This document shows, in pieces, positions 1 to 64,000 of a stretch of 64,000 nucleotides of DNA. Source of the DNA: Vulcanisaeta distributa JCM 11217 (GTDB lineage Archaea; Thermoproteota; Thermoprotei; Thermoproteales; Thermocladiaceae); assembly GCF_001316005.1 (NCBI RefSeq), contig NZ_BBBJ01000005.1:62001-126000 (forward strand), given 5' to 3'. The notes below the pieces were generated by a model. That model had not been told where the DNA came from. It worked only from the letters and a program-made list of their open reading frames with translations, and made no database searches. Position 1 is the stretch's first letter, and each line of letters begins with the position of its first letter. Position numbers and translations under genes: made by a program.

Positions 1-518
1 ACTAAATTAACGAAGGACTTCATGTCATCATCGCTAACCTCCCTCGATAATGACGCAACCACTTTAAAACCGTTCATGCCATCAAATATCACCGCATTAT
101 TCACTAAACCAACGTACTCAAAGACAACGCGTATCACAGTCACTATTAAGTCCATTAACTCCAACCCCCCCCTATCCAGCATCCAAACCTTCCTACCACC
201 CTTAACATCTATTATGGCAATGTCAATACCCCCCCTCGACAACGCCGTGCCCACGGACGCCATGAAATCAATACCGCCAGCCTTAACATACCTAATCAAC
301 TCATCCTTATTATTAATTATGATCGGCAATTTACTCCCATCCTCATGCTTAGCCCTGGTCATTAATGTCGCCGAATCACCAACCTGCTTAATAATGGCGG
401 CTCTCCTGTTTGCTAGGAAATTGATCATTAAATCGCCAACAATGTCATAATACTTAAGGGGGGGCCTAACGGATGGCTTGGGCACCATTGGCACGAGCCT
501 CTTAGCATTGCCAATCAC
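1..518 (-). CDS. LigD polymerase-domain-like protein (partial, divergent)
   Basis: Open frame running off the left edge; the likely start is the GTG at 516-518, overlapping the end of the GTPase gene. The order of segments resembles the primase-like polymerase domain of bacterial and archaeal LigD: an N-terminal YYDIVGDLMINFLANRR segment, then KAGGIDFMASVGTAL, then a Rossmann-like strand IDIAIIDV where LigD has its catalytic DxD, then a helix and VIFDGMNGFKVVAS where LigD has TSGGKGLHV. Here the second acid of DxD and the His of the last motif are not obvious, so it may be inactive or only distantly related. Three G/C runs (165-172, 229-235, 458-464) encode Gly-Gly or Pro-Pro. Family assignment is inference from layout. 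Confidence 0.35.
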   Translation of the reverse strand, partial: MIGNAKRLVPMVPKPSVRPPLKYYDIVGDLMINFLANRRAAIIKQVGDSATLMTRAKHEDGSKLPIIINNKDELIRYVKAGGIDFMASVGTALSRGGIDIAIIDVKGGRKVWMLDRGGLELMDLIVTVIRVVFEYVGLVNNAVIFDGMNGFKVVASLSREVSDDDMKSFVNL

Positions 519-1308
519 CCCCCCAGGCCTGTAGTAGTAAGTTAATTTACCGAGTATCCAATCCCTAATCACGGCAATGGCGGCTTCCCTAATATTTACC
601 TTACCACCCCCCCTCAAAAGCAACCCCCCCTCCTTCTACCGACTAGTTCCAGGAGCTCCATTGGATCCTCAGAATCAACGCCATACCTATCCATAAATGC
701 CTTGGGGTTGAACGACTTAATCCTCATTATTAACTTTACCGCCGGTAAAACAGGTCCTCAAGCTTGGAGGGGGTCTATGGCGCCCTTAATAATTAGTAAA
801 GCCTCATCCTTAACCTCCTCAGGTGGTATAACGCCGGGCGTGTCTATGACGATGAGCATTGCTTAGCCTTGACGATCTGCTCGCCGATAGTCCAGCCAGG
901 CACTGGGCTTGTCTCAGCGACATGCCTACCTTCAGGTAATTAATTATTGTTGACTTACCCACGTTAGGATAACCAACCACGGAGACTGACGGGAAGCCTG
1001 GGCGCATGCTGCTTAATACTGACGATAAGTTTCCTAGTGCCAAGCCTATTCTTGGCGCTTATGAACACCGTTGGGTATTCACGCTCGATGTATTCCTTCC
1101 ACTCCCTAAGCACGTCAATAGGCACTAAGTCGGCCTTGTTGATTACTATTATTAACGGCTTACCTAACTTACCTAGTAACTCCTCAACCCTTTTATTCCT
1201 GGTCTCCACGGGGGGGTCCCTGGAATCAATAACCTCAAGTACTAAGTCACTCATTTCCAGGACATTCCTAACCCTCCTCCAAGCCTCGGTCTGGCTTACC
1301 CTACTCAT
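519..1308 (-). CDS. YlqF/RbgA-type ribosome-assembly GTPase (frameshifted)
   Basis: Circularly permuted GTPase of the RbgA/YlqF/NOG group, which acts in ribosome subunit maturation. Visible in order: VIDSRDP near the N terminus, the G4 motif NKAD, G5-like ISAKNRLGT, then in a second frame the P-loop GYPNVGKST, then DTPGV in another frame, and the family C-terminal region RRRG..LLLRGGGKVNIREAA ending GKLTYYY. As assembled it is broken about four times: near 1000-1030, near 925 (AAGGGT expected, AAGGT seen), near 865 (AAGGCA expected, AAGCA seen) and at the C7 run 624-630. Summed length, about 260 codons, is normal for the family. With one G fewer at 518-524 the gene would stop on a TGA overlapping the next GTG start. 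Either a pseudogene or, more likely, a gene with sequence indels. Confidence 0.7.
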
Positions 1309-1337
1309 TTATTGGACCTTATGCTTATGTAATAATG

Positions 1338-1350
1338 TTTAAAAATATAA
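1338..1350 (+). promoter_or_regulatory. Archaeal TATA box for V-ATPase subunit D
   Basis: TTTAAAAATATAA lies 17-29 bases before the GTG start at 1367, the spacing expected for a leaderless archaeal transcript. No Shine-Dalgarno sequence precedes the start. The GTPase gene on the other strand begins at 1308, so this short gap probably holds promoters for both. Confidence 0.5.
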
Positions 1351-1366
1351 AACGTACCCTAACTAC

Positions 1367-1996
1367 GTGGCCTTTGAGAGACCAATACCGTCAAGGCTAA
1401 CCCTATTAAGACTTAGAAATCAGGAGAGGCTTTATAGGAGTATTAAGAAGACGGTTGAGGATGCGAGGAATGCGACAATACAGAGAATTAGGGCAATAAT
1501 ACCCAAGCTCGAGAGCGCGAGGAAGAGCGTTTATGAGGAATTGGGTAAGGCATCTTTAATGCTTAAGGCCGTCATTTCGAAGATGAGCATTGAGGATTAC
1601 GGAAAGTTGAGTGAGGTTGTAAAGCCGTCAGTTGATGCGGAGTTTACGGACATAATAATGGAAGGGCTTAAGTTCAGGGGGCTTGAGTTTAGGGGTGTTT
1701 CAAGTCCTAACTATGGCATATTTGCAATACCGCCGGAACTTGATAGCGCCCTGTACGGTATTTATAGCAACTTCAGGGCAATCTCGGAGATGATGAATCT
1801 GGAGAGCCTATTCTATACGTTACTGGCTAGGGTCAGGGAGTACCAGAGAATGGTGAATGCCATAGACAACGTATTGTTGCCCAGGATTGTCGAGAGTGCG
1901 AGGTTCGTTAGGCTTAAGCTTGATGAGGATGAGCGTGAGGAGTTCGTCAGGAGGATAGTGATTAATAGACTCCTTGAATCATTAGGTAGGCGTTGA
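1367..1996 (+). CDS. atpD: A/V-type ATP synthase subunit D
   Basis: Central-stalk subunit of the archaeal A-type ATP synthase, linking the A3B3 head to rotor subunits. The 209 residues match the family length. The N terminus has the PSRLTLLRLRNQERLY helix and the C terminus the typical signature NVLLPRIVESARFVRLKLDE followed by REEFVRR; both ends are long helices forming the coiled coil. The GTG start at 1367 sits after a TATA-like box and is apparently leaderless. It stands alone here: other A-ATPase genes (a coiled-coil H/G-type subunit and subunit C) begin only at 62624, about 61 kb away, so the complex is encoded at more than one place. It carries G4 and G5 runs (1675-1681, 1691-1694) but no G7, and is intact. 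Confidence 0.9.
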   Translation: MAFERPIPSRLTLLRLRNQERLYRSIKKTVEDARNATIQRIRAIIPKLESARKSVYEELGKASLMLKAVISKMSIEDYGKLSEVVKPSVDAEFTDIIMEGLKFRGLEFRGVSSPNYGIFAIPPELDSALYGIYSNFRAISEMMNLESLFYTLLARVREYQRMVNAIDNVLLPRIVESARFVRLKLDEDEREEFVRRIVINRLLESLGRR

Positions 1997-2035
1997 CTTG
2001 GTAAGTAAGGCTTAAGTACTTCATAGTGGTTTTAC

Positions 2036-2094
2036 ACGTAATGAAGACAGGAGGGATGCACCGAGCGGTGACGAAGGATTTGAACGCAGATTTA
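2036..2094 (+). ncRNA. Candidate C/D box sRNA
   Basis: A TATA-like GGCTTAAGTAC near 2007-2017 is about 25 bases before a C-box-like GTAATGAAG (2038-2046). A D'-like CCGA (2061-2064), a 3-base spacer, a C' box GTGACGA (2068-2074), a 12-base guide and a D-like CAGA (2087-2090) follow. The C'/D spacing equals that of the better candidate at 38512. Archaeal C/D RNAs guide 2'-O-methylation. Weaknesses are the imperfect C and D boxes. A 9-base inverted repeat (2049-2057 with 2099-2107) could form a competing hairpin. Target not determined. Confidence 0.4.
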
Positions 2095-2137
2095 CAAAAT
2101 CCCTCCTCAATTCACAATAATTACTTAGTGAGACATT

Positions 2138-2710
2138 ATGGCAATTAATATTAAGAGGGTCGCTCTGATCTACGTAATTGAGTTAATCACCTTAGTATTA
2201 TTATCAATAATTGGTTTTTACGTTGGCCCATTATTCGTGAGCCAATCAGTAATTAAATCACTGCGTAACCAATTAATAAGCACAGTTGATCTAGGTCCAA
2301 ACTATATCTTCCTTCATAACCTGGAAATTGATACATTAATGGCAATTCCAGTGATTGGTCCATTCTTCTTCGTGCTTGCCCTGGTAATGACAGGCTTCGT
2401 ATTAGGCGTGTATGTAGCGTATGCGTTGAATTCAATACTCGGTCTTATAATATCTCTACTCATAACAATGTTCTTTCCCCCCCATGGAATAATAGAGCTT
2501 CTCGCATACGCCTTCTCCACGACTGGCTCGCTAACCTTCACAAGAGACCTCATTACCTCATTACGTGGTGGTAGGCGTATTAGCAAGAGTGATGTAACGG
2601 TATTAATAATATATTACCTAATCTCGGTGGTGCTTCTTTACATAGCGGCGAATGTTGAGTATTTCGAAATAACGGCATTGAAGGGCTTAATAAGTAGTAT
2701 GATTAGTTAA
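2138..2710 (+). CDS. SpoIIM/DUF95-family membrane protein
   Basis: A 190-residue protein with about five membrane segments, at residues roughly 8-30, 68-90, 92-115, 118-140 and 150-172. The loop FFPPHGIIELLAYA matches the PHGxxEL signature of the SpoIIM (DUF95) family of integral membrane proteins, widespread in archaea with no settled function. The family motif has one Pro before HG; here there are two, encoded by a C7 run (2477-2483), one of many places where three extra C appear. It starts with ATG at 2138 after the sRNA candidate and is followed by a convergent gene. Confidence 0.65.
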   Translation: MAINIKRVALIYVIELITLVLLSIIGFYVGPLFVSQSVIKSLRNQLISTVDLGPNYIFLHNLEIDTLMAIPVIGPFFFVLALVMTGFVLGVYVAYALNSILGLIISLLITMFFPPHGIIELLAYAFSTTGSLTFTRDLITSLRGGRRISKSDVTVLIIYYLISVVLLYIAANVEYFEITALKGLISSMIS

Positions 2711-2744
2711 CCGCTTAGGCTTTGATATATGAACTTTTGGGTCA

Positions 2745-3587
2745 TTAGGTTCTGCACGAATATTGGTAACTGAATGTTATTAATGGTATCGTCGTAGGCC
2801 CCCCCGTCATGGTATTATAACCCAGCGTGAATATTATTGGTGAGTTTATGGGAACCTCGTACGTGAGTGGTGATGGGGTTAAGAATGGTGGTACGTAGTA
2901 TAGGGTGAGTACTATACCAACCTCGCCTTGGTACTTCATGACGTACTGCTCATACTTATTCACGCAGGATGTGGCATTTATGTTAATACCCATGCCATTA
3001 AGTATTGACTGCACTGAGGAAATAGTTGTTAAGTTAGCTATATTGCTTGCATTCGACCCAATTATTGAGCCAACCTTACTAAGGAAGAGTAGGGCATCAT
3101 ACTTATTTGTTGAGTTGAAGTATAGGCAGTAAGCCACTGATGCAACATTAAGTTCGGCGGTCGTCAATGGGGGGGATGCGGACATGGTACCCATGTATGA
3201 GTAAACATTAAACGCAATTTCATACTGAACAAGCCCCTTACTCGAAGTATTAATTATGTAATTGACGTTATTAACGGTGAAGTTCGTTGCAGGGGGGGCA
3301 TGACTGGATTATAAAGTATTAACACCTTGATTGGGGGCCGTGCTAGGCCCATAAACTAGGCTATAATTACTAAAGCTGCTGTATATGAGCGATGCATTAT
3401 CTAATTGAAAGTATGGCGGCCATATGACAATGCCCGATGTACCAATTGGGTATGTGATTTCTGTTACACCACTATGCAGCTTTGAAGGTGGCGCAACGAT
3501 CTTTGCGAGTAGGAAGTACGTCAATACCGCGGCTAATATAATCACCAGTACGAATATTGCTGTATCTATTACCTTATTAACGTCCAT
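2745..3587 (-). CDS. Membrane-anchored extracellular protein, unknown (interrupted)
   Basis: The N terminus has one membrane segment ([20 protein letters not shown], residues about 6-25), and the rest is Ser/Thr/Asn-rich with many NxS/T sequons, as in exported glycoproteins. One cytosolic helix and a large outer domain is the likely topology. I do not recognise the family. As assembled an in-frame TAA at about 3309-3311 splits it; reading through in the same frame continues into the second half with similar composition. Shifting one base before the stop and shortening the C7 run at 3292-3298 to five gives a continuous protein, so the break is probably a pair of indels. It lies divergent from the Zn-ribbon gene. 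Confidence 0.5.
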
Positions 3588-3660
3588 CTCGATACAGTGG
3601 ATACCCGGATTTATTAAGGATTACTCACGCATTAATAACGTTATAGAAATGCTTAAATTA

Positions 3661-3897
3661 GTGATTACCCCCCCACGAATACCCAATGACGCTACCCAGG
3701 TTGAGAGACCGAGGCCGGTACTCCATGGACCAACAGTACCAGTATGCACCTCATGCGGTAAGCCAATTAAGCCATACGAGAGAGCAACGCACTTTCTATG
3801 CCCAAACTGTGGTAAAGCCGAGATTTGGAGGTGTGAGCACTGTAGGAGGACAGGAAATCCATACAAGTGCCCAGTCTGTGGTTTTGAAGGCCCATAA
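3661..3897 (+). CDS. Small zinc-ribbon protein (COG2888-like)
   Basis: The C-terminal 60 residues carry four cysteine pairs: [17 protein letters not shown] and CPVCGFEGP. This pattern and the terminal GFEGP are typical of an archaeal two-zinc-ribbon protein predicted to bind RNA and act in translation. The start is uncertain. GTG at 3661 keeps the frame, but a TATA-like CTTAAATTA at about 3652-3660 would place a leaderless start at the ATG of 3687, which is in another frame and would need one missing base just after it. Family proteins are usually about 60 residues, so the true N terminus is probably near 3687-3720. Confidence 0.65.
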
Positions 3898-3925
3898 CAT
3901 CGCAATTTAATTTATTCAATCACCC

Positions 3926-4312
3926 TTACCTCCTCCAATCACTGAATGGCCTTGGGAACAACTCACTAAGGCTGTGCTTAATCACCTTATCTCCATGAAC
4001 AATAATCACCTCCTCAACACCGAACTCACTCATCACCTGAAGACAAGCTCCGCAGGGGGGGTATATTGGCTTGTCCAGATTTGAGGTTAGTACTATGGTC
4101 TTTATTTTCCTCTCACCGTTGGATACTGCGTTGAATATGGCGACCCTCTCTGCGCATACTGTTAGTCCAAGGGATGCGTTCTCCACATTAACTCCCCTAT
4201 ACACCTTACCGTCAGGCGTTATCGCCAGTGCACTCACCTTAACTCCGCTATATGGTGCGTATGAGTATTTCAACCCGTCCTTAACAAGCTCCACCCACTC
4301 CCTTGGGATCAC
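3926..4312 (-). CDS. cdd: Cytidine deaminase
   Basis: Zinc enzyme that deaminates cytidine and deoxycytidine in pyrimidine salvage. The 128 residues match the small tetrameric class. The zinc ligands are the Cys of TVCAERVAI (with the catalytic Glu) and two Cys of PCGACLQ. The family motif is usually preceded by a single Pro; here it is YPPCGAC, encoded by a G7 run on the plus strand (4055-4061). The N-terminal YAPYSGVKVSA and the substrate loop VNVENASLGLT are conserved. It is transcribed divergently from the RCK gene at 4378. Confidence 0.88.
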   Translation of the reverse strand: MIPREWVELVKDGLKYSYAPYSGVKVSALAITPDGKVYRGVNVENASLGLTVCAERVAIFNAVSNGERKIKTIVLTSNLDKPIYPPCGACLQVMSEFGVEEVIIVHGDKVIKHSLSELFPRPFSDWRR

Positions 4313-4377
4313 GACTTGTAATAAGTAATAATGAATTTAAATGGTTCCCGCCTAAGTTACGTGATTGGTGATTAATA

Positions 4378-5040
4378 TTGAAGCTAGCCATAATAGTTGG
4401 AGCAAATAACGTGAGTATTAACGTGGCCAAGGCTCTCGTGGATAGGTATGACGTAGTGATTGTTGATTCAAATGATGAGGCATGCTCAAGGGCATTTAAG
4501 ATGCTTAAGTCGTCAGCACTTATTTATAGGGGGGGTGATCCAGGTAGTGAGGATGTACTTAATGAGGTTGGTATTGATAAGGCCGAGTTGTTTTTAGCCT
4601 TGTCCGATAATGACGAATTGAATTATAAGGCATGCAGCATAGCTAGGGGGGGTAAGGGAGTTCCATTGATAATCGCCAGGGTTAACAATAGGGATAACGT
4701 GGATCTATTTAGGGAATTAAATGTGGATACGATCGTCGTCGAGGACGTAGTGTCAAAGAATGTGGAGACCCTGATAATGAGTAGTATAGCTAAATCCCTA
4801 TTCACCGACCCATCAATAAACCTCACATTCGCGGTGGTGAGGGTTAATACCGACTCGCAATTAATAGGTAAGCCTATTAGCGAAGTAATTGATAATTATG
4901 GCGTTGCAGTGCCGTATATAGTGACGTCAAGTGGCGTTACCAAACCAGCCAGTGACTACGTCATAGAGGGTAATGATGAGTTGGTTATCGTGGGTCCATC
5001 GGAAAACGTAAATAAATTAATAAGTGAGTTGGGTGGATAA
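4378..5040 (+). CDS. RCK/TrkA-type NAD-binding potassium-flux regulator
   Basis: The 220 residues hold an N-terminal Rossmann RCK domain (about 1-115; KLAIIVGANNVSINVAKAL, acidic VDSN at the end of strand 2, then LFLALSDNDE) and a C-terminal TrkA_C domain (about 135-220). Such proteins gate K+ channels or Trk transporters from the cytosolic side. No channel gene is adjacent, so the partner lies elsewhere. The glycine loop is GANNVS rather than the usual GxGxxG. The start used is TTG at 4378. Two G7 runs (4529-4535, 4646-4652) each encode Gly-Gly. Confidence 0.75.
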   Translation: MKLAIIVGANNVSINVAKALVDRYDVVIVDSNDEACSRAFKMLKSSALIYRGGDPGSEDVLNEVGIDKAELFLALSDNDELNYKACSIARGGKGVPLIIARVNNRDNVDLFRELNVDTIVVEDVVSKNVETLIMSSIAKSLFTDPSINLTFAVVRVNTDSQLIGKPISEVIDNYGVAVPYIVTSSGVTKPASDYVIEGNDELVIVGPSENVNKLISELGG

Positions 5041-5049
5041 CCGTTAAGA

Positions 5050-5862
5050 TTACTCATTACTCCTAACACTATACCTCCTGCCAAGCTCCATTGACAGTTC
5101 GAATGCCTTATTTAGTATGGAGTACCTAACATCATCGATTGTTCTCAAGTCCTTGTAAGTGCCTCGGGCCATTAACTCCACGTACTTATCCTCAATGGCC
5201 GCCACATCGACGTGAGGATCCTCAATGCCTAATTCCTCCATGTAATCCGTGAGCTCCTTACGTAAATCATCAATTAGTAACCCATCCTTGGGCACCTTAA
5301 ACGGTATCCTAATCTCAATCCCCTCGGTTGGCGGTACCTTCCTAATTACGTTTTTCAACACCAATGTGTAGGGTACGTATATTAATTCATTACGTGAGCT
5401 CCTAATTATTAAGCCCATTGATGATTGCTTAATTATATAGCCCTTGATCCCCCCCATGACTTCCACGTGATCCCCGACATCCAATGAGTAATCCTTAATG
5501 AGCCTGGTTATTTTACCCGTGAAGTACTCCTCAATTATCGGCCTAGTGCCTAGTATCAGTATTACGGCGAAGACAATGAGTAGGGCACCAACGATTAAGT
5601 ATTGCTGATAGACGTAGGCTATGGCCGACAATAAGGTGACTATGAGCATTATCCTAAAGATAAACTTCGCATTCTCAACATCGCCCTTCCTCGAAAGCTT
5701 AACAAAAGCCCTAACCAACTTATCGAATACATAGTCAAGAACAAAATAAATCACTACGGCAGTCACAATGACTATTATGGTAGTCCAAACCCAACTAGGG
5801 ACTAAACCACCAACTCCACCACCAACACTGCCTGAACCACTTGCGGAGGCGATTATCGGCAT
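5050..5862 (-). CDS. MscS-family mechanosensitive channel
   Basis: A 270-residue small-conductance mechanosensitive channel protein. Membrane segments lie at about 26-48, 68-88 and 90-108, followed by the pore-lining and beta domain GDHVEVMGGIKGYIIKQSS and the conserved VPYTLVLKNVI. The C-terminal half is the cytosolic cage. It probably relieves osmotic stress. It ends ten bases after the convergent RCK gene. A C7 run (5449-5455) gives MGGIKG where family members usually have a single Gly. Confidence 0.8.
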   Translation of the reverse strand: MPIIASASGSGSVGGGVGGLVPSWVWTTIIVIVTAVVIYFVLDYVFDKLVRAFVKLSRKGDVENAKFIFRIMLIVTLLSAIAYVYQQYLIVGALLIVFAVILILGTRPIIEEYFTGKITRLIKDYSLDVGDHVEVMGGIKGYIIKQSSMGLIIRSSRNELIYVPYTLVLKNVIRKVPPTEGIEIRIPFKVPKDGLLIDDLRKELTDYMEELGIEDPHVDVAAIEDKYVELMARGTYKDLRTIDDVRYSILNKAFELSMELGRRYSVRSNE

Positions 5863-5914
5863 ATTGTTATTGCCCTATGATTATGAGCTATCAGCGTTTT
5901 AAGCCTAACTTCAC

Positions 5915-6361
5915 TCAATGAACAACGAGGACGGGCCTATTGGCATATCTAACAACCTTCTCAGACACAGAACCGAGCAGGAACCTAGTCAACCCCCCCT
6001 TCAATCCCCCCCTAGAGCCAACAATTATTAAATCAACGTTTAGGTTATTCGCGATATTTATTATGGTTTCAGCAGCATCGGTGCCAACCTCGAGCAAACC
6101 CTCCGCATTAACACCCTGGTTCTTGGCACGTTCAACAGCCTTATTCAGAAGGTCCCTACCCTGCCTCTCCATGGTATCGATTAAGGCTGGGTACATCGTT
6201 GAGTCAGGGGGGGCTATGGCAATCTTACCCTCCTCAATCACATGAAGTACGTAGAGCTTTGCGTTAAAGGTCTTCGCAATACCTATCGCGTAATCCAACG
6301 CCTTATCCCCCCCAGCCTTCGAGCCATCGTAGCCAACCAATATCTTTGTTATTAATGACAT
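5915..6361 (-). CDS. Universal stress protein (UspA family)
   Basis: A 148-residue single Usp domain. The N terminus has VGYDGSKAG and the C terminus the ATP-binding signature GSRGGLKGGLTRFLLGSVS followed by NRPVLVVH. Most family members have single glycines at both GG positions; both are encoded by C7 runs (5993-5999, 6006-6012). Usp proteins form dimers and are linked to general stress. It lies just upstream of, and in the same direction as, the MscS gene, so co-expression in stress is possible. Confidence 0.85.
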   Translation of the reverse strand: MSLITKILVGYDGSKAGGDKALDYAIGIAKTFNAKLYVLHVIEEGKIAIAPPDSTMYPALIDTMERQGRDLLNKAVERAKNQGVNAEGLLEVGTDAAETIINIANNLNVDLIIVGSRGGLKGGLTRFLLGSVSEKVVRYANRPVLVVH

Positions 6362-6397
6362 TGATTTTTCACTAAATAATTCAATTAATAAATATTA

Positions 6398-7150
6398 TCA
6401 ACCATTACCAGTTTTGTTAATACTAATCATGGATTTACTACCCCCCCTATAAATTGCGTATGTACTGCAAATAGGCCTTAACTCGCATTTAATGCATAGT
6501 AATGGGTCTGGTGGCTCCATAGGCCAGCCCTGGTAGCTCTCAATCGCCTTAAGCTCGGCTAATACGCTTTGGTAGTCTCTCCTCAATTTATTTATGGGTA
6601 ATGACTTAACATCCCTCATGGTCACTAGATACGCCTCCCTAATGGTTATTCCAGCCTCCTCAAGCATGAGCACGTAGGAGACTATCTGCTTGAGGTACCT
6701 CCTTTCTCTATCTTCATCGAGATTCCACGAGCTTTTCAACTCGATTAGTCCCCAAATCTCCTCACCATCAAATTCCCTCATGTACACGATGTCGGCCCTA
6801 CCCGAGGTATCCACAGTCTCTATGCCACTCTCAACCTCCACGTGAACCCTGGGATTGGCGATCTTAAACCACTCCTGATAGAGGTCGTGAATAGCCCTAC
6901 CCCTCGCTAAGCTCCTTATACCGTCCATGTTCGTTATCGTGCCAAACCTAAGCTTTATTAGTGACTTAACGAAACAATCATTACTGAAGAAGGATGGAGT
7001 GGCCTTGCCCGTGGGTTTATCCACGAGGAATAAATCATCGCCAATGACCTGGGCATTCCTCAGCATTTCACTTACGTATTCCTCGGTCTTCCTCCTGATC
7101 TCGTCTTCGTTCAGTACATCAGCTATGGGCTTTACGACTAATTTAACCAT
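6398..7150 (-). CDS. Cas4/RecB-like PD-(D/E)XK nuclease with Fe-S cysteines
   Basis: A 250-residue protein. The nuclease core is GRADIVYMREFDGEEIWGL followed by IELKSSW (the D, ExK triad) and the helix QIVSYVLMLEEAG (the Q motif of RecB nucleases). A Cys near residue 58 and CIKCELRPIC near 225 could bind a 4Fe-4S cluster as in Cas4 and Dna2. Cas4 usually works in CRISPR spacer capture, but no CRISPR repeats or other cas genes are in the window, so a stand-alone DNA repair role is as likely. Its start lies about 95 bases from the divergent ROK kinase gene. Confidence 0.6.
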   Translation of the reverse strand: MVKLVVKPIADVLNEDEIRRKTEEYVSEMLRNAQVIGDDLFLVDKPTGKATPSFFSNDCFVKSLIKLRFGTITNMDGIRSLARGRAIHDLYQEWFKIANPRVHVEVESGIETVDTSGRADIVYMREFDGEEIWGLIELKSSWNLDEDRERRYLKQIVSYVLMLEEAGITIREAYLVTMRDVKSLPINKLRRDYQSVLAELKAIESYQGWPMEPPDPLLCIKCELRPICSTYAIYRGGSKSMISINKTGNG

Positions 7151-7245
7151 AAATGCAATAAAGCCATACTTAGAGCCCTTTTATAAATCCATCAATTATG
7201 TCAATTTAATAACTTAAAAGTGCGTACTTTCCCGAAGAACTTAGT

Positions 7246-8241
7246 ATGGTGTATGTGGGTGTTGATGTTGGCGCTACGTACATAAGGATTGGACTTGTGA
7301 ATGAGGACGGCCAGGTTATTAACAAGGTGAAGACAAGACAGCCAGCAAGTGGTGATGAGAATACCGTGGCTAACGTGATCATTAAATCAATAAGGGATTT
7401 GGCAGGTGGAGGTGGCATTGATGGTATAGGTATTGGCTCCATAGGCCCGTTAGACCTAAGGGAGGGTATTGTACCCTGGGCACCGAATGCACCAATCAAG
7501 AGATTTAAACTCGTGGAGCCAATAATCAAGGAGTTCAAGGTACCCGTGGTCCTAGGCAATGATGCGATGGCAGCCGTATGGGGGGGCGAGTACCTATTCG
7601 GTATTGGTAAGGGCGTTAACAACCTCGTCTATATAACCCTTAGCACCGGCATTGGCGCTGGCGTTATTGTTGACGGGCACTTGCTCGTTGGTAAGGATGG
7701 TAATGCTCACGAGATCGGCCACATGGTAATTGACGTGAATTCGGAGATACAATGTGGTTGTGGTGGTTATGGGCATTGGGAGGCCCTTGGTTCGGGAGCT
7801 AACATACCGAGGGTAATTAAGGAGTTTATTAAAGGGAGGTCGTATAGGTCAAGGTTATATGAAAGGCTTGTTAAGGGTGAGTATGTAAGTACTGAGGAAG
7901 TATTTCAGGCTTATTATGAGGGGGATGAGCTCGCCACCGATTTCATAGATAATTACTTAATGAAGGTACATGCGGCAGGCTTAGCGAGTGTAATGAATGC
8001 TTATGATCCGGAGTTAATAGTGCTTGGGGGTTCAATGGCCCTTAATAATATGGATTTATTTAGAAGGGGAATTGAAAAATACCTAAAGAAGTACTTAGCT
8101 GTTAAGCCAGCACGTATTGAGTTTACTAGGTTTGGTGATGACATTGGTATCCTGGGCGCAGCGGCGTTAGTGATAAAAGTACCTGAGTCATTAAGGACCT
8201 ACGTAGAGCAGTATAGGAAATTCCTTGAGCTAAGTTATTAA
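7246..8241 (+). CDS. ROK-family sugar kinase (glucokinase-like)
   Basis: ATP-dependent sugar kinase, probably phosphorylating glucose or related hexoses in the cytosol. The 331 residues include the N-terminal phosphate loop GVDVGATYIRIGLV, the catalytic Asp in LGNDAMAA, the second phosphate motif STGIGAGVIVDGHL, the ROK signature with His of EIGHM and the zinc-binding CGCGGYGHWEA, and the adenosine loop VLGGSMA. Where relatives have LGEYLFG the sequence reads WGGEYLFG at a G7 run (7580-7586). The FAD enzyme follows in the same direction 24 bases later. Confidence 0.85.
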   Translation: MVYVGVDVGATYIRIGLVNEDGQVINKVKTRQPASGDENTVANVIIKSIRDLAGGGGIDGIGIGSIGPLDLREGIVPWAPNAPIKRFKLVEPIIKEFKVPVVLGNDAMAAVWGGEYLFGIGKGVNNLVYITLSTGIGAGVIVDGHLLVGKDGNAHEIGHMVIDVNSEIQCGCGGYGHWEALGSGANIPRVIKEFIKGRSYRSRLYERLVKGEYVSTEEVFQAYYEGDELATDFIDNYLMKVHAAGLASVMNAYDPELIVLGGSMALNNMDLFRRGIEKYLKKYLAVKPARIEFTRFGDDIGILGAAALVIKVPESLRTYVEQYRKFLELSY

Positions 8242-8265
8242 AAGTCACGGGTTCCTAAATACCTT

Positions 8266-9580
8266 GTGGTTGATGTCGTGATAATCGGCGCAGGGCATAA
8301 TGGATTAGTGGCAAGTATAGTCCTGGCCAGGGCTGGGCTCGACGTACTCGCTCTGGATCATGTGACTTGGCCTGGTGGTTTGGCTGGTTATCACGTTGTT
8401 GGCGGTGTTGAGGTGCCCATAGGGGGCCTACGTACTTGGCCTAATACCCAGCGACTTAATGAACGAGTTAGGAATAAACGTTGACCAGTACAAGCCGGAA
8501 CCTATAGCAGTTTACGTAAAAGACGGTGAATTGGTTAGGTGGTGGAGAGGTTTTGAGGATAGGGTTCGTGAGTTCAATAGGTGGGGCCTTGGCGATGACC
8601 TAAGGGCTATGTGGGGTAAGATCGTGAGTTTCCATAGGGCATTACGCAAGTACATGTATAGGTTGGACCCGCCAAGTAAGGACGAATTACTCAATGACCC
8701 AGTGCTGAGTGAGTTCATTAGGTTGAGGGGGGGTTGGGAGTTCCTTAGCCAATACCTGCCCAGGGAGTTTTGGGATATGTTCATATTCGAGCCTTACCTA
8801 GACCAGCCAGCCTTCATGGTTGGTTATTACAACCCCGACACTGATTGGTGGTTCCCTGCCAAGGGTGGTGAGGTTGGTATGCAGGTCTTTGCGCGTGAAC
8901 TATACAATGCCGCCCTGAGGGCCGGTGCTAAGGTGGTGCTTGGCCTGGGCGTTAAGAAGATAATCGTTGATGGTGGGAGGGTCAGGGGGGGAGTGCTCAC
9001 TGATGATGGGAGGAGTATTGAGCGAGAGCCGTGTTATCCACGGCAAGCCCAATAAATACATTGATTAACCTAGTTGGTGAGGAGTACTTCGATAAGTCGG
9101 TGATCGATAGGCTGAGAGGCGTACCCCCTGGGTGGTGCGTCTAGGTTGGTCATTGTTAGTAATGAACCAATTAAGTTGAGGGGGGGTGAGTTAAATAATT
9201 ACAGGGACTCAATCCTACAATTACCCTTTGGCGAAACAGTGGTTCATGGTAATTATCTAATAGTCACGGGTCTACCAACTAAAGATGAGCTCGGTGAGTA
9301 CGTCGACATTGACTGGTCGAGCATTAAGGCCTTTGAATTAATAACGCCGAGTGATTACGAATCAATATTTAGGTTGGCCGGTGGAAACCTCAACCACTTA
9401 CCAATGACGGAGGATTACATGTTTAATAATAGGCCTGTACCTGGTTGGGGCTACTCAACGCCGATAAGGGGCCTTTACCTGGGTGGTGCAGGTACATGGC
9501 CTGGTGGACAGGTGACTGGAGTGCCTGGTTACAACGCGGCGAGGAAAGTACTCAGTGATTGGGGGGGTTCGCTGAGGTGA
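8266..9580 (+). CDS. Phytoene dehydrogenase-like FAD oxidoreductase (frameshifted)
   Basis: N-terminal FAD motif VIIGAGHNGLVASIVLARAG and C-terminal PIRGLYLGGAGTWPGGQVTG mark the phytoene desaturase/amine-oxidase-like flavoproteins of the NAD(P)/FAD-dependent oxidoreductase group. The substrate is unknown. Three indels break it as assembled: G5 at 8422-8426 (four G restores PIGAYVLGLIPSDLMNEL), loss of a G near 9022 (GAGGCG expected), and C5 at 9124-9128 (four C restores VPLGGASRLVIVS). The restored length is about 440 residues, normal for the family. The start is GTG at 8266. It overlaps or nearly touches the pth2 gene, suggesting one transcript. Confidence 0.7.
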
Positions 9581-9586
9581 CCGCCG

Positions 9587-9955
9587 GTGTATAAGCAGGT
9601 TATTGTGGTTAGGGCTGACCTTGGGATGTCCTGTGGTAAGACGGCCGCCCAGGTGGCTCATGGCGCTGTTGGGGGGGCTGTGCTTAGAGTTCTTGAGGAT
9701 GGTAAGAGGGATTGGCTCGAGTGGTTTAGGGCTTGGGAGTCCTCTGGGCAAAAGAAGGTTGTTTTGGTTGTTAACTCGCTGGATGAATTGCTTAGGCTTA
9801 AGGAGAAGGCGGAGAAACTGGGCTTGCCGACATTCCTCGTGGAGGATGCCGGTCTCACGGAGTTACCGCCGGGCACGATCACCGTACTTGCGATAGGGCC
9901 TGGACCTGAGGATTTAATTAATAAGGTCACCGGCTCGCTGAAGTTGTTAAGGTGA
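9587..9955 (+). CDS. pth2: Peptidyl-tRNA hydrolase, archaeal type (Pth2)
   Basis: Releases amino acids or peptides from stalled peptidyl-tRNA. The 122 residues match Pth2. Conserved N terminus [20 protein letters not shown] followed by VAHGA, the [20 protein letters not shown] segment and the terminal AIGPGP. A G7 run (9671-9677) gives AVGGAV where relatives have one residue fewer. The start is GTG at 9587. The gene lies in a run of same-strand genes with the flavoprotein before it and a methyltransferase four bases after it. Confidence 0.9.
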
Positions 9956-9959
9956 TTGT

Positions 9960-10649
9960 GTGAGTTTGTCTCGATTCTTTAAAGACGTTATGAACAAAGT
10001 CTTCGTATACTCAAACTATGAATTGGTGAATACAGTCATCACATTATTTCAATTAAGGAGACTCAGGTACTGGGCCTTTCGAGAGATAGTCTCATCAATA
10101 GGCGATTGCGACGGTTATCTTCTCGATCTTGGCGCTGGGGATGGCTCAATGACTAGGTTCGTAATACACAACGGCCTGAGACATAGGCCAGTAATACTGC
10201 TTGACCCGGCGATCAATGGTCTTAAGTTAGTGGGTGACCAATACTCTGATATTATTGATAAGGTTGTTGGCGTTGGTGAGTACCTGCCGATCAGGCATGG
10301 GTCGATATGTGCTGTCTATACGTCATTCGCACTGAGGCAATTCGGCAATAAGTCAATGGCATTGCTTGAGGTGCGTAGGATCCTCAGGAGGGGGGGTGGT
10401 TCATTCATAGTCCTCGAGTTTTGGAGACCCGACAATCCACTAACATACGCCATCCTACTATTTTACCTAGTACTTGTGCTACCGCTCTTAGTATCAATAG
10501 TGGCGCCAAGGGAGGTTTGGGATTACGCCACGATGAGAATTACGGTTAGGGGGGGCATTGGAGGTATTTCGTGGCTAAGAAGGCTAATTGGGGGGGAGTT
10601 AGTTGGTAACGTTGTGCTTCATCGAACGTACCTAGAATATTCCTATTAA
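9960..10649 (+). CDS. Class I SAM-dependent methyltransferase (UbiE-like)
   Basis: The 229 residues include SAM motif I LLDLGAGDGSMT (about residues 53-64), the acidic end of strand 2 in LLDPAING, and post-motif strands YLPIRHGSICAVYTSFAL and RRILRRGGGSFIVLEF, the pattern of the UbiE/MenG quinone methyltransferases. A hydrophobic stretch at about 155-180 is unusual and may bind membrane or lipid. In this operon with a phytoene-dehydrogenase-like enzyme, an isoprenoid or quinone substrate is possible, but this is inference. Three G7 runs fall in it. Confidence 0.65.
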   Translation: MSLSRFFKDVMNKVFVYSNYELVNTVITLFQLRRLRYWAFREIVSSIGDCDGYLLDLGAGDGSMTRFVIHNGLRHRPVILLDPAINGLKLVGDQYSDIIDKVVGVGEYLPIRHGSICAVYTSFALRQFGNKSMALLEVRRILRRGGGSFIVLEFWRPDNPLTYAILLFYLVLVLPLLVSIVAPREVWDYATMRITVRGGIGGISWLRRLIGGELVGNVVLHRTYLEYSY

Positions 10650-10671
10650 TAAGGGCCGTGAAGACTTGATT

Positions 10672-12470
10672 TTAGGGAAGTATCTTAAGCCTAGCCAACG
10701 TATCCTGCCTAGGCCTCCCAACCTCATCATAACCCCCCCTCAATTCATAATACTTCCTGACCATGAACGACCACTCCTCCTCAGTAACCACGTACTGCCT
10801 GCCCTCATACTCAACGGGCTCCCTCAACCACCTTGGCGGTAACCTATCCTGCTCAATCGTGGTACCATTCATGTACCTATGAAGCACAATAATCCTCTGG
10901 GCAGCCTCCCTCAACTCATCAACCGTGTAGTTAAAGCCCGTCACGGCTTTCATGACGTCCCTAATGACGTCCCACGTATATATCGCCCTACCGAACTTAC
11001 AAAGAAGCATTGAATCGTATAAGGCATTCCTCTCCTCAATATCCATTACAGCCCTAACCTTCTCCTCGCCAGTGGCGAACCTACCACCCGCCTGACCGGC
11101 GATATCGACAGCATAAGCACTAGACCAGAGATGATCAGCGCCTCTCTCGGCAATTGCATTATTGAGTATCATGCCCTTAAGCGTCCTTGGGTCATAGGCG
11201 GCCGGCTCAAGGCCCTTAACATGAATAGCCAAATCCTGAACACCCAATTTCTCGGCAATGGCTTAGTGCCCAATGCTGCTAGCTCACCAAGCCCACGCCT
11301 ATAGGCAGTGTCAATTATTAGGCGCCTAATACCCTCATAATCACCCCCCCCACCTCGGCGCACCCTTAACAATGCCCTTCTCCCCCCCAAGGTATATTAG
11401 GAACGCTATTGTGTTTCCAAGGCTTATCGTATCGAAACCAAGCCTATCGGCGAGCTCAGCAAGGTCAATGAGCCTCTGTGGGTCATGAACACCCGTTAGA
11501 CCTCCAAGGGCCATTGTTGTCTCATACTCAAGGTCATACTCACCATTGCTTGATCTAACGACTTTATGGCAAGCCACTGGGCAGTATAGGCAGGCGCCAT
11601 GCTTAATGAAGTACCTTGCTTTAGCACCTTCTCCCACGATATGTCCTCCCAATTAGGCATAACAACCCTGGTCCAGTAAATTGATGGGAAGAACCCCCCC
11701 ATGCCATTGCCAGTGTCTATAAGCCTTACAGTGCCGCCCTGCCTATACGGTATCATGCCGGGATTCGTGACGGCTTGCCTACCTAGGTTCCTAACCAAGT
11801 CCTGGTAGGCCTTATCATCAGCACATCCACGGCCTTGCTAACGGGTATGAAGGTTATGGCCTTCACGCCCTTACTACCCATGACAGCCCCCCCAGCCCCC
11901 CCAGTACGTCCAAACTGCCTCCATTCCTCATGGCCAATGCACGCATATGGCACCTTATTCTCACCGGCAGGCCCTATCGTTAAGACCGCCGAATCCCTAA
12001 ACTCCCTTTTAATGGCATGCTCGGTCTCCACCGTGTCCATGCCCCCCATAACTCCCTCGCATCTCTAAATTCAACCTTACCATCACTAATCACTAAATGA
12101 ACAGGCCTTGGGCTTACGCCGGTAATTACTACGGCATCAACACCGGCATACTTCATGTATGCGCCGAGTGTCCCACCAACGGTTGAGTAGCTCCACCTAT
12201 TCGTGAGCGGTGACTTAAATATGGCAGCGGCCCTGGTTGCCAATGGCATTCTCGTCCCACCTAGAGGCCCTGTGGCTATTATCAACGGATTTTCAGGGCC
12301 ATACGGATCAACACTGTTAAGGTTCAGGTTCAAATCAAAAATCATCTTTAGCCCCCCCAACCCCCCCTGCCTCCTATGAATAGCTTAGCCACATTTTCAT
12401 TAATGCCCTCGGCCCTCACCTCGTTACGGCTTAAATTAATCCAGAGTATTCTACCTGCATAACCATGCAT
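10672..12470 (-). CDS. aor: Tungsten aldehyde:ferredoxin oxidoreductase (frameshifted)
   Basis: Oxidises aldehydes to acids with ferredoxin as acceptor, using a tungstopterin and one 4Fe-4S cluster. The real start is the ATG at 12468-12470 (MHGYAGRILWINLSRNEV). Domain 1 continues through GGRG and PLIIATGPLGGTRMP, GRTGGAGGAVMGSKG, and the cluster ligands CLYCPVACH; the C-terminal part runs to 10672. Total about 600 codons, as in the family. Breaks as assembled: second C7 at 12352-12358 (five needed), C6 at 12042-12047 (four restores ELWGMDTVETEHA), a lost G near 11822, one near 11615, C8 at 11344-11351 and a lost G near 11260 (AAGGCC expected). All could be sequence errors. Confidence 0.8.
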
Positions 12471-12546
12471 ATTGACATGCCTCACTTAATAACTGATTAA
12501 TAAGGGCTTACTCAAACATGTTAATCCCGGTACTCATTTAAAATCA

Positions 12547-13353
12547 GTGCCCCCCCTTAGCAATAGGTTTGTGGAGAGGACATACTCAGGCGGTGGTTGG
12601 TTGGTAAGGATTAACGATGGCGTTGCTGAGGTCATAATAAATAGGCCGCCACTGAACCTGATAACGCTTGAGATGAGGAGGGACCTGGGCAGGATAATAA
12701 ATGAGTTGGAGCAGGACGGTAACGTGAGGGTCGTGATTTTCGAGGGCAGTGGTGATAGGGCATTTAGTGCAGGTGGTGATGTTACGGAATTCCTAAACAC
12801 CACACCCACCGAATTAATTGATTGGGGTAGGACAATAGAGGCTGTGGAGAATCTCAGCAAGCCAACGATAGCCCTCCTCAGGGGCTACGTACTTGGAGCA
12901 GGCACTGAATTAGCCCTCGCCTGCGACATTAGAATAGGCACGCCAGACGTGGAAATAGGGCTTCCTGAGATAAGGCTTGGCATGGTGCCAGCGAGTGGTG
13001 GACTAACAAGGATTGTTAAGGCGCTCGGGGGGGCTCTGCGCGCGAGGTATTACCTGCTCCTTGGCAGGAGGATTAAGGCGGAGGAGGCGTTGCAGCTTGG
13101 CTTAGTCCATGAGGTTGTGGATCCTGCCAAGATTCATGATAGGGTTATGGAGATAGCCAGGGACTTAATGTCACTGTCACCACTTGCGATTAAGGCATTG
13201 AAGGAGGCCATTAGGCTAATCCAAGACTCGCCAATGGATGTCGGTTTCGACATTGAGAGGAAGACCTTCGCGTTACTGCGATATAGCCAGGACTTCCAGG
13301 AAGGCATTAGGGCGTTTAAGGAGAAGAGACAACCCAAGTTCCAGGGCCTATAA
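12547..13353 (+). CDS. Enoyl-CoA hydratase/isomerase (crotonase family)
   Basis: The 268-residue crotonase fold binds acyl-CoA. Oxyanion-hole segments are AFSAGGDVTEF and the helix YVLGAGTELALACD; the two hydratase glutamates correspond to the E of GTEL and the E of LPEIRLG, both present, so hydration of an enoyl-CoA is likely. C-terminal KEKRQPKFQG is typical. The exact pathway is unknown; beta-oxidation or an autotrophic CoA cycle are possible. The start is GTG at 12547, preceded by a C7 run, and a G7 run (13027-13033) gives LGGALRAR. It is divergent from the aldehyde oxidoreductase. Confidence 0.85.
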   Translation: MPPLSNRFVERTYSGGGWLVRINDGVAEVIINRPPLNLITLEMRRDLGRIINELEQDGNVRVVIFEGSGDRAFSAGGDVTEFLNTTPTELIDWGRTIEAVENLSKPTIALLRGYVLGAGTELALACDIRIGTPDVEIGLPEIRLGMVPASGGLTRIVKALGGALRARYYLLLGRRIKAEEALQLGLVHEVVDPAKIHDRVMEIARDLMSLSPLAIKALKEAIRLIQDSPMDVGFDIERKTFALLRYSQDFQEGIRAFKEKRQPKFQGL

Positions 13354-13392
13354 TGCGGCGAAAGATTATTAAATCAATGTTAATATTGACTA

Positions 13393-13447
13393 ACTACCAC
13401 ACAGAGACCCGACGAACGGGCCGATGAAGGTCGTGGGTTACCCCCCC
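13393..13447 (+). other. GC-rich structured intergenic segment, possible small RNA
   Basis: Between an AT-rich promoter-like stretch (TTATTAAATC near 13366 and GTTAATATTG near 13380) and the convergent gene at 13748 lies a GC-rich patch with a perfect CCCG-ACGAA-CGGG hairpin, then CGATGAAGG and a C7 run (13441-13447). It has the look of a small RNA gene with its own promoter, but no complete C/D or H/ACA box set could be assigned. Confidence 0.25.
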
Positions 13448-13466
13448 GGCCATATTTCATCCTTAC

Positions 13467-13748
13467 TCACTTTAAATAATTATCAAGGTCTTTAATTACG
13501 AGCCTTAAATCACTCGTAATCTCATAAGCAATTCTTCTCACCTCACCATTGCTGATTAGGTATATTTGCGGTATCCTCACCAAGCCATTATCAATACCAT
13601 ACTTAATTATTAACTGCAGGGCATCGGGGCTTCCATAATCCCTCATTTCACAGCTAATGCCAGCTTTAATGAACTGCGAGCATAGGGTGGTTAATTGATC
13701 CTTGAAGTAATCCCAATCGGCCGTTACTATGACTATCTTCTTTGGCAT
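13467..13748 (-). CDS. Small thioredoxin-fold-like protein, unknown
   Basis: A 93-residue protein starting KKIVIVTADWDYFKDQLTTL and containing RIPQIYLISNGEVRRI. Strand-helix pattern, a Pro before a strand and a gene length near 90 residues suggest a thioredoxin or glutaredoxin fold, but there is no CxxC; single cysteines occur in TLCSQF and ISCEM. Function unknown. It is convergent with the enoyl-CoA hydratase and divergent from the P1 ribosomal gene. Confidence 0.45.
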   Translation of the reverse strand: MPKKIVIVTADWDYFKDQLTTLCSQFIKAGISCEMRDYGSPDALQLIIKYGIDNGLVRIPQIYLISNGEVRRIAYEITSDLRLVIKDLDNYLK

Positions 13749-13802
13749 CTATGACTTATTGAATCAAGTAATGTTTTTAAAGTGGTCTTCAATTGACATG
13801 TC

Positions 13803-13810
13803 GAGGAGGT
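13803..13810 (+). promoter_or_regulatory. Strong ribosome binding site for ribosomal P1
   Basis: GAGGAGGT directly precedes the ATG at 13811 by no spacer. Upstream in-frame codons exist, but the conserved family N terminus [10 protein letters not shown] begins at this ATG, so the site helps settle the start. Most other genes here look leaderless. Confidence 0.5.
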
Positions 13811-14152
13811 ATGGAGTACGTATATGCAGCATTACTATTGCACTACGGCAAACAACCCATTAATGAGGAGAATGTAATTAAGGTTCTACAGGCAGCTGGG
13901 ATACAGGTTGATGAGGTTAGGGTTAAGGCGCTCGTGGCTGCGCTGAAGGAGGTTAACATTGACGAGGCCATAAAGACGGCTGTCGCAATGCCTGTGGCCG
14001 CTGCCCCTGCGGCTGCAGCCCAGGCTGGTGGTGCTGCGGCTGGTGGTGAGCAGAAGGCTGAGGCTAAGGCTGAGGAGAAGAAGGCTGAGGAAAAGAAGGA
14101 GGGCCCGAGCGAGGAGGAGATCGCGGCTGGTCTTGCAAGTCTCTTTGGCTGA
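13811..14152 (+). CDS. rpl12: Ribosomal protein P1 (L12e, stalk protein)
   Basis: Acidic stalk protein that recruits elongation factors to the ribosome. The N-terminal dimerisation domain ([20 protein letters not shown]) is followed by an Ala-rich hinge, a Glu/Lys-rich charged segment, and the conserved factor-binding tail [14 protein letters not shown]. About 113 residues, normal. The gene has no long G runs and is intact. The neighbours are not the usual L10-L1-L11 ribosomal genes. Confidence 0.93.
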
Positions 14153-14191
14153 TTAAATTCATTGTTAAATTAAATTCATGCCCATTCAAAA

Positions 14192-15069
14192 TCACTTGAC
14201 GGTACCCTCCTCAACCTTAAATAGGTTCTTCATAGCCCTATCCCACAGGTCCCTTGGTGATTTATGGTAAATCCTTATCTTTGTGTATGGTAGTCCAGAC
14301 AGTGGTTTTGATAATTGAAACTCTATAAACCTCCTCTTCTCATTAATTACGATTTGCCTGACCTGTATTGGTGACTTGAGTAGGTACATACCATCGATAA
14401 GCATGGCATCCCTAAAGATTATCAACTCCTTAGTCACTGTGTATGGGTAGTCGGTTATTTGTACGTTCGTGGTCATGAAGGGCATCCTCATTATCCTGAA
14501 TATAACGTACATGAGTATGAAGAAGACTCCGAAGTATATGAGGTAATCAATGAAGTATGCGTAGAATAGGTTTGCCTCCTGAATCGTTGGCGTGAACCAG
14601 GGCTTTAAGTAATAACCAATGTTTATCGTGCTTGATATGTACTTGGCCAGTGTTATGAATGGTCCCGAGAGTACGTAGGTGTAGAGTAGGAGTAGCCTAT
14701 TAGGACCACCATAAGTATTATTAGATTCTTCATTTGAGACTTAACAAACCTATTCGTCTCCTGCACATACTCAGGGTCCTTCTCCATGGCCTTAATGAAG
14801 TCATCGCGCGTTAACTTCTCAATGGCTCCAGACTTCGTGGACTTCATGTACTCCTCAATCTCCCTAAACCTAACCCTGGTACTCCTAATGCCTATGGCAA
14901 TCACTATGCCAAAGAATATCACTAAATACGCAATCACTATTATCCAGGTTACAAACGTCTCATGCGCGACGTTACCCCAGGCACCAACTATGGCGAAGGC
15001 CAGTACAAACGCTATAGGCCATACATACCTAAGCACCTTATTCCAAGTACTACTTTGTTGTGAGTACAT
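14192..15069 (-). CDS. Membrane protein resembling DUF106/EMC3-TMCO1 (frameshifted)
   Basis: The N-terminal half has two membrane segments (about residues 14-34 and 38-58), a charged coiled-coil-like linker (RFREIEEYMKSTKSGAIEKL) and FVKSQMKNLIILMVVLIG entering a third segment. A one-base shift near 14690 continues the frame with LLLYTYVLSGPFITLAKYI, another membrane hairpin near 14520-14580 and a soluble C-terminal domain. TM, coiled coil and TM layout recalls archaeal DUF106 proteins of the Oxa1 superfamily, which help insert membrane proteins, but the length (about 292) is greater and the match is by layout only. Confidence 0.4.
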
Positions 15070-15160
15070 CTTGGGTCTCTAGACTTTAATGCCCATTTAA
15101 AACTTACCGAACATTGGTGGTGTGTGAGAAAAGATTTATTTCCTATATAGTTATTGCCTA

Positions 15161-15882
15161 GTGGAAATGAATGCTAATAATGAATTAGCCATCAACGTAA
15201 TATGTGATAATGAAGTGAAGGCGCCAAATGTGGAGGGGGGGGATAATTCGATATCGCTACTTGTTAATAATGAGCTAATGATTGATACATGCTCAAGCGT
15301 TGGCAAATTAATTAGTAATAGTAAGGTATTGGGTATTAACATTAAGCCTAGGTTGCTCGTCATAACGACACCGGTTAATCACCACTGGGGTGGTATTGAC
15401 GCCGTTGGTGACGTATCGGCGGTCGTAATTCCTGTTGATAATACTATGCACGGCTTTGAGCTTAGAAGTAAGCTTGAGGGGCTTGGTCTCGACGTCATTG
15501 AAGTCGGTGGTAGGGAAAGGGTCAAGCTTGGTTTTGGTGCGGTGGAGTTCATTAGGGTTGGTAACAGGAGGGTTGGTGAATTACTTATTTATTTCCCAAG
15601 CCATAAATTACTGATTAGTGGCTGTGGTTGAACCTATGGCTTATTAATGATGATGAGATAACGAGGTTTTTCAGGGAGCTCGATGTTAGGTATTTCGTGG
15701 GTGGCCTGGGAGCTACATCAATTAGTGAGTATCAGGGTGTATTATTAAGGGACATAATTAGGGGGGGCTTGAGCGGTGTTTATCCACTGCATGGCACAGG
15801 CCCTAGGCTTAGGAGGGAGTTGGTGAGTGGTTATAGGAATGTTCATGATGTCGGTACAGGCTCCATACTTAGGTTCGGGTGA
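15161..15882 (+). CDS. Metallo-beta-lactamase-fold hydrolase (frameshifted)
   Basis: The first part has TTPVNHHWGGIDAV where the fold normally has THxHxDHxGG, with several metal ligands altered. The second part ends YPLHGTGPRLRRELVSGY and VGTGSILRFG, which resembles the C-terminal HCTG region of the dihydropteroate-like MBL proteins. The two parts join if one base is restored near 15628 (GGCTGTGG then TTGAACC). Total about 240 residues. A G8 run at 15235-15242 gives EGGDNS. The stop overlaps the start of the protease gene, so they are likely co-transcribed. Confidence 0.5.
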
Positions 15883-17135
15883 TTGGCATGCAGTATCTTG
15901 GCTTATTAATCGTTATCGCCGCTTGGTTCGTAATTGTCGGGATAATATACCTGCTTAGGCGCCTCGGCATTAATGTGCCTGTTAAGGTCTACTACGGAGT
16001 ATTCATAATGCTTAAGGATGAGGAGTTAGTTAAGGAGGTGATTGCGCCGCTTGGGAATGTGCTACGTAAGGTGCCTGGTTGGTTAATAATATTACTAACC
16101 GTGGGCCTCTTCTCGGTATCTATGTTCGTAATAGTGCCAATACCACTAATAATCATGAGCATCAACGCGTGGGGGGGCCTGCCATCAATGCTTTACCTAA
16201 TGTCAAAGAACCTAGTCTTAATGATCATAGCGATGACCCATAAATTAAGCCCCCATGGAGACTGTGGAGAGGGGGGGATTCACACCACTTGCGCCGTTAA
16301 TACCCGGCGTCACCGTGTCGTTATACACGTTCATCTACATAATAGTGGCTATCGGAATTGGGATATTACTGCATGAGCTGGCGCATGGCGCAGTATCCTC
16401 GAGGTACGGAATAAGGATAAAGTCTGGAGGAGCCTTCGCCCTCCTATTCCTCGCCTTTGGAGGCTTTGTTGAGATCGACGAGGAGGAACTAAGGAATAGG
16501 AGTATTCTAGTAAGGCTCGCCGTGTACTCAAGCGGTGTATTCATGAATATAGTACTTGCTTACATAGCCGTGGCCCTCGTGGAACTCGCATTACTAAGTC
16601 CCTCATTAACGCGAAGCCTTTTGGGAACCACGATTGTCTATGTAGCGAATTCCACGGATATAGCCCTCAGAAACGGCTACATAATAACGGCGGTCAACAA
16701 TCAGCCAGTGGCTAGTATATACTCATTAATATCAATATTGAACTCAGCCGGCTCAAGTAATGTCACGTTAACCATATTTAACCCAGCAAATGGCGCCGTA
16801 TTCAATGAGGTATTGAGCACGGGCAACCTATCAATGGCGCTACTTGGTTATTCAGCCTGTACATAAGCCCGTGGGGGGGTATAGTCGTGGAGAGCAGATC
16901 ATTTTACAACCTAATGTTTTGGATATACACGCTGAACCTAACTCTGGCATTGCTCAATGCCTTCCCTGCGTATCCGCTTGATGGTGGTCAATTCCTGGAG
17001 GCGCTTCTCACGAAGGTGATTAGGGATCAGGCATTGAGGAGTAAGGTTATGATTGCAGTATCGGTGGTTCTATGGTCCCTCATAGGGCTTACGCTTTATT
17101 ATACGTTGATAACCGGCCTGTATAGGTTGATTTAG
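15879..17135 (+). CDS. Site-2 protease-like M50 intramembrane metalloprotease (frameshifted)
   Basis: The zinc motif HELAH lies in GILLHELAHGAVSSRYGIR within a membrane helix, and the third ligand motif is NAFPAYPLDGGQ near the C terminus. A PDZ-like segment (NGYIITAVNNQPVASIYSL) lies between, the layout of S2P/RseP peptidases that cut membrane-bound regulators. Four or more membrane segments flank the core. Breaks: C5 at 16250-16254 (four restores KLSPMETVERG), and one missing base near 16843 (LLWLFSLYISPWG resumes in the next frame). About 418 residues. It starts on the GTG at 15879 overlapping the previous stop. Confidence 0.8.
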
Positions 17136-17181
17136 GGAGGTGCGTGATTCTTTAATAACTGCTTAATTGGGTTAATCGGCA

Positions 17182-17689
17182 ATGAGTAACAGTAGTGCCC
17201 TGGGTAGTCGTGAGGACGTGAGGGCGAGGGTTAGGAGGGGGGGTTTATACTCGGTATTGTCATTACGGTATTATTCCTACCACTGGGTCTATCGCACTTT
17301 GGCGAGGCGTTTGCCCTGGAGCCTAGGGTTTATGGCTATGTGGTTTATAGGTCTGGGGGGGAGGTGGTTCATGTTAGTTATTTACCGCTATATCTCTATA
17401 TGTGGAGGGTTTCATCATTGCTATTCCTTGCATGGATAATCACGTACATAGCCTACATAGTAAAGCCGTCAATCGTGCTCGACTCATCGGGCATTGTTTA
17501 CGGGGGGTTTCCTACGTAATAACGCACTACATATACCTATTCACAATAGGTGCGCCGGTAATCATTTACCCACTGACCTACGTACTAATTACCGTAGGCA
17601 AACCACTCCTTTACCTTGACTGGGGCCAGGTCATCGCGCTAATAACCATTTGGAGGTACTACTCAATCCGCAGATTAATGCGGGGTTGA
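17182..17689 (+). CDS. Membrane protein, unknown (frameshifted)
   Basis: With G7 at 17237-17243 reduced to five and G6 at 17502-17507 reduced to four, a single 165-residue protein appears: a charged N terminus, one membrane helix (FILGIVITVLFLPLGL), an outer loop (FGEAFALEPRVYGYVVYRSG), a second helix (SLLFLAWIITYIAYIV) and a C-terminal pair near YVITHYIYLFTIGAPVIIYP. No family recognised. It lies between the protease and AGOG genes on the same strand. Confidence 0.45.
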
Positions 17690-17691
17690 TA

Positions 17692-18537
17692 ATGAGTGAC
17701 GTTAAGGAGAAGATAGCGGAGGTATTGCGTGAACTAGGCATAGCTGGATCAGGGGGGGTTTTGAGGAGAGGGATCCTCAGTACCTCGCCGTGGCTAGGCT
17801 ATGCGTGAATTGAAGCTCGACGTTGAAATAACGTTGAAATTAACGATACTTAACGCCTTAGTTAGCTATCAACTAACTGGTAAGGGTGAGGATCACTGGA
17901 ACTACTTCGCCAATTACTTCATTGGGAATAAACCGGTTGATTTATGCAGGGACTTCATAAATTACGTGATGAATAGTAGGTACTTGGCTCGGTATAGGGA
18001 TTCGAGGGTAAGGAGGATTCAAAATACCTGCCCGCAAATAGCCAGGTTGAGTATTAGTAATTACTTAGGTGACTTGGTATCACTCTGGAGACTACTTTCG
18101 AAAGTGACTAATACGCGTGGTGATGAGAAGACTATAGTGTTTGCTGTCAAGATGGCGTATTACGTAGGTAGGGCCTGTGGGCTTGATGTTTCCGCTCCGA
18201 TGGAGATACCAATACCCGTGGATTACAGGGTTACCGTAATAACGATATGCAGCGGTTTAATGCCGGTCATGGGAGATCTCAATAATGTGACTAGCTAGCC
18301 AGGGAATTAATGACTAAGCGTAGGGCCGAGATTCAGGGTGTGTGGAGTGAGATTGGTAAGCTCAGTGGTATACCACCACTCAATCTTGACTCTGTGGTTT
18401 GGGTGCTCGGTGGCCTATTAATTAACTCATCATTTAACATGAATAAGGCAGTTAGTGGGGTGAGGGCTTTAGGCGTGTATAATGAGAAGGTCCTTGAGCT
18501 ACTTCATTTGCTCGGTGGTCGATGCATTGATAAGTAA
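17692..18537 (+). CDS. AGOG-type 8-oxoguanine DNA glycosylase/lyase (frameshifted)
   Basis: Archaeal GO glycosylase that removes 8-oxoguanine from DNA and nicks the site. In order: MSDVKEKIAEVLRELGI, RDPQYLAVARLCV in an alternate frame, LTILNALVSYQLTGKGEDHW, LCRDFINYV, the catalytic Lys in DEKTIVFAVK, the catalytic Asp in IPIPVDYRV, and GIPPLNLDSVVWVLGG. This order matches the Pyrobaculum enzyme closely. Breaks: G7 at 17752-17758 (five fits), a lost G near 17805 (GTGGAA expected), and indels near 18290-18310. It overlaps the convergent gene by 34 bases at its 3' end. Confidence 0.82.
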
Positions 18538-19181
18538 GCATTAATGATTACATCCCTGGCCTCCCTATATATTTGTGATTGGCTCTTACTTGCTTTAAAC
18601 CTACGTAGCAACTCAATTCTATCACCATTAATCACTATGTAGCCACTTGAGATGAGTCTATCAAGTATCGCCTTGGAGTACTTAGGGCCGAGCCAGTAGG
18701 TCATCATCCTATAAACCTTCAGGTACTTAAGCTTAGCCTTTCCATTCCTCAACTCAAGCTCCTCAAGCAGTAGTAATGCAAGTCTCGCCTCAGGCTCATT
18801 GACATAGACCTCACCCCCCCTATCCAGGTCAACCCTGGCGATGGCACCATTATTAAGGTTCAGTATTTCCCTAGGTAGGTTAGTCATTATCGGTATTTGC
18901 GCCATGACAGCCCCAATTATCAACATAGTATCGGCCTTAACACTAAGTATCACTAATGGAGCCTTACCATACTTACTTAATTGATACATCACGTAAGGAC
19001 CCACCGTCGAACCCCTCGAACTAGGTATCACCAAAATCTTACCAGCAATGCTGGCGTTAATAGTCCTTATGACGCCATTCTTACCATCAACATCGCCGAG
19101 GAAAGAAAGTGGTTCTCGGTAAATCACCAACTCACCGCTGACAATGCCACTTCCAAATACGGTATCTCCCTTAAATTTCAT
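18504..19181 (-). CDS. Phosphomevalonate dehydratase small subunit-like (aconitase X swivel) with C-terminal extension
   Basis: Residues about 1-130 match the aconitase-X swivel domain: EPLSFLGDVDGKNG, SIAGKILVIPSSRGSTVG, a stretch KAPLVILSVKADTMLIIGAV and AQIPIMTN. In archaea this subunit pairs with a large aconitase-X subunit to dehydrate 5-phosphomevalonate in the modified mevalonate pathway. The large subunit is not in the window. The remaining 90 or so residues (from EARLALLLLEELELRNGKA to the end) look like a winged-helix DNA-binding module and are not part of the usual 130-140 residue subunit. A C7 run (18814-18820) lies at the junction (DRGGEVYV). Confidence 0.65.
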   Translation of the reverse strand: MKFKGDTVFGSGIVSGELVIYREPLSFLGDVDGKNGVIRTINASIAGKILVIPSSRGSTVGPYVMYQLSKYGKAPLVILSVKADTMLIIGAVMAQIPIMTNLPREILNLNNGAIARVDLDRGGEVYVNEPEARLALLLLEELELRNGKAKLKYLKVYRMMTYWLGPKYSKAILDRLISSGYIVINGDRIELLRRFKASKSQSQIYREARDVIINAYLSMHRPPSK

Positions 19182-19254
19182 GTAAGTTCGGGATAATAAA
19201 TAACCCTTTTAAAGTATTTTAAAGGGGGGGGTTATTTGCAGAAGTATCCTCAGC

Positions 19255-19950
19255 CTACTCGATCCTTAGCTTGATTATTCTCTTGGTCTCCTCAACCTCA
19301 TCCTTCGGTAACTCCCTATACGTTAACCACCAGGCATAGCCCTTATACTGCTGGAGTCTCTTCGGAGCCTCCTCAACATTATGCGGTGGTGGGTTTAGTA
19401 CATTCTCACCGATTAACTCGTTATACGGCCAGTTAGCCGGCATAACTACTCCATACTTATCAATGAGCTGCAGCGATCTGACAATCCTCAGTATCTCCGG
19501 TATGTTCCTACCAAGCTCCAGTGGGTAATACAGTATTGTCCTTATCGTACCCTTATCATCAACTATATAGACTATCCTAACCGTGGCAGTGCCTGATTGG
19601 GCATGTAACCCACCTAGGGCCTTTGAAACCTCACCCAATGGGTCTGCAATTATTGGGAATGGTATCTTAACACCTAGCGTCTTCTCAATCCACTGAACCC
19701 ACTCAATGTGGCTAATGTCACTATCCACGCTAAGGCCAATTAACTCTGTATTTAGCTTCTTAAAGTCGTCATAGTGCTTTGCGAAGCTTACGAACTCCGT
19801 AGTGCACACTGGCGTGAAGTCGCCTGGGTGGCTGAAGAGTACGAACCACTTACCCTTGAAGGCATCCGGTAGCTTCATTGGTCCGTGGGTCGTCATTACA
19901 TTTAGCTCAGGGAATTTCTCCCCCCCTATTGATGGGATTGTTATTGGCAT
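19255..19950 (-). CDS. Peroxiredoxin, Prx6/1-Cys type
   Basis: Thiol peroxidase of 231 residues. The peroxidatic Cys is in [13 protein letters not shown]; the conserved Arg lies in [13 protein letters not shown]. The Prx6-class C-terminal arm is present ([18 protein letters not shown], then [10 protein letters not shown]), but the second and third cysteines found in archaeal relatives (where the arm reads WWFC) are missing, so it should work as a 1-Cys enzyme with an external reductant. The thioredoxin reductase at 55613 is a possible partner. A TATA-like stretch lies upstream near 19975-19985. Confidence 0.88.
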
Positions 19951-20140
19951 ACTACGGGTCAGTAAATGACCATGTATTTAAATGAGGTTTCTTTGTTATT
20001 TTGAATTTACTAGATAAATAGATAAGTAGCATGTTGATATTTATACAATGAATATGTGAGTAACAGCTTATAAGAATCATTTAAAATACATGAATTGAAC
20101 TGCTTTAAATTAAAAATAGTGGTGCGTTGATGATAGGGTT

Positions 20141-20931
20141 ATGAGCAATGAGGGTATTGCACTATTAGTAATCTATGTTTTTGCAGTATTTACCATAATC
20201 CTACCATTATTATTAACTCTAATTAGTGCCCACCTAAGTTATGTGGGCATCATCAACGTTTATGCTGTTATTCACGAATACATCAATGCAATAATTAGTG
20301 CAGCGATTTTACTAATAATAGGTGCGGTGTTAATTTACAAATATAGTTCATCGCTGGCGAGGGGTCTTGTGAGTGATGTGATTAGGGTTTACGAGACTCA
20401 TGGCATATTTGACGTATTTACCCATAGAAGATTAATTCAATTATACCTATTACTACTGATACCGGCAGTAATTGTCTACTTAATTAACGCGGGAATTACT
20501 AAGGCGGTGAATACCTATGGTATGGAGCTCAGCATTGCCCCCCATCCATTGGTGGTTCACTCAATTTAATATTAATGATTATGGGTATCATAAACCTAGT
20601 ATTGAGTACGTGGTTAATAGTTAGCGTTTCTTACCTGCAATTGAGGATTGCTACGAAGCGTGTAGTCACTAAGTTAGGTAGTGCAATTGGTGGTACTGTG
20701 GGTATTGCCGCATCCACGGGCACAGCTGCATTTGTTAGCTCGGCCTGTGGCTTGGGTGTCTGTACAGTACCTGTGTCTGGTATTTCGCCAATGGCGATGA
20801 TCGTAATGAGCGTATTTAGCATTAATGCCCTTGAGCTGATTCATTACTCATTAATAGTCCTACCGATTCTAACAATAATCACTTCTGCCTTATTAGTAAT
20901 TATTCATAGGGATTTAGTGAGGGGTTTATGA
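20141..20931 (+). CDS. Polytopic membrane protein, unknown (frameshifted)
   Basis: Two in-phase-looking halves join into about 264 residues if the C6 at 20538-20543 is set to four (SIAPSIGGSLNLILMIMG). Membrane segments are visible near residues 7-28, 45-65, 100-120, 140-160, 180-205 and 228-250. The central ASTGTAAFVSSACGLGVCTV is rich in small residues and may line a pore or cofactor site. I do not recognise a family. It stands alone, with an AT-rich region and TTTAAATTAAAAA (20103-20115) upstream as promoter. Confidence 0.5.
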
Positions 20932-21044
20932 TGGTCGTGGATTTATTTTCAACTCCACTTTTAATGATGGATTGAGGCGCTCATTTACACATTCAATTTG
21001 ATTTAGGGATCTACGCGAGAATTTTCACACAATTGTTAGCAAAG

Positions 21045-21052
21045 TTTTTAAG
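21045..21052 (+). promoter_or_regulatory. TATA-like box for the TatA-like gene
   Basis: TTTTTAAG ends about 23 bases before the ATG at 21075. An open frame extends upstream to 21033, but this spacing and the family N terminus both favour the ATG at 21075 as a leaderless start. Confidence 0.4.
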
Positions 21053-21074
21053 TAAATCCACGAAAAACCTATTG

Positions 21075-21476
21075 ATGGGTGTAGTGTTGTTTATTGATAC
21101 TCAGACCTTGATTTTGATTATAATAGCCTTCATTGTCCTTGTTATTTGGGGGGGTCCGAGTAAGATTCCCCCCCAGTTGGCTAGGAGTCTTGGTCAGTCA
21201 ATTAGGGAGTTTAAGCGTGGCGCCAGTGAGAGTGAGCCCGAGCCTGAGCTTATCGAGATTGCCAGGAAGCTTGGCATAGACCCAACTGGCAAGAGTAGGG
21301 ATGAGTTGCTTACGGAGATAAATAATAAGTTGGGTCAGCAGCAGAGGGCTGCCGCCGAGAAGCCCAGTGTTGATCCCAAGGTGCTTGAGATTGCGGAGAG
21401 GCTTGGCATTGACACTAGGGGTAAGAGTGAGGAGGATTTGATTAAGGAGATTAATTGGAGACTCAGCAATAAGTGA
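21075..21476 (+). CDS. tatA: TatA-like Sec-independent translocase protein with repeat tail
   Basis: Pore-forming component of twin-arginine protein export. The N-terminal membrane helix (TLILIIIAFIVLVIW) is followed by the hinge GGPSKIPPQL and the amphipathic helix ARSLGQSIREFKRG. Family proteins usually read FGPxKLP; here the two G/C runs (21148-21154, 21168-21174) add a Gly and a Pro. The C-terminal half has two copies of a 28-residue module, ELIEIARKLGIDPTGKSRDE and VLEIAERLGIDTRGKSEED, each continuing to an EIN..L helix, like a SAP or LEM-type helical motif. The next gene carries a third copy. Confidence 0.78.
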   Translation: MGVVLFIDTQTLILIIIAFIVLVIWGGPSKIPPQLARSLGQSIREFKRGASESEPEPELIEIARKLGIDPTGKSRDELLTEINNKLGQQQRAAAEKPSVDPKVLEIAERLGIDTRGKSEEDLIKEINWRLSNK

Positions 21477-21508
21477 TTTTAAAGATAAGTTAATCGGTGA
21501 CACTTAAA

Positions 21509-21886
21509 ATGGGCGTTTACCTAATCCTCGATGAGCAGACGGGACTACTCCTATTCCTATTCCTCCTAATCCTACTCGCCTGGAAACCCGAGACATTACC
21601 GAAAATAGCCAGGGAACTCGGCAAGTGGTACACCTGGGCTAGGAAGTCAATGGAGGAGTTCATGAGGGAAATCAACGAGCCAGTCTATGAGGCCAGGAAT
21701 ACCATGAGCAATGCGGTGATGGATGTGAGAAACGCGGTAATCGACGTGAGGAGGGCCGTGACGGACCCGGTGGACCCATACATACTGAGGATAGCCAGGG
21801 CGCTGGGTATAGAAACCCAAGGAAAGACAAAGCAGCAAATAATAAACGAAATACTAAGAAAACTATCCAGTAATGAGAATCAGTAA
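21509..21886 (+). CDS. Second TatA/TatB-like protein with repeat tail
   Basis: A short N terminus with a membrane helix (GLLLFLFLLILLAW), hinge KPETLPKIARELGKW, a long amphipathic helix, a coiled-coil stretch with repeated VMDVRNAVIDVRRAV, and one C-terminal module YILRIARALGIETQGKTKQ like those of the preceding gene. TatB proteins have longer helices than TatA, so this is a candidate TatB-like partner. TTTTAAAG at 21478-21485 lies 25 bases before the ATG at 21509, so it may have its own leaderless promoter. It overlaps the convergent modE-like gene by seven bases. Confidence 0.65.
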   Translation: MGVYLILDEQTGLLLFLFLLILLAWKPETLPKIARELGKWYTWARKSMEEFMREINEPVYEARNTMSNAVMDVRNAVIDVRRAVTDPVDPYILRIARALGIETQGKTKQQIINEILRKLSSNENQ

Positions 21887-22254
21887 TCATAAGCTAAATC
21901 CTTAAACCTCCGAGTTAGTTCCTGTGACCATTTGTTTGCTATTTGGTTCATTTCCTCGATTATCTCCTCGTAGTACTTTAGCAGTGCTTGGGCTTCCGGT
22001 GTTAGTTTTGCACCTCCCCCCCTGCCTCTGCCTCCCTTCCTTGCATCGACTAGTTTAATGCCCAGGGTCTTCTCCATCCTATCAATGTAATTCCAGACAA
22101 AGCGGTAGGACATGCCAAGCCTACGGGCAGCACCACTAATCGAACCAACCTCATCAATAGCCTTAAGAATCTCATAACCACCAGGACCAATAACATGCCT
22201 ACCACCAACCTCAACCCAAACCCTAAACCTAACACTCACAGACATACTAAACAA
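21880..22254 (-). CDS. ModE-family winged-helix regulator
   Basis: The 124 residues form the N-terminal DNA-binding domain of ModE, a molybdate/tungstate-responsive repressor: GPGGYEILKAIDEVGSISGA followed by ARRLGMSYRFVWNYIDRMEK and the wing region GRGRGGGAKLTPEAQ. No molybdate-binding (MOP) domain is attached, so ligand sensing is uncertain. The Tat genes on both sides export folded Mo/W enzymes, and a tungsten oxidoreductase lies at 10672, so metal-linked control is plausible. The C7 run at 22016-22022 lies in the wing. Confidence 0.78.
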   Translation of the reverse strand: MFSMSVSVRFRVWVEVGGRHVIGPGGYEILKAIDEVGSISGAARRLGMSYRFVWNYIDRMEKTLGIKLVDARKGGRGRGGGAKLTPEAQALLKYYEEIIEEMNQIANKWSQELTRRFKDLAYDY

Positions 22255-22388
22255 ACGCGTACATTAAATACAAAACTTATCCTTTTTGAAATAAGGAGTT
22301 ACTAAGAGTCAATTGTTTGGTTGCATCATTTATCATTTATGTGAAAAAGGGGGGGATTTTTACCCACACGCGCTCATTATAAGCAGTA

Positions 22389-23263
22389 ATGAGTGAAGAT
22401 AGGCCTCCTTATGATAGGGAGTTGCCTCTTTGGGAGTATATTCGTGAGCTTGGGGGGGTTAGGCTTAGGAGGGCCTTGATAGTATTCGCAATCGTCTTCG
22501 TGGCGCTCTGGTTACCAATGCCCGACGTTAGTGGTCATAACATCGCAAAGGTCGTCATTGGATTCTTCACCATGGAGTATAACCCAATAATTGCCTACAT
22601 ATATAGGCATTACATATACAACTTAGTCACAGCACCGGCTAAGTCGGTGACGTGTACCAGTAATTACGTCGTTAGTAACTCCACACAACCCATCAGTATA
22701 ATTTCGACTACAGTTCTCGGCCCCTTCGTATTTAGTGTCGAGCTTAGTATCGTCATAGCGCTCCTCATAACAATACCAGTGTTTATTTACGAGATTTACC
22801 AATACGTTAAGCCAGCCCTATACCCACATGAGCTTAAGGCCGTTAGGAAATACGTGTGGGTCGCAGCCACGCTATTTTATCAAGGTGTATTCATTGGTTA
22901 TTACTTCGTATTCCCAGCCTTCCTAAGGATAAGCCTATTCTGGAGTTGTCTGTTCGGCTTCGTGCATATGCTAACTGTGAGTGGTTTCCTGGACACGTTT
23001 ATAGCAACACTATTCTTTGCCGGCTTCCTCTTTGAGACACCTGTGGTAATGGCCCTATTGACCCAGGCCGGCTTAATAATGCCGGACATGCTGTCGAGGA
23101 ATAGGCCGTACATTTACTTTGGGGGGTTCTCGTGGCCATAGCCGTAATAAACCCAGACCCAACATTAATAAGTACGTTACTCTGGTTCATAATGTTCATA
23201 GCACTATTTGAGGCAGGATACGCATGGAGCAAAGCCATATACAGGAGCATGCCCAAGGTATGA
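22389..23263 (+). CDS. tatC: Sec-independent translocase TatC (frameshifted)
   Basis: Substrate-binding core of the Tat pathway with six membrane helices. The N terminus PLWEYIRELGG..RLRRALIVF has the conserved cytosolic Glu/Arg region, with one extra Gly at the G7 run 22452-22458. VKPALYPHELKAVRKYVW is the typical first loop, and FVFPAFLRIS and FAGFLFETPVVMALL are later helices. At G6 (23121-23126) the frame is lost; with four G it continues YFGVLVAIAVINPDPTLIS and reaches the true stop at 23261-23263. About 290 residues. Confidence 0.85.
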
Positions 23264-23368
23264 AATTGAGAATCACCCTTCACCGCCGTTTAATTACTTA
23301 CTCATGCAGCATTAATGAATAATGCTGGGAATGGCATTTAAGCCCTGCACTTAATCACTTAGTGAGTA

Positions 23369-23755
23369 ATGGAGTACCAAAAATGGCTTGCCCAAGCGCT
23401 TAGGGACTTACGTACAGCGGAGAACTCACTTAACTCCGGAGACTATTACGCCTGCGCATTCTGGTCCCAACAGGCTGTTGAGAAGGCGCTCAAGGCATTG
23501 CTTATTTCGAGGGGGGGTAAGGTGGTTAAGGGTCATGACCTGGTGGAACTCGGCTATATAATTAGGGATGAGCTTCACATAGATGTATCGCGAATAATGG
23601 ATCACCTTAGGGAGTTGACCATGCATTACACGACCTCCAGATACCCTGATGCGGCCAATGGATTACCATACGAGGTATATACTGAGGGTAAAGCGAGGAG
23701 TGTTCTTGAGATGGCTAGGGAGGTGGTTGAATGGGTAAGGCAAAATCTGCAGTAG
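23369..23755 (+). CDS. HEPN-domain protein of a HEPN/MNT pair
   Basis: A 128-residue helical HEPN protein. YYACAFWSQQAVEKALKALL is the typical first-helix pair and LTMHYTTSRYPDA matches the RYPD motif near the active region of this family. HEPN proteins with a neighbouring nucleotidyltransferase form toxin-antitoxin modules, HEPN being the RNase-like toxin. It overlaps the MNT gene by 25 bases. A G7 run (23511-23517) gives RGGKVV. Confidence 0.8.
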   Translation: MEYQKWLAQALRDLRTAENSLNSGDYYACAFWSQQAVEKALKALLISRGGKVVKGHDLVELGYIIRDELHIDVSRIMDHLRELTMHYTTSRYPDAANGLPYEVYTEGKARSVLEMAREVVEWVRQNLQ

Positions 23756-24093
23756 AGAGTCAAGTCATGCTGCTTAGGAGGGCTTGGGAGTTCGTGGTTA
23801 GGGCGAGGTCTAGGATTAGTATTTCCGAGGTTTACGTGGTTGGCTCCAGGGCTAGGGGTGATTACACGGACATGAGCGATATTGACTTGGTGATTATTAG
23901 TGATGATGTGAGGGGTATGGATCAGCTAGAGAGGCGATTACTGCTTAAGGACTTCATTGAGCCTAGGATCGAGTTCTTCATATACACCACCGAGGAGTGG
24001 GATGGTGAGGTTACGGCTTGGATAAGGCAGCTTAAGCGTGAGGCTGTTAAGCTCGTTGACCTAATGAGGGCCTACGGTGTAAACCCTGGGTAA
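23731..24093 (+). CDS. MNT-type minimal nucleotidyltransferase
   Basis: A 120-residue pol-beta-like nucleotidyltransferase. The metal and nucleotide motif is VVGSRARGDYTDMSDIDLVI (GSxxRG and DxD), with the third acid in IEFFIYT. In HEPN/MNT modules this protein acts as antitoxin by adding AMP to the HEPN partner. It begins inside the end of the HEPN gene, so translation is coupled; the ATG at 23767 is an alternative start that leaves the motif intact. Confidence 0.8.
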   Translation: MGKAKSAVESQVMLLRRAWEFVVRARSRISISEVYVVGSRARGDYTDMSDIDLVIISDDVRGMDQLERRLLLKDFIEPRIEFFIYTTEEWDGEVTAWIRQLKREAVKLVDLMRAYGVNPG

Positions 24094-24139
24094 GTATTGC
24101 GAAGATTTATAACAATGTTTATGAATTACTCCACGTAGT

Positions 24140-24618
24140 ATGAGCATACCTCAATCATTAATTGAGGCACTTAGGAGGAGAGGCCTTGACATAGACTACG
24201 TAATTGATATCTTAGCGTCAAAACTCGAGTTAGATCCATTAGATACTGCTAGGGCTCATGCTGAGTTGGCTTTGGTGGCGTTTAATGAGGGCCTTAACTT
24301 TATTGATAGGGGGGGTGATGTTGTTCAAAGTAGCGAGAAGCTGTATAAGGCGGTTGAGGAGCCATTAAGGCATTGGCAATCGCCAAAAACCTCGATGAGG
24401 CCAGGGAAGCATTAAGCAAGGGCAGATGGAGTGTAAGTTTACTTGATGATGCCGCCTCAAAACTAGGTGATATAGCAGAGAGGGCCTGGGCTGAGGCTTA
24501 CTTTTTACACGTAAATGGATTTCACGAAGTAAGGATTAGAATTGATGAGGTTGAGAGGAGGGTTAAGTACATAAGGCCGTTAATTGATGAACTTAAGAAT
24601 ATAATAGGAGTCGGGTAG
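24140..24618 (+). CDS. PaREP1-family protein (frameshifted)
   Basis: PaREP1 proteins are multicopy helical proteins of Thermoproteales, related in fold to HEPN, without clear function. Seen here: ARAHAELALVAFNEGLNFI, then SEKLYKAVEEA(I)KALAIAKNL across a break, GRWSVSLLDDAASKLG, and AWAEAYFLHVNGFHEVR followed by RRVKYIRPLI. One G is missing near 24362 (GAGGAGGCC expected), which splits the gene. Restored length is about 160 residues. It follows the HEPN/MNT pair by 46 bases. Confidence 0.72.
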
Positions 24619-24675
24619 GTAGAGCAGAAAGTAAAAGCAATAGATTTTTAACGAGATTGGTAGAAGTGAATAGAT

Positions 24676-25122
24676 TTATCCGTTAACTGTTACGTATACC
24701 TGGAACTTAATGCCGTAAGTCTCATATTGCCTATCGACATCGTAGACCCTGATGATGTAGGTGCCTCGGCTAAAGGTTATTGGTGCGTATAACTTAATAA
24801 TGGCTGACTGGCCCAGCGGTACCACGAGGGCGAAGCCGTCGGAGCGCACTAAATGCCCTGGCAAGTCATACTTATTCACTATGTCGTACTGGGGTATGTG
24901 GCCTAGATACGTTGAGTTCCACTCATAGGCTATGGTGCCGTTTAGGTAAAGTGCCTGTACGAGTACTACGAATTCACCGTAGGTGTCTAGACCAGCCACC
25001 TTAATAATGCACGATATTAATGTACCATTATCAAGCAACCGAGTACCGGCCAGCGAGTATGCAGCACCAACATTGCTAATTGCATTACTAAACCTAATCG
25101 TGATCTCGCTATTATACATCAT
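24676..25122 (-). CDS. Protein of unknown function, beta-rich
   Basis: A 148-residue product with alternating polar and hydrophobic strands (GEFVVLVQALYLNGTIAYEW, AIIKLYAPITFSRGTYIIRV) and NxS/T sequons, the look of an extracellular beta-sandwich. No signal peptide precedes the ATG at 25122, which is unexpected; an N-terminal anchor may be lost or an indel may hide it. It ends with VYVTVNG. No family recognised. Confidence 0.4.
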   Translation of the reverse strand: MMYNSEITIRFSNAISNVGAAYSLAGTRLLDNGTLISCIIKVAGLDTYGEFVVLVQALYLNGTIAYEWNSTYLGHIPQYDIVNKYDLPGHLVRSDGFALVVPLGQSAIIKLYAPITFSRGTYIIRVYDVDRQYETYGIKFQVYVTVNG

Positions 25123-25270
25123 ATCAAGGCTTTAATGAAGCCCAATGGAAATTAATACCCACTTCACCCTGGCTAAGTTGGCGGAAACTGCCATAAGTAG
25201 CCCAGCAGGCTGGGATTAAGTGCGCGGCCATGGATCGCCTATTATGAATGGCCTGGATGGTTATTAGAGA

Positions 25271-25340
25271 TTGATAGTTGGGCAGGTAGAGTGGAGGTAA
25301 GATTAATCTTACCTCCACTCTTCTAGTCCAAATATTGACA
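25271..25340. repeat. 70-bp hairpin repeat element, copy 1
   Basis: A perfect inverted repeat of 17 plus 17 bases with no loop (25288-25304 and 25305-25321) sits inside a longer imperfect hairpin closed by TTGGGC (25278-25283) and GTCCAA (25326-25331). A second copy at 30206-30275 differs at six of 70 positions. This copy lies 35 bases past the stop of the minus-strand BtpA gene, before the next co-directional gene. Possible roles are transcript end or processing site, small RNA, or a short non-autonomous element. Confidence 0.75.
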
Positions 25341-25374
25341 AGCAATGTGACTTCCTGAATCGTGGTGTGCCTAT

Positions 25375-26174
25375 TCACGGCTTTGTTAATGCCTTTACTG
25401 CGTTTACCATGTTCCTGGCCTTCGCCAGATCTATTTGTCCCTCCTCATCCTTTAGGTATGTGCCTACTATGAAGCCATGGGCCTCTCTGTAATCGTTTAC
25501 ATTATTTGGGTTTATGCCACTTCCCACTAGTACCTTCGTGTTCACCGCCTTAATAACTCGCCTAAGTAGTAATGGGTCTGGTGGCTCCCCCCCCGTCCTT
25601 GGGCCTGTGACCACCACTGCGTCTGCCAGGGCCCTCTCAACGCAGTCCTTGGCCACGTCCTCGATGGTCATCCTGTGTAACGGGCTTGCATGCTTGACAA
25701 ATATGTCTGCGAGCACGGTGATCTTAGTGTTGAGTCTCGTCATTACCTCAAGGACCTCCCTGGCCACGGGCTCTATCAACCCCCCCTCAGCACTCACTAT
25801 GGCCTCGCAGTAAGCGTTTGACCTGATGAAGGATGCGCCGGTGACAGCCGCTATCGCCGCGGCTCGGGGCCTGAATTCCTTAGTAGGTTAATACCGACGG
25901 GTATATTTACTGACTTAACGACTTCCCTGGCTATTATCGCCATGGACGCTATAGTCTCGGGTTCCCTAACCCTAGCCTTGAATGGATAATCGTTGTAGTT
26001 CTCGAGAATAACGGCATCAAAGCCCGCCTCATCGAGGACCTTGGAATTCCTAACGGCGAAGTCCACGATGGTGCTTATGTCAAGCCCACCATACCTAATA
26101 GAGCCTGGCAGTGGTGGTAAGTGCACGACGCCTATGAGCGTGGGCCTATCATCCCTAAACCTCAGTGTTGGCAT
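25375..26174 (-). CDS. BtpA/SgcQ-family TIM-barrel protein (frameshifted)
   Basis: N-terminal LIGVVHLPPLPGSIRYGG and ENYNDYPF are hallmarks of the BtpA family, named for a cyanobacterial photosystem I factor but common in archaea and probably enzymatic. Later blocks are VLADIFVKHASPL, DAVVVTGPRTGG and KVLVGSGINPNNV, phosphate-binding loops of a TIM barrel. Near 25860 one G is lost (GAGGCC expected after GGCCCC), splitting the gene; restoring it gives NSGPEAAAIAAVTGASFIRSN. About 267 residues. The cobalamin adenosyltransferase lies 39 bases upstream on the same strand. Confidence 0.75.
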
Positions 26175-26213
26175 TGATTAATGATTGGGTAGGGAATTAA
26201 AGAGTATTACCAT

Positions 26214-26720
26214 TCAAGGCCCCCCCTTACACCAACCACACCCCCCCCTATCGAAGTAGTGCCTCCTGGGCTCCATAATGGTTATTAAGTCGGCAATCTC
26301 CATAAACTCGTTAGGCGCGTCCCTACCGGTTAACACGACATTAACCTCAGGCGGTAATGATTTAATACCACTAATGACCTCGCTGGCTGTTAGGTAACCA
26401 TTGGCTACCGCGTTATTGACCTCATCGAGGATTAACAGGAAGGGCTTAACCTCCCTGGCCCTCTCAAGCGCCATTTTAAGCACGTCTCTAGGCGTCAGGT
26501 GTTGGTCTGGATCCAGGGAGTAAACATCGACATAGTCACTGAGGAACTTCTTAATGGCTAGGTACTCACCCACGTACTCACCCCCCCTGTAGATCAATGT
26601 CTTCATTAGGTGGGCAATCACGACCCTATACCCATGCCCAACAGCCCTGAGGAGGAGGCCTAGAGCGGCCGTGGTCTTTCCCTTGCCATCACCGGTATAG
26701 AGCAGTACCAACCCCCCCAC
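26214..26720 (-). CDS. cobA: Cob(I)yrinic acid a,c-diamide adenosyltransferase (CobA/BtuR)
   Basis: Transfers adenosyl from ATP to cob(I)alamin or its precursor. The 168 residues begin GLVLLYTGDGKGKTTAALGL, the P-loop of the CobA type, and contain PFLLILDEVNNAVANGYL and VNVVLTGRDAPNEFMEIADL, conserved in the family. The C terminus usually has FDRG; here the G/C runs (26220-26226, 26241-26248) distort the tail DRGGCGWCKGG. It lies just upstream of the BtpA gene. Confidence 0.85.
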   Translation of the reverse strand: MGGLVLLYTGDGKGKTTAALGLLLRAVGHGYRVVIAHLMKTLIYRGGEYVGEYLAIKKFLSDYVDVYSLDPDQHLTPRDVLKMALERAREVKPFLLILDEVNNAVANGYLTASEVISGIKSLPPEVNVVLTGRDAPNEFMEIADLITIMEPRRHYFDRGGCGWCKGGP

Positions 26721-26817
26721 ACGGCGCGTTGTAAGTGGGATTAATTTGCATTACCGCAGTGATTCAAGTCCTCAAGTAAACACTTGTAGAATGTCGATTG
26801 GTTATACTTAAAAACAC

Positions 26818-27324
26818 GTGAATTATGTCTTCCTTGCTATGGTTAGCACGTACATTGGTGCATTAATAACGCTTGGTGTTTTCGCCGTATTATCGGCCAT
26901 AGGCGTAACCATAACGAAGGACAACCTATACGCGGCGATATACCTAGCCATAGCAACAGGCCTCGTTGGCGCGGTATACGGCCTGTTTGGGATAACCTAC
27001 GGCTTTATACTGATATACCTAATATTCGTTGGTGCCACAATAACCATGACAATAGTCCTAGCGGCGACCTATAGGAGGGTTGAGTTTAGGGGTGGCGTTG
27101 GTAAGTCCTGGATAGCGCCAATGCTACTATTCATAATTGCGGTAATCGTTGCCTCGGCATTCACGAACTATGAGGTGACGCCAGTAACTAGCCAATCGCT
27201 GATTAGCTTCGCATCAACGCCAGATGGTTTATTACTAATTGCATTGTTGGCGTCACTCCTAATGGCGATAATGATTGGGCTAATAATGTATTACCTGGAG
27301 GTGAGTGGGGGATGGAGGTCGTGA
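26818..27324 (+). CDS. nuoJ: NADH dehydrogenase-like complex subunit J
   Basis: Membrane subunit of complex I or an Fpo-like quinone reductase. Five membrane helices are visible, including AIYLAIATGLVGAVYGLFGI and FILIYLIFVGATITMTIVLA, where the family has the conserved YVGAI-like turn. It starts at GTG 26818 and overlaps the next gene by 13 bases. Only J, K and N homologues are here; the Q-module subunits must be encoded elsewhere. Confidence 0.75.
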   Translation: MNYVFLAMVSTYIGALITLGVFAVLSAIGVTITKDNLYAAIYLAIATGLVGAVYGLFGITYGFILIYLIFVGATITMTIVLAATYRRVEFRGGVGKSWIAPMLLFIIAVIVASAFTNYEVTPVTSQSLISFASTPDGLLLIALLASLLMAIMIGLIMYYLEVSGGWRS

Positions 27325-27644
27325 ATGCGGCCATACTGTACGGGTTCGCATCCATAATACTAATGATCGGCTACTACAGCGCGCTTAGGGCTAATGACCT
27401 GATTAGGGTTTTGATATCCCTTGAGCTCATGTTCAATGCAATATTCCTAGCGCTGGTTCCGCTCTTTGCTGTTAATGCCGTGGTTGCCCTCGGCATACTT
27501 ATTGTAACTATATTATCATCATCCACGGAATTCATGACCTTGATAACGGCTATAATGGCGATGGATAGGATTAGGAAGTCAGTGAGGGTTGAGGAGATTA
27601 AGGCTGGTGGTGAGCAGTATGTCGAGTCAAAGAGTAATACTTAA
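27312..27644 (+). CDS. nuoK: NADH dehydrogenase-like complex subunit K
   Basis: The 110 residues have three membrane helices and the hallmark NuoK segments DLIRVLISLELMFNAIFLAL (conserved Glu in a membrane helix) and VALGILIVTILSSSTEFMTL followed by ITAIMA. The second conserved Glu of NuoK is present in SSTEF. The overlap with nuoJ suggests translational coupling. It takes part in proton pumping. Confidence 0.85.
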   Translation: MEVVNAAILYGFASIILMIGYYSALRANDLIRVLISLELMFNAIFLALVPLFAVNAVVALGILIVTILSSSTEFMTLITAIMAMDRIRKSVRVEEIKAGGEQYVESKSNT

Positions 27645-27668
27645 ATCACGTGGACAGGGTGATGTGAA

Positions 27669-28952
27669 GTGTCCATACCATACACATACATCCTCCTTGC
27701 ATCGGCAATAATAAGCGTTGTCGGTACAGCACCGACACTACTCAGCGAGGGTGCCAGGAGGTATTCATGGATTGCGCCATTAATATCAATGATAATACTC
27801 CTCATAGCTCCAAACACGTACTTAATGGCCTACACCGCGTTCCTCGTAGTCATAGGCGTCCTGGGAATAGTCACCTTGATGAGGCTTAACTCTCCAATAA
27901 GGGGTGTTGATTACGTACTCGTCTCAATAATGATAATAGCCACGGCGCTAGCCCTATATACAAGCAACTTAGCCCTAGCATTACTGTCGTTGATGCTCGT
28001 CTCAGCGCCAACATACCTACTAATCCTAATGGGGGATCCAAATACCAGCATTGAGGTTGGTGTTAAGTATGTGGTCAACATGATAATAGCCACGGTACTC
28101 TTCTTCGTGGGTGCAGTAATAATTAGTTCAGGCCCGTCATTAATAACGTACATAATAGGCTTCTCCCTACTGCTCCTCGGCCTATCCCTGGAGGTTGGTG
28201 CGGCACCAATGCATGAGTGGGTCCCCGACGTATTCACGGCTGGCAACCCAATACCCGTCGCAATAATAGCCTCAATAGCAAAGATAGCCCCGTTCATCGT
28301 AGCCGTTAAGATAACACTAACAACAATGAGCCTTTACAAGATACCACCCTACTACCTAGCCTACATAGCTGGTGCCTTCGCGACTATATCAATGTTCCTA
28401 GGCAACATAGGCGCGCTTACGAGTAGGGAAAGTCCTAGAGTCCTTGCCTATTCCTCAATAGCCAACATGGGCTATGTAATGGCCGCCTTCGCAGCCGCAA
28501 TGATGGGTGCTCAGGAAATGGGCGTAACCCTGGGGGGGCTGGCGCTCGTTGGCTTATTACTACAGTTGTTCATGAATGCTGTTGGTAAAATGGGATTCTT
28601 TAACACGGTATTTTCAAAGGGTAATAATGCCGTGAGTACTTGGTTGATATCCCTGGCCTTCATAGGCACACCACCGCTCCTGGGCTTCTGGTCAAAGCTA
28701 TACATAATACTGGCATTGGTTTATGGAAACCTTACCTGGCTCGCGGTTCTCCTGGTCATTAACTCCGTAATCTCGGTGCCCTATTACGTGAGGCTCGCTA
28801 GAGAGTTGGGGGGGACTGGCTGGAAGGGTGGGTTGGCTGAGAGCTTGATAATAGTTTTTACGATACTCGTCTTATCAACCACGATACCCCCCCCATCCTG
28901 GCTAATACACCCAATAATGAACCTAATTAATTACCTAATCCTGAGCCTATGA
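27669..28952 (+). CDS. nuoN: NADH dehydrogenase-like complex subunit N (antiporter-like)
   Basis: A 427-residue antiporter-like subunit with about 13 membrane helices. The family core shows as EVGAAPMHEWVPDVFTAGNP, with Glu and His typical of the Mrp/NuoN channel, then ESPRVLAYSSIANMGYVMAA and FIGTPPLLGFWSKLYI, the broken helix region. It starts at GTG 27669 and ends LILSL. G7/C8 runs occur at 28532, 28808 and 28887, and the frame holds throughout. Confidence 0.85.
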   Translation: MSIPYTYILLASAIISVVGTAPTLLSEGARRYSWIAPLISMIILLIAPNTYLMAYTAFLVVIGVLGIVTLMRLNSPIRGVDYVLVSIMIIATALALYTSNLALALLSLMLVSAPTYLLILMGDPNTSIEVGVKYVVNMIIATVLFFVGAVIISSGPSLITYIIGFSLLLLGLSLEVGAAPMHEWVPDVFTAGNPIPVAIIASIAKIAPFIVAVKITLTTMSLYKIPPYYLAYIAGAFATISMFLGNIGALTSRESPRVLAYSSIANMGYVMAAFAAAMMGAQEMGVTLGGLALVGLLLQLFMNAVGKMGFFNTVFSKGNNAVSTWLISLAFIGTPPLLGFWSKLYIILALVYGNLTWLAVLLVINSVISVPYYVRLARELGGTGWKGGLAESLIIVFTILVLSTTIPPPSWLIHPIMNLINYLILSL

Positions 28953-28992
28953 CGATACTGCTTAAAATCATTGGTAACCTCTTAAAATATTG

Positions 28993-29564
28993 ATGAGCAT
29001 TGTCCGGGGGGGCGTTTATGAGGCTTTACGGCCATAATATACGGCTTCATACTGGACATAGCGCTGAAGGCCTTACTCCTCATAGGCTTCACAGACCTCG
29101 TTTATGACGTACTGCAACTAATCATTGCAATACTCTGGATTGGAATTGAGATGTTTGGCTGGGGCGGTGTTTGCATAGTTAATAGGGGGGGTTCGTGCAG
29201 GTTATCGACAATTTACAGGTACCTAATGTTCGTAGCACCACCACTAATGGCCTTCTCCTACCTACTTTACCTATACGGCGATGAGATAGCGGCCGCCGTG
29301 TTATTCCTAATAGCCGTGAGTTTAATACTCGGTCTCTCCGTATCTAGTTACGTGGGTGCCTACATGGTCAGTAATCAATTTAGGAGCAATGTGGGTAGGG
29401 TTGGCGCATTAATCTCGATAGTGGCTGTCATAATGTGGCTAGCCCTAATACCAAGGGTTATGGAGGTTGGCACGGCAATAAATGCCATAGGCAACGCCCT
29501 AATCCTGGTAACCCTAATTCAGGTTAGGAGGAGGTACTCACCAACGACTAAATCCCGCAGGTGA
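28993..29564 (+). CDS. Polytopic membrane protein, unknown (frameshifted)
   Basis: Frame is lost once near 29020-29030; with one base restored the protein runs AIIYGFILDIALKALLLIGF and IIAILWIGIEMFGWGGV into FVAPPLMAFSYLLYLYG and further helices, six or seven in all, in about 190 residues. C-terminal basic tail RRRYSPTTKSRR. It follows nuoN by 40 bases in the same direction and might belong to the complex, but no family is recognised. Confidence 0.45.
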
Positions 29565-29570
29565 GCTCTT

Positions 29571-30125
29571 TTAATAAACGTAAATATCCTCGATAATCCT
29601 CATGAGCTTCATAATCCCTGGGTAACCAAATATGCCCTGCCCAACATTCCTGACTAGGTTACCGATTATTATCGTTGGCGTACCCGGGGGGGCGCCCAAT
29701 TCCTTAGCCACGGACTTAGCCTCCATAACCCTTTGAAGCTCCTCATTAACGCAGTCACCACTAGCCTCTGCAATGGCTTCCTCACCCTTTAACTTACCGC
29801 TTAGGTACGCCTCGTAGTGCCTCCTCACCACGTCCAGGAAGACCATTGGATCCCTCCTATAGATGCACCTGAAGGTCGCATGGAGCCTCTCAACACCCCC
29901 CCTGTGTACTGGGTAATCAACGAAGTAAAGCGATGCCTTACCACTCCTGTACAACTCAACGAGGTAATCACCAGCCTCATCCTCAAGCAGTGCGCAGCCA
30001 GGGCAGTAAAGGTCATAGAAGATTACGATTAACAACCTAGGATTTTGAGCCCTAAACCCAAGCCCAACCCTATCAACCCTCTCCAAAACACTCCTGACAT
30101 CCTTAATCAACCACTCGTCAGACAT
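29571..30125 (-). CDS. DsbA-like thioredoxin-fold oxidoreductase
   Basis: The 184 residues have the redox motif FYDLYCPGCALLEDEAG and the cis-Pro loop GTPTIIIGN, with a helical insert between, as in DsbA/DsbC-like and 2-hydroxychromene-type proteins. No signal peptide is present at the chosen start, so it acts in the cytosol, where hyperthermophilic archaea make protein disulfides. The ATG at 30125 (MSDEW) is preferred because TTTTTAAGA lies about 25 bases upstream. Convergent with the membrane gene. Confidence 0.75.
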   Translation of the reverse strand: MSDEWLIKDVRSVLERVDRVGLGFRAQNPRLLIVIFYDLYCPGCALLEDEAGDYLVELYRSGKASLYFVDYPVHRGGVERLHATFRCIYRRDPMVFLDVVRRHYEAYLSGKLKGEEAIAEASGDCVNEELQRVMEAKSVAKELGAPPGTPTIIIGNLVRNVGQGIFGYPGIMKLMRIIEDIYVY

Positions 30126-30205
30126 CAAGACGATTAATACGGCAACTCTTAAAAACATTAATCGCCAATTCAGTCGTTAATGAACGTGGTATCGCCATTG
30201 GGAAG

Positions 30206-30275
30206 TTGATGGTTGGGCAGGCAGAGTGGAGGTGAGATTATTCTTACCTCCACTCTTCCAGTCCAAACATTGACA
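30206..30275. repeat. 70-bp hairpin repeat element, copy 2
   Basis: It aligns over 70 bases with copy 1 at 25271-25340 with six differences. The inverted repeat halves (30223-30239 and 30240-30256) match at all but two positions; one change in the left arm replaces A with G opposite T, which would keep a G-U pair in RNA. It lies two bases past the stop codon of the minus-strand DUF998 gene. Confidence 0.75.
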
Positions 30276-30276
30276 T

Positions 30277-30885
30277 TTAGCGCGCCACAATCATGTGCCT
30301 AGCGTCGAAATACGTCATTAATGCTACCCATAGGTCTATCACCACAATTCCATAGGCCTCTTCAGTGGCTGCCGATGGCCATGGGACGATTAACGCTATT
30401 ACTGGCGACATAACGCCGAGAAGTAACGAAAACAACCCAAGTCTCCTATCCTTGGCCATCAATGAGCCTATGCCCCCCCACGTGATTAATGCCATATCCA
30501 TCTGAGTGAAGAACCAGGTTGATACGAAGACATGCGGCCTAGTCCCCTCGTGATAAATCCCTATTAATGCCAGGAACAACCCTGCAATGAACACGAAGGC
30601 TGAGGCGAAATCCTCAACCTTATTCCTCGATACCAGTAATAGATTTATTGAATATAGGTCAACGAATACCGACGTTATTATTAATCCATAGTTATAAATC
30701 CAGGGGTCAGTTGCATATGGCCCACCCAAATCGCTAAAGGCGTTTTTGGTGAATACGAACCAGGGATTAACGCTAATGCTAATGGCTATGAACAACCAGG
30801 CGAGCACCGCAGCGATAATGCCTGTGTACGTTAGGAATTGCTTAGCACCCACAGTATCAATAGTAATTAAAATAGGCTTATACAC
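30277..30885 (-). CDS. DUF998-family membrane protein
   Basis: The 202 residues have six membrane segments. The loop VNPWFVFTKNAFSDLGGPYA is the signature of the DUF998 family, as are GLFLALIGIYHEGTRPH and WIYNYGLI. Function unknown; related proteins are membrane-only and may handle lipids or small molecules. The start used is the ATG at 30885. The M24 peptidase gene on the same strand ends nine bases upstream. Confidence 0.75.
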   Translation of the reverse strand: MYKPILITIDTVGAKQFLTYTGIIAAVLAWLFIAISISVNPWFVFTKNAFSDLGGPYATDPWIYNYGLIITSVFVDLYSINLLLVSRNKVEDFASAFVFIAGLFLALIGIYHEGTRPHVFVSTWFFTQMDMALITWGGIGSLMAKDRRLGLFSLLLGVMSPVIALIVPWPSAATEEAYGIVVIDLWVALMTYFDARHMIVAR

Positions 30886-30893
30886 TTAATGGG

Positions 30894-32094
30894 TCAGATC
30901 TCGATTACTAATGACTCGGTATCCCTTGGGTAATACGTTATTACCTCGACATAATCCTCGTGAATAACTACAGTATCTGAGTGCCTAAACCCACCAAGGC
31001 CATTTATGTATATGCCTGGCTCAACCGTAACAACCATGCCCGGCTTAAGCACTGTTTCATCGCCAATATCAAGGAACGGCGCCTCATGACCCTCAAGCCC
31101 CCAGTCCATGCCCACTGTGATGAAGTAAGTGCTCAATCACACCAAGCTCCTTGGCGGTCTTTATAACAGCCCTATCAACGTCAGAAGCCTTGACTCCAGG
31201 TCTCAGGACGCTCAATGCTGCATCCTGAAGCTTAAGTGCTATTTCGTGGTACTTAATTACGTCATTACTTGGTTTACCGACGAAGAGATTCCTTTCGAGT
31301 TCGGCCATGTAACCGCCAACGTCCGCCGTGGCGCCCGTTACCAAAACATCGCCAATCTTGATAGGTCTCTCCACACTTATTGAGTGCGGGTAAGCACCAT
31401 GCTCACCAACCTGACCCCCCCTAAAACCTGCGTAGGCAGGGTACTCAGACCTCAAAGGCTTATACCCAGGTCCCAAGGCCTTCTTCATCATTATGGAAGC
31501 ATCGAGGGAAGCCCTTAGTGATATCTCGTAGTCATACATGTCGGGTGCCGTGTAGTCCTGAAGCAGTGAGTGGGCGAGATTTGCCCACTTGGCACTCTCC
31601 CTGAGTAACTCAATCTCCACATCGCTCTTTACCAATCTCATGGAGTAAATATCGTCTGATATACTCACGAACTTGGCGCTTGGAAGTAATTCCGTGAGGC
31701 TTGGTCCCTTATAACCCCCCCAGTAGCTTACGTAACCTGGCGTTGAGTCATAACCAATGGCTGAACTATCCAGGTGTAATTCCCTGAGCCAGTCAGCGAA
31801 TAGTCGTATTGGGTGTACCTCACCTGGGTAATCCCTATACGTGTATACCCTACTCACGAGCTTCGTCTGACTCAACACGTGATCCCTCTCGAGCAATGGC
31901 CCAAAGAAGTAAATATCGCCATTCCTACGTACGACAACGGCGGCGGGCCTCTCAGTCTGTAGGTAGTAAAATCCTATGAAGTAGGCGATGTTTGTTGGAT
32001 TAACTATATACGCAGCATCTAACCTCTTCTCATCCATAACCCTATATAGCAGGCTTAGTCTCCTCTCGAATTCCCTAGTTGGTACAGTATACAT
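30894..32094 (-). CDS. M24 family Xaa-Pro aminopeptidase-like (frameshifted)
   Basis: The N-terminal creatinase-type domain begins RLSLLYRVMDEKRLDAAYIV; the pita-bread domain holds metal-site segments GATADVGGYMAELERNLFVG, HHSGHGLG, VEPGIYI and FRHSDTVVIHED. Compared with classic aminopeptidases the second Asp is Glu and the last Glu is Asp, as in a subgroup with SELER motifs, so the substrate may be a dipeptide or another amide. C5 at 31098-31102 breaks the frame; four restores GLGLEGHEAPFLD. About 400 residues. Confidence 0.8.
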
Positions 32095-32138
32095 TTACCT
32101 TATTGATTGTTCAAATTGTTTTAATGAATTACCCACGC

Positions 32139-32585
32139 TTAACCAAATAGGTTAACCTCAGGGACGTTCTCCGCAGTGGCCTTCTCACTAAGTACGTCAT
32201 TGCTTATCTCAATCACGTACTTAAGTCTCGCGGTATAAACAACGTTATTACCCTCCTCACCGGTTGGCGTTAGCGGTATTTCACCGGTAACCCTGGCATA
32301 GCCCTTCTCCTCATTACCCCTCATCAACTTCCAAACCATGTTAATACTGTACTTACCACCAACATCCTTAACATCCCAAACCCTCTCGCCAGGTGTCAGG
32401 CCGTAGTCCGTGGAGAAGGACTTAACCAACTGCATGAAACTCGTGCCTGAGTCGTCAAGAGGCACGGACAGGCCAGCCTCCCTAGGCCACCTCTCAAGCC
32501 TCTTCTTCCTCGCATCCTCGTTGGCAGACTTACTTATTTTTATCGGTACCTCCAGGTCCCTCTCGTACACGGGTGTGAAGCTCAT
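32139..32585 (-). CDS. Protein of unknown function
   Basis: A 148-residue soluble protein, MSFTPVYERDLEVPIKISKS at the start and YVIEISNDVLSEKATAEN near the end. A conserved-looking middle (GERVWDVKDVGGKYSINMVW) with strand-rich pattern. No signal peptide, membrane helix, cysteine pair or known motif. It is expressed alone between convergent or unrelated neighbours. No family recognised. Confidence 0.45.
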   Translation of the reverse strand: MSFTPVYERDLEVPIKISKSANEDARKKRLERWPREAGLSVPLDDSGTSFMQLVKSFSTDYGLTPGERVWDVKDVGGKYSINMVWKLMRGNEEKGYARVTGEIPLTPTGEEGNNVVYTARLKYVIEISNDVLSEKATAENVPEVNLFG

Positions 32586-32716
32586 TAAAAACTACGTAGT
32601 GAAGCCGGAATAAAAACACTTTCTTGGACGGAAATCAGCTAACACCTTACTCGTCATTGGTCTGGACAGCCATCGCATCATCATTAGCACTACATTGATA
32701 AAATAATTATTTAAAC

Positions 32717-33664
32717 CTACTCTGCCTCAACGACCTCATTTATGTCCAAGACTTGAACAACACCCTCAGCATTCCTACCAAGGTTTGCCAGGCATATTGG
32801 ACACACGGTCACCACGGTCCTCGAGAGCTTGGACAAATTCTCAATCCTAATCTTGGCAATCTTCCTCGATAGCTCAGGACTAAGCGATTCAAGAGGTCCT
32901 CCACAGCATGTTGATGTATCCCTACCAGTTATTAATGGGTCCTCAACATGCTTTACACCAGCATTATCAAGTATTGACCTGTAAACATCGTACTTACCGA
33001 GGTACCTGGCGTATAGGCATGAGTCGTGAATAACAACATCACCGCTTATCTTCGGCCTTACCCTAACGCCCTTAATTAGGTCTAGGTAATTCACAACCTC
33101 AAAGTCAAGCTTGAAGTAGTTCGGTGCGACATTTGTTAATACATTATGGGTGTGCGGGTCAATAGTTATGACCCTCCTAACCCCCCCATACTTCCTAAAG
33201 GTCTTAAGGACCGTATTCTCAAAGTACTCCAGGAAGATGTCCTCAGCCCCAATTTCATGAAGTAGTGCGCCGCTGTAGGGCTCATCATCGTAGAGAAAAC
33301 CGAAGTTAATGCCAGCCTTAATCAATGCCTTGGCTATATTCCTAATTATTCCATTGGCCCTATCAATATCGGCCCTATTGGGCTTTATTACAAAGCCCGC
33401 AAACCTGGATAAAACGCCTGCCAAACCGCTTAATGGAGTTCCCCTTATCTTCTCAATCCAGGGCACTAATTGGTTGATCATGGGAGCCATTTGGTATAGG
33501 CATGAAGTGTAGATTATCGTGTCGCCACCCCCCCTGGGTATGTTTAAATCCCTCGCCCACTCACTGCAGTAGGATTTGTCCATTGGTATTGGTAAACCAT
33601 TTGAATCGAGGCTTCTCTTCATTATATCTATTAAAGACTTAACCCAACTCTCCAAAGAACTCAT
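32717..33664 (-). CDS. HdrB/GlcF-like CCG-domain redox protein
   Basis: The 315 residues contain two cysteine-rich CCG-type domains: an N-terminal copy near YTSCLYQMAP and a C-terminal copy with HDSCLYARYLGKYDVY, TCCGGPLESL and VCPICLANLG. Such domains bind non-cubane 4Fe-4S clusters in heterodisulfide reductase subunit B and in glycolate or lactate oxidase Fe-S subunits. No ferredoxin domain is present in the chain and no partner lies adjacent. A close paralogue is the broken gene at 42155, which does sit in an oxidase operon, so this may be a spare or partner subunit. Confidence 0.78.
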   Translation of the reverse strand: MSSLESWVKSLIDIMKRSLDSNGLPIPMDKSYCSEWARDLNIPRGGGDTIIYTSCLYQMAPMINQLVPWIEKIRGTPLSGLAGVLSRFAGFVIKPNRADIDRANGIIRNIAKALIKAGINFGFLYDDEPYSGALLHEIGAEDIFLEYFENTVLKTFRKYGGVRRVITIDPHTHNVLTNVAPNYFKLDFEVVNYLDLIKGVRVRPKISGDVVIHDSCLYARYLGKYDVYRSILDNAGVKHVEDPLITGRDTSTCCGGPLESLSPELSRKIAKIRIENLSKLSRTVVTVCPICLANLGRNAEGVVQVLDINEVVEAE

Positions 33665-33739
33665 TAATTACTGTGTTTCATAACGTCTATTTAAGTATTA
33701 ATTACAATCTGTTTTGTTCTATAATGATTAAATTGAGTA

Positions 33740-34396
33740 CTACCTACCCTTGATGTAGAAGGTGACCCTGGACCTATTTATCACGGCATCAAGACTACAA
33801 TCGCACTTAAGAAGGACCTTTAGCAACCCGAGTAGGTAACCCCTAGTGAATGGTAGGCCCGCGTCTAAGTCAAAGGGTTCTAGTAACGATACATTGACGA
33901 TGTGCCCGCTCTTATCCATACTCATGCTTATGCTCTCGACACTCCTCGTTAGGTTCATGACCACGAGCATGTTTATTGCCGTCTCAAGAACCTTGCTCAT
34001 GGTGGCGTTTGATGGGATCTCATACTTAGTCCTAAGCATGGTACTCGCCATTGACAAGCCCATTTCATAGCCAAGCTTCGTTAAGAAGGCGTGAACCTCC
34101 CCACCACTTTGGACCATATGCATTAATATGCTTCTAAGGATCTCCTTATCAAAACCCACCAACTCCATTGGCGCCTCATGGCTAGCCCAAATATCATGAA
34201 CGCCGTTTATACCCCCCCTTAACCTGTCAAGCGCGCTTATTGGTAGTGAATCACTAAGTCTCATGGCTATTACCCTCTCGGTCTCCGAGGGTATTGACAC
34301 AAAGACCCACTCAATGCTTGCATAATCCTTAATAACGCCGGTTATTTCATGAAGCATTCCACGCCTATTCGCAGCCTTAATAACGAGTAAGGTCAT
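33740..34396 (-). CDS. ACT-domain protein with unknown C-terminal domain
   Basis: The preferred start is the ATG at 34396 (MTLLVIKAANRRGMLHEITG), which begins directly with the ACT motif; longer upstream frame is probably untranslated. Residues 1-75 form the ACT domain, a small-molecule sensor. The C-terminal 140 residues (LMHMVQSGGEVHAFLTKLGY, then STMLRTKYE, later LPFTRGYLLGLL) resemble a V4R-like fold, but I cannot confirm it. Possibly a ligand-responsive regulator without DNA-binding part. Confidence 0.55.
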   Translation of the reverse strand: MTLLVIKAANRRGMLHEITGVIKDYASIEWVFVSIPSETERVIAMRLSDSLPISALDRLRGGINGVHDIWASHEAPMELVGFDKEILRSILMHMVQSGGEVHAFLTKLGYEMGLSMASTMLRTKYEIPSNATMSKVLETAINMLVVMNLTRSVESISMSMDKSGHIVNVSLLEPFDLDAGLPFTRGYLLGLLKVLLKCDCSLDAVINRSRVTFYIKGR

Positions 34397-34482
34397 TAAT
34401 GATTTATTAAAACACAGAGACTTTAAACCAGACTGACCGTGGCCTAAATAAATTATTAATAACGTGAACATAAGGAGGTAAG

Positions 34483-34494
34483 AATTTATTAAGG
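34483..34494 (+). promoter_or_regulatory. TATA box for aIF2-beta
   Basis: AATTTATTAAGG ends 25 bases before the ATG at 34519. No Shine-Dalgarno sequence lies directly before the start, so the mRNA is probably leaderless. Confidence 0.5.
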
Positions 34495-34518
34495 TAATTA
34501 ATTTCTCTTAACGTCGAT

Positions 34519-34944
34519 ATGCCAGGTGATATTAATTATGATGAGCTTTACATGAAGCTATTGGATAAGGCCTACACAGTGATAACGCCCAAGATACAGA
34601 GAAGACAGGAAATACCTAAGTTGAGCATATTAGTTCAGCCCAAGAAGACTATTATTCAGAATTTCAGAGATGTTGCCCAGAGACTTAATAGGGACCCAAC
34701 GCACATAGCCAGGTTTTTCCTCAAGGAGTTAGCACTTCCGGGTAGCATTGAGGGTAATGCGTTTGTTCTATATGCCGAGAGGAGTCCAAGGACCCTTGAG
34801 GCTGTTTATGAGAGGTACATTAAGTTCTACGTTGAATGCCCTGTGTGCCACTCAATAGATACGTACCTCGAGAGGGAGGGTAGGATATACGTACTCGTAT
34901 GCACGGCCTGCGGCGCGAGGACTCCGAGGAAGGGTATTAGCTGA
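34519..34944 (+). CDS. Translation initiation factor aIF2 subunit beta
   Basis: Component of the aIF2 heterotrimer that brings initiator tRNA to the ribosome. The 141 residues match the archaeal size. In order: short N-terminal helix ([16 protein letters not shown]) binding gamma, the core with [20 protein letters not shown] and the zinc ribbon CPVC and CTAC near the C terminus. The gene is intact and has no G7 run. It starts with ATG at 34519. Confidence 0.92.
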
Positions 34945-34990
34945 CTTTCAATTCCTATATTAAACTATGCGAAGTCGGTAGTTTATATTA

Positions 34991-36689
34991 ATGAAGAAGG
35001 GTTTTTATTTACTACAGGTATATAATAAGTCTGTGTCATTCGGTGGATATCCAATCGTTTTAACGGGCGAGATCGCAACAATGAGCGATACGCACGGGTC
35101 ATCCGTTGTTGGATTCGCAAGTGCAATACCAGAGAATTACTTTAGGGATTGGGTTGCCCGCAGATTCTTCAGGATAAAAAGCGATAAAAATGGCAGGGTT
35201 TTAAGGGCTCCCTATGGCCTTGCTAAGGTTGAAGCTGCGTTACTCGCCCATGGTTATACGAGGAATGACGTAATAATCGCCGATCCTTATAAGCTCGATA
35301 GGGTAATTGGACCTAATACGAGAATCGTGGGTATATACGTAATGGACCCATTGGGGCTAAGCTTTGGTTCAGGAATACTCTACTGGATATTAAAGCTGGC
35401 AGACCTACCGTATAGGGGCCTACCATACATCGCCAAGTCATTTCTACAAGTCATTAATCACCCAGCAATAAAGAGACATAGGGATCACATAAAGATCGTT
35501 ATTGGAGGCCCTGCCGGTTGGCAAATAGTTGATACTGGCAGGCAGGGTGAACTCGGCATTGATGTCGTTTATGAGGGTGAGTTCGAGGAGGATGGACCGC
35601 AATTATTTGATAAGATAATGAAGAGCGAGTCGGTACCGAACAGGGTGGTAGCCCATAGGCCGGTGCCGATAGACATGGTACCAACTATAGTCACACCATC
35701 AATTGGCGGCATGGTTGAGGTCACGAGGGGGCTGCGGCAGGGGTTGCCAGTTCTGTACACCAACATTGAGTGGTATGATTAGGTCATTCCCATTTGAAGG
35801 GCATATTGACAGGGAGATTAAACTAAATATTGAGGTTGGTGGCTTCAAGGAGATCACGCTCCACAGTGAAGAGTTCTTTAGGTATGGTGCAAAGGGCATT
35901 GAGCCAAACCCTGATAAGGTCTTGGACCTAACAGTTAAGGCGTATAAGCTCGTTAAGTCCTACGGAGACGATTACGAAATAACCACGGACTTCACCACGG
36001 CAGCTGTCGTTAAGTACGCGCCTAAGATGGTTAAGGAGGTTTCGGAATACATGAATGAGGGTGGTACCTGGCACTTCATTGAGATGGGTATTGAGACTGG
36101 CTCGCCCAGGCTATTAAGGCTATTAATGGCGGGTAAGGCATTGCCGTACAAGCCCGAGCAGTACCCAGACGTTGTTGAGGAGGCCATTGGTATACTTAAT
36201 GATAATTACTGGGTGGTTGTCGGTACAATGATTCTCAACCTGCCTGGCGAGACGGACGATGATGTTGTAAAAAGCCTGGAACTTCTCGACAGGCTTAAGA
36301 AGCTTAGGGTCCTCACGTTCCCACTGCCCTTCATACCAATGGGTGCGCTTAGGAAGAGGGACTTCACGGTACTGGATAAGATGCTTGACGACCCACTGAG
36401 GCGTGAGTTCATACTCAAGGCCTTAATTAAGTCCTTTGAGGAAGCCATCGCATTCAGTGACTTAATAGTTAGGAAGGTTGAGAACTTCATCGTTAAGAGG
36501 CTCATTAAGTACATAGCCATTGGCAGCTTCAACCTGGTGCTCAAGAGGTATAAGGAGAAATTAGGTTCGCTGGTTGAGCAGTATGGGGGGGAGTTCAGGG
36601 AGAGACTTAAGGAGGAGGTGAGTAGGGCAGTAATAACCGTGAGAATTGACAAGGACTCTGATGAGCAGTCAAGTGATAATTCGGCATGA
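34991..36689 (+). CDS. Radical SAM protein with B12-binding-like N-terminal domain (frameshifted)
   Basis: The N-terminal 240 residues (IGPNTRIVGIYVMDPLGLSF, then KIVIGGPAGWQI) resemble the Rossmann-like domain found before B12-type radical SAM cores. The SAM cluster motif is TRGCGRGCQFC (CxxxCxxC), recovered by setting G5 at 35727-35731 to four. Downstream EMGIETGSPRLLRLLMAGK and GTMILNLPGETDDDVV are typical of the radical SAM barrel. Total about 565 codons. The start is uncertain: ATG 34991 or GTG 35031; a TATA-like TTTATATT at about 34981 favours the latter. Substrate unknown. Confidence 0.75.
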
Positions 36690-36753
36690 ATTTCTCAACC
36701 CTCTTTATCTTAACTGTCAATAGTTAGAAACCTTGATAAGGGGGGGCTTAAAT

Positions 36754-37910
36754 ATGGGTTTCATGTGGGGGGGATTAATAATAGGCCTATTGAGGAATTG
36801 GACGCTTTAGTCATTAAGAAAGCCTACTACGTACTAGGCATTAGCATAGCAGGTCTATCATTAATAATGATTAACTGGTTAGGTGTATCAACCATAATGT
36901 TCGACATAATGGCAATAAGGAAGGTAATGCTCAGCGCTGTTTATTACGTAATCCCCATGCAACCGCGATGATAGGCTTCGCGGCAACGCAGTTGCCAGCA
37001 ACATTCCTATTCAGTAGCTTGGTAACAGGGTCTCCATGTTCCTAGGCCTATTACTCAATGGATTATCTCTCATATTCTCAACAACGAGTAGCTACCACAC
37101 GGCGTTACTACTAAGGTTCCTGGCGGGTATGGGGGGGCTTGGACTATACTTGATGCCGTCGCTCCTGCTGATACTTGGTTGGTGGAGTATTAGGGGGTTA
37201 ACCAGGTGGGTCCAGGTTACTTACCTATCCTCAATAACGGTATTAATGCTCCTATCATCACTGGTAATAATAGGTATCACGCAGAGTGCCGTGCTGTACC
37301 TGGGCATAGCCTCCCTCGCCCTCGCAGTCCTCATACTCCTCACGATGAAGGACGCCGTGATAATAAAGAGCGTATCGCTAATGGCCGTCATGAATAACCC
37401 AGACGTTCTTATGATATCCATAGCCTTCTCAATACCCTGGGGGGGCGTGTACCTAAGCCTACTACCACTAATTATTAATTTCAGTGGTTACCTAGCAATC
37501 GCGGAATTAACAATTCCACTGGCCCTAACACCACTGCTATACAGGTTTAGGCATTCGTTGAGGGTGGAGAGACGCAAGATGCTATTCTACCTGACAATAG
37601 CCCTTGCGCGGTGATCATGCCCATGGGGGGGCTCGCCAAGGCCCAATTATTCATACCCGTGATTGTTGGCTTCGTATTTACGCTAATCCTACTACTAACG
37701 CTATACCTCGTGCATGAACTCGTAAGCCCAATACTAATAGCCCAATCCACAAGCTACCTATTCACAGTATCATCAATAATAGGCTCAATAATAGGCGTGG
37801 TAATGAGCTACGCAATACAATACTTCGGGGGGGTACTTGGTTGGATTATGACTGGGATTTTAATAATAATGTCATCATTCATTTACAAAATACTAAAGAT
37901 CACTCTCTAA
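36754..37910 (+). CDS. Major facilitator superfamily transporter (frameshifted)
   Basis: About 12 membrane helices are spread over three frames: SIAGLSLIMINWLGVSTIMF, then AMIGFAATQLPATFLFSSLV, LLNGLSLIF, LRFLAGMGGLGLYLMPSLLL and on to SYLFTVSSIIGSIIGVVMSY. Breaks: G7 at 36767-36773 (five fits), a lost C near 36952-36955, a lost G near 37031, and a lost G near 37610 (GCGGCGGTG expected). The most likely start is ATG 36754. Substrate cannot be told. The end overlaps the convergent CBS gene by 11 bases. Confidence 0.7.
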
Positions 37911-38328
37911 CCTTCGGGTACCTATCAAGCTTCGCAACCTCCCTAACAGCATCCAAATCGCCCAGCAAGTCCCTAATTGAAATAACGCCCACGACCCTAT
38001 CCTCCTCATCAACAACGATCACATGCCTAACCCTGTAATTAACCATTAAGGAGGCCACGGTACCCACTGAATCATCAACCCTAGCCCTAACAACCCTGGG
38101 ACCCATAGTCCCAACCTTACTAACAGGAGTATCAAGCGGGAGCCTACTGGCCAAGGCCCTAATCACATCACGCTCAGTTATTATACCACGCAACTTCATA
38201 CTATTCAAATCCTCAACCACAACCACAGAGCCGGTATTCTCCTTGGCCATCAAATCCACAGCCTCGATAAACGGCCTATCCTCAGTAATGACAAGAGGTC
38301 TCCTTTTAACGAGGTCGATCGCCCTCAT
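37900..38328 (-). CDS. CBS-domain pair protein
   Basis: The 142 residues contain two CBS motifs: PLVITEDRPFIEAVDLMAKE with GIITERDVIRALAS, and VVRARVDDSVGTVASLMVNY with GVISIRDLLGDL. Stand-alone CBS pairs bind adenine nucleotides and often regulate other proteins. The gene is intact and has no G7 run. It lies opposite the MFS gene and next to an AT-rich gap. Confidence 0.85.
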   Translation of the reverse strand: MRAIDLVKRRPLVITEDRPFIEAVDLMAKENTGSVVVVEDLNSMKLRGIITERDVIRALASRLPLDTPVSKVGTMGPRVVRARVDDSVGTVASLMVNYRVRHVIVVDEEDRVVGVISIRDLLGDLDAVREVAKLDRYPKVRE

Positions 38329-38511
38329 GTAACCACCTAAATAATTAATTTTAACTGATTAATAAGTATTATTGCATAATCCATGTATATTATCAATTAT
38401 ATACGTAAAATTATATGTATACTTCTACATAGTATTAATAAATATTTATATGAATAATTATGTAATTAATGTAGAAACCCAAGGCTTATAAGAGATTAGA
38501 CAACTACCGCT
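38329..38511. other. AT-rich intergenic region
   Basis: Between the CBS gene and the sRNA lie about 180 bases of very AT-rich DNA with many TATA-like and inverted AT patches (for example near 38397-38420). No open frame. It probably holds the CBS promoter and, at 38485-38490 (CTTATA), the sRNA promoter. Confidence 0.35.
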
Positions 38512-38575
38512 GTGGGTGATGAGTAGGGACCTCGCCTGCCAGAGGAGTGACGAGTTTGCCGAGTGCTGAGCCAAT
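38512..38575 (+). ncRNA. C/D box sRNA
   Basis: All four boxes are present: C GTGATGA (38516-38522), D' CAGA (38540-38543), C' GTGACGA (38547-38553) and D CTGA (38566-38569), with a 3-base D'-C' spacer and a 12-base second guide (38554-38565). Terminal bases GGG and GCC could form the closing stem. A TATA-like CTTATAAG is about 25 bases before the C box, so it has its own promoter. Such RNAs guide 2'-O-methylation in rRNA or tRNA; target not determined. Confidence 0.62.
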
Positions 38576-38700
38576 GCCTTAATTCAACCTGTTAATTCCA
38601 ATCTATTCCTCGTTTTCTATTTCTAAAGAATATCCTTTACAGATTGAAATAATAAAATAGAAATAATGAACAAAGTACACCGAAAGTACTACAGAGGTAA

Positions 38701-38715
38701 TATTTAAAAAATATT
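38701..38715 (+). promoter_or_regulatory. TATA box for the secreted protein gene
   Basis: TATTTAAAAAATATT lies 18-32 bases before the ATG at 38733. The open frame extends upstream to 38718, but the spacing and the signal peptide favour the ATG at 38733. Confidence 0.45.
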
Positions 38716-38732
38716 AAATGTACTTGTTACCT

Positions 38733-39194
38733 ATGACGAGGAAAGCCCTAGCACTAGTACTACCCGCGTTACTACTCGTAGTAGCACTAATGGCAGGAAC
38801 AACAATGGCAATGCAGGTAACAAAGATAAAGCCAGACACACCAGGCGTAACAATAATAAAGGAAGTAACAACACTAAAACTAAAGGTATTACCATTAAAA
38901 CATAAAGCAGATCCATTTACATTACAACCTAATTCAGGTGTATTACTTGGACCAGTAACATTAACTTCTGGGCAAGAATTAGCGGTTTACGTGCAATGGA
39001 CTCCATCATCAGCATCATTACTTGTGGGTGTAGTAAATGCAAACACATGGTCAGGATATGGCTATATAGTAAGCGGAGGTTCTGCATTTGTAATATTTAA
39101 TCCTGGTCCGGGAACTTGGTATGTTCTTATTTATAACGTAAGCCCATATACAGTTACCGTAACAACAGTATATATATTTATTTTGAATAGTTAA
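38733..39194 (+). CDS. Small secreted protein, unknown
   Basis: The 153 residues start with a clear Sec signal peptide (MTRKALALVLPALLLVVALM ending AGTTMA), probably cut after TMA. The mature part is strand-rich and small-residue-rich (GVLLGPVTLTSGQELAVYVQ, GTWYVLIYNV), like a beta-sandwich surface protein, with no cysteine and no membrane anchor. Codons are more AT-rich than in most neighbours. It has its own TATA box and is a monocistron. No family recognised. Confidence 0.55.
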   Translation: MTRKALALVLPALLLVVALMAGTTMAMQVTKIKPDTPGVTIIKEVTTLKLKVLPLKHKADPFTLQPNSGVLLGPVTLTSGQELAVYVQWTPSSASLLVGVVNANTWSGYGYIVSGGSAFVIFNPGPGTWYVLIYNVSPYTVTVTTVYIFILNS

Positions 39195-39675
39195 AATAGT
39201 TAATTGAAATATTATAATTGGTCAAATTATTTATATATTTAATATTAAAATTATTAGATATACCAACATTTGTGCTATTGCATAAAATAAAGAATGCAGT
39301 ATCATTAATTGACTTAACATAACGACATCCTGTTAAGGCAATATTTGTACTAATTTTTTTACCATCATTATGTACCATAAAATAATATACTAAACTAAAA
39401 GTTATAACTAAGAATATTGTTAAGGTAATTAATGATATTTTTATTTTTCTATTTCTAATATATTTATAATTATATTTTATATTATTCTCCTTTATTTTTT
39501 CTAGCATCTTTTCATCTTTTATTAGTATTTTGTTTAGGTTTACTTTGTCTATTGTTCCTATGTAGTGCCAGGTGTTTCCGTGTTTTATGTATACGTAGTT
39601 TCCTGCCTTTATTACTACTGTTCCTGGTTTTCCGCATCTTGGGCACATGCCCATTCCTATTGCTCTGCTTGGCAT
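39178..39675 (-). CDS. Zinc-ribbon membrane protein with AT-rich C-terminal part
   Basis: Residues 1-45 carry CPRCGKPGTVVIKAGNYVYI followed by KHGNTWHYIG, a small Zn-binding-like domain seen at the N terminus of several Thermoproteales proteins. A basic linker and a membrane helix follow (ISLITLTIFLVITFSLVYYF), then an Asn/Ile-rich outer tail with two Cys (about 41 percent Asn, Ile, Lys and Tyr by eye). The DNA for the linker and tail is far more AT-rich than the N-terminal part. Only one CxxC is present, so metal binding may need a dimer. It overlaps the secreted protein gene by 17 bases at the 3' ends. Confidence 0.5.
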   Translation of the reverse strand: MPSRAIGMGMCPRCGKPGTVVIKAGNYVYIKHGNTWHYIGTIDKVNLNKILIKDEKMLEKIKENNIKYNYKYIRNRKIKISLITLTIFLVITFSLVYYFMVHNDGKKISTNIALTGCRYVKSINDTAFFILCNSTNVGISNNFNIKYINNLTNYNISINYFNYSK

Positions 39676-39832
39676 TTGGTTTTGTGTTCAATCTCTTCTT
39701 TAAATCTCTTTCTGTTCTTTATCTTACGTGAAACCTTTATTTACCACCGTGCATGTTGGTGCTTTTTCAATTTGGTTTCACGCGTTTTCCACGGAGTATT
39801 ACTTAAGTGTGGTAGTGTTGAGGAACTGATCG

Positions 39833-40174
39833 GTGGTAAACGTGGTTGTTAGGGTGACTGTACGTAGGAAGTTGGAGAGGTTCAATGTGACGGCGCTACC
39901 CTTCACTGTTAGGGTGTATATAAACAACCAAGTCCTATTACCGGCTAGCCTGGTTAGGGCTTTGGGTATAACGCATTTGAGGTTTGCGGATGTTGAGCTT
40001 GAGTATAAGGGTTTCGTGATTGAGTTAAAAGGCGTTAGGTTGCTGAGGACTAGGCACACCGACTCTAGGCAGTTCACAATACCCAGGGGGGGTGTTAGGG
40101 AGTTGTATGGCGTTGGGCCTGGGGGGGATATCGTTAAGGTAATATCCATAAGGCCGTCAAGCGCTAATCAATAA
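39833..40174 (+). CDS. AbrB-like protein with two swapped-hairpin halves
   Basis: The 113 residues show two related segments, VRVYINNQVLLPASLVRALG and RQFTIPRGGVRELYGVGPGG, the second matching the AbrB/MazE motif xxxTIPxxVRExxGIxPGD. Where the motif has PGD the sequence reads PGGD, and where it has IPRxVRE it reads IPRGGVRE, at G7 runs 40121-40127 and 40086-40092. A single chain with both halves could bind DNA without a partner. The start used is GTG at 39833. No toxin gene is adjacent. Confidence 0.55.
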   Translation: MVNVVVRVTVRRKLERFNVTALPFTVRVYINNQVLLPASLVRALGITHLRFADVELEYKGFVIELKGVRLLRTRHTDSRQFTIPRGGVRELYGVGPGGDIVKVISIRPSSANQ

Positions 40175-40412
40175 ATGACTTAAAAATATTTATTTTTCTC
40201 GTTTTTAAAATTAGAGCTTAATTATTAACCCTACGATGAGTAATACGGCGTAGGCCGGTGGGTATAGTGAAGGTTGTCTCATCAAGGTGCTTAAAGGAGT
40301 TCTTAATGGCTATCCTAAGCATTTGTATCATGGTGGTATCAGCATTACAGTAATTGTCAATGTAAATTGGCAATAAGTTAAGCATGACGAGTATGCTGTG
40401 GTGATCGCTTAA

Positions 40413-41826
40413 TTAATCAAATATCTTACCTGGATTGAATATTCCGTATGGGTCGAAGACTCTCTTAATGCTCCTCATCAGCCCAATGACAGCATCGCTA
40501 TTACCACCATTCCTACTACCGATTGCCTCTCTCAATAGTTCCTTCTTTTGCGTTCCAATACCGTGCTCCGCGCTTACCGTGCCATTGAGCCTTATGGACA
40601 ACCTACCGACGTCCTCAAAGAATCTCATGACTCTATCCATCTCATCCCTATCCGAGCGCCTAGCCCAAACCGCTGGGTGTAGGTTTCCATCGCCAATGTG
40701 CCCACCCAGGTTCATCCTAACGTTGTATTTCCTACCCAATGCCTGAATATCCCTAACGGCCTCGGGCAATTTGCTCATTGGTACTGCAATGTCCTCAAAG
40801 GCCACGAATACGTCAGTCCCATAATCATTAAATGCAGCCTTAAGCGTGGCTGAGTAGAGCATTCTCCTTGGCTCCAGTATCTTTGAGAATTCCTGCCATG
40901 TGGATGCCCTATTAACGATTTCACCACCACTCAGGGAAATATCATTATTAAGCTTAGCCAGTACTTGCTGCTCACTGCCTGTGTAAGTGTCAACGCCAAT
41001 CCATAGGTAGTAACTCGGCTCGAGATTTAGTATTTGAGCTGTTATGTCATCAATGAATTCGGTGACCATGGGCCACAGCTTATCCCTCCTAACCCTAATC
41101 ACGGCGTTAACCAGGGACTCCGCATCCTTAAACCTAGCCATTACCCCCCCACGAAGGACTCCGGCAGTGGCGCTAGCCTGAGCGTCGCTTCGGTTACTAT
41201 GCCCAGGGTACCTTCAGAACCAATAAACACCTGGACTAGGTTGTAACCCTCACGGCACTTAACAGTCCTACAACCAACCCTGATAACATCACCCGTGCCA
41301 ATCACAGCCTCAAGACCAAGAACCCAATGAGATGCTGGGCCATACTTAGCACCACGCATTCCACCACCGCCATTACTGATTACGCCACCCACGGTCGCGG
41401 TCTTAGACGATGCCGGGTCAACAGGCCACTGAAGGCCATAACTCATCAACTCCAGGTTTAACTCATCAACCTTAATGCCAGGTTGAACCCTCGCGTACCA
41501 ATCAATGTCTGAGACCTCGATTATCGAGTTCATCCTCTCCAGGGAGACGATTACCGTATTCTCAAGCTTTGGCGTTGCATTACCGGATAGGCTCGTTGAT
41601 GAGCCGACGGGCACGATCTTAAAGCCGTGGTCGATGGCGAGCTTTACTACCTTAACCACCTCATCAACGCTCACAGGTTGAACAACAGCCATTGGTCTAA
41701 CACCAACCTCCGAGGATGCATCATGCTATATAGGGCCAGTATATGCGGCTCGGTGAATAGCCTATCCTTGAATACGGCCTCAAGCTCCTTAATCACGTCA
41801 CCCTTACCCTGGGACATGCTTCTCAT
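40413..41826 (-). CDS. FAD-linked oxidase, GlcD/D-lactate dehydrogenase-like (frameshifted)
   Basis: FAD-binding PCMH domain: PMAVVQPVSVDEVVKVVKLA, PVGSSTSLSGNATP, TVGGVISNGGGGMRGAKYG and IGSEGTLGIVTEATLRLAPL; then the C-terminal FAD-oxidase domain with NLGGHIGDGNLHPAVW, SAEHGIGTQKK and FDPYGIFNPGKIF. This is the pattern of glycolate oxidase GlcD and archaeal D-lactate dehydrogenases. Breaks: C7 at 41144-41150 (five fits, restoring PESFVGVMARFKDAESLV) and one base near 41727. Total about 470 residues. It is last in an operon with an Fe-S protein and an HdrB-like subunit. Confidence 0.85.
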
Positions 41827-41838
41827 CTCGAATCACCA

Positions 41839-42152
41839 TTACTTAAGCATTGCTTCTAAGATAATTGCTTTGAAACTATGTATTGCATCAGCAATCCTAA
41901 TACCCGCCGGGCACTGAGTATCGCAGGCTGCACAGTGTAGGCAAGTCATTATTGGGTTAATAACATCACTATCAAGTCCCACGTCCTTACCCTGCCCAAA
42001 ACCATTCTCTATCAACACCTTAATGAGGTTAATCCTACCCCCCCTAGGCCCATAAGCCTACTACGTAGAGCATTAAATGTCGGGCATGGGAACTCACAAA
42101 AGCCGCAATACATACATTTTTTAACTTCCTCGTAGATCTCCTTAATGCTCAT
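41839..42152 (-). CDS. Two-cluster ferredoxin-type subunit (frameshifted)
   Basis: About 105 residues with two 4Fe-4S motifs, CMYCGFCEFPCP and CLHCAACDTQCP, as in the N-terminal part of GlpC/GlcF. One base is missing near 42059-42064 (RSRHYGPRGRINLIKV is expected), so two frames are used. It links electrons from the GlcD flavoprotein to the HdrB-like protein. The start ATG at 42150-42152 overlaps the stop of the upstream gene, so translation is coupled. Confidence 0.72.
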
Positions 42153-42154
42153 CA

Positions 42155-43137
42155 TCACCCACTCACCTCAATGACCTCGGCAATATCGTAGAGATTAACC
42201 TCAACACCACTTAGTTTAACACCTCTCCTCAGGTTCACGTAGCATATTGGGCATTGAACAATCACGTTCCTAGAGAGCCTAGCCAACTCCCTAACCCTAT
42301 TACTGGCAACTTTGCCGGCTACCTCGGGGGTATGTCGACTCAATAGGCCCACCGCAGCAGTGCGATGTGTCCCTACCAGTTATTACCGGGTCCTCCTTAA
42401 CATCGGCCTTACCCCCCCTAAGTAAGCCCCCCCTAATCAGGTCATACTTATTCAGGTACCTGGCGTATAGGCATGAGTCATGGATCGTGAACTCACTAAG
42501 CCTAACCCTAACCCTGCCTGGGTCCAGGTAGTCCAGGTAACTCCTAACCTTAATATTAAACTCAGGCACGTACTTGGGGGGGTAAAGCCTCTCGAGCGTG
42601 TACTGGGTGTGTGGGTCAATGGTTATTACCTCACTCACGTTATTATCCCTAAAGACCTTATAGACGCTCCTCGCGTAATCCGCAAACTCATTAACAAAGC
42701 CAAGCTCATAAAGCAATGCGCCACTGTAGGGCTCGTTATCTAGTACCCTAAACCTAATGCCCAGGGCCTTGAGCATGCTATAGATATTTCTAACAACCCT
42801 ATTGGCCCTATCAAGCTCCTCATCACTAGGCCTAAGCAGTGCCTTACCAAGGACTCGCGCCGATGACAGTCAACCTAGCCAATGCACCACCCTTAGTAAC
42901 ACCAAACCTCTCAAGCTCAGCCACAGCCCTCTCAATGACTGGTGCCAATTGGTAAAGGCATGAGGTATACAGTATAGTGTTACTATCGCCATCGAAGGAT
43001 AAACCCTCCCTCCACTTAGTACAAATCGACTTATCAATAGGGAACGGAAGCCAGGAATCCCTAAGACTACTAGTAACAACATCCCTCAAAGCCCTAAACC
43101 AATCAAGAGACACAAGAACAGAATTAACAGGCAACAC
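42155..43137 (-). CDS. HdrB/GlcF-like CCG-domain subunit (frameshifted)
   Basis: Paralogue of the gene at 32717. YTSCLYQLAPVIER begins the first CCG domain; FTIHDSCLYARYLNKYDLIR, HCCGGPIEST and QCPICYVNLRRG form the second. About 325 residues when joined across breaks near 42330 (G5 at 42326-42330) and 42800-42860. Together with the ferredoxin and GlcD-like genes it forms a three-subunit oxidase that would pass electrons from a 2-hydroxy acid to a quinone or thiol. First gene of the operon. Confidence 0.75.
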
Positions 43138-43167
43138 TATTAAATATTAATACTAAGGCATAATAAA

Positions 43168-43925
43168 TTGATGAGCAGGGACAGAGTGAAGGGTAGACTT
43201 CCCATTAAGAGTCTCTGGTCAATGCCAGGTAATACACCCCCCCTCTTTGCGAAGCTGCCTCAGTACTTCCCTGATGCTGAGGTTTTACAGGTATTCTTTG
43301 AGACTGATCCTGAGGGTGCGGCTGAGGTTGTTCCTGAGGACCTTGAGGTTCCAGTACCTACTGAGGCAGTAATCACGTTCTTTAAATTCCCATTTAGTAC
43401 CCTTGGACCTTATAATGAGTTCGCCGTGGACATTAAGGTGCTTCTTGATGGTCAGGAGAAGTACTATACGGCTTATAATTACGTTAATAGTGACGTTGGT
43501 TTGGCCGCAGGCAGGGAGATATGGGGGGGTGTACCTAAAAAATTCGCGGTCCTCGATATTAGGAGGAGCTTTGACTTGGTCTATGGATTCCTAGAGAGAC
43601 CTGAGGGATTGAGCTGGTCACTGCCGTTATTAGGCCTGAGGAGCCCGCTAAGATTGAGCCGCTGCCAATCACTAGGCTTGCCCTTAAGGTTATTCCACCG
43701 GCTGGTGATGGTGCCGAGCCATTGATTCAATTAGTCGATAGATATAGGCATAGATTGACTCCGAAGAGCGTTTGGACTGGTCCCTGCACCTTGGTGTTTA
43801 ATAATAGGAGTGATATTGACCCACTCTATAGGTTGGGGCCGAGGAGAATCATTAGGTGTGTTTATGGGACTTTTGATTATATACTTGATTTTGGTAGGGT
43901 TGTTAAGGACTACGGTAAGCACTAA
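43168..43925 (+). CDS. Acetoacetate decarboxylase-like protein (frameshifted)
   Basis: Family PF06314-like: FSTLGPYNEFAVDIKVLLDG, YNYVNSDVGLAAGREIWGG and the Schiff-base lysine region GVPKKFAVL. A G is lost near 43608 (GAGGGG expected); restoring it continues IELVTAVIRPEEPAKIEPLP to the stop at 43923-43925. About 251 residues. Family members decarboxylate acetoacetate or act on other oxo acids. G7 at 43523-43529 gives IWGGVPKK where IWGxPKK is usual. Divergent from the oxidase operon by 30 bases. Confidence 0.75.
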
Positions 43926-43980
43926 TGTCTGATGCTTTAGTAATTGAAAATAAATATTAAACCAATTCTTATTTACATGT

Positions 43981-44359
43981 TTACCACTTAAGTTTATGAT
44001 ATAGATTTAGTAATTCCTCATCAAACGTAATTAACGGCAGGTTTAACCTCAATGCCGTACTCAGTATTAATAAGTCGTTGAAGTCATCGTAATGCTTAAT
44101 GTAATCCTTATAACTAATAGCGAAGTATATGTCCTGCGTATTATTTTCAACGACCTTAATCTTAGGATCTCGTAAAATCTCGCCTATAATGCTTAGGTTG
44201 ATTTTATGCCTAATAAAGAAATAACCTAACTCTATAAGTGAGATTGTTAGTACGTAAGCTTCATTTAGGGAATTCCAAGTATTTTACCGCTTTATCATGA
44301 TTTACATCATCCTCTAAAATTACGGCAATAATTACGTTCGTATTAGCTACGAAACTCAT
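43981..44359 (-). CDS. vapC: VapC-like PIN-domain toxin (frameshifted)
   Basis: PIN-domain endoribonuclease. The start ATG at 44359 gives MSFVANTNVIIAVILEDDVN, where the first acidic residue of PIN proteins is Asn instead of Asp. The second acid is in SLIELGYFF, the third in HYDDFNDLLILSTAL and the fourth in LITFDEELL. One base near 44268 (GGAATTCCC) breaks the frame. About 126 residues. The VapB partner ends one base upstream. The Asn may inactivate it. Confidence 0.75.
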
Positions 44360-44360
44360 A

Positions 44361-44594
44361 CTATCCCTTCTCGATTACCTCTCTTATGGTTTCCTCAACA
44401 TACCTCCAATCTATCCTTTTTCCTAACTTAATCCTTATCTCCGTAATACTCCTCCTCTTTGGTTCAAGGATTATTCGATCACCCTCAAGCTTAACTATGA
44501 GTATATCCCCCCCAACTCTTAATCCAAGCTTTTTCCTAATGGCTGCCGGTATCGTTATTTGGTAATTCCTAGTTATTTTTGTTTTCTCGATCAT
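44361..44594 (-). CDS. vapB: VapB-like AbrB-fold antitoxin
   Basis: The 77 residues begin with the AbrB/SpoVT swapped hairpin TRNYQITIPAAIRKKLGLRV followed by GGDILIVKLEGDRIILEPKR. The family has PGD or xGD here, with one Gly; a C7 run (44507-44513) adds one. The charged C-terminal helix would wrap the PIN toxin. It is transcribed with vapC and normally represses its own promoter. Confidence 0.82.
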   Translation of the reverse strand: MIEKTKITRNYQITIPAAIRKKLGLRVGGDILIVKLEGDRIILEPKRRSITEIRIKLGKRIDWRYVEETIREVIEKG

Positions 44595-44751
44595 AGTAGA
44601 TCTAGTAACTAGATTTATTAAAGCGGGAATTTTAGTCTTATTAAGTAATTAAATCTTACAACGTTATGTATGAGTGTATATATGCTGTGATGGGTAATTT
44701 ACGATTAATGGAAATAACTTATATTAATTAGTTATTGCTACTTCTTCATTA

Positions 44752-45005
44752 GTGCCTAGTAGGGCTTTGGTTAGGCTTGTGGAGGATTTACGTGACTCAG
44801 GGTTTAGGGGGGGTGTTGTTAGGGCTTACTACGTCAGGGGGGTAGCTTTAGTTCGTTGAGCATAGAGTTTATTATCTATAGGAGACCGAGTGCGGTTAGG
44901 AGGTTTTGGGTTAGGTTGAGGAGGGCTATTGAAGCTGTACCGTCAATGATTATTGCCGTTGTCGTAGGCTTTGTCCTCGCATTGATAATGAGGTGGTTCG
45001 TTTAA
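44752..45005 (+). CDS. Small membrane-anchored protein, unknown (frameshifted)
   Basis: With G6 at 44837-44842 set to four, one 83-residue chain appears: a basic N-terminal domain (MPSRALVRLVEDLRDSGF, then SLSIEFIIYRRPSAVRRFW) and a C-terminal membrane helix (MIIAVVVGFVLALIMRW). TATATTAATT near 44720-44730 lies about 25 bases before the GTG at 44752. It overlaps the convergent gene by four bases. Function unknown. Confidence 0.45.
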
Positions 45006-45238
45006 TGCGGTAGTGCCTTCCTTAGGAAGCTTATTATTGTGCCTAGTCTCACGTCATTTAGGCATTTGCTTTCTATCATTTCATAATCATCGCTTAATAG
45101 GATTAACCGCATGCAATCATCACTCCCCCCCTTAATCATCAATCTAAATGTATGCCCATCATCCACTATTACCATGTCTAACTCCTTCACGGTAATGCCC
45201 ATCAACCTCCTCCTCAATTCATACTTATTGCTCTGCAC
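45002..45238 (-). CDS. Small soluble protein, unknown
   Basis: A 78-residue acidic and hydrophobic mix (RRLMGITVKELDMVIVDDGH, then CMRLILLSDDYEMIE). No known motif. The two Cys may be reduced in the cytosol. It lies between the small membrane gene and purB. A C7 run (45125-45131) gives KGGSDD. Confidence 0.4.
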   Translation of the reverse strand: MQSNKYELRRRLMGITVKELDMVIVDDGHTFRLMIKGGSDDCMRLILLSDDYEMIESKCLNDVRLGTIISFLRKALPH

Positions 45239-45309
45239 ATAACTATGCTCATTAGCGGCTTTAATTACTGCTGAGTTATTTTAATTAAACACGTTAAGCA
45301 ATATTACTG

Positions 45310-46745
45310 TTATAGGAATCCGAGGGACTTCATTGTATTTACCTCATAATTTATCCTAGACTTAACTACCTCCAGCACGTATTTGCAATGGCTCACGCAG
45401 TTCATGGTTAACTCCCTGGCATAACCAATGTATTTACCTGGGCTCAATGCACGCAGAGTGTCGTCATTAACGCCTAATTCACTCAGCGCCCTTTCATAAT
45501 CCTCCGCGCCCATTCTAGACCCCCCCCTAAATATTGCTAATGCCCTTTCATAGGCGTCGGTCATGCCCAACGCCCTAAGCCTAACCTGGACAGCCTCACT
45601 GAGCACCTCCCAGTGATCATTTAAATCCCTGCTTATGGCACCCTCATCAACATCAACGCTACTCAATACGGCATTCAGCCTCCTTACTCCAAGGATCACG
45701 TGGCGATGCCAAGCCCAATATTCCTCTTAATGGTTGAGTCGCTCAAATCCCTCTGAAGCCTGCTCACTTGGATATGCCTGCTTATCTCCATGAGGATTGA
45801 GGAACCGAGCTTTAGATTGCCCTCTGCATTCTCTAGGTCCACGGGATTGACCTTGTGAGGCATTGTGGATGAGCCTATTGGTTTACCGCGGACATGTATG
45901 TAGCCGAGCATGTTGTACATCCACAGGTCCTGGGCCAGGTTAATGAGTGCCTGAGACATTAGTCCAATGGATGTTAATAAGTGAGTCAGTGAGTCGGGTG
46001 GTAATACTTGGGTTGTGACTATGGCTAGTTCGAAACCAAGTTCCCTAACGAACCTGCTCAACTCTTCAATCCAATCAATGTCCCTGCTAATCATTGGGAA
46101 GCTCGCCATTGAGCCTGTGGCTCCTGAAACCTTACCCTGCAGTTTAATATCGGTGATCACGCTGAGCCAGTAGGTTAACCTGCAGGCGTGGTATGCAATC
46201 TCCTTACCAAGGGTTGTTGGTGTTGCTGGCTGCCCATGGGTTCTCCCAAGCATTGGCAGGCCGGCGTACCTCTCCATTAGGGCTATCATGGTACTCAACA
46301 ACCCAGTTAGTTCAGGCATTAGGTAGTTATACGTGGCCACCCTGACGAGTATTCCAAGGGCAAGATTATTCACGTCCTCGGAGGTCAAGCCAAGGTGCGT
46401 TAGATGGGCTATTCCGCCAAGACCAATACCGCCCAGCTTCTCCCTGAGTAGGTACTCGATAGCCTTAACATCATGACCAAGCTTACCCTCAAGCTCCTTG
46501 AACTTCCCATAATCATCCTCACTAAACCCCAGCGAAAGTAACCTCTCCCTCTCATCATCAGTTAACGGCTTCGCTAGACCAACTCTGCTTAACAAATTAA
46601 CTAAGAAATTGAGATATAGAACCTCAACCCTCAATCTATACTTCGTGAATGCTGCCTCGGACACTGCCGCTGCGTAATCCCTCAATTCCTCGTAATACCT
46701 ATCATCAAGCGGCGATATGAAACCCACAATGCTTACCAGAATCAT
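45310..46745 (-). CDS. purB: Adenylosuccinate lyase (frameshifted)
   Basis: Cleaves adenylosuccinate and SAICAR in purine synthesis. The chain starts FISPLDDRYYEELRDYAAAV. HLTHLGLTSEDVNNLALGI holds the first conserved region, LGRTHGQPATPTTLGKE the second His region, and GSSTMPHKVNPVDLENAEGN the family signature with the catalytic loop. The reading frame stops at ACGTGATC near 45697; one extra G (ACGGTGATC) joins the C-terminal domain (RRLNAVLSSVDVDE to the end). C8 at 45520-45527 is in the C-terminal part. About 478 residues. Divergent from purA by 93 bases. Confidence 0.9.
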
Positions 46746-46838
46746 TATTTAAAAAACTTAATTAATAATGATGATAAGCATATTACACGCATTTACTAAA
46801 GCAATGTTTAAATAAGTGTTGATGCCATTAATTAAAAA

Positions 46839-47873
46839 GTGCCGTTAATTGTTGTTGTCGGTGGTTGGTTCGGCGATGAGGGTAAGGGCAAGGTAGTGTC
46901 CTACCTAGGACTTGCGGATAAGCCAAGTATTTGCATTAGGACGGGCTCCATAAACGCTGGGCACACGGTTAATTATAATGGGAGGACTTGGAAGCTTAGG
47001 ATATTGCCGTCATGCTTCGTTAATAAAACAACGAGACTCATGATAGCGCCAGGCGCATTGCTTAAGATTGATGTTTTATTCAAGGAGATTGAGGAGACAG
47101 GTAGCAGGGGGGGTAGGGTTTGGGTTGACGCTAATGCGGGCGTTATTGAGGATAGGCACGTGGAGAGTGAGAGGAGTAATGAGTATTTAATGAAGGTCAT
47201 TGGTTCAACAGGTCAGGGCGTGGGTGCGGCAATGGTTGATAGGGTGTTGAGGGTTTTGAAGACTGCCAAGGAGTTTCCTGAGCTCAGGGACTTAATAACT
47301 GACGTTAGTAAGGAGGTTAATGAAGAGTTGGATAGAGGCGGTGAGGTGATTGTTGAGGGTACGCAGGGGGGGACATTCCTAAGCCTTTACCACGGCACGT
47401 ACCCATTCGTAACCTCCAGGGACACCACGGCAGCCGGCGTGATTAGTGAGGTTGGTGTTAGCCCGAGGCTCGTTAGTGACATTATCCTGGTGTTTAAGGC
47501 ATACGTTACCAGGGTTGGGGGGGCTGGCGAATTACCCGGTGAGTTGAGTATGGAGGAGGTCGTTGCCAGGGGGGGTTGGGCTGAGAGGGGGGGCACGGTC
47601 ACGGGCAGGCCCAGGCGCGCCGCGCCATTTAACATGGACCTCGCCAGGAGGGCTGTCATGCTTAATAGGCCGACCCAAATAGCCATCACGAAGTTCGACG
47701 CATTATTCCCAGACGCCCGCGGCAAGAGGAGGTGGGCTGACCTACCTGTTGAGGCGAGGAGGTGGCTCGAGAACGTTAGTGAGGCGTTGAGGGTCCCAAT
47801 CACGTTAATAGGGACTGGGGGGGAGGATTCCATGGACATGATTGACATGAGGCGTGAGGTGATGGGTCCATGA
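46839..47873 (+). CDS. purA: Adenylosuccinate synthetase
   Basis: Condenses IMP and aspartate with GTP. The 344 residues match the short archaeal form. N-terminal [17 protein letters not shown] holds the P-loop and catalytic Asp; [41 protein letters not shown] and [10 protein letters not shown] follow. At three places the sequence has one Gly more than the conserved motifs: EGTQGG (usual EGTQG), RVGGAG (usual RVGAG) and RGGTVTGR (usual single Gly), all at G7 runs (47366, 47517, 47587). The start is GTG at 46839. The next gene overlaps by four bases. Confidence 0.92.
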
Positions 47874-49303
47874 TCTATGACGTGGCAATAATAGGTGGTG
47901 GCCCGGCAGGCCTGTTTGCTGCGTATGAGATTGTGGAGAATGCGAGGGACGTCAGTGTTATATTGATTGATAAGGGTTACATGCCGAGGCAGAGGCATTG
48001 CCCGTTAGCTAAGATTGGGAAGTGCGTGTGCGTGCCGTGCCACATAACCCATGGCATTGGCGGTGCAGGGCTATTTAGTAGTGGTATCATTAATTTAAGG
48101 CCTGACATTGGCGGTGATCTTCAGGAGATCCTCAATAGTTGGGATGCCGCCAACCTACTCATTGATTATATCGATAGGGTCTTCCTGAAGTTTGGGGGGG
48201 CGCCTCAGGATAGGGTCTTTGAGCCTAAGGGGGGGTCGGCCTTTGAGGAATACCAGAGGGCATTAGCTCGGGTTGGTGCTCAGTTAGTGCCCATTAGGCA
48301 GAGACACATTGGCACTGACGGCTCTACCAGGGTTATTGAGAACTTCGTCTCGTACCTCACGGAAGCAGGTGTTAAATTCGCCATTGGCACTGCGGTTGAG
48401 CATGTCGAGAAGAGCAACGGAAACTTCCTACTAAAGACGAGGAGAGGCGTTATTGAGGCCAGGACGGTCCTAATAGCGCCTGGTAGGGCTGGTGCTGAGT
48501 GGTTTAGGGATGAGGCGAGGAGGTTGGGTATTGAATTGATGCCTAACCCACTGGATGTTGGCGTTAGGGTTGAGGTCCCCCCCAAGTACGTCATGGACCC
48601 AGTGACTAATCTATACATGGACCCAAAGATCATAATGTACACGAAGTCCCATGACGACAAGGTCAGGACATTCTGCGTTAACCCAGGGGGTTTCGTGGTC
48701 ATGGAGAGGTATGACGATGGTACGGTTGGTGTTAATGGGGAAACTTACGTGGATAGAAGGAGCGGTAATACAAACTTTGCATTACTAACCTCTATCAGGC
48801 TCACGGACCCAATGGAGGACACCATCGAGTATGGTAAATCAATTGCGAGGCTAGCCACGAAGCTTGGTGGTGGTAGACCAATAATCCAGAGACTTGGCGA
48901 TCTCGAGGATGGTAGGAGATCCACGTGGGATAGGATTAGGAGGAATGTTATTGAGCCGACGCTGAAGTTCGTGACGCCGGGCGACATTGGCATGGCATTG
49001 CCGCATAGGGTGCTCGATAACCTAATGGAGTTTCTCCACAGAGTTGATAACGTAATACCTGGACTCGCCTCAAAGTACACCCTACTCTATGCACCAGAGA
49101 TTAAGTACTACAGCATGAGGGCCGTAGTTAATAGGTTCATGGAGACCACGGTAGATGGCGTATTCGCTGCAGGAGACGGAGCAGGGCTTTCCAGGGGGGG
49201 CATAAACGTGGCGGCAGCCACAGGCGTACTCGCAGCGTGGGGGGGAATACTCACGAAACTCGGTAAGGAGGTCAGGAACGAATTAATAAACAAGATAAAG
49301 TAA
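47870..49303 (+). CDS. FAD-dependent dehydrogenase (COG2509-like)
   Basis: The 477 residues start with the FAD Rossmann motif [19 protein letters not shown] and have [28 protein letters not shown], and the C-terminal FFAD-type [20 protein letters not shown]. Uncharacterised FAD dehydrogenases of this family are widespread in archaea; the cysteine pair C-V-C-V-P-C near residue 50 is a candidate redox or Fe-S site. Translation is coupled to purA by an ATGA overlap. At least six G7/C7 runs lie in it, and the frame is intact. Confidence 0.7.
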
Positions 49304-49494
49304 GAGATTAAAGAGAGTCAACGTCAAATTATAATTAATGACGAAACCCCCCCTGCCCTGACAAGTGATGAATTCAGCCTTGGCTGAAATAAGCAATTAT
49401 TAATTTTGTTAACACGTAATCACCGAATACTTTCTATCTAAGCACTGAAAGTGATTTATTAACCAGGCAGTTAAATTAAGTATATGGATGCTCA
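49304..49494. other. Intergenic region before PaREP2b
   Basis: About 190 bases, AT-rich, with a C7 run at 49347-49353 outside any gene. TTTATTAACC near 49455 could be a promoter for the following gene. No other feature seen. Confidence 0.3.
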
Positions 49495-51061
49495 ATGGTT
49501 CATAAGGTCCCTGATGAGATAGGGATTTACTATGGTGATTGCAGACCAGGTAGAAGATGCGCGGCGAGGGAGCCCGTGAAAAATAAGGTGACCAGGGACG
49601 AAGTAATTGAATTACTTGAGGAATCCATAGACAAGATTGAGAAGTGGGATCTCTATGGGGATCAATGGATTAGTAATTACGTAAATGAGGTTAAGGAGGT
49701 AATCAATGGGTTTGAGAAATACGAAGAACTGAACGAATATCATAAGCTAATAATCAACCCAATTAGAGAAATACTCAAATCACTACTAAACAGGGTAGAC
49801 AACGATTTAAGAAACTACTGGGTGAGCACACTGGGAAATGAGGTCGCTGAATTAATCCAAGACATAATAAGCGGAAAGGCTCAAGTAATAATAAATAAAA
49901 CAAGCAAGACACTGACGGTCCACATCTATAAAACCCACATAACGCTGGACGTAAACAAAATACGAAATAACAGTGGAACAACCACACAACTAAGGATCAA
50001 AGGACTAAGGGGGGGGATCAATATCGAAATACCCAATATATTCAAGGAAATAATGAATAAAGGAGAATACGAAAAACTCGAAAAAGAAATACTCGTGCCA
50101 TTGAGGCTAGGCTTCGCAAAAACGGACGAAATAATAAGAAACAGAAAACCAGCAATGATAACAGCACACCTATGGCAAGCCATACTATGGATGCTACTAT
50201 ACCCAGGAAAAATCCACATAAGTATTAATGGCATCGACATAAACAAAAACGACGTAAAAATTAAATGGTACTTAGAGACCTATGGATATAATTCATTAAA
50301 GAATGAAGCATTTGATGTGATTAAAAATTCCGATAAGACGGTATTTTTAATTTTGTACATACAGCAATTTTAGGTGATGCTGATGTATCGTTCTTAAAGC
50401 ATGATAATCGTATTGAGCCAATAATTAGGCTATCAATTGGTTATAGTGAATACGAAAAATGGGAAACTGTACTTAATGTTCTAAGAGACTTTGGTATTAA
50501 CTTTAGAACTGGTGATTATGCGAAGGGTGAAACTCAAGTAAGGATTAGAGGTAGCAATGCTGTCAAATTAGCGAGAAACATTATTGAGGCAACACCACCA
50601 ATAATAAGGGTTTTGTTTGATAATCTTAGCATCGATAAATGGAATAAATTAAAACAGATGGCCTGTATGGAATTAGGTCGTAGACGAGGCAGATCACAAG
50701 TTGAGATCGGCAATATTGCTTCTCAATTAGCATTAATGACCGAGGCTACGTAACGCTTAGATTAAAGAGTCGCCGTGAAGGTATTATTAATGAAGCTAGA
50801 AATATACTTAAAAGCCTTGGTTTAAGGGAGGACTTTGATTACGGAGCAAAGATGAGCAATGACTATAATAAAATAATAATTTATCATGAAGCCATATTTA
50901 AGAATGAATGGCTTAAAAAACCAGTAATAGAAAAGCTATATGAAATGATGAATAGAGCTAATAATAATGAGAAGAGAAAAAGAAAAATACTCAAGGCTTT
51001 GCAAAGGCTTATTCAAACTCAGTCATCCACGGAGAAACAGGAAAATCATCAAAAGACTTAA
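49495..51061 (+). pseudogene. PaREP2b-family protein, disrupted
   Basis: PaREP2b proteins are large multicopy proteins of Pyrobaculum and relatives. The first 290 residues hold AMITAHLWQAILWMLLYPGK, KIKWYLETYG and the tail; after breaks near 50373, LGDADVSFLKHDNRIEPIIR, SEYEKWETVLNVLRDFGI and KLARNIIEATPPIIR match the family core, and the C-terminal part runs to 51061 in yet other frames. The codons are more A-rich than in core genes. A G8 run is at 50009-50016. Either a decaying copy or an intact one with errors. The tRNA-Cys gene begins 26 bases downstream. Confidence 0.55.
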
Positions 51062-51086
51062 AAAACTCCGAATAGCAATAAAATAT

Positions 51087-51183
51087 GCCCCGGTGACCGA
51101 GAGGTCGAAGGTGCTCGGCTGCAGTGACGATTTTATATGCAGGAACCGAGTTTTCCCGGGTTCGAATCCCGGCCGGGGGGGCT
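51087..51183 (+). tRNA. tRNA-Cys (GCA) with intron
   Basis: The 5' acceptor is GCCCCGG, followed by TG and a D arm, anticodon stem CTCGG/CCGAG with loop CT-GCA-G/A, variable loop TTTTC, T arm CCGGG-TTCGAAT-CCCGG and encoded CCA (51184-51186). A 20-base intron (51125-51144) sits after position 37; a four-base helix CTGC/GCAG with three-base bulges cut AG^T and GA^A forms a classic BHB motif. Three extra G are present in the 3' acceptor strand: the pairing needs CCGGGGC but seven G (51175-51181) are seen. As assembled the stem could not form, so the extra bases are probably false. Confidence 0.85.
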
Positions 51184-51230
51184 CCAGTCTTCGTGGTTCT
51201 TGTGGGCTTTTTGGTGGGTCGTGTCTTGGT

Positions 51231-51751
51231 TCATTGACCGTGGGTTAGGCCTTCTATCTTCTTTAGTATTTCATTGGCTTCCTTCTCCCTGCCCAGTTCG
51301 GCTATTAATTGCGTTAATTTCTTAATCAGTATCACTAAGTCCTCTATCGCGTCTTTCCTATCCGCATAGTCGCTGGCCCCACGGTAGAGCCCGTTGTATG
51401 CATACCTATGTAGTTTTAGGGCTAATGAGTTTATGCCGACGGCTTCCCTATAGCCCAGCTCCTCTAGTCTCCTCGCTATTATGTTGAGTCCTGTTGTTGG
51501 GGGCTAGAAAACCTATTTTTCTGTACCACTCCCTCTCCTTATCGTCTTTAGGCATCTTATCCATGTTGAGCGAGACTAGGGCACTAACTATGGCTTTCCA
51601 CGCATGAATGCCTTTTGCGATGCGTTTCTGCTGTATCCCCCCTCTCGAGGAGTTCAATGGCTAGGTTAAGCTCGATTATCGCCTCCTCAAGCCTGAAATT
51701 TACGTAATTCCCTAAGTCCTTAACCTGGGGGGGTACCACGCCTTCGCCCAT
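51231..51751 (-). CDS. PaREP1-like/HEPN-fold protein (frameshifted)
   Basis: Reconstructed chain: MGEGVVPPQVKDLGNYVNFR, then IIELNLAIELLERG, QQKRIAKGIHAWKAIVSALV, EWYRKIGFLAPTTGLNIIA, ALKLHRYAYNGLYRG and a C-terminal helix pair ending near 51231. It matches the PaREP1/PaREP8-type family by these blocks. Breaks: C6 at 51637-51642 (five fits) and G5 at 51499-51503 (four restores APTTGLN). About 173 residues. It lies convergent to the tRNA gene and 45 bases from its CCA end. Confidence 0.6.
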
Positions 51752-52154
51752 TTCATGAAAATCAGCAATGGATGTCTTAATAAAATCTCCTAGTCCTTAG
51801 CATTAATCATTTATATCTACGGCTCATAACCTAACTATTACTATGAACATTATTGAATCTCTTAAGGGTATTGATTGTCTTGATGTTGTACAGAGTCGCT
51901 TGACAAAATGAGGAAGGGGTATTAACTGGAAAATTGAATTGAAGGGTTACAACGTAGGTCTCAACATTATTAGGGGTCCTCGCGATAAAATTACGCGACA
52001 TGGGCATTATTAATTTATGAATTCTTTAGCATCGTTTTGTTTTTATCTATATTCTTTCTTAGTCTTTTGTTTGGTTTTATAAGATTATTTTTCAGGTGCA
52101 TAAATTGCGCTTGATTTTATTACTTTTATTCATTTGAATTCTTCGTATCCTTGT
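51752..52154. other. Low-content region with degraded ORF
   Basis: Between the PaREP1-like gene and the sulfur cluster. A short frame from ATG 51843 (MNIIESLKGIDCLDVVQSRL) is broken by TGA, and another frame reads INWKIELKGYNVGLNIIRG to about 52013, so this may be a small dead gene. The region is AT-rich. TTTTATTACTTTTATTC at 52112-52128 is likely the promoter of the DsrE2 gene. Confidence 0.35.
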
Positions 52155-52571
52155 ATGAGCTCGGGTAGGGATAAGATAAGCATGATCGTGTTCTCAGGGA
52201 CTGAGGATAAGTTAATACCGGTTGGTGCGATTTCGCAGGCTGCTGCGGCGCTTGGTTATGAGGTGAATATATTCTTCACTGGATGGGCGATGTTTAAGTT
52301 GTTGAAGAACCCGACACCTCCTGTTTGGCCTAAGGAGTTTGAGCAGTTTGTGCCTAGGCTTCAGGAGGGTATGGCTAGGATAAAGGCGCCGACGTGGCTA
52401 GACATGCTCAGGGAGGCTAAGAAGATGGGTGCTAAGGTCTATGTATGCTCAATGATGGCGTCAGCGGCCGGCCTTAAGAAGGAGGACTTCGACCCATCAC
52501 TTGTTGATGATGTTGTTGGCGTAACAACATTCCTGGAAATGGCCAAGGGTGGGCAGGTGCTCTTCATATGA
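52155..52571 (+). CDS. DsrE/DsrE2-family sulfur-carrier protein
   Basis: ATG at 52155 (MSSGRDKISMIVFSGTEDKL) is preferred over an upstream ATG at 52134 because the TATA-like box lies about 25 bases before it. KISMIVFSGTEDKLIPVGAI, EVNIFFTGWAMFKLL and AKVYVCSMMASAAGLKKED match the DsrE2-type fold; the Cys of VCSMM is the likely persulfide carrier. It passes sulfane sulfur with the adjacent TusA-like protein. The gene is intact. Confidence 0.82.
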   Translation: MSSGRDKISMIVFSGTEDKLIPVGAISQAAAALGYEVNIFFTGWAMFKLLKNPTPPVWPKEFEQFVPRLQEGMARIKAPTWLDMLREAKKMGAKVYVCSMMASAAGLKKEDFDPSLVDDVVGVTTFLEMAKGGQVLFI

Positions 52572-52575
52572 GGTG

Positions 52576-52825
52576 ATGGGCATGGGTCAGGGCAATAGGA
52601 TCCTCGTGGACGCCAGGGGGCATTGCCTGTCCAGGACCCATTACCGAGGTTGTTAAGGCGTATAGGAATGCGAGGAATGGTGATGTAATAGAGGTTTGGG
52701 CCACGGATCCAGGTTTTGAGCCTGACATAAAGGCTTGGATACAGAGGACCGGCAACCAGCTCCTGGAGCTTAGGAAGGAGTCTGATAAAATAGTCGCCGT
52801 GATTAAGGTAACTGCCAAGAAGTGA
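52576..52825 (+). CDS. tusA: TusA/SirA-like sulfur carrier (frameshifted)
   Basis: As assembled, G5 at 52616-52620 breaks the frame; four G gives VDARGIACPGPITEVVKAYR, with the TusA motif CPxP. GDVIEVWATDPGF and LLELRKESDKIVAVI follow, normal for the fold. About 82 residues. TusA carries persulfide sulfur on this Cys. It is the second gene of a sulfur cluster. Confidence 0.82.
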
Positions 52826-52841
52826 TTTAAGGTGAATTATC

Positions 52842-54044
52842 ATGTCCACGCTTAAAAGGAAGGTTATCATTATTGGTGGTGGTACAGGCGGTGCAATGCT
52901 CGCTAATAGACTCCCAAAAGATGAGTTTGAGGTTACAGTCATAGATAAACAACCCTATAACTACTTCTGGCCCTGGCTACTCTACATAGCATTCAGAGGC
53001 TCCAAGAGACCCATTAAGCGCGAGATACGCTCGGTGCTTAAGCCCTGGGTAAACTTCATACAGTCCGGCGTAAGGGTTGTTAATCTTCAGAATAGGTATG
53101 TGGAGCTTGAGAATGGGAAGAGGCTTGAGTATGACTATGTAGTGATAGCCACAGGAGCCACTGTGGATTACTCGAGGGTTCCCGGTCTCGATAAGGTCAC
53201 GGAGATGTTCGGTAATTACCATAGTAACGAGGAGAATGCCTGGAGGGTTTGGCAGACATTGAACGGCATGAAGGAGGGCACGTTAGCGATCATACTGACT
53301 CCAGGTGCTTATAGATGCCCACCAAGCCCGTTAGAGGGTACGTTCCTCGCCGAAGAATTCTTCAGGAGGAGGGACTTAAGGGATAAGGTGAGGATAGTCT
53401 TTGCAACCTTCTACCCAAGGCCGTACCCTGCCGAGCCCATGAATGAGTTAATAGAGCCTCTGCTTAAGGAGAGGGGTATTGAGTACATAACCTTCTACAC
53501 GCTTGACCACATAGACCCCCCCGAGAAAAGGGTCGCCTACTCCATGGAGGGTGAGGAGCTTAAGTTCGATGCGGCAATAGTCATACCACCGCACGTTGGT
53601 GTTGATATTAAGTATGTACCGGAGGATGTACTGGATAGTGATAGGTTTGTCCAGGCGGATAAATTCACGAATAGGGTTAAGGGGGGGTTTGATGACGCAT
53701 TCGTGATTGGCGACGCCTCAGCACTTCCCGTCGCCAAAACGGGGGGGGTTACAGCTCATCTGCAGGCTGGTGTTGTGGCTAGGATACTCCAGGGTGAGGA
53801 TGCTCGTAACACGGGCCGTACTAACTGCCCATTTGATGTTGGTTATGGCCTTGGCACATTCGTGATAAGCGACTATAATAATCCAACGATTAAATACCCA
53901 ATAAACAGGATTAACCACTTGTTCAAGGTCGCCTTCGCAGCCACTTATTGGGACATGATACTATACCCAGAACTCTGGGACCCAATATTCGAGGCTTACT
54001 TTGAGGCTACGGAGCCGGCGAAACTTCGTTACCTATATAGGTGA
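52842..54044 (+). CDS. Sulfide:quinone oxidoreductase-like flavoprotein
   Basis: The 400 residues have the N-terminal FAD motif KVIIIGGGTGGAMLANRLP, the second Rossmann ATGATVDY, and the C-terminal FVIGDASALPVAKTGG. Cys in YRCPPSP and TNCPF correspond to the redox pair of sulfide:quinone oxidoreductases. It oxidises sulfide at the membrane surface and reduces quinone. Family members usually have RCP(G/A)P near the first Cys. The end overlaps the next start. C7 and G7/G8 runs at 53516, 53681 and 53741 keep the frame. Confidence 0.8.
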   Translation: MSTLKRKVIIIGGGTGGAMLANRLPKDEFEVTVIDKQPYNYFWPWLLYIAFRGSKRPIKREIRSVLKPWVNFIQSGVRVVNLQNRYVELENGKRLEYDYVVIATGATVDYSRVPGLDKVTEMFGNYHSNEENAWRVWQTLNGMKEGTLAIILTPGAYRCPPSPLEGTFLAEEFFRRRDLRDKVRIVFATFYPRPYPAEPMNELIEPLLKERGIEYITFYTLDHIDPPEKRVAYSMEGEELKFDAAIVIPPHVGVDIKYVPEDVLDSDRFVQADKFTNRVKGGFDDAFVIGDASALPVAKTGGVTAHLQAGVVARILQGEDARNTGRTNCPFDVGYGLGTFVISDYNNPTIKYPINRINHLFKVAFAATYWDMILYPELWDPIFEAYFEATEPAKLRYLYR

Positions 54045-54709
54045 GTAGCATGGTTGAGAGTCGATTAGAATTTGAGAGTAAGCTTCTCGAGGTACTAACG
54101 CCGGAGTACCTGGAATCGCTCATTAAATTCCTTAAGGTTATAAAGAGGTTGGATGAACTTGGCGTACTCGATTCATTAAACAATTTATTAAATAACGAGG
54201 TCATTGAAGACCTCGCGAAAAACCTACTGACCACAAGCGCCATTAAATTACTTAATGAGCACGACAAGATTCTATCAATAATAGCAAAGCTCACGGAACC
54301 CAGCGTAAGGGATGGTGTTGAGAAGGCCCTTGACCTCATAGGTGCAATGGGTAATGTTGGCCTTCTTGATACGTTAAAGGACGTGCTTGGGGGGGATCCT
54401 GAGGTGTTGAGTGAGTTGGTACATACTTTAATTAATGATAATAGTACGTACTTAATGACAAACCTTGATACATTGCTGGAGTTCATGGCACATATTAGGT
54501 GCTGTGCTTATGTGGCCTCCCTAAACGCTGCCAGGAGGGAGGTTGCTGCTGATGGGAAGTCTGTCATTGAGACAATGAATGAGTTGTTAAGGGATGCTGA
54601 TGCCAGGAGAGGATTAAGGTTCCTATTACTAGCGGCTAAGTACCTCGGTAAGCAATTAGCTGAGAGTGAAATTAGTAAAATTAAGGACTTCATTTACGTC
54701 TTTGAGTAA
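54041..54709 (+). CDS. DUF1641 protein
   Basis: A 222-residue helical protein that starts at GTG 54041 in a GTGA overlap with the flavoprotein stop, or at the ATG 54050. Its middle (GAMGNVGLLDTLKDVLGGDP) matches the DUF1641 family, which accompanies sulfide:quinone oxidoreductases and formate dehydrogenases. Probably an accessory of the quinone-reducing complex. A G7 run at 54389-54395 gives LGGDPEV. It overlaps the convergent gene by 16 bases. Confidence 0.75.
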   Translation: MSSMVESRLEFESKLLEVLTPEYLESLIKFLKVIKRLDELGVLDSLNNLLNNEVIEDLAKNLLTTSAIKLLNEHDKILSIIAKLTEPSVRDGVEKALDLIGAMGNVGLLDTLKDVLGGDPEVLSELVHTLINDNSTYLMTNLDTLLEFMAHIRCCAYVASLNAARREVAADGKSVIETMNELLRDADARRGLRFLLLAAKYLGKQLAESEISKIKDFIYVFE

Positions 54710-54894
54710 ATAATGTATGCCCTCATTCCATTAAAATCATGATCTTGGTCATACTCCTTGAGTGTTAATCCATCCTCGCTCATTGCCAGGACGTACGCCT
54801 TAATGTAATCCTTCAATTGAAGCTTTTCCCTAGTCGTTATTATTCGAATTATGGTGCTCTCCCTCTTATACGATACCTTATCCTCCCTACCCAT
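54694..54894 (-). CDS. Small protein, unknown
   Basis: A 66-residue basic and polar chain (ESTIIRIITTREKLQLKDYI, then LTLKEYDQDHDF). No known motif. Just downstream of another unknown gene on the same strand with 17 bases between. May form an operon with it. Confidence 0.4.
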   Translation of the reverse strand: MGREDKVSYKRESTIIRIITTREKLQLKDYIKAYVLAMSEDGLTLKEYDQDHDFNGMRAYIIYSKT

Positions 54895-54911
54895 TAATAG
54901 TAATTCAAGGG

Positions 54912-55564
54912 CTACCTGATTGGTGAGACACCGACAACCCTATATATCATTACATGATTATGGTCAGAGGATTCATATATGGAGTCCACATATGGCTTCA
55001 CAACCTGGGAATCAAGTAATGCATCCATGACCAATGCCACAGAACCCCCCCCGTTACTCACCACCATGTACACAATCTCCTCAAAGCCCTGCGGCTCATA
55101 ATTAATTAACCTCTGCATTGCGCAGGTACATTTAGTGAACTCGAGATAGCTTGTTGGGACGCTATCCGTGTAAAACGCCACAGTCGTAGCCCTTAATACC
55201 CTGTAAATCCTAAATGTCATGCTTGGTATTGTGCCAAGCCCAACATCTATTATATAGAGCCCAGGCGATACATCAACCCTATCCTGTGTAAGATTTCTAA
55301 AGTTAAGCCTATACATGTACCTCCTCCTCTCCTTCACGTCCAGGTAAGTCTCAACAAAACCCCCTCTTGCGCAATAAATTAATGGCATTTCTGGCGGTTC
55401 TAGTTCCAAGCCCCCGTACCATCTATTATCTCCTTAAACGTGACGTAGGTCTTATTATTTATTAAATGCTCAAACTCCAGGTAATTGAGGATTAACCTGG
55501 CTGAGAGAGGTAATTCCTCGAGCGTGCCTACAGTCTCCTCTTCCTCACTACGTCTATTAGCCAT
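54912..55564 (-). CDS. Protein of unknown function with winged-helix-like N terminus (frameshifted)
   Basis: From ATG 55564 the chain reads MANRRSEEEETVGTLEELPL and LSARLILNYLEFEHLINNKT, a winged-helix-like start; the rest lies in another frame (LELEPPEMPLIYCARGGFVE, TYLDV, VSPGLYIIDVGLGTI). G5 at about 55412-55416 separates the two; three or six G would join them. C8 at 55045-55052 in the second part. About 217 residues. No family recognised. Confidence 0.45.
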
Positions 55565-55612
55565 TTCGAGATAAGATTCTATAAAATCTCAATAATAATT
55601 TTTCTTTTCGGA

Positions 55613-56621
55613 TCAGCGTCTATTAAAGCCGTACTTCTTTATTATGTAATTATAGGCTGAGTAAGCGGCGAGGGCTCCCTGTCCGGCAGCCACCACTATC
55701 TGCCTGAAGTCTCTTGGTGTTAAGTCAACGCAGTCCCCCAGCCGCGTAAATACCTGGTATGCTTGTTTCCATTAGGTGATTGACTTTTATGTAACCATCC
55801 TGTGAGAGCTCAAGCCCAATCCTCTTAAATAGATCGACTGGAGGTTCCGCGCCAATCTCTACGAATAATCCATCAAGGGGTAATTCGAAGATCTCCTTCG
55901 TATCGACCCTCTGCAGTACTGCCTTCCTAAGTAGTTTATCGCCCTGCAGCTCCTTAACCACGGTGTTCCATATAATCTCAATCTTCGGATTCTTAAGCAG
56001 TAGGTCCTGGTAGTACTTCTGGGCCCTCAATTGATTTCTCCTGTGTATTATGTAAACCTTGCTTGCGTACTCAGTTAGTAGCAGTGCGGCTGATGCGGCT
56101 GAATCACCACCGCCAACCACCGCGACGACCTTACCCTTAAACAACGGCGCATCACAGGGTGCGCAGTAGCTGACGCCTCTGCCATTGTACGTGTCCTCAC
56201 CAGGCACGTTAAGCTTCCTCTTCTTTTCACCAACCGTGAGTATTACGGTCCTCGCAGTATACTCATCACCATTTAATGTATAGATCTTGAATAGATCGCC
56301 ATCCCTCTCCACGTTCTCCACGGAATCGATGATTATAGGTACGTTGTAATACTTAACATGTTCCTCAAACTTAGTCACTAGGTCGGGACCCATAATCCTT
56401 GTGTAGCCGAGGTAATTCTCAACCCAGCCAGCCTTAGCTACCTGCCCGCCAACCTCCTCGGTTATTATTATTGTGCTCATGCCGTACCTAGCCGCGTATA
56501 TGGCCGCCGACATGCCCGCTGGTCCTCCGCCGATTATTACTGTGTCGTATACCTTGCCCGTTAACTCTTCACTAACTCCAAAATCCATCTTAGTAACTGA
56601 TATCTTAAATGTACTGCTCAT
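55613..56621 (-). CDS. trxB: Thioredoxin reductase (frameshifted near the C terminus)
   Basis: The 320 or so residues have FAD motif [20 protein letters not shown], the redox center SYCAPCDAPLF (CxxC), the NAD(P) motif VVAVVGGGDSAASAALLL and FVEIGAEPPVDL. C5 at 55735-55739 breaks it; four restores IYAAGDCVDLTPRDFRQIVV. The start taken is ATG 56621 (MSSTFKISVTKMDFG). It may reduce peroxiredoxin partners. It follows galK and galT in the same direction. Confidence 0.88.
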
Positions 56622-56668
56622 TGAGCCGTAAAAGATGGAATTCAATAAAAACCTAACGCAGCTAATTA

Positions 56669-57655
56669 CTAACCATTGTGAATGCAACTTCTTAACATGG
56701 AATCCCTAATCCTCTGCGCATTCTCCTCGGGCACTGAGTCATACGTGAAATTACCGCCGCCAGTCTCCATGCCGGCCGCATACTTAATCTTATCCTCCTC
56801 CCTCAATATGCCATAAACCTCAATGTGCAGGTGATAATACGGATAATCACCCTTCAGTGGTGCCTGGTGTAACACTAATATGTATGGCATTGACTTATTA
56901 AACACGTGCGTTAATCCGCACAGCGACACCTTAAGGATCTCCGCTAAACCCCTAACCTCCTCCTTAGTAAGTTCCGTGATTAATTGAACGTGCCTTCTCG
57001 GGTAAATATGAACCTCAAAGGGCCAATGCGAGTAAAAGGGCATGAATGAGACCCAGTAATCATTACTATGGATCAACCTTACATTATCCCTAAGCTCAGC
57101 ACTCAATATGTCGCAAAATAGGCACCTACCATAATTATTAAAGTACTCCTTAGCGCTGTTGAGCTCTCTTTCAATTCTACTAGGCGTGAATGGCAACACA
57201 TATATTTGGCTATGGGGGGGATGCGTTAGTGAGACGCCTATTTCCCTACCCTTATTCCTAAACCAAAGAAAGTAATGCGCGTAATCCTTACCTGTCTCCT
57301 CTCTCACCTTATTAATTATCATGTTTAATACATACTCGATCTGATCAATGGGTAGGTCACTAATATCGTCAATGTTGTGCTCAGGGGTTTCAACAACCAC
57401 GTAGCACTTACCCATTGACTTACCGGTCTTATAAAACCAGTGATTGCTAGGTTCGGGTGGGTTCTCCATAAGCATTGGGTACCTATTCTCAAGTATTAGG
57501 GCTCTCCACCCATAGCCAGTCTCTGGATTTCCGGGGGGGCAGAATGGGCAATAATTACTTGGTTGCCACGGCCTAAAACGCCTAATGTTCGACACCAAAA
57601 CCCACTCCCTAAGCGTTGGGTCCCACCTAAGCTCCATGACGGGCTTATTAGCCAT
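56669..57655 (-). CDS. galT: Galactose-1-phosphate uridylyltransferase
   Basis: Second enzyme of the Leloir pathway. The 328 residues contain the N-terminal zinc-type CPFCPPGNPE, NRYPML, CDILSAE and the active-site loop VSLTHPPHSQIYVLPF. The catalytic motif in all GalT proteins is HPHxQxY; here a G7 run on the plus strand (57214-57220) inserts a second Pro between the two His, which would ruin catalysis if real. SHWPFEVHIYPRRH and HQAPLKGDYPYYHLHIEVYG are the second HIT-like half. It is the second gene of the galK-galT-trxB unit. Confidence 0.88.
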   Translation of the reverse strand: MANKPVMELRWDPTLREWVLVSNIRRFRPWQPSNYCPFCPPGNPETGYGWRALILENRYPMLMENPPEPSNHWFYKTGKSMGKCYVVVETPEHNIDDISDLPIDQIEYVLNMIINKVREETGKDYAHYFLWFRNKGREIGVSLTHPPHSQIYVLPFTPSRIERELNSAKEYFNNYGRCLFCDILSAELRDNVRLIHSNDYWVSFMPFYSHWPFEVHIYPRRHVQLITELTKEEVRGLAEILKVSLCGLTHVFNKSMPYILVLHQAPLKGDYPYYHLHIEVYGILREEDKIKYAAGMETGGGNFTYDSVPEENAQRIRDSMLRSCIHNG

Positions 57656-57661
57656 GCACCA

Positions 57662-58918
57662 TCACCCCCCATTATCTATACTAACGACCCAGCCCCTCGG
57701 AGCCAAGCCCCTACTTAAGACCTTGCTCAGTATTTCCCTGGCGATAGTCTCGTCCCTAACAAGCGCAATGACTGAACCACCCAAACCAGCCCCCCCGGAT
57801 AACTTGGTCCATAGGCACCCTCACTCACCAGGAAATTAACCAGTTCATCTATTACGGGTAAACTAACATCATAATATTCACTGAGTAATCTATGTTGATA
57901 AGTCATGACCTTACCAATTATGGCCTCCCTCCAGTCATAACGGGAAATCAAGCTATCCACCTCGGCACTACTTAGGTTGAGTATTCTCGTAATATCTTTA
58001 ATATCAACACTCTCTCCCCCCTAATAACGCTCAATGCCAGTTTCGTACTTTCATTAGCCCTCAATGTATATAATATCCTCCTTTTAGATGTGTTATCTAA
58101 TTCATCAATAAATTGGCTTATTTCATCCTCCCTTATCTCGTCCCAATGAACCTCCCAATAATGGGCACCAAGTCTCCTCCTTAAGCTCCCAGGTATGTCC
58201 ATACTAAGTAATTTATGGAGTCCCTCATCAATCTCCTGTTGACGCTTAGGATGTATATCCGCGGTACTATGCCTAATGCCAGTATCGACGACGAGGAATA
58301 CCCCCCCATTAAGGCGTGGTAAAACTTCAACATTATAGGGAGGCCTAGTCTCTATGACTACAATGTCGCCAAAGGCGGCGGCATACTGGTCAAGCCTACC
58401 GCAGGGTATGCCCATAATATCGTGCTCAGTCTCATAGGCCATCTCAGCAATGGCCTTCCTATCCAGGTTAAACCCATTAATGGCGCTAATCGCTGAGGCT
58501 AACGCAACAAGTAGTGTACCACTGCTGCCAAGCCCCCCCGACGCTATCGGCACATTACTACGTATCCACGCCCTAAAGGGGGGGCTGATAGAATAGCCAT
58601 GTCTCATAAAAGCCATTACAAGTGCCCTAACGTAATCGCCAAACCACCTGCCACCAAGCAATTTCAATTCACCTAATGAGAACCTATCAATATACTCCAC
58701 ATTTCATCTCTTAAATTACCTGACGCCACCACGAATTCATCTTGAGACCTGGAAATAGCGATGAAAGTCCTTAGGTTAATACCAACGGCAACAACGGGTA
58801 ATCCCTTATAGTCCTGGTGTGTATTGAGGAAATCTAATCTACCTGGCGCCGAAGTTATTAGGGCTGGTTCCTCATTAAAGAATTCCCTGAATTCCCTAGC
58901 GACTATGTCCACAGCCAT
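57662..58918 (-). CDS. galK: Galactokinase, GHMP family (frameshifted)
   Basis: The chosen start is ATG 58916-58918 (MAVDIVAREFREFFNEEPAL), followed by SAPGRLDFLNTHQDYKGLPV, the ATP motif PIASGGLGSSGTLLVALASA (one Gly extra at C7 58533-58539) and the motif YGAKLSGAGLGGS in another frame. Breaks: C6 at 58016-58021 (four restores VIRGESVDIKDITRILNLSS), indels near 58690 and the C7 at 57790-57796. The C-terminal stop may overlap galT. About 400 residues. It phosphorylates galactose to start the Leloir pathway. Confidence 0.82.
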
Positions 58919-58974
58919 AATTACTGAGGTATGCCCTACATTATGTATTAAAGGATTAAAGGGCAACTCATTGA

Positions 58975-59451
58975 TTGAGTACTGTGGTTAAGGTACGTAG
59001 AGAAGTCATTATGGGCTTGACCGTGGATGTTCTGGAGTTTGATCATGGGGGGGTTGAGACGGTGGAGGCAGCGTCTAGGGAGAGTGGTGAACCCGTGGGT
59101 AGGATTGTGAAGACGTTATTGCTTAAGGCTGGTGACGAGTACTTAGTGGCGATTGTTAGGGGGGGTGATAAGGTCATTAATTTTGATAGATTGTCTAAGG
59201 CATTGGGTAAGTCGGTGGCGATGGCTAAGGCGAGGGAGGTTAGGCAGGTTTTGGGTGTTGATGTTGGTGCAGTGACGCCACTTAGTGAAAGGGTTCTATC
59301 GCTTAAGGTCGTTATGGACCCATCAATACTAGAGAATGACTATGTATTATGTGGCGGTGGGTCTAGGAATACGCTGATGAGGATTAACGTTAAGGACCTG
59401 GTGAATCTACTAAAGCCGATGTTTATTGATGCCTTTGATCAGGCTTCCTGA
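58975..59451 (+). CDS. YbaK/ProX-type aminoacyl-tRNA deacylase
   Basis: The 158 residues fit YbaK: GGVETVEAASRESGEPVGRI, LLLKAGDEYLVAIVRGGDKV, NFDRLSKALGKS, KAREVRQVLGVDVGAVTPL and the C-terminal CGGGSRNTLMRI. These proteins deacylate mischarged Cys-tRNA-Pro or Ala-tRNA-Pro. The start used is TTG at 58975; the ATG at 59011 is an alternative. G7 runs at 59047 and 59159. It overlaps the convergent methyltransferase by 29 bases. Confidence 0.8.
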   Translation: MSTVVKVRREVIMGLTVDVLEFDHGGVETVEAASRESGEPVGRIVKTLLLKAGDEYLVAIVRGGDKVINFDRLSKALGKSVAMAKAREVRQVLGVDVGAVTPLSERVLSLKVVMDPSILENDYVLCGGGSRNTLMRINVKDLVNLLKPMFIDAFDQAS

Positions 59452-60646
59452 GCTTGGCTATGAAGAAGCCTGGCGTGTCATGTACATGCGGGTAAAACCT
59501 GACGACGGAGTTCCTATACTTATCAATTAACCCGCCTGATACCTTGGGAATACTTATGTCAATTACCTCGAAGCCTAGGCCCTCGGCGTAGGCAATGTTA
59601 TCCTCGTTCTCGAGCGGCGGTATCGTGCATGTTGAGTAAATGAGGATGCCACCCGGCTTCAATAACCTCCATGCGACCCTAATGAACTGCCTCTGATAAT
59701 TCGACATTGCCATGACCAAGTCCATGGTCTTTACGTCAAAGAGTCTCGGCCTAACGCCCATGTCAGTGCAGGGTGGGTCTATGAGGACTTTATCCGCGGA
59801 ATTAACTAGGTCGGGCCTATCAATGTCTAGGTACCTCGTATCCCTGACCTCAACCCTATAAAGACCATCCATGCCAAGCCTACTTAATATCTCAGTCATC
59901 TCCCTAACCTTACCCTCACTCCTATCAAACGCGTGAACAATAGCCCTACCACCACTTAACTGTATTATATGGCTCGTCTTACCACCAGGTGCCGCATTCA
60001 TGTCAATAATAACCTCATTGGGCTTAGGGTCGATTACATGACCAACCCACTGGGCCGGTAGGCTTTGGTCGTAGAATAGACCTAGTTCGTACTCCCTCAT
60101 CTCCCTAACCTTAGGCATCTCATAAACGCTGACTAAGGTCTTAACCGCAATACCGTGTCTAACGGTCTTAATATCGTCATTACCGACCTCAGCTATTCCA
60201 AACGCCACAACCTCACCATTAGGGGCTAGAACATTAACCTCATCACCTCTCCTAACTCCCTCATCCATCTTCACCACGCCAGGCACGTATAGGTTAGCGC
60301 CTACGTAAACACTCTCAGCAGCTCTCTTATCGGCGAGTACGTACTTACGTGCTGACGGTATCTTATTAGGTCCTTTAACAGGAAACCATAGCGCCTCAGG
60401 TAAGTACTCATCGGGATTTACGTCTATGGATTTTTCACGCAGTGATCTCATTAATTCCTCAGGGCTTATCCTCAGGGTATTGACCCTAATGTAGTACCTA
60501 CTTGGTGGTATCCTAATGCTTTCAAAGATTCTTTCTAATTCACTTTCCGAGAAGTACTGTAGGAAGTATTTGTATAATTGATAATCAAGCCTATGCCCCC
60601 CCTTGACGATTTCTACCTCCTTCCTCACGGATACGTTACCCACCAT
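59423..60646 (-). CDS. RNA m5C methyltransferase, NOL1/NSUN family with PUA domain
   Basis: The 407 residues start with an RsmF-like N-terminal domain, then a PUA domain (about residues 90-170; YVPGVVKMDEGVRRGDEVNV), then the SAM-dependent core with AAPGGKTSHIIQL (motif I), the catalytic region VLIDPPCTDMG and YSTCTIPPLENED. Both motif IV and VI cysteines are present, so activity on tRNA or rRNA is likely. A C7 run (60596-60602) gives VKGGHRLD. It overlaps the YbaK gene by 29 bases. Confidence 0.85.
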   Translation of the reverse strand: MVGNVSVRKEVEIVKGGHRLDYQLYKYFLQYFSESELERIFESIRIPPSRYYIRVNTLRISPEELMRSLREKSIDVNPDEYLPEALWFPVKGPNKIPSARKYVLADKRAAESVYVGANLYVPGVVKMDEGVRRGDEVNVLAPNGEVVAFGIAEVGNDDIKTVRHGIAVKTLVSVYEMPKVREMREYELGLFYDQSLPAQWVGHVIDPKPNEVIIDMNAAPGGKTSHIIQLSGGRAIVHAFDRSEGKVREMTEILSRLGMDGLYRVEVRDTRYLDIDRPDLVNSADKVLIDPPCTDMGVRPRLFDVKTMDLVMAMSNYQRQFIRVAWRLLKPGGILIYSTCTIPPLENEDNIAYAEGLGFEVIDISIPKVSGGLIDKYRNSVVRFYPHVHDTPGFFIAKLRKPDQRHQ

Positions 60647-60654
60647 TCAGGCCT

Positions 60655-61002
60655 AAGCCTGAGCCTCACCGTAATTACTTAAATCCCTTAACCTCTTAAG
60701 CAAAATATTAACGGCGTCATTTGGATTCTCCTTAGCAACTTCCATAGTTCCATACTCTCAGTGATTATGTACCTAAGAACCCTGGACCTGGTCTTAATCG
60801 GTTTCGTACTCTCAACCCTAACATAGCCATCACTCGCTAATTTGCCGAGGACTTTAGCCGTCTTTAGAATGTCTGAATGCTTATCATTAAGCCCTGCGAA
60901 TTTCAGTAATGACCTCGCCTTAATGGTCACTCTCCTACCCCCCCTACTCTTACTTACTAAATCAACGAGTGCTTTTATAATTCGTGAATCGTACTCCTCC
61001 AT
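60655..61002 (-). CDS. Winged-helix-like small protein, unknown (frameshifted)
   Basis: The 115 residues show RVTIKARSLLKFAGLNDKHS and VLGKLASDGYVRVEST, typical of a winged-helix fold. C-terminal part, after a missing base near 60748, reads MEVAKENPNDAVNILLKRLR. May be a DNA-binding regulator, or a helper to the methyltransferase gene directly downstream on the same strand. C7 at 60938-60944. Confidence 0.45.
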
Positions 61003-61092
61003 ACAATGCGCATTTAATTAACCCTTATATAACAGTTATTCACCGGAGAGCAAACGCAAATCACTTTTTAAATAGGGTCAGGGGCATGCCCT

Positions 61093-62076
61093 GTGGAACT
61101 TACTGACAAAAGAAAGTCATTGCTAATGGAGCTTCAGTACAACTTCCCAATAACTAAAAGACCATTTCTTGACGTGGCTGAGAGACTTGGTGAGGATGAG
61201 GATTGGGTGCTGAGTGAGACAAGAAACCTATTAAGCAACGGCGTAATCAAGAGAATCGGCGCACTGGTAAATTATAGATCGAGAGGCTTGGTATCAGCCT
61301 TAATCGGCGTTAACGTACCAAGCGAGCTAATAGATGAGGTTGCTAAGGCTGTAAATTCCGATCCTCAGGTCTCGCATAACTTCGTTAGGGAGCACCCTAG
61401 GTACAACATGTGGTTTGTCACGAAGGCCAGGAGTAAGGAGGAATTAGTAATGAAGGTCTCTAATACCCTGTCCAGATTTGGCATTAATGACTTCGTGGTA
61501 TTAACAGCATTAAGGACCTATAAGATAGATGTTAAGTTTGACCTAATCAGTGGGGGGGTATCTCGAACAAAGTCGATGATATTACCACTCAACGTGCCGC
61601 CCATAGAATCCACGGGGGGGCTCCCAATGGAGTTTTTCAGAAGGTTAAGGGCAATAAGCATCGAGAGGGAGCCCTTTAATGAAATAGCTAACCTCGCCAA
61701 TACAGATGTTAATGGGTTGAGAAGATTAATTGATTATTTAATGAAAGTTGGAGTGATTAGGGATTTTTACGCGACATTGGACTCGGACAAGGTGGGATTT
61801 AGGGAGAATGCAATGGTAGTATTTAAGGCGACGCCGGAAATCTGTGAAAGAGCCGCGTTAATTGAGGAAACGACACACGTAGTGCTTAGGGAGGTGACTC
61901 TTGGATCATGGCCATATAACTGTTACTTCATGATACACGGCATTAATAAGGACGTGCTTGAAGATTCCATAGCCAATATAATGAAGAGATTGAATATAAA
62001 TGAGTACGAAACCCTTTATAGCACTAGGAATTTACTGCCTGAAATGCCGAGGAGGCTCGAATTAACCAGTGCGTGA
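61093..62076 (+). CDS. Siroheme decarboxylase, fused AhbA-AhbB (Lrp-like fold)
   Basis: The 327 residues are two Lrp/AsnC-like halves. LQYNFPITKRPFLDVAERLG opens the first, VSHNFVREHPRYNMWFV its heme-pocket part, and VIRDFYATLDSDKVGFRENA with LREVTLGSWPYNCYFMIHG the second. Related to NirD/L and AhbA/B, which decarboxylate siroheme in the alternative heme or d1 pathway. The fusion gives both subunits as one chain. G7 runs at 61552 and 61614 give SGGVS and STGGLP. It is monocistronic. Confidence 0.8.
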   Translation: MELTDKRKSLLMELQYNFPITKRPFLDVAERLGEDEDWVLSETRNLLSNGVIKRIGALVNYRSRGLVSALIGVNVPSELIDEVAKAVNSDPQVSHNFVREHPRYNMWFVTKARSKEELVMKVSNTLSRFGINDFVVLTALRTYKIDVKFDLISGGVSRTKSMILPLNVPPIESTGGLPMEFFRRLRAISIEREPFNEIANLANTDVNGLRRLIDYLMKVGVIRDFYATLDSDKVGFRENAMVVFKATPEICERAALIEETTHVVLREVTLGSWPYNCYFMIHGINKDVLEDSIANIMKRLNINEYETLYSTRNLLPEMPRRLELTSA

Positions 62077-62487
62077 CCCCACCTTAGCCCTACTAACCAG
62101 CCAATAAGCCAGCGCAAGCACCAGTATGCTGGCCACCAGTAGTATGCCATAACTGAAAGATGCACCTGGCGATGCTACATAAAGTAGTAATTCCCTTGAG
62201 ATTGCCGTGAGGACCACCGCAAGCACCAGGTCTACGACCACAGTGCCCGTTTTTATATATTCTAGGAACATGTCGACAAATTCCAACGCTATGACAACCA
62301 GAAACACCGCAGATAAGGCACCTAGTATCTTCACGTCAGATATTGAGGAGAAGGGAATCAACGATACAATATCCCTAACGGCTAAGTACAATGCCACGGC
62401 GCCTAAGACCACGGTTATTACTATTATCACTACGTATAGTGCAATGCTTATGAACCTGAAAGCCCTTACAATATCCTTAGTATCCAT
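62062..62487 (-). CDS. PsiE-like (phosphate-starvation-inducible) membrane protein
   Basis: The 141 residues have four membrane helices at about 13-34, 52-72, 80-100 and 108-130. LYVVIIVITVVLGAVALYLA, ALEFVDMFLEYIKTG and AISRELLLYV match the PF06146-like family. Function unknown; the name comes from the bacterial phosphate regulon. It overlaps the convergent siroheme gene by 15 bases. Confidence 0.65.
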   Translation of the reverse strand: MDTKDIVRAFRFISIALYVVIIVITVVLGAVALYLAVRDIVSLIPFSSISDVKILGALSAVFLVVIALEFVDMFLEYIKTGTVVVDLVLAVVLTAISRELLLYVASPGASFSYGILLVASILVLALAYWLVSRAKVGSRTG

Positions 62488-62623
62488 TAACCACGGAATT
62501 TAAGGGATATTTTTAGGTCTTTACCATTATTTATCATTAACAATAAGCCACGGCTTATACCAACGCGTCATAATCAATTATGATGCAATAATATTTTTAA
62601 GGCCTCATCGCAAAATCCTTATC

Positions 62624-62940
62624 GTGTCCTTAGAACGGCTTTATGAAATTCTTAGGAAGGTCGATAGTAAGGTTGATGAGGTGTACAAGCTAAGGGATAG
62701 TAATGATGCTGAGATTGCAGGTTAATAAATGAGGTTAAGGTTAAGGTTCAGGGTGAGGTTGAGGAGTACATAAAGAGGGTTATTAATGAGTATAGGGAGA
62801 ACAGATCTAGGGAGATTGAGAATGAGGTGAGCAAGTACTCGGAACAGTTACGTAAGGAGGTTGAGGAGTTCAGGAGGAGGGTCAATAATGCGATTGATAA
62901 AACCGTTGATGAGGTTGTTAAGACATTAATTGGTGAGTAA
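62624..62940 (+). CDS. A-type ATPase coiled-coil subunit (H/G-like, frameshifted)
   Basis: From GTG 62624 the chain MSLERLYEILRKVDSKVDEV is broken near 62720 by one missing base; the second frame continues LINEVKVKVQGEVEEYIKRV and a long charged coiled coil. This matches small stator subunits of the archaeal ATPase (AhaH/G-type). ATATTTTTAAGG at 62591-62602 lies about 25 bases upstream. It is the first gene of an operon with subunit C. Confidence 0.6.
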
Positions 62941-62948
62941 GGGGGGGA

Positions 62949-64000
62949 ATGTCGAGTAATTACGTAATTAAATTAACAGCGCTTGGCCCTAGGGTTAGGG
63001 GGGGGTTAAGGGCTAGGTACTTGAGTAAGGATAAGTTGAACGCCTTGATACTGGCCCAGACCCTTGATGATGCAGTGAATGTGTTAAAGGGTACTGAGTA
63101 TGGGGGGGATGCCCTTGAGAGGTTGGGCAAGATAGTTGATGAGGCTCAAGTAACTAATGAGGTTAGGTCTCACATAATTAGGTCAATAAGTTCATTGGCA
63201 TCGTCGGTGCCATCGCCGGCATCCACCATTCTGAAGTCATACCTGGTGAGGTTTGAGCTTGAGAATGTTAAAGTAATAGCTAAGTCATTAACGAGGGGGA
63301 TTGGAGGGCGGCGGATCATTAGAGGGTTTAATTAACGTAACTGTTGAGGAGGAGCTTGGTAGAAGGCATGTTCTGGCTGCGATAATGAGTGTTAGGGATG
63401 TTGAGGATTTACGTAATAAGTTAATGGAGCTTCAGCACCCAGCTGGTCCAGCACTTGATATCTTCCTAAGGATTAGTAAGCAGTATCCTCAGTATAACGT
63501 GATGCTTATTGATACGCTCATTGATAAGGCATTTATAGAGTATCTAATGCGTTTGGCTAGGATTGATTATTCAGTTAATAGGTTTATCAAGGAGCTTGTT
63601 GACTTTTATAACCTTAACGTTATATTGAGGAGTAAGTTATGGGGTATATCGCAGGAATTAATAAATGAATTAGCAATACGTTCAGGTGCAGTATTCAGTA
63701 CAGCCGTGAAGATATACGGCGAGTCACCAACGAGGATACTTGAGGAGATGGCCTCGGTATTTCCGTCAGTTGATCAATTAATTAAGGTCGCAGGTTCGTC
63801 AGACCTTAGGTTATTGGTTCAATACCTTGGTCCATTCAGTTACAGGTTTGCAAAGGACCTTGAGGACTCGATGATATCACTATTTACTGAATTCTCGCCA
63901 GGCGCTGCCCTGGCCGCCGTGCACTTTAAATTCATTGAGAGTGACTTAGTCATTACGTTGTTAAACGCTTTCCTGGAGGGCATACCGAGGGACTTCGTGG
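62949..64000 (+). CDS. A-type ATPase subunit C (partial, frameshifted)
   Basis: The N-terminal part starts SSNYVIKLTALGPRVRGGLR and RYLSKDKLNALILAQTL, then FELENVKVIAKSL, and after the G5 at 63295-63299 (four restores SLTRGLEGGGSLEGLINVTV) EEELGRRHVLAAIMSV to the window edge. This is the AC39-like socket subunit that joins the rotor to the ring. It runs off the right end. Two G7/G8 runs (62998-63005, 63112-63118). It lies eight bases after the coiled-coil gene. Confidence 0.78.

Follow-up and report, generated by a model that had tools for sequence, protein, structure and literature searches.

Flow-based sequencing (Ion Torrent PGM, 454) is prone to homopolymer length errors on both strands, together with further single-base indels at other sites and a low apparent completeness. 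The draft genome of Vulcanisaeta distributa JCM 11217 studied here shares each of these traits. It departs from the described pattern in that its run-length changes are almost exclusively overcalls, are confined to G and C runs of at least four letters and mostly amount to exactly +3. JCM drafts of 2014 were assembled with Newbler 2.8 from PGM reads (PMC4064037, PMC3961731), and the V. souniana JCM 11219 draft (BBBK01000000) was also sequenced by Ion Torrent PGM (PMC9872577). GnNiGn repeats, up to several hundred, have been noticed in three archaea that are evolutionarily distant from one another, and were excluded from analysis (PMC8044849).

The closest counterparts of the gene considered here are the tRNA-Cys(GCA) genes of other Vulcanisaeta, which possess an intron between positions 37 and 38. 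Anticodon, intron site, D and T arms, U73 and encoded CCA are alike, the sole difference being three additional G residues in the acceptor strand of the V. distributa JCM 11217 gene. U73 is a known cysteine identity base. Our analysis leads us to regard the resulting G7 run as almost certainly an artefact of sequencing or assembly, the tRNA itself being ordinary, essential and intron-bearing, its acceptor stem perfectly paired in the cell.

The tRNA-Cys(GCA) gene

The gene lies in a 64-kb stretch of the draft (hereafter the window), and the features discussed are collected in Table 1. Residues 51087-51180 scored 41.7 bits against the Rfam tRNA model RF00005 (gathering score 29). The 5' acceptor strand (51087-51093) is GCCCCGG and the 3' side reads GTTCGAATCCCGG-CC-GGGGGGG-C-T-CCA, placing T at position 73 and encoding CCA. 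The anticodon reads GCA, within a stem-loop (CTCGG-CTGCAG/A-CCGAG) that is split by the intron after position 37. Bulge-helix-bulge-like pairing of CTGC with GCAG flanks the intron, and the same arms are paired in the unspliced fold. Judged from sequence, fold and orthologues together, the intron is of archaeal type and occupies the usual archaeal place. Orthologues are present in seven Vulcanisaeta genomes; their introns occupy the same site but differ in length and sequence. The D arm appears to contain a compensated A10-U25 pair where relatives have C/G. ARAGORN did not detect the gene in the whole window and misread the anticodon when given the cut-out, failures for which the intron and the additional bases are presumably responsible.

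Table 1 Features of the window discussed in the text.
Feature	Position	Strand	Basis or remark
tRNA-Cys(GCA) gene as read, with three additional G	51087..51185	+	5' end to encoded CCA
Intron TGACGATTTTATATGCAGGA, 20 nt, between tRNA positions 37 and 38	51125..51144	+	sequence reading
G7 run in the 3' acceptor strand, treated as a +3 artefact	51175..51181	+	relatives without run excess have G4
Two genes with 11 seven-letter runs, each +3 relative to orthologues	46839..49303	+	alignment with orthologues

The preliminary description of this DNA had proposed that the acceptor strand carries three G too many and that their removal yields a perfect stem. Both statements agree with the bases: GCCCCGG calls for CC-GGGG-C whilst the draft reads CC-G7-C, and omission of GGG restores a stem of seven base pairs. 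As read, only six acceptor pairs form and the first base is left unpaired. The spliced molecule folds with a minimum free energy of -36.1 kcal/mol (z -0.3 relative to shuffles) with the three G and of -39.3 kcal/mol (z -2.5) without them; only the shorter form is clearly better than its own shuffles. Comparison with related genomes, which had been suggested as a check, gave CCGGGGC in the tRNA-Cys of all six relatives without a run excess, and seven acceptor pairs in these relatives. The only other G7 tRNA-Cys among the Vulcanisaeta orthologues belongs to V. distributa JCM 11216, itself an affected draft (see below).

A second, intact tRNA-Cys(GCA) gene would have allowed the copy in the window to be a decayed or alternative one, and the assembly (19 contigs, 2.08 Mb) may be incomplete, with an estimated completeness of 67%. 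However, no second tRNA-Cys(GCA) was found in this genome, where the gene is present once; it is undamaged in the D arm, the T arm and the pairing around the intron, and many other tRNA genes of the genome contain the same +3. We therefore consider decay of a redundant copy extremely improbable. A second, intact gene together with reads confirming seven G had been named as grounds for rejecting the preliminary description, grounds that the search did not supply; but when the only copy of an essential tRNA has a broken stem, an error in the sequence is indicated. An additional tRNA-like match, at C6:5795, turned out to be a tRNA-Thr(CGT) that likewise carries G7.

Conceivably, the seven G could be real and the transcript trimmed to a six-pair acceptor stem with G73, and the Rfam alignment of the sequence as read does contain six acceptor pairs. 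Such trimming would nevertheless discard U73 and waste the encoded CCA, and would leave 132 other long runs unaccounted for; it hardly deserves credence.

Run lengths in the window and in relatives

G and C runs in the window numbered 1204 of length 3, 70 of length 4, 21 of length 5, 8 of length 6, 121 of length 7 and 12 of length 8, the tRNA-Cys G7 being one of the 133 runs of seven or eight. A and T runs were normal, declining smoothly to length 7. GGGGGGG occurred 145 times on the two strands of the window, compared with 16.9 +/- 5.2 in dinucleotide shuffles. Other Thermoproteales genomes, sampled as stretches of 16-40 kb each, contained essentially no G or C run of at least seven, and relatives from the same genus or order, sequenced elsewhere, possessed at least twice as many 4-runs per base as the window. 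Thus, G and C runs, unlike A and T runs, depart from the spectrum seen in relatives, and do so across the genome and on either strand.

Alignment with orthologues defined the size of the change. The two genes of Table 1, an adenylosuccinate synthetase-like and an FAD-dependent oxidoreductase-like open reading frame (putative names taken from the translations), span 2465 nt in the window and 2432 nt in a complete genome of V. distributa type (G008), a difference of 33, or 11 x 3. All 11 seven-letter runs in this segment face four letters (GGGG, GGGN, GGNG etc.) in relatives without the run-length spike, leaving a gap of exactly three. Over 52 kb of alignment to the complete genome, a pure 4-run stood opposite the 7-run in 52 of 55 pure pairs, and a 4-run of the draft remained a 4-run in 35 of 36 cases. 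The net offset of 7-runs relative to this genome was -3 in 77 of 98 cases, -2 in nine and -1 in seven, a spectrum which implies that most expansions preserve the frame and add one residue while about a fifth do not. A small sample from Thermocladium gave the same sign, with five of eight seven-letter runs at -3 relative to another species of the genus. The orthologous runs are therefore of normal length in independently sequenced relatives.

We looked for features that might determine which 4-runs are lengthened. No flanking rule emerged among the 30 positions tested, of which only downstream positions 2 (p 0.013) and 10 (p 0.031) differed, no better than chance, and the lengthened runs showed no clear clustering along the window.

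Other tRNA genes of the genome

The preliminary description had also presented the acceptor strand as a case of the run effect in RNA, beyond the reach of codon frame and protein selection. That the effect extends to RNA genes and is blind to codon frame was borne out: a G or C run of at least seven, in the 5' or the 3' strand, was present in 25 of the 37 tRNA genes of the genome. The 3' strand is expanded in tRNA Thr-GGT, Asp, Phe, Tyr and Cys, the 5' strand in tRNA Glu-CTC and Arg-GCG and both strands in Glu-TTC. Intron helices are hit on either arm, one tRNA gene having G7..C4 and another G4..C7. In the Cys, Thr, Asp and Tyr genes, the 5' CCCC was kept at four while the 3' GGGG was lengthened, a selectivity that counts against an artefact.

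Distribution of the affected drafts

A scan for the G7 acceptor pattern GTTCRAATCCCGGCCGGGGGGG took in about 85,000 species of Bacteria and Archaea, with the window's own genome left out. It matched only Thermocladium modestius JCM 10088 (BBBF) and V. distributa JCM 11216 (BBBI). The run-length spike was likewise common only to the JCM 11217 draft and these two (G020 and G003, respectively), whose identity with the scanned entries rests on equal coordinates or counts. Among 398 Thermoproteota genomes, many G7-N-G7 pairs scattered over both strands were found only in the two V. distributa drafts, matches in other genomes being mostly single long G tracts. The whole T. modestius JCM 10088 genome (completeness 47%) contains paired G7/C7 runs on both strands and 369 matches to G7-N(1,2)-G7, more than either of the other two drafts.

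The run effect as a biological phenomenon did not withstand these comparisons. It is confined to three drafts from two genera whilst close relatives of each lack it, it strikes both G and C runs, whichever the strand, but never A or T, and the affected Vulcanisaeta drafts disagree over which orthologous 4-runs are longer. This last disagreement, in which shared 4-runs are often lengthened in one draft but not in the other, argues against common descent of the runs.

A genuine lineage-specific expansion of G/C tracts by replication slippage, arising for example from a mismatch-repair or polymerase defect and leaving tRNA-Cys truly mutated, would be consistent with the predominance of +3, which largely keeps reading frames, and with the occurrence of two affected genomes within one genus. 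Slippage should, however, generate graded lengths, as opposed to the observed gap at 6 and peak at 7, and it gives no account of the unaffected A/T runs, of the absence of the spike from other members of both genera or of the lengthening of orthologous runs in one affected draft and not the other. It would furthermore damage most tRNA genes, including the sole tRNA-Cys. We accordingly judge slippage very unlikely. There is a further scenario in which the runs are truly seven long: some process adds three bases to GC homopolymers of at least four in certain cultured archaea, whose tRNAs tolerate or repair the insertions. This, too, seems extremely remote. Two of the three drafts are known JCM drafts, and the trait tracks the sequencing project, not the lineage.

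The repeats excluded in PMC8044849 were treated there as idiosyncratic. All three archaea concerned are JCM strains and T. modestius, whose draft shows the spike in the present analysis, is among them. A tabulation of quadruplex frequencies also lists T. modestius JCM 10088 (PMC7565180). Published surveys of archaeal G-quadruplexes thus already contain the artefact. Its recognition removes a false biological lead, and a spike at 7 in the G/C run-length spectrum provides a simple test for faulty public drafts that stand as representatives of their species. In affected drafts, in-frame additions of GGG or CCC give proteins spurious extra residues, some reading frames are disrupted and most tRNA genes look defective.

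Origin of the lengthened runs

The artefact reading rests on the run spectrum, on the +3 offset from relatives, on the occurrence of the spike in just three drafts and on the sequencing of a sister draft by PGM, BBBK being near BBBI in the accession series. The JCM 11217 draft is probably an Ion Torrent PGM/Newbler assembly of the same JCM series. On the artefact reading, G and C homopolymers of at least four were called too long, mostly 4 as 7 and 5 as 7 or 8, with the majority of runs of four or five affected, and GGGG of tRNA-Cys was written as GGGGGGG; the step responsible may be the base caller or the assembler.

Noise in flow signals does not usually yield an exact +3 with no tail, and confinement to G and C likewise counts against the artefact reading. 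Our guess is a faulty per-nucleotide homopolymer recalibration acting only on runs of at least four, which would leave runs of up to three and all A/T runs untouched, as observed; confinement to G and C would be accounted for only by this idea. A literature search returned no paper on G/C-specific PGM overcalls or on recalibration turning 4 into 7.

Single-base losses

Single-base indels were frequent outside the long runs in the alignment to the complete V. distributa-type genome, in keeping with the low completeness of the JCM 11217 draft. They included losses of one base in GG, CC, GGG or CCC at window positions 9023, 16856, 18793, 26834, 42059 and others, which are likely frameshift errors where they fall within genes.

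T-stem strands of tRNA-Val CAC, tRNA-Ile and tRNA-Gln of the same draft are one or two bases short in GC palindromes. In the 3' strands of the T arms, CCCGGCGGG is read as CCCGCGGG, and ATCCGCCCGG stands in place of the expected ATCCGGGCCCGG. Undercalls thus occur beside the overcalls. The tRNA-Cys T arm of V. distributa JCM 11216 and of a further genome (G002) reads AATCCGCCGGGG, compared with AATCCCGGCCGGGG in other Vulcanisaeta, the same loss of two bases. The latter genome has a normal run spectrum and a completeness of only 63%, and may be another error-prone draft.
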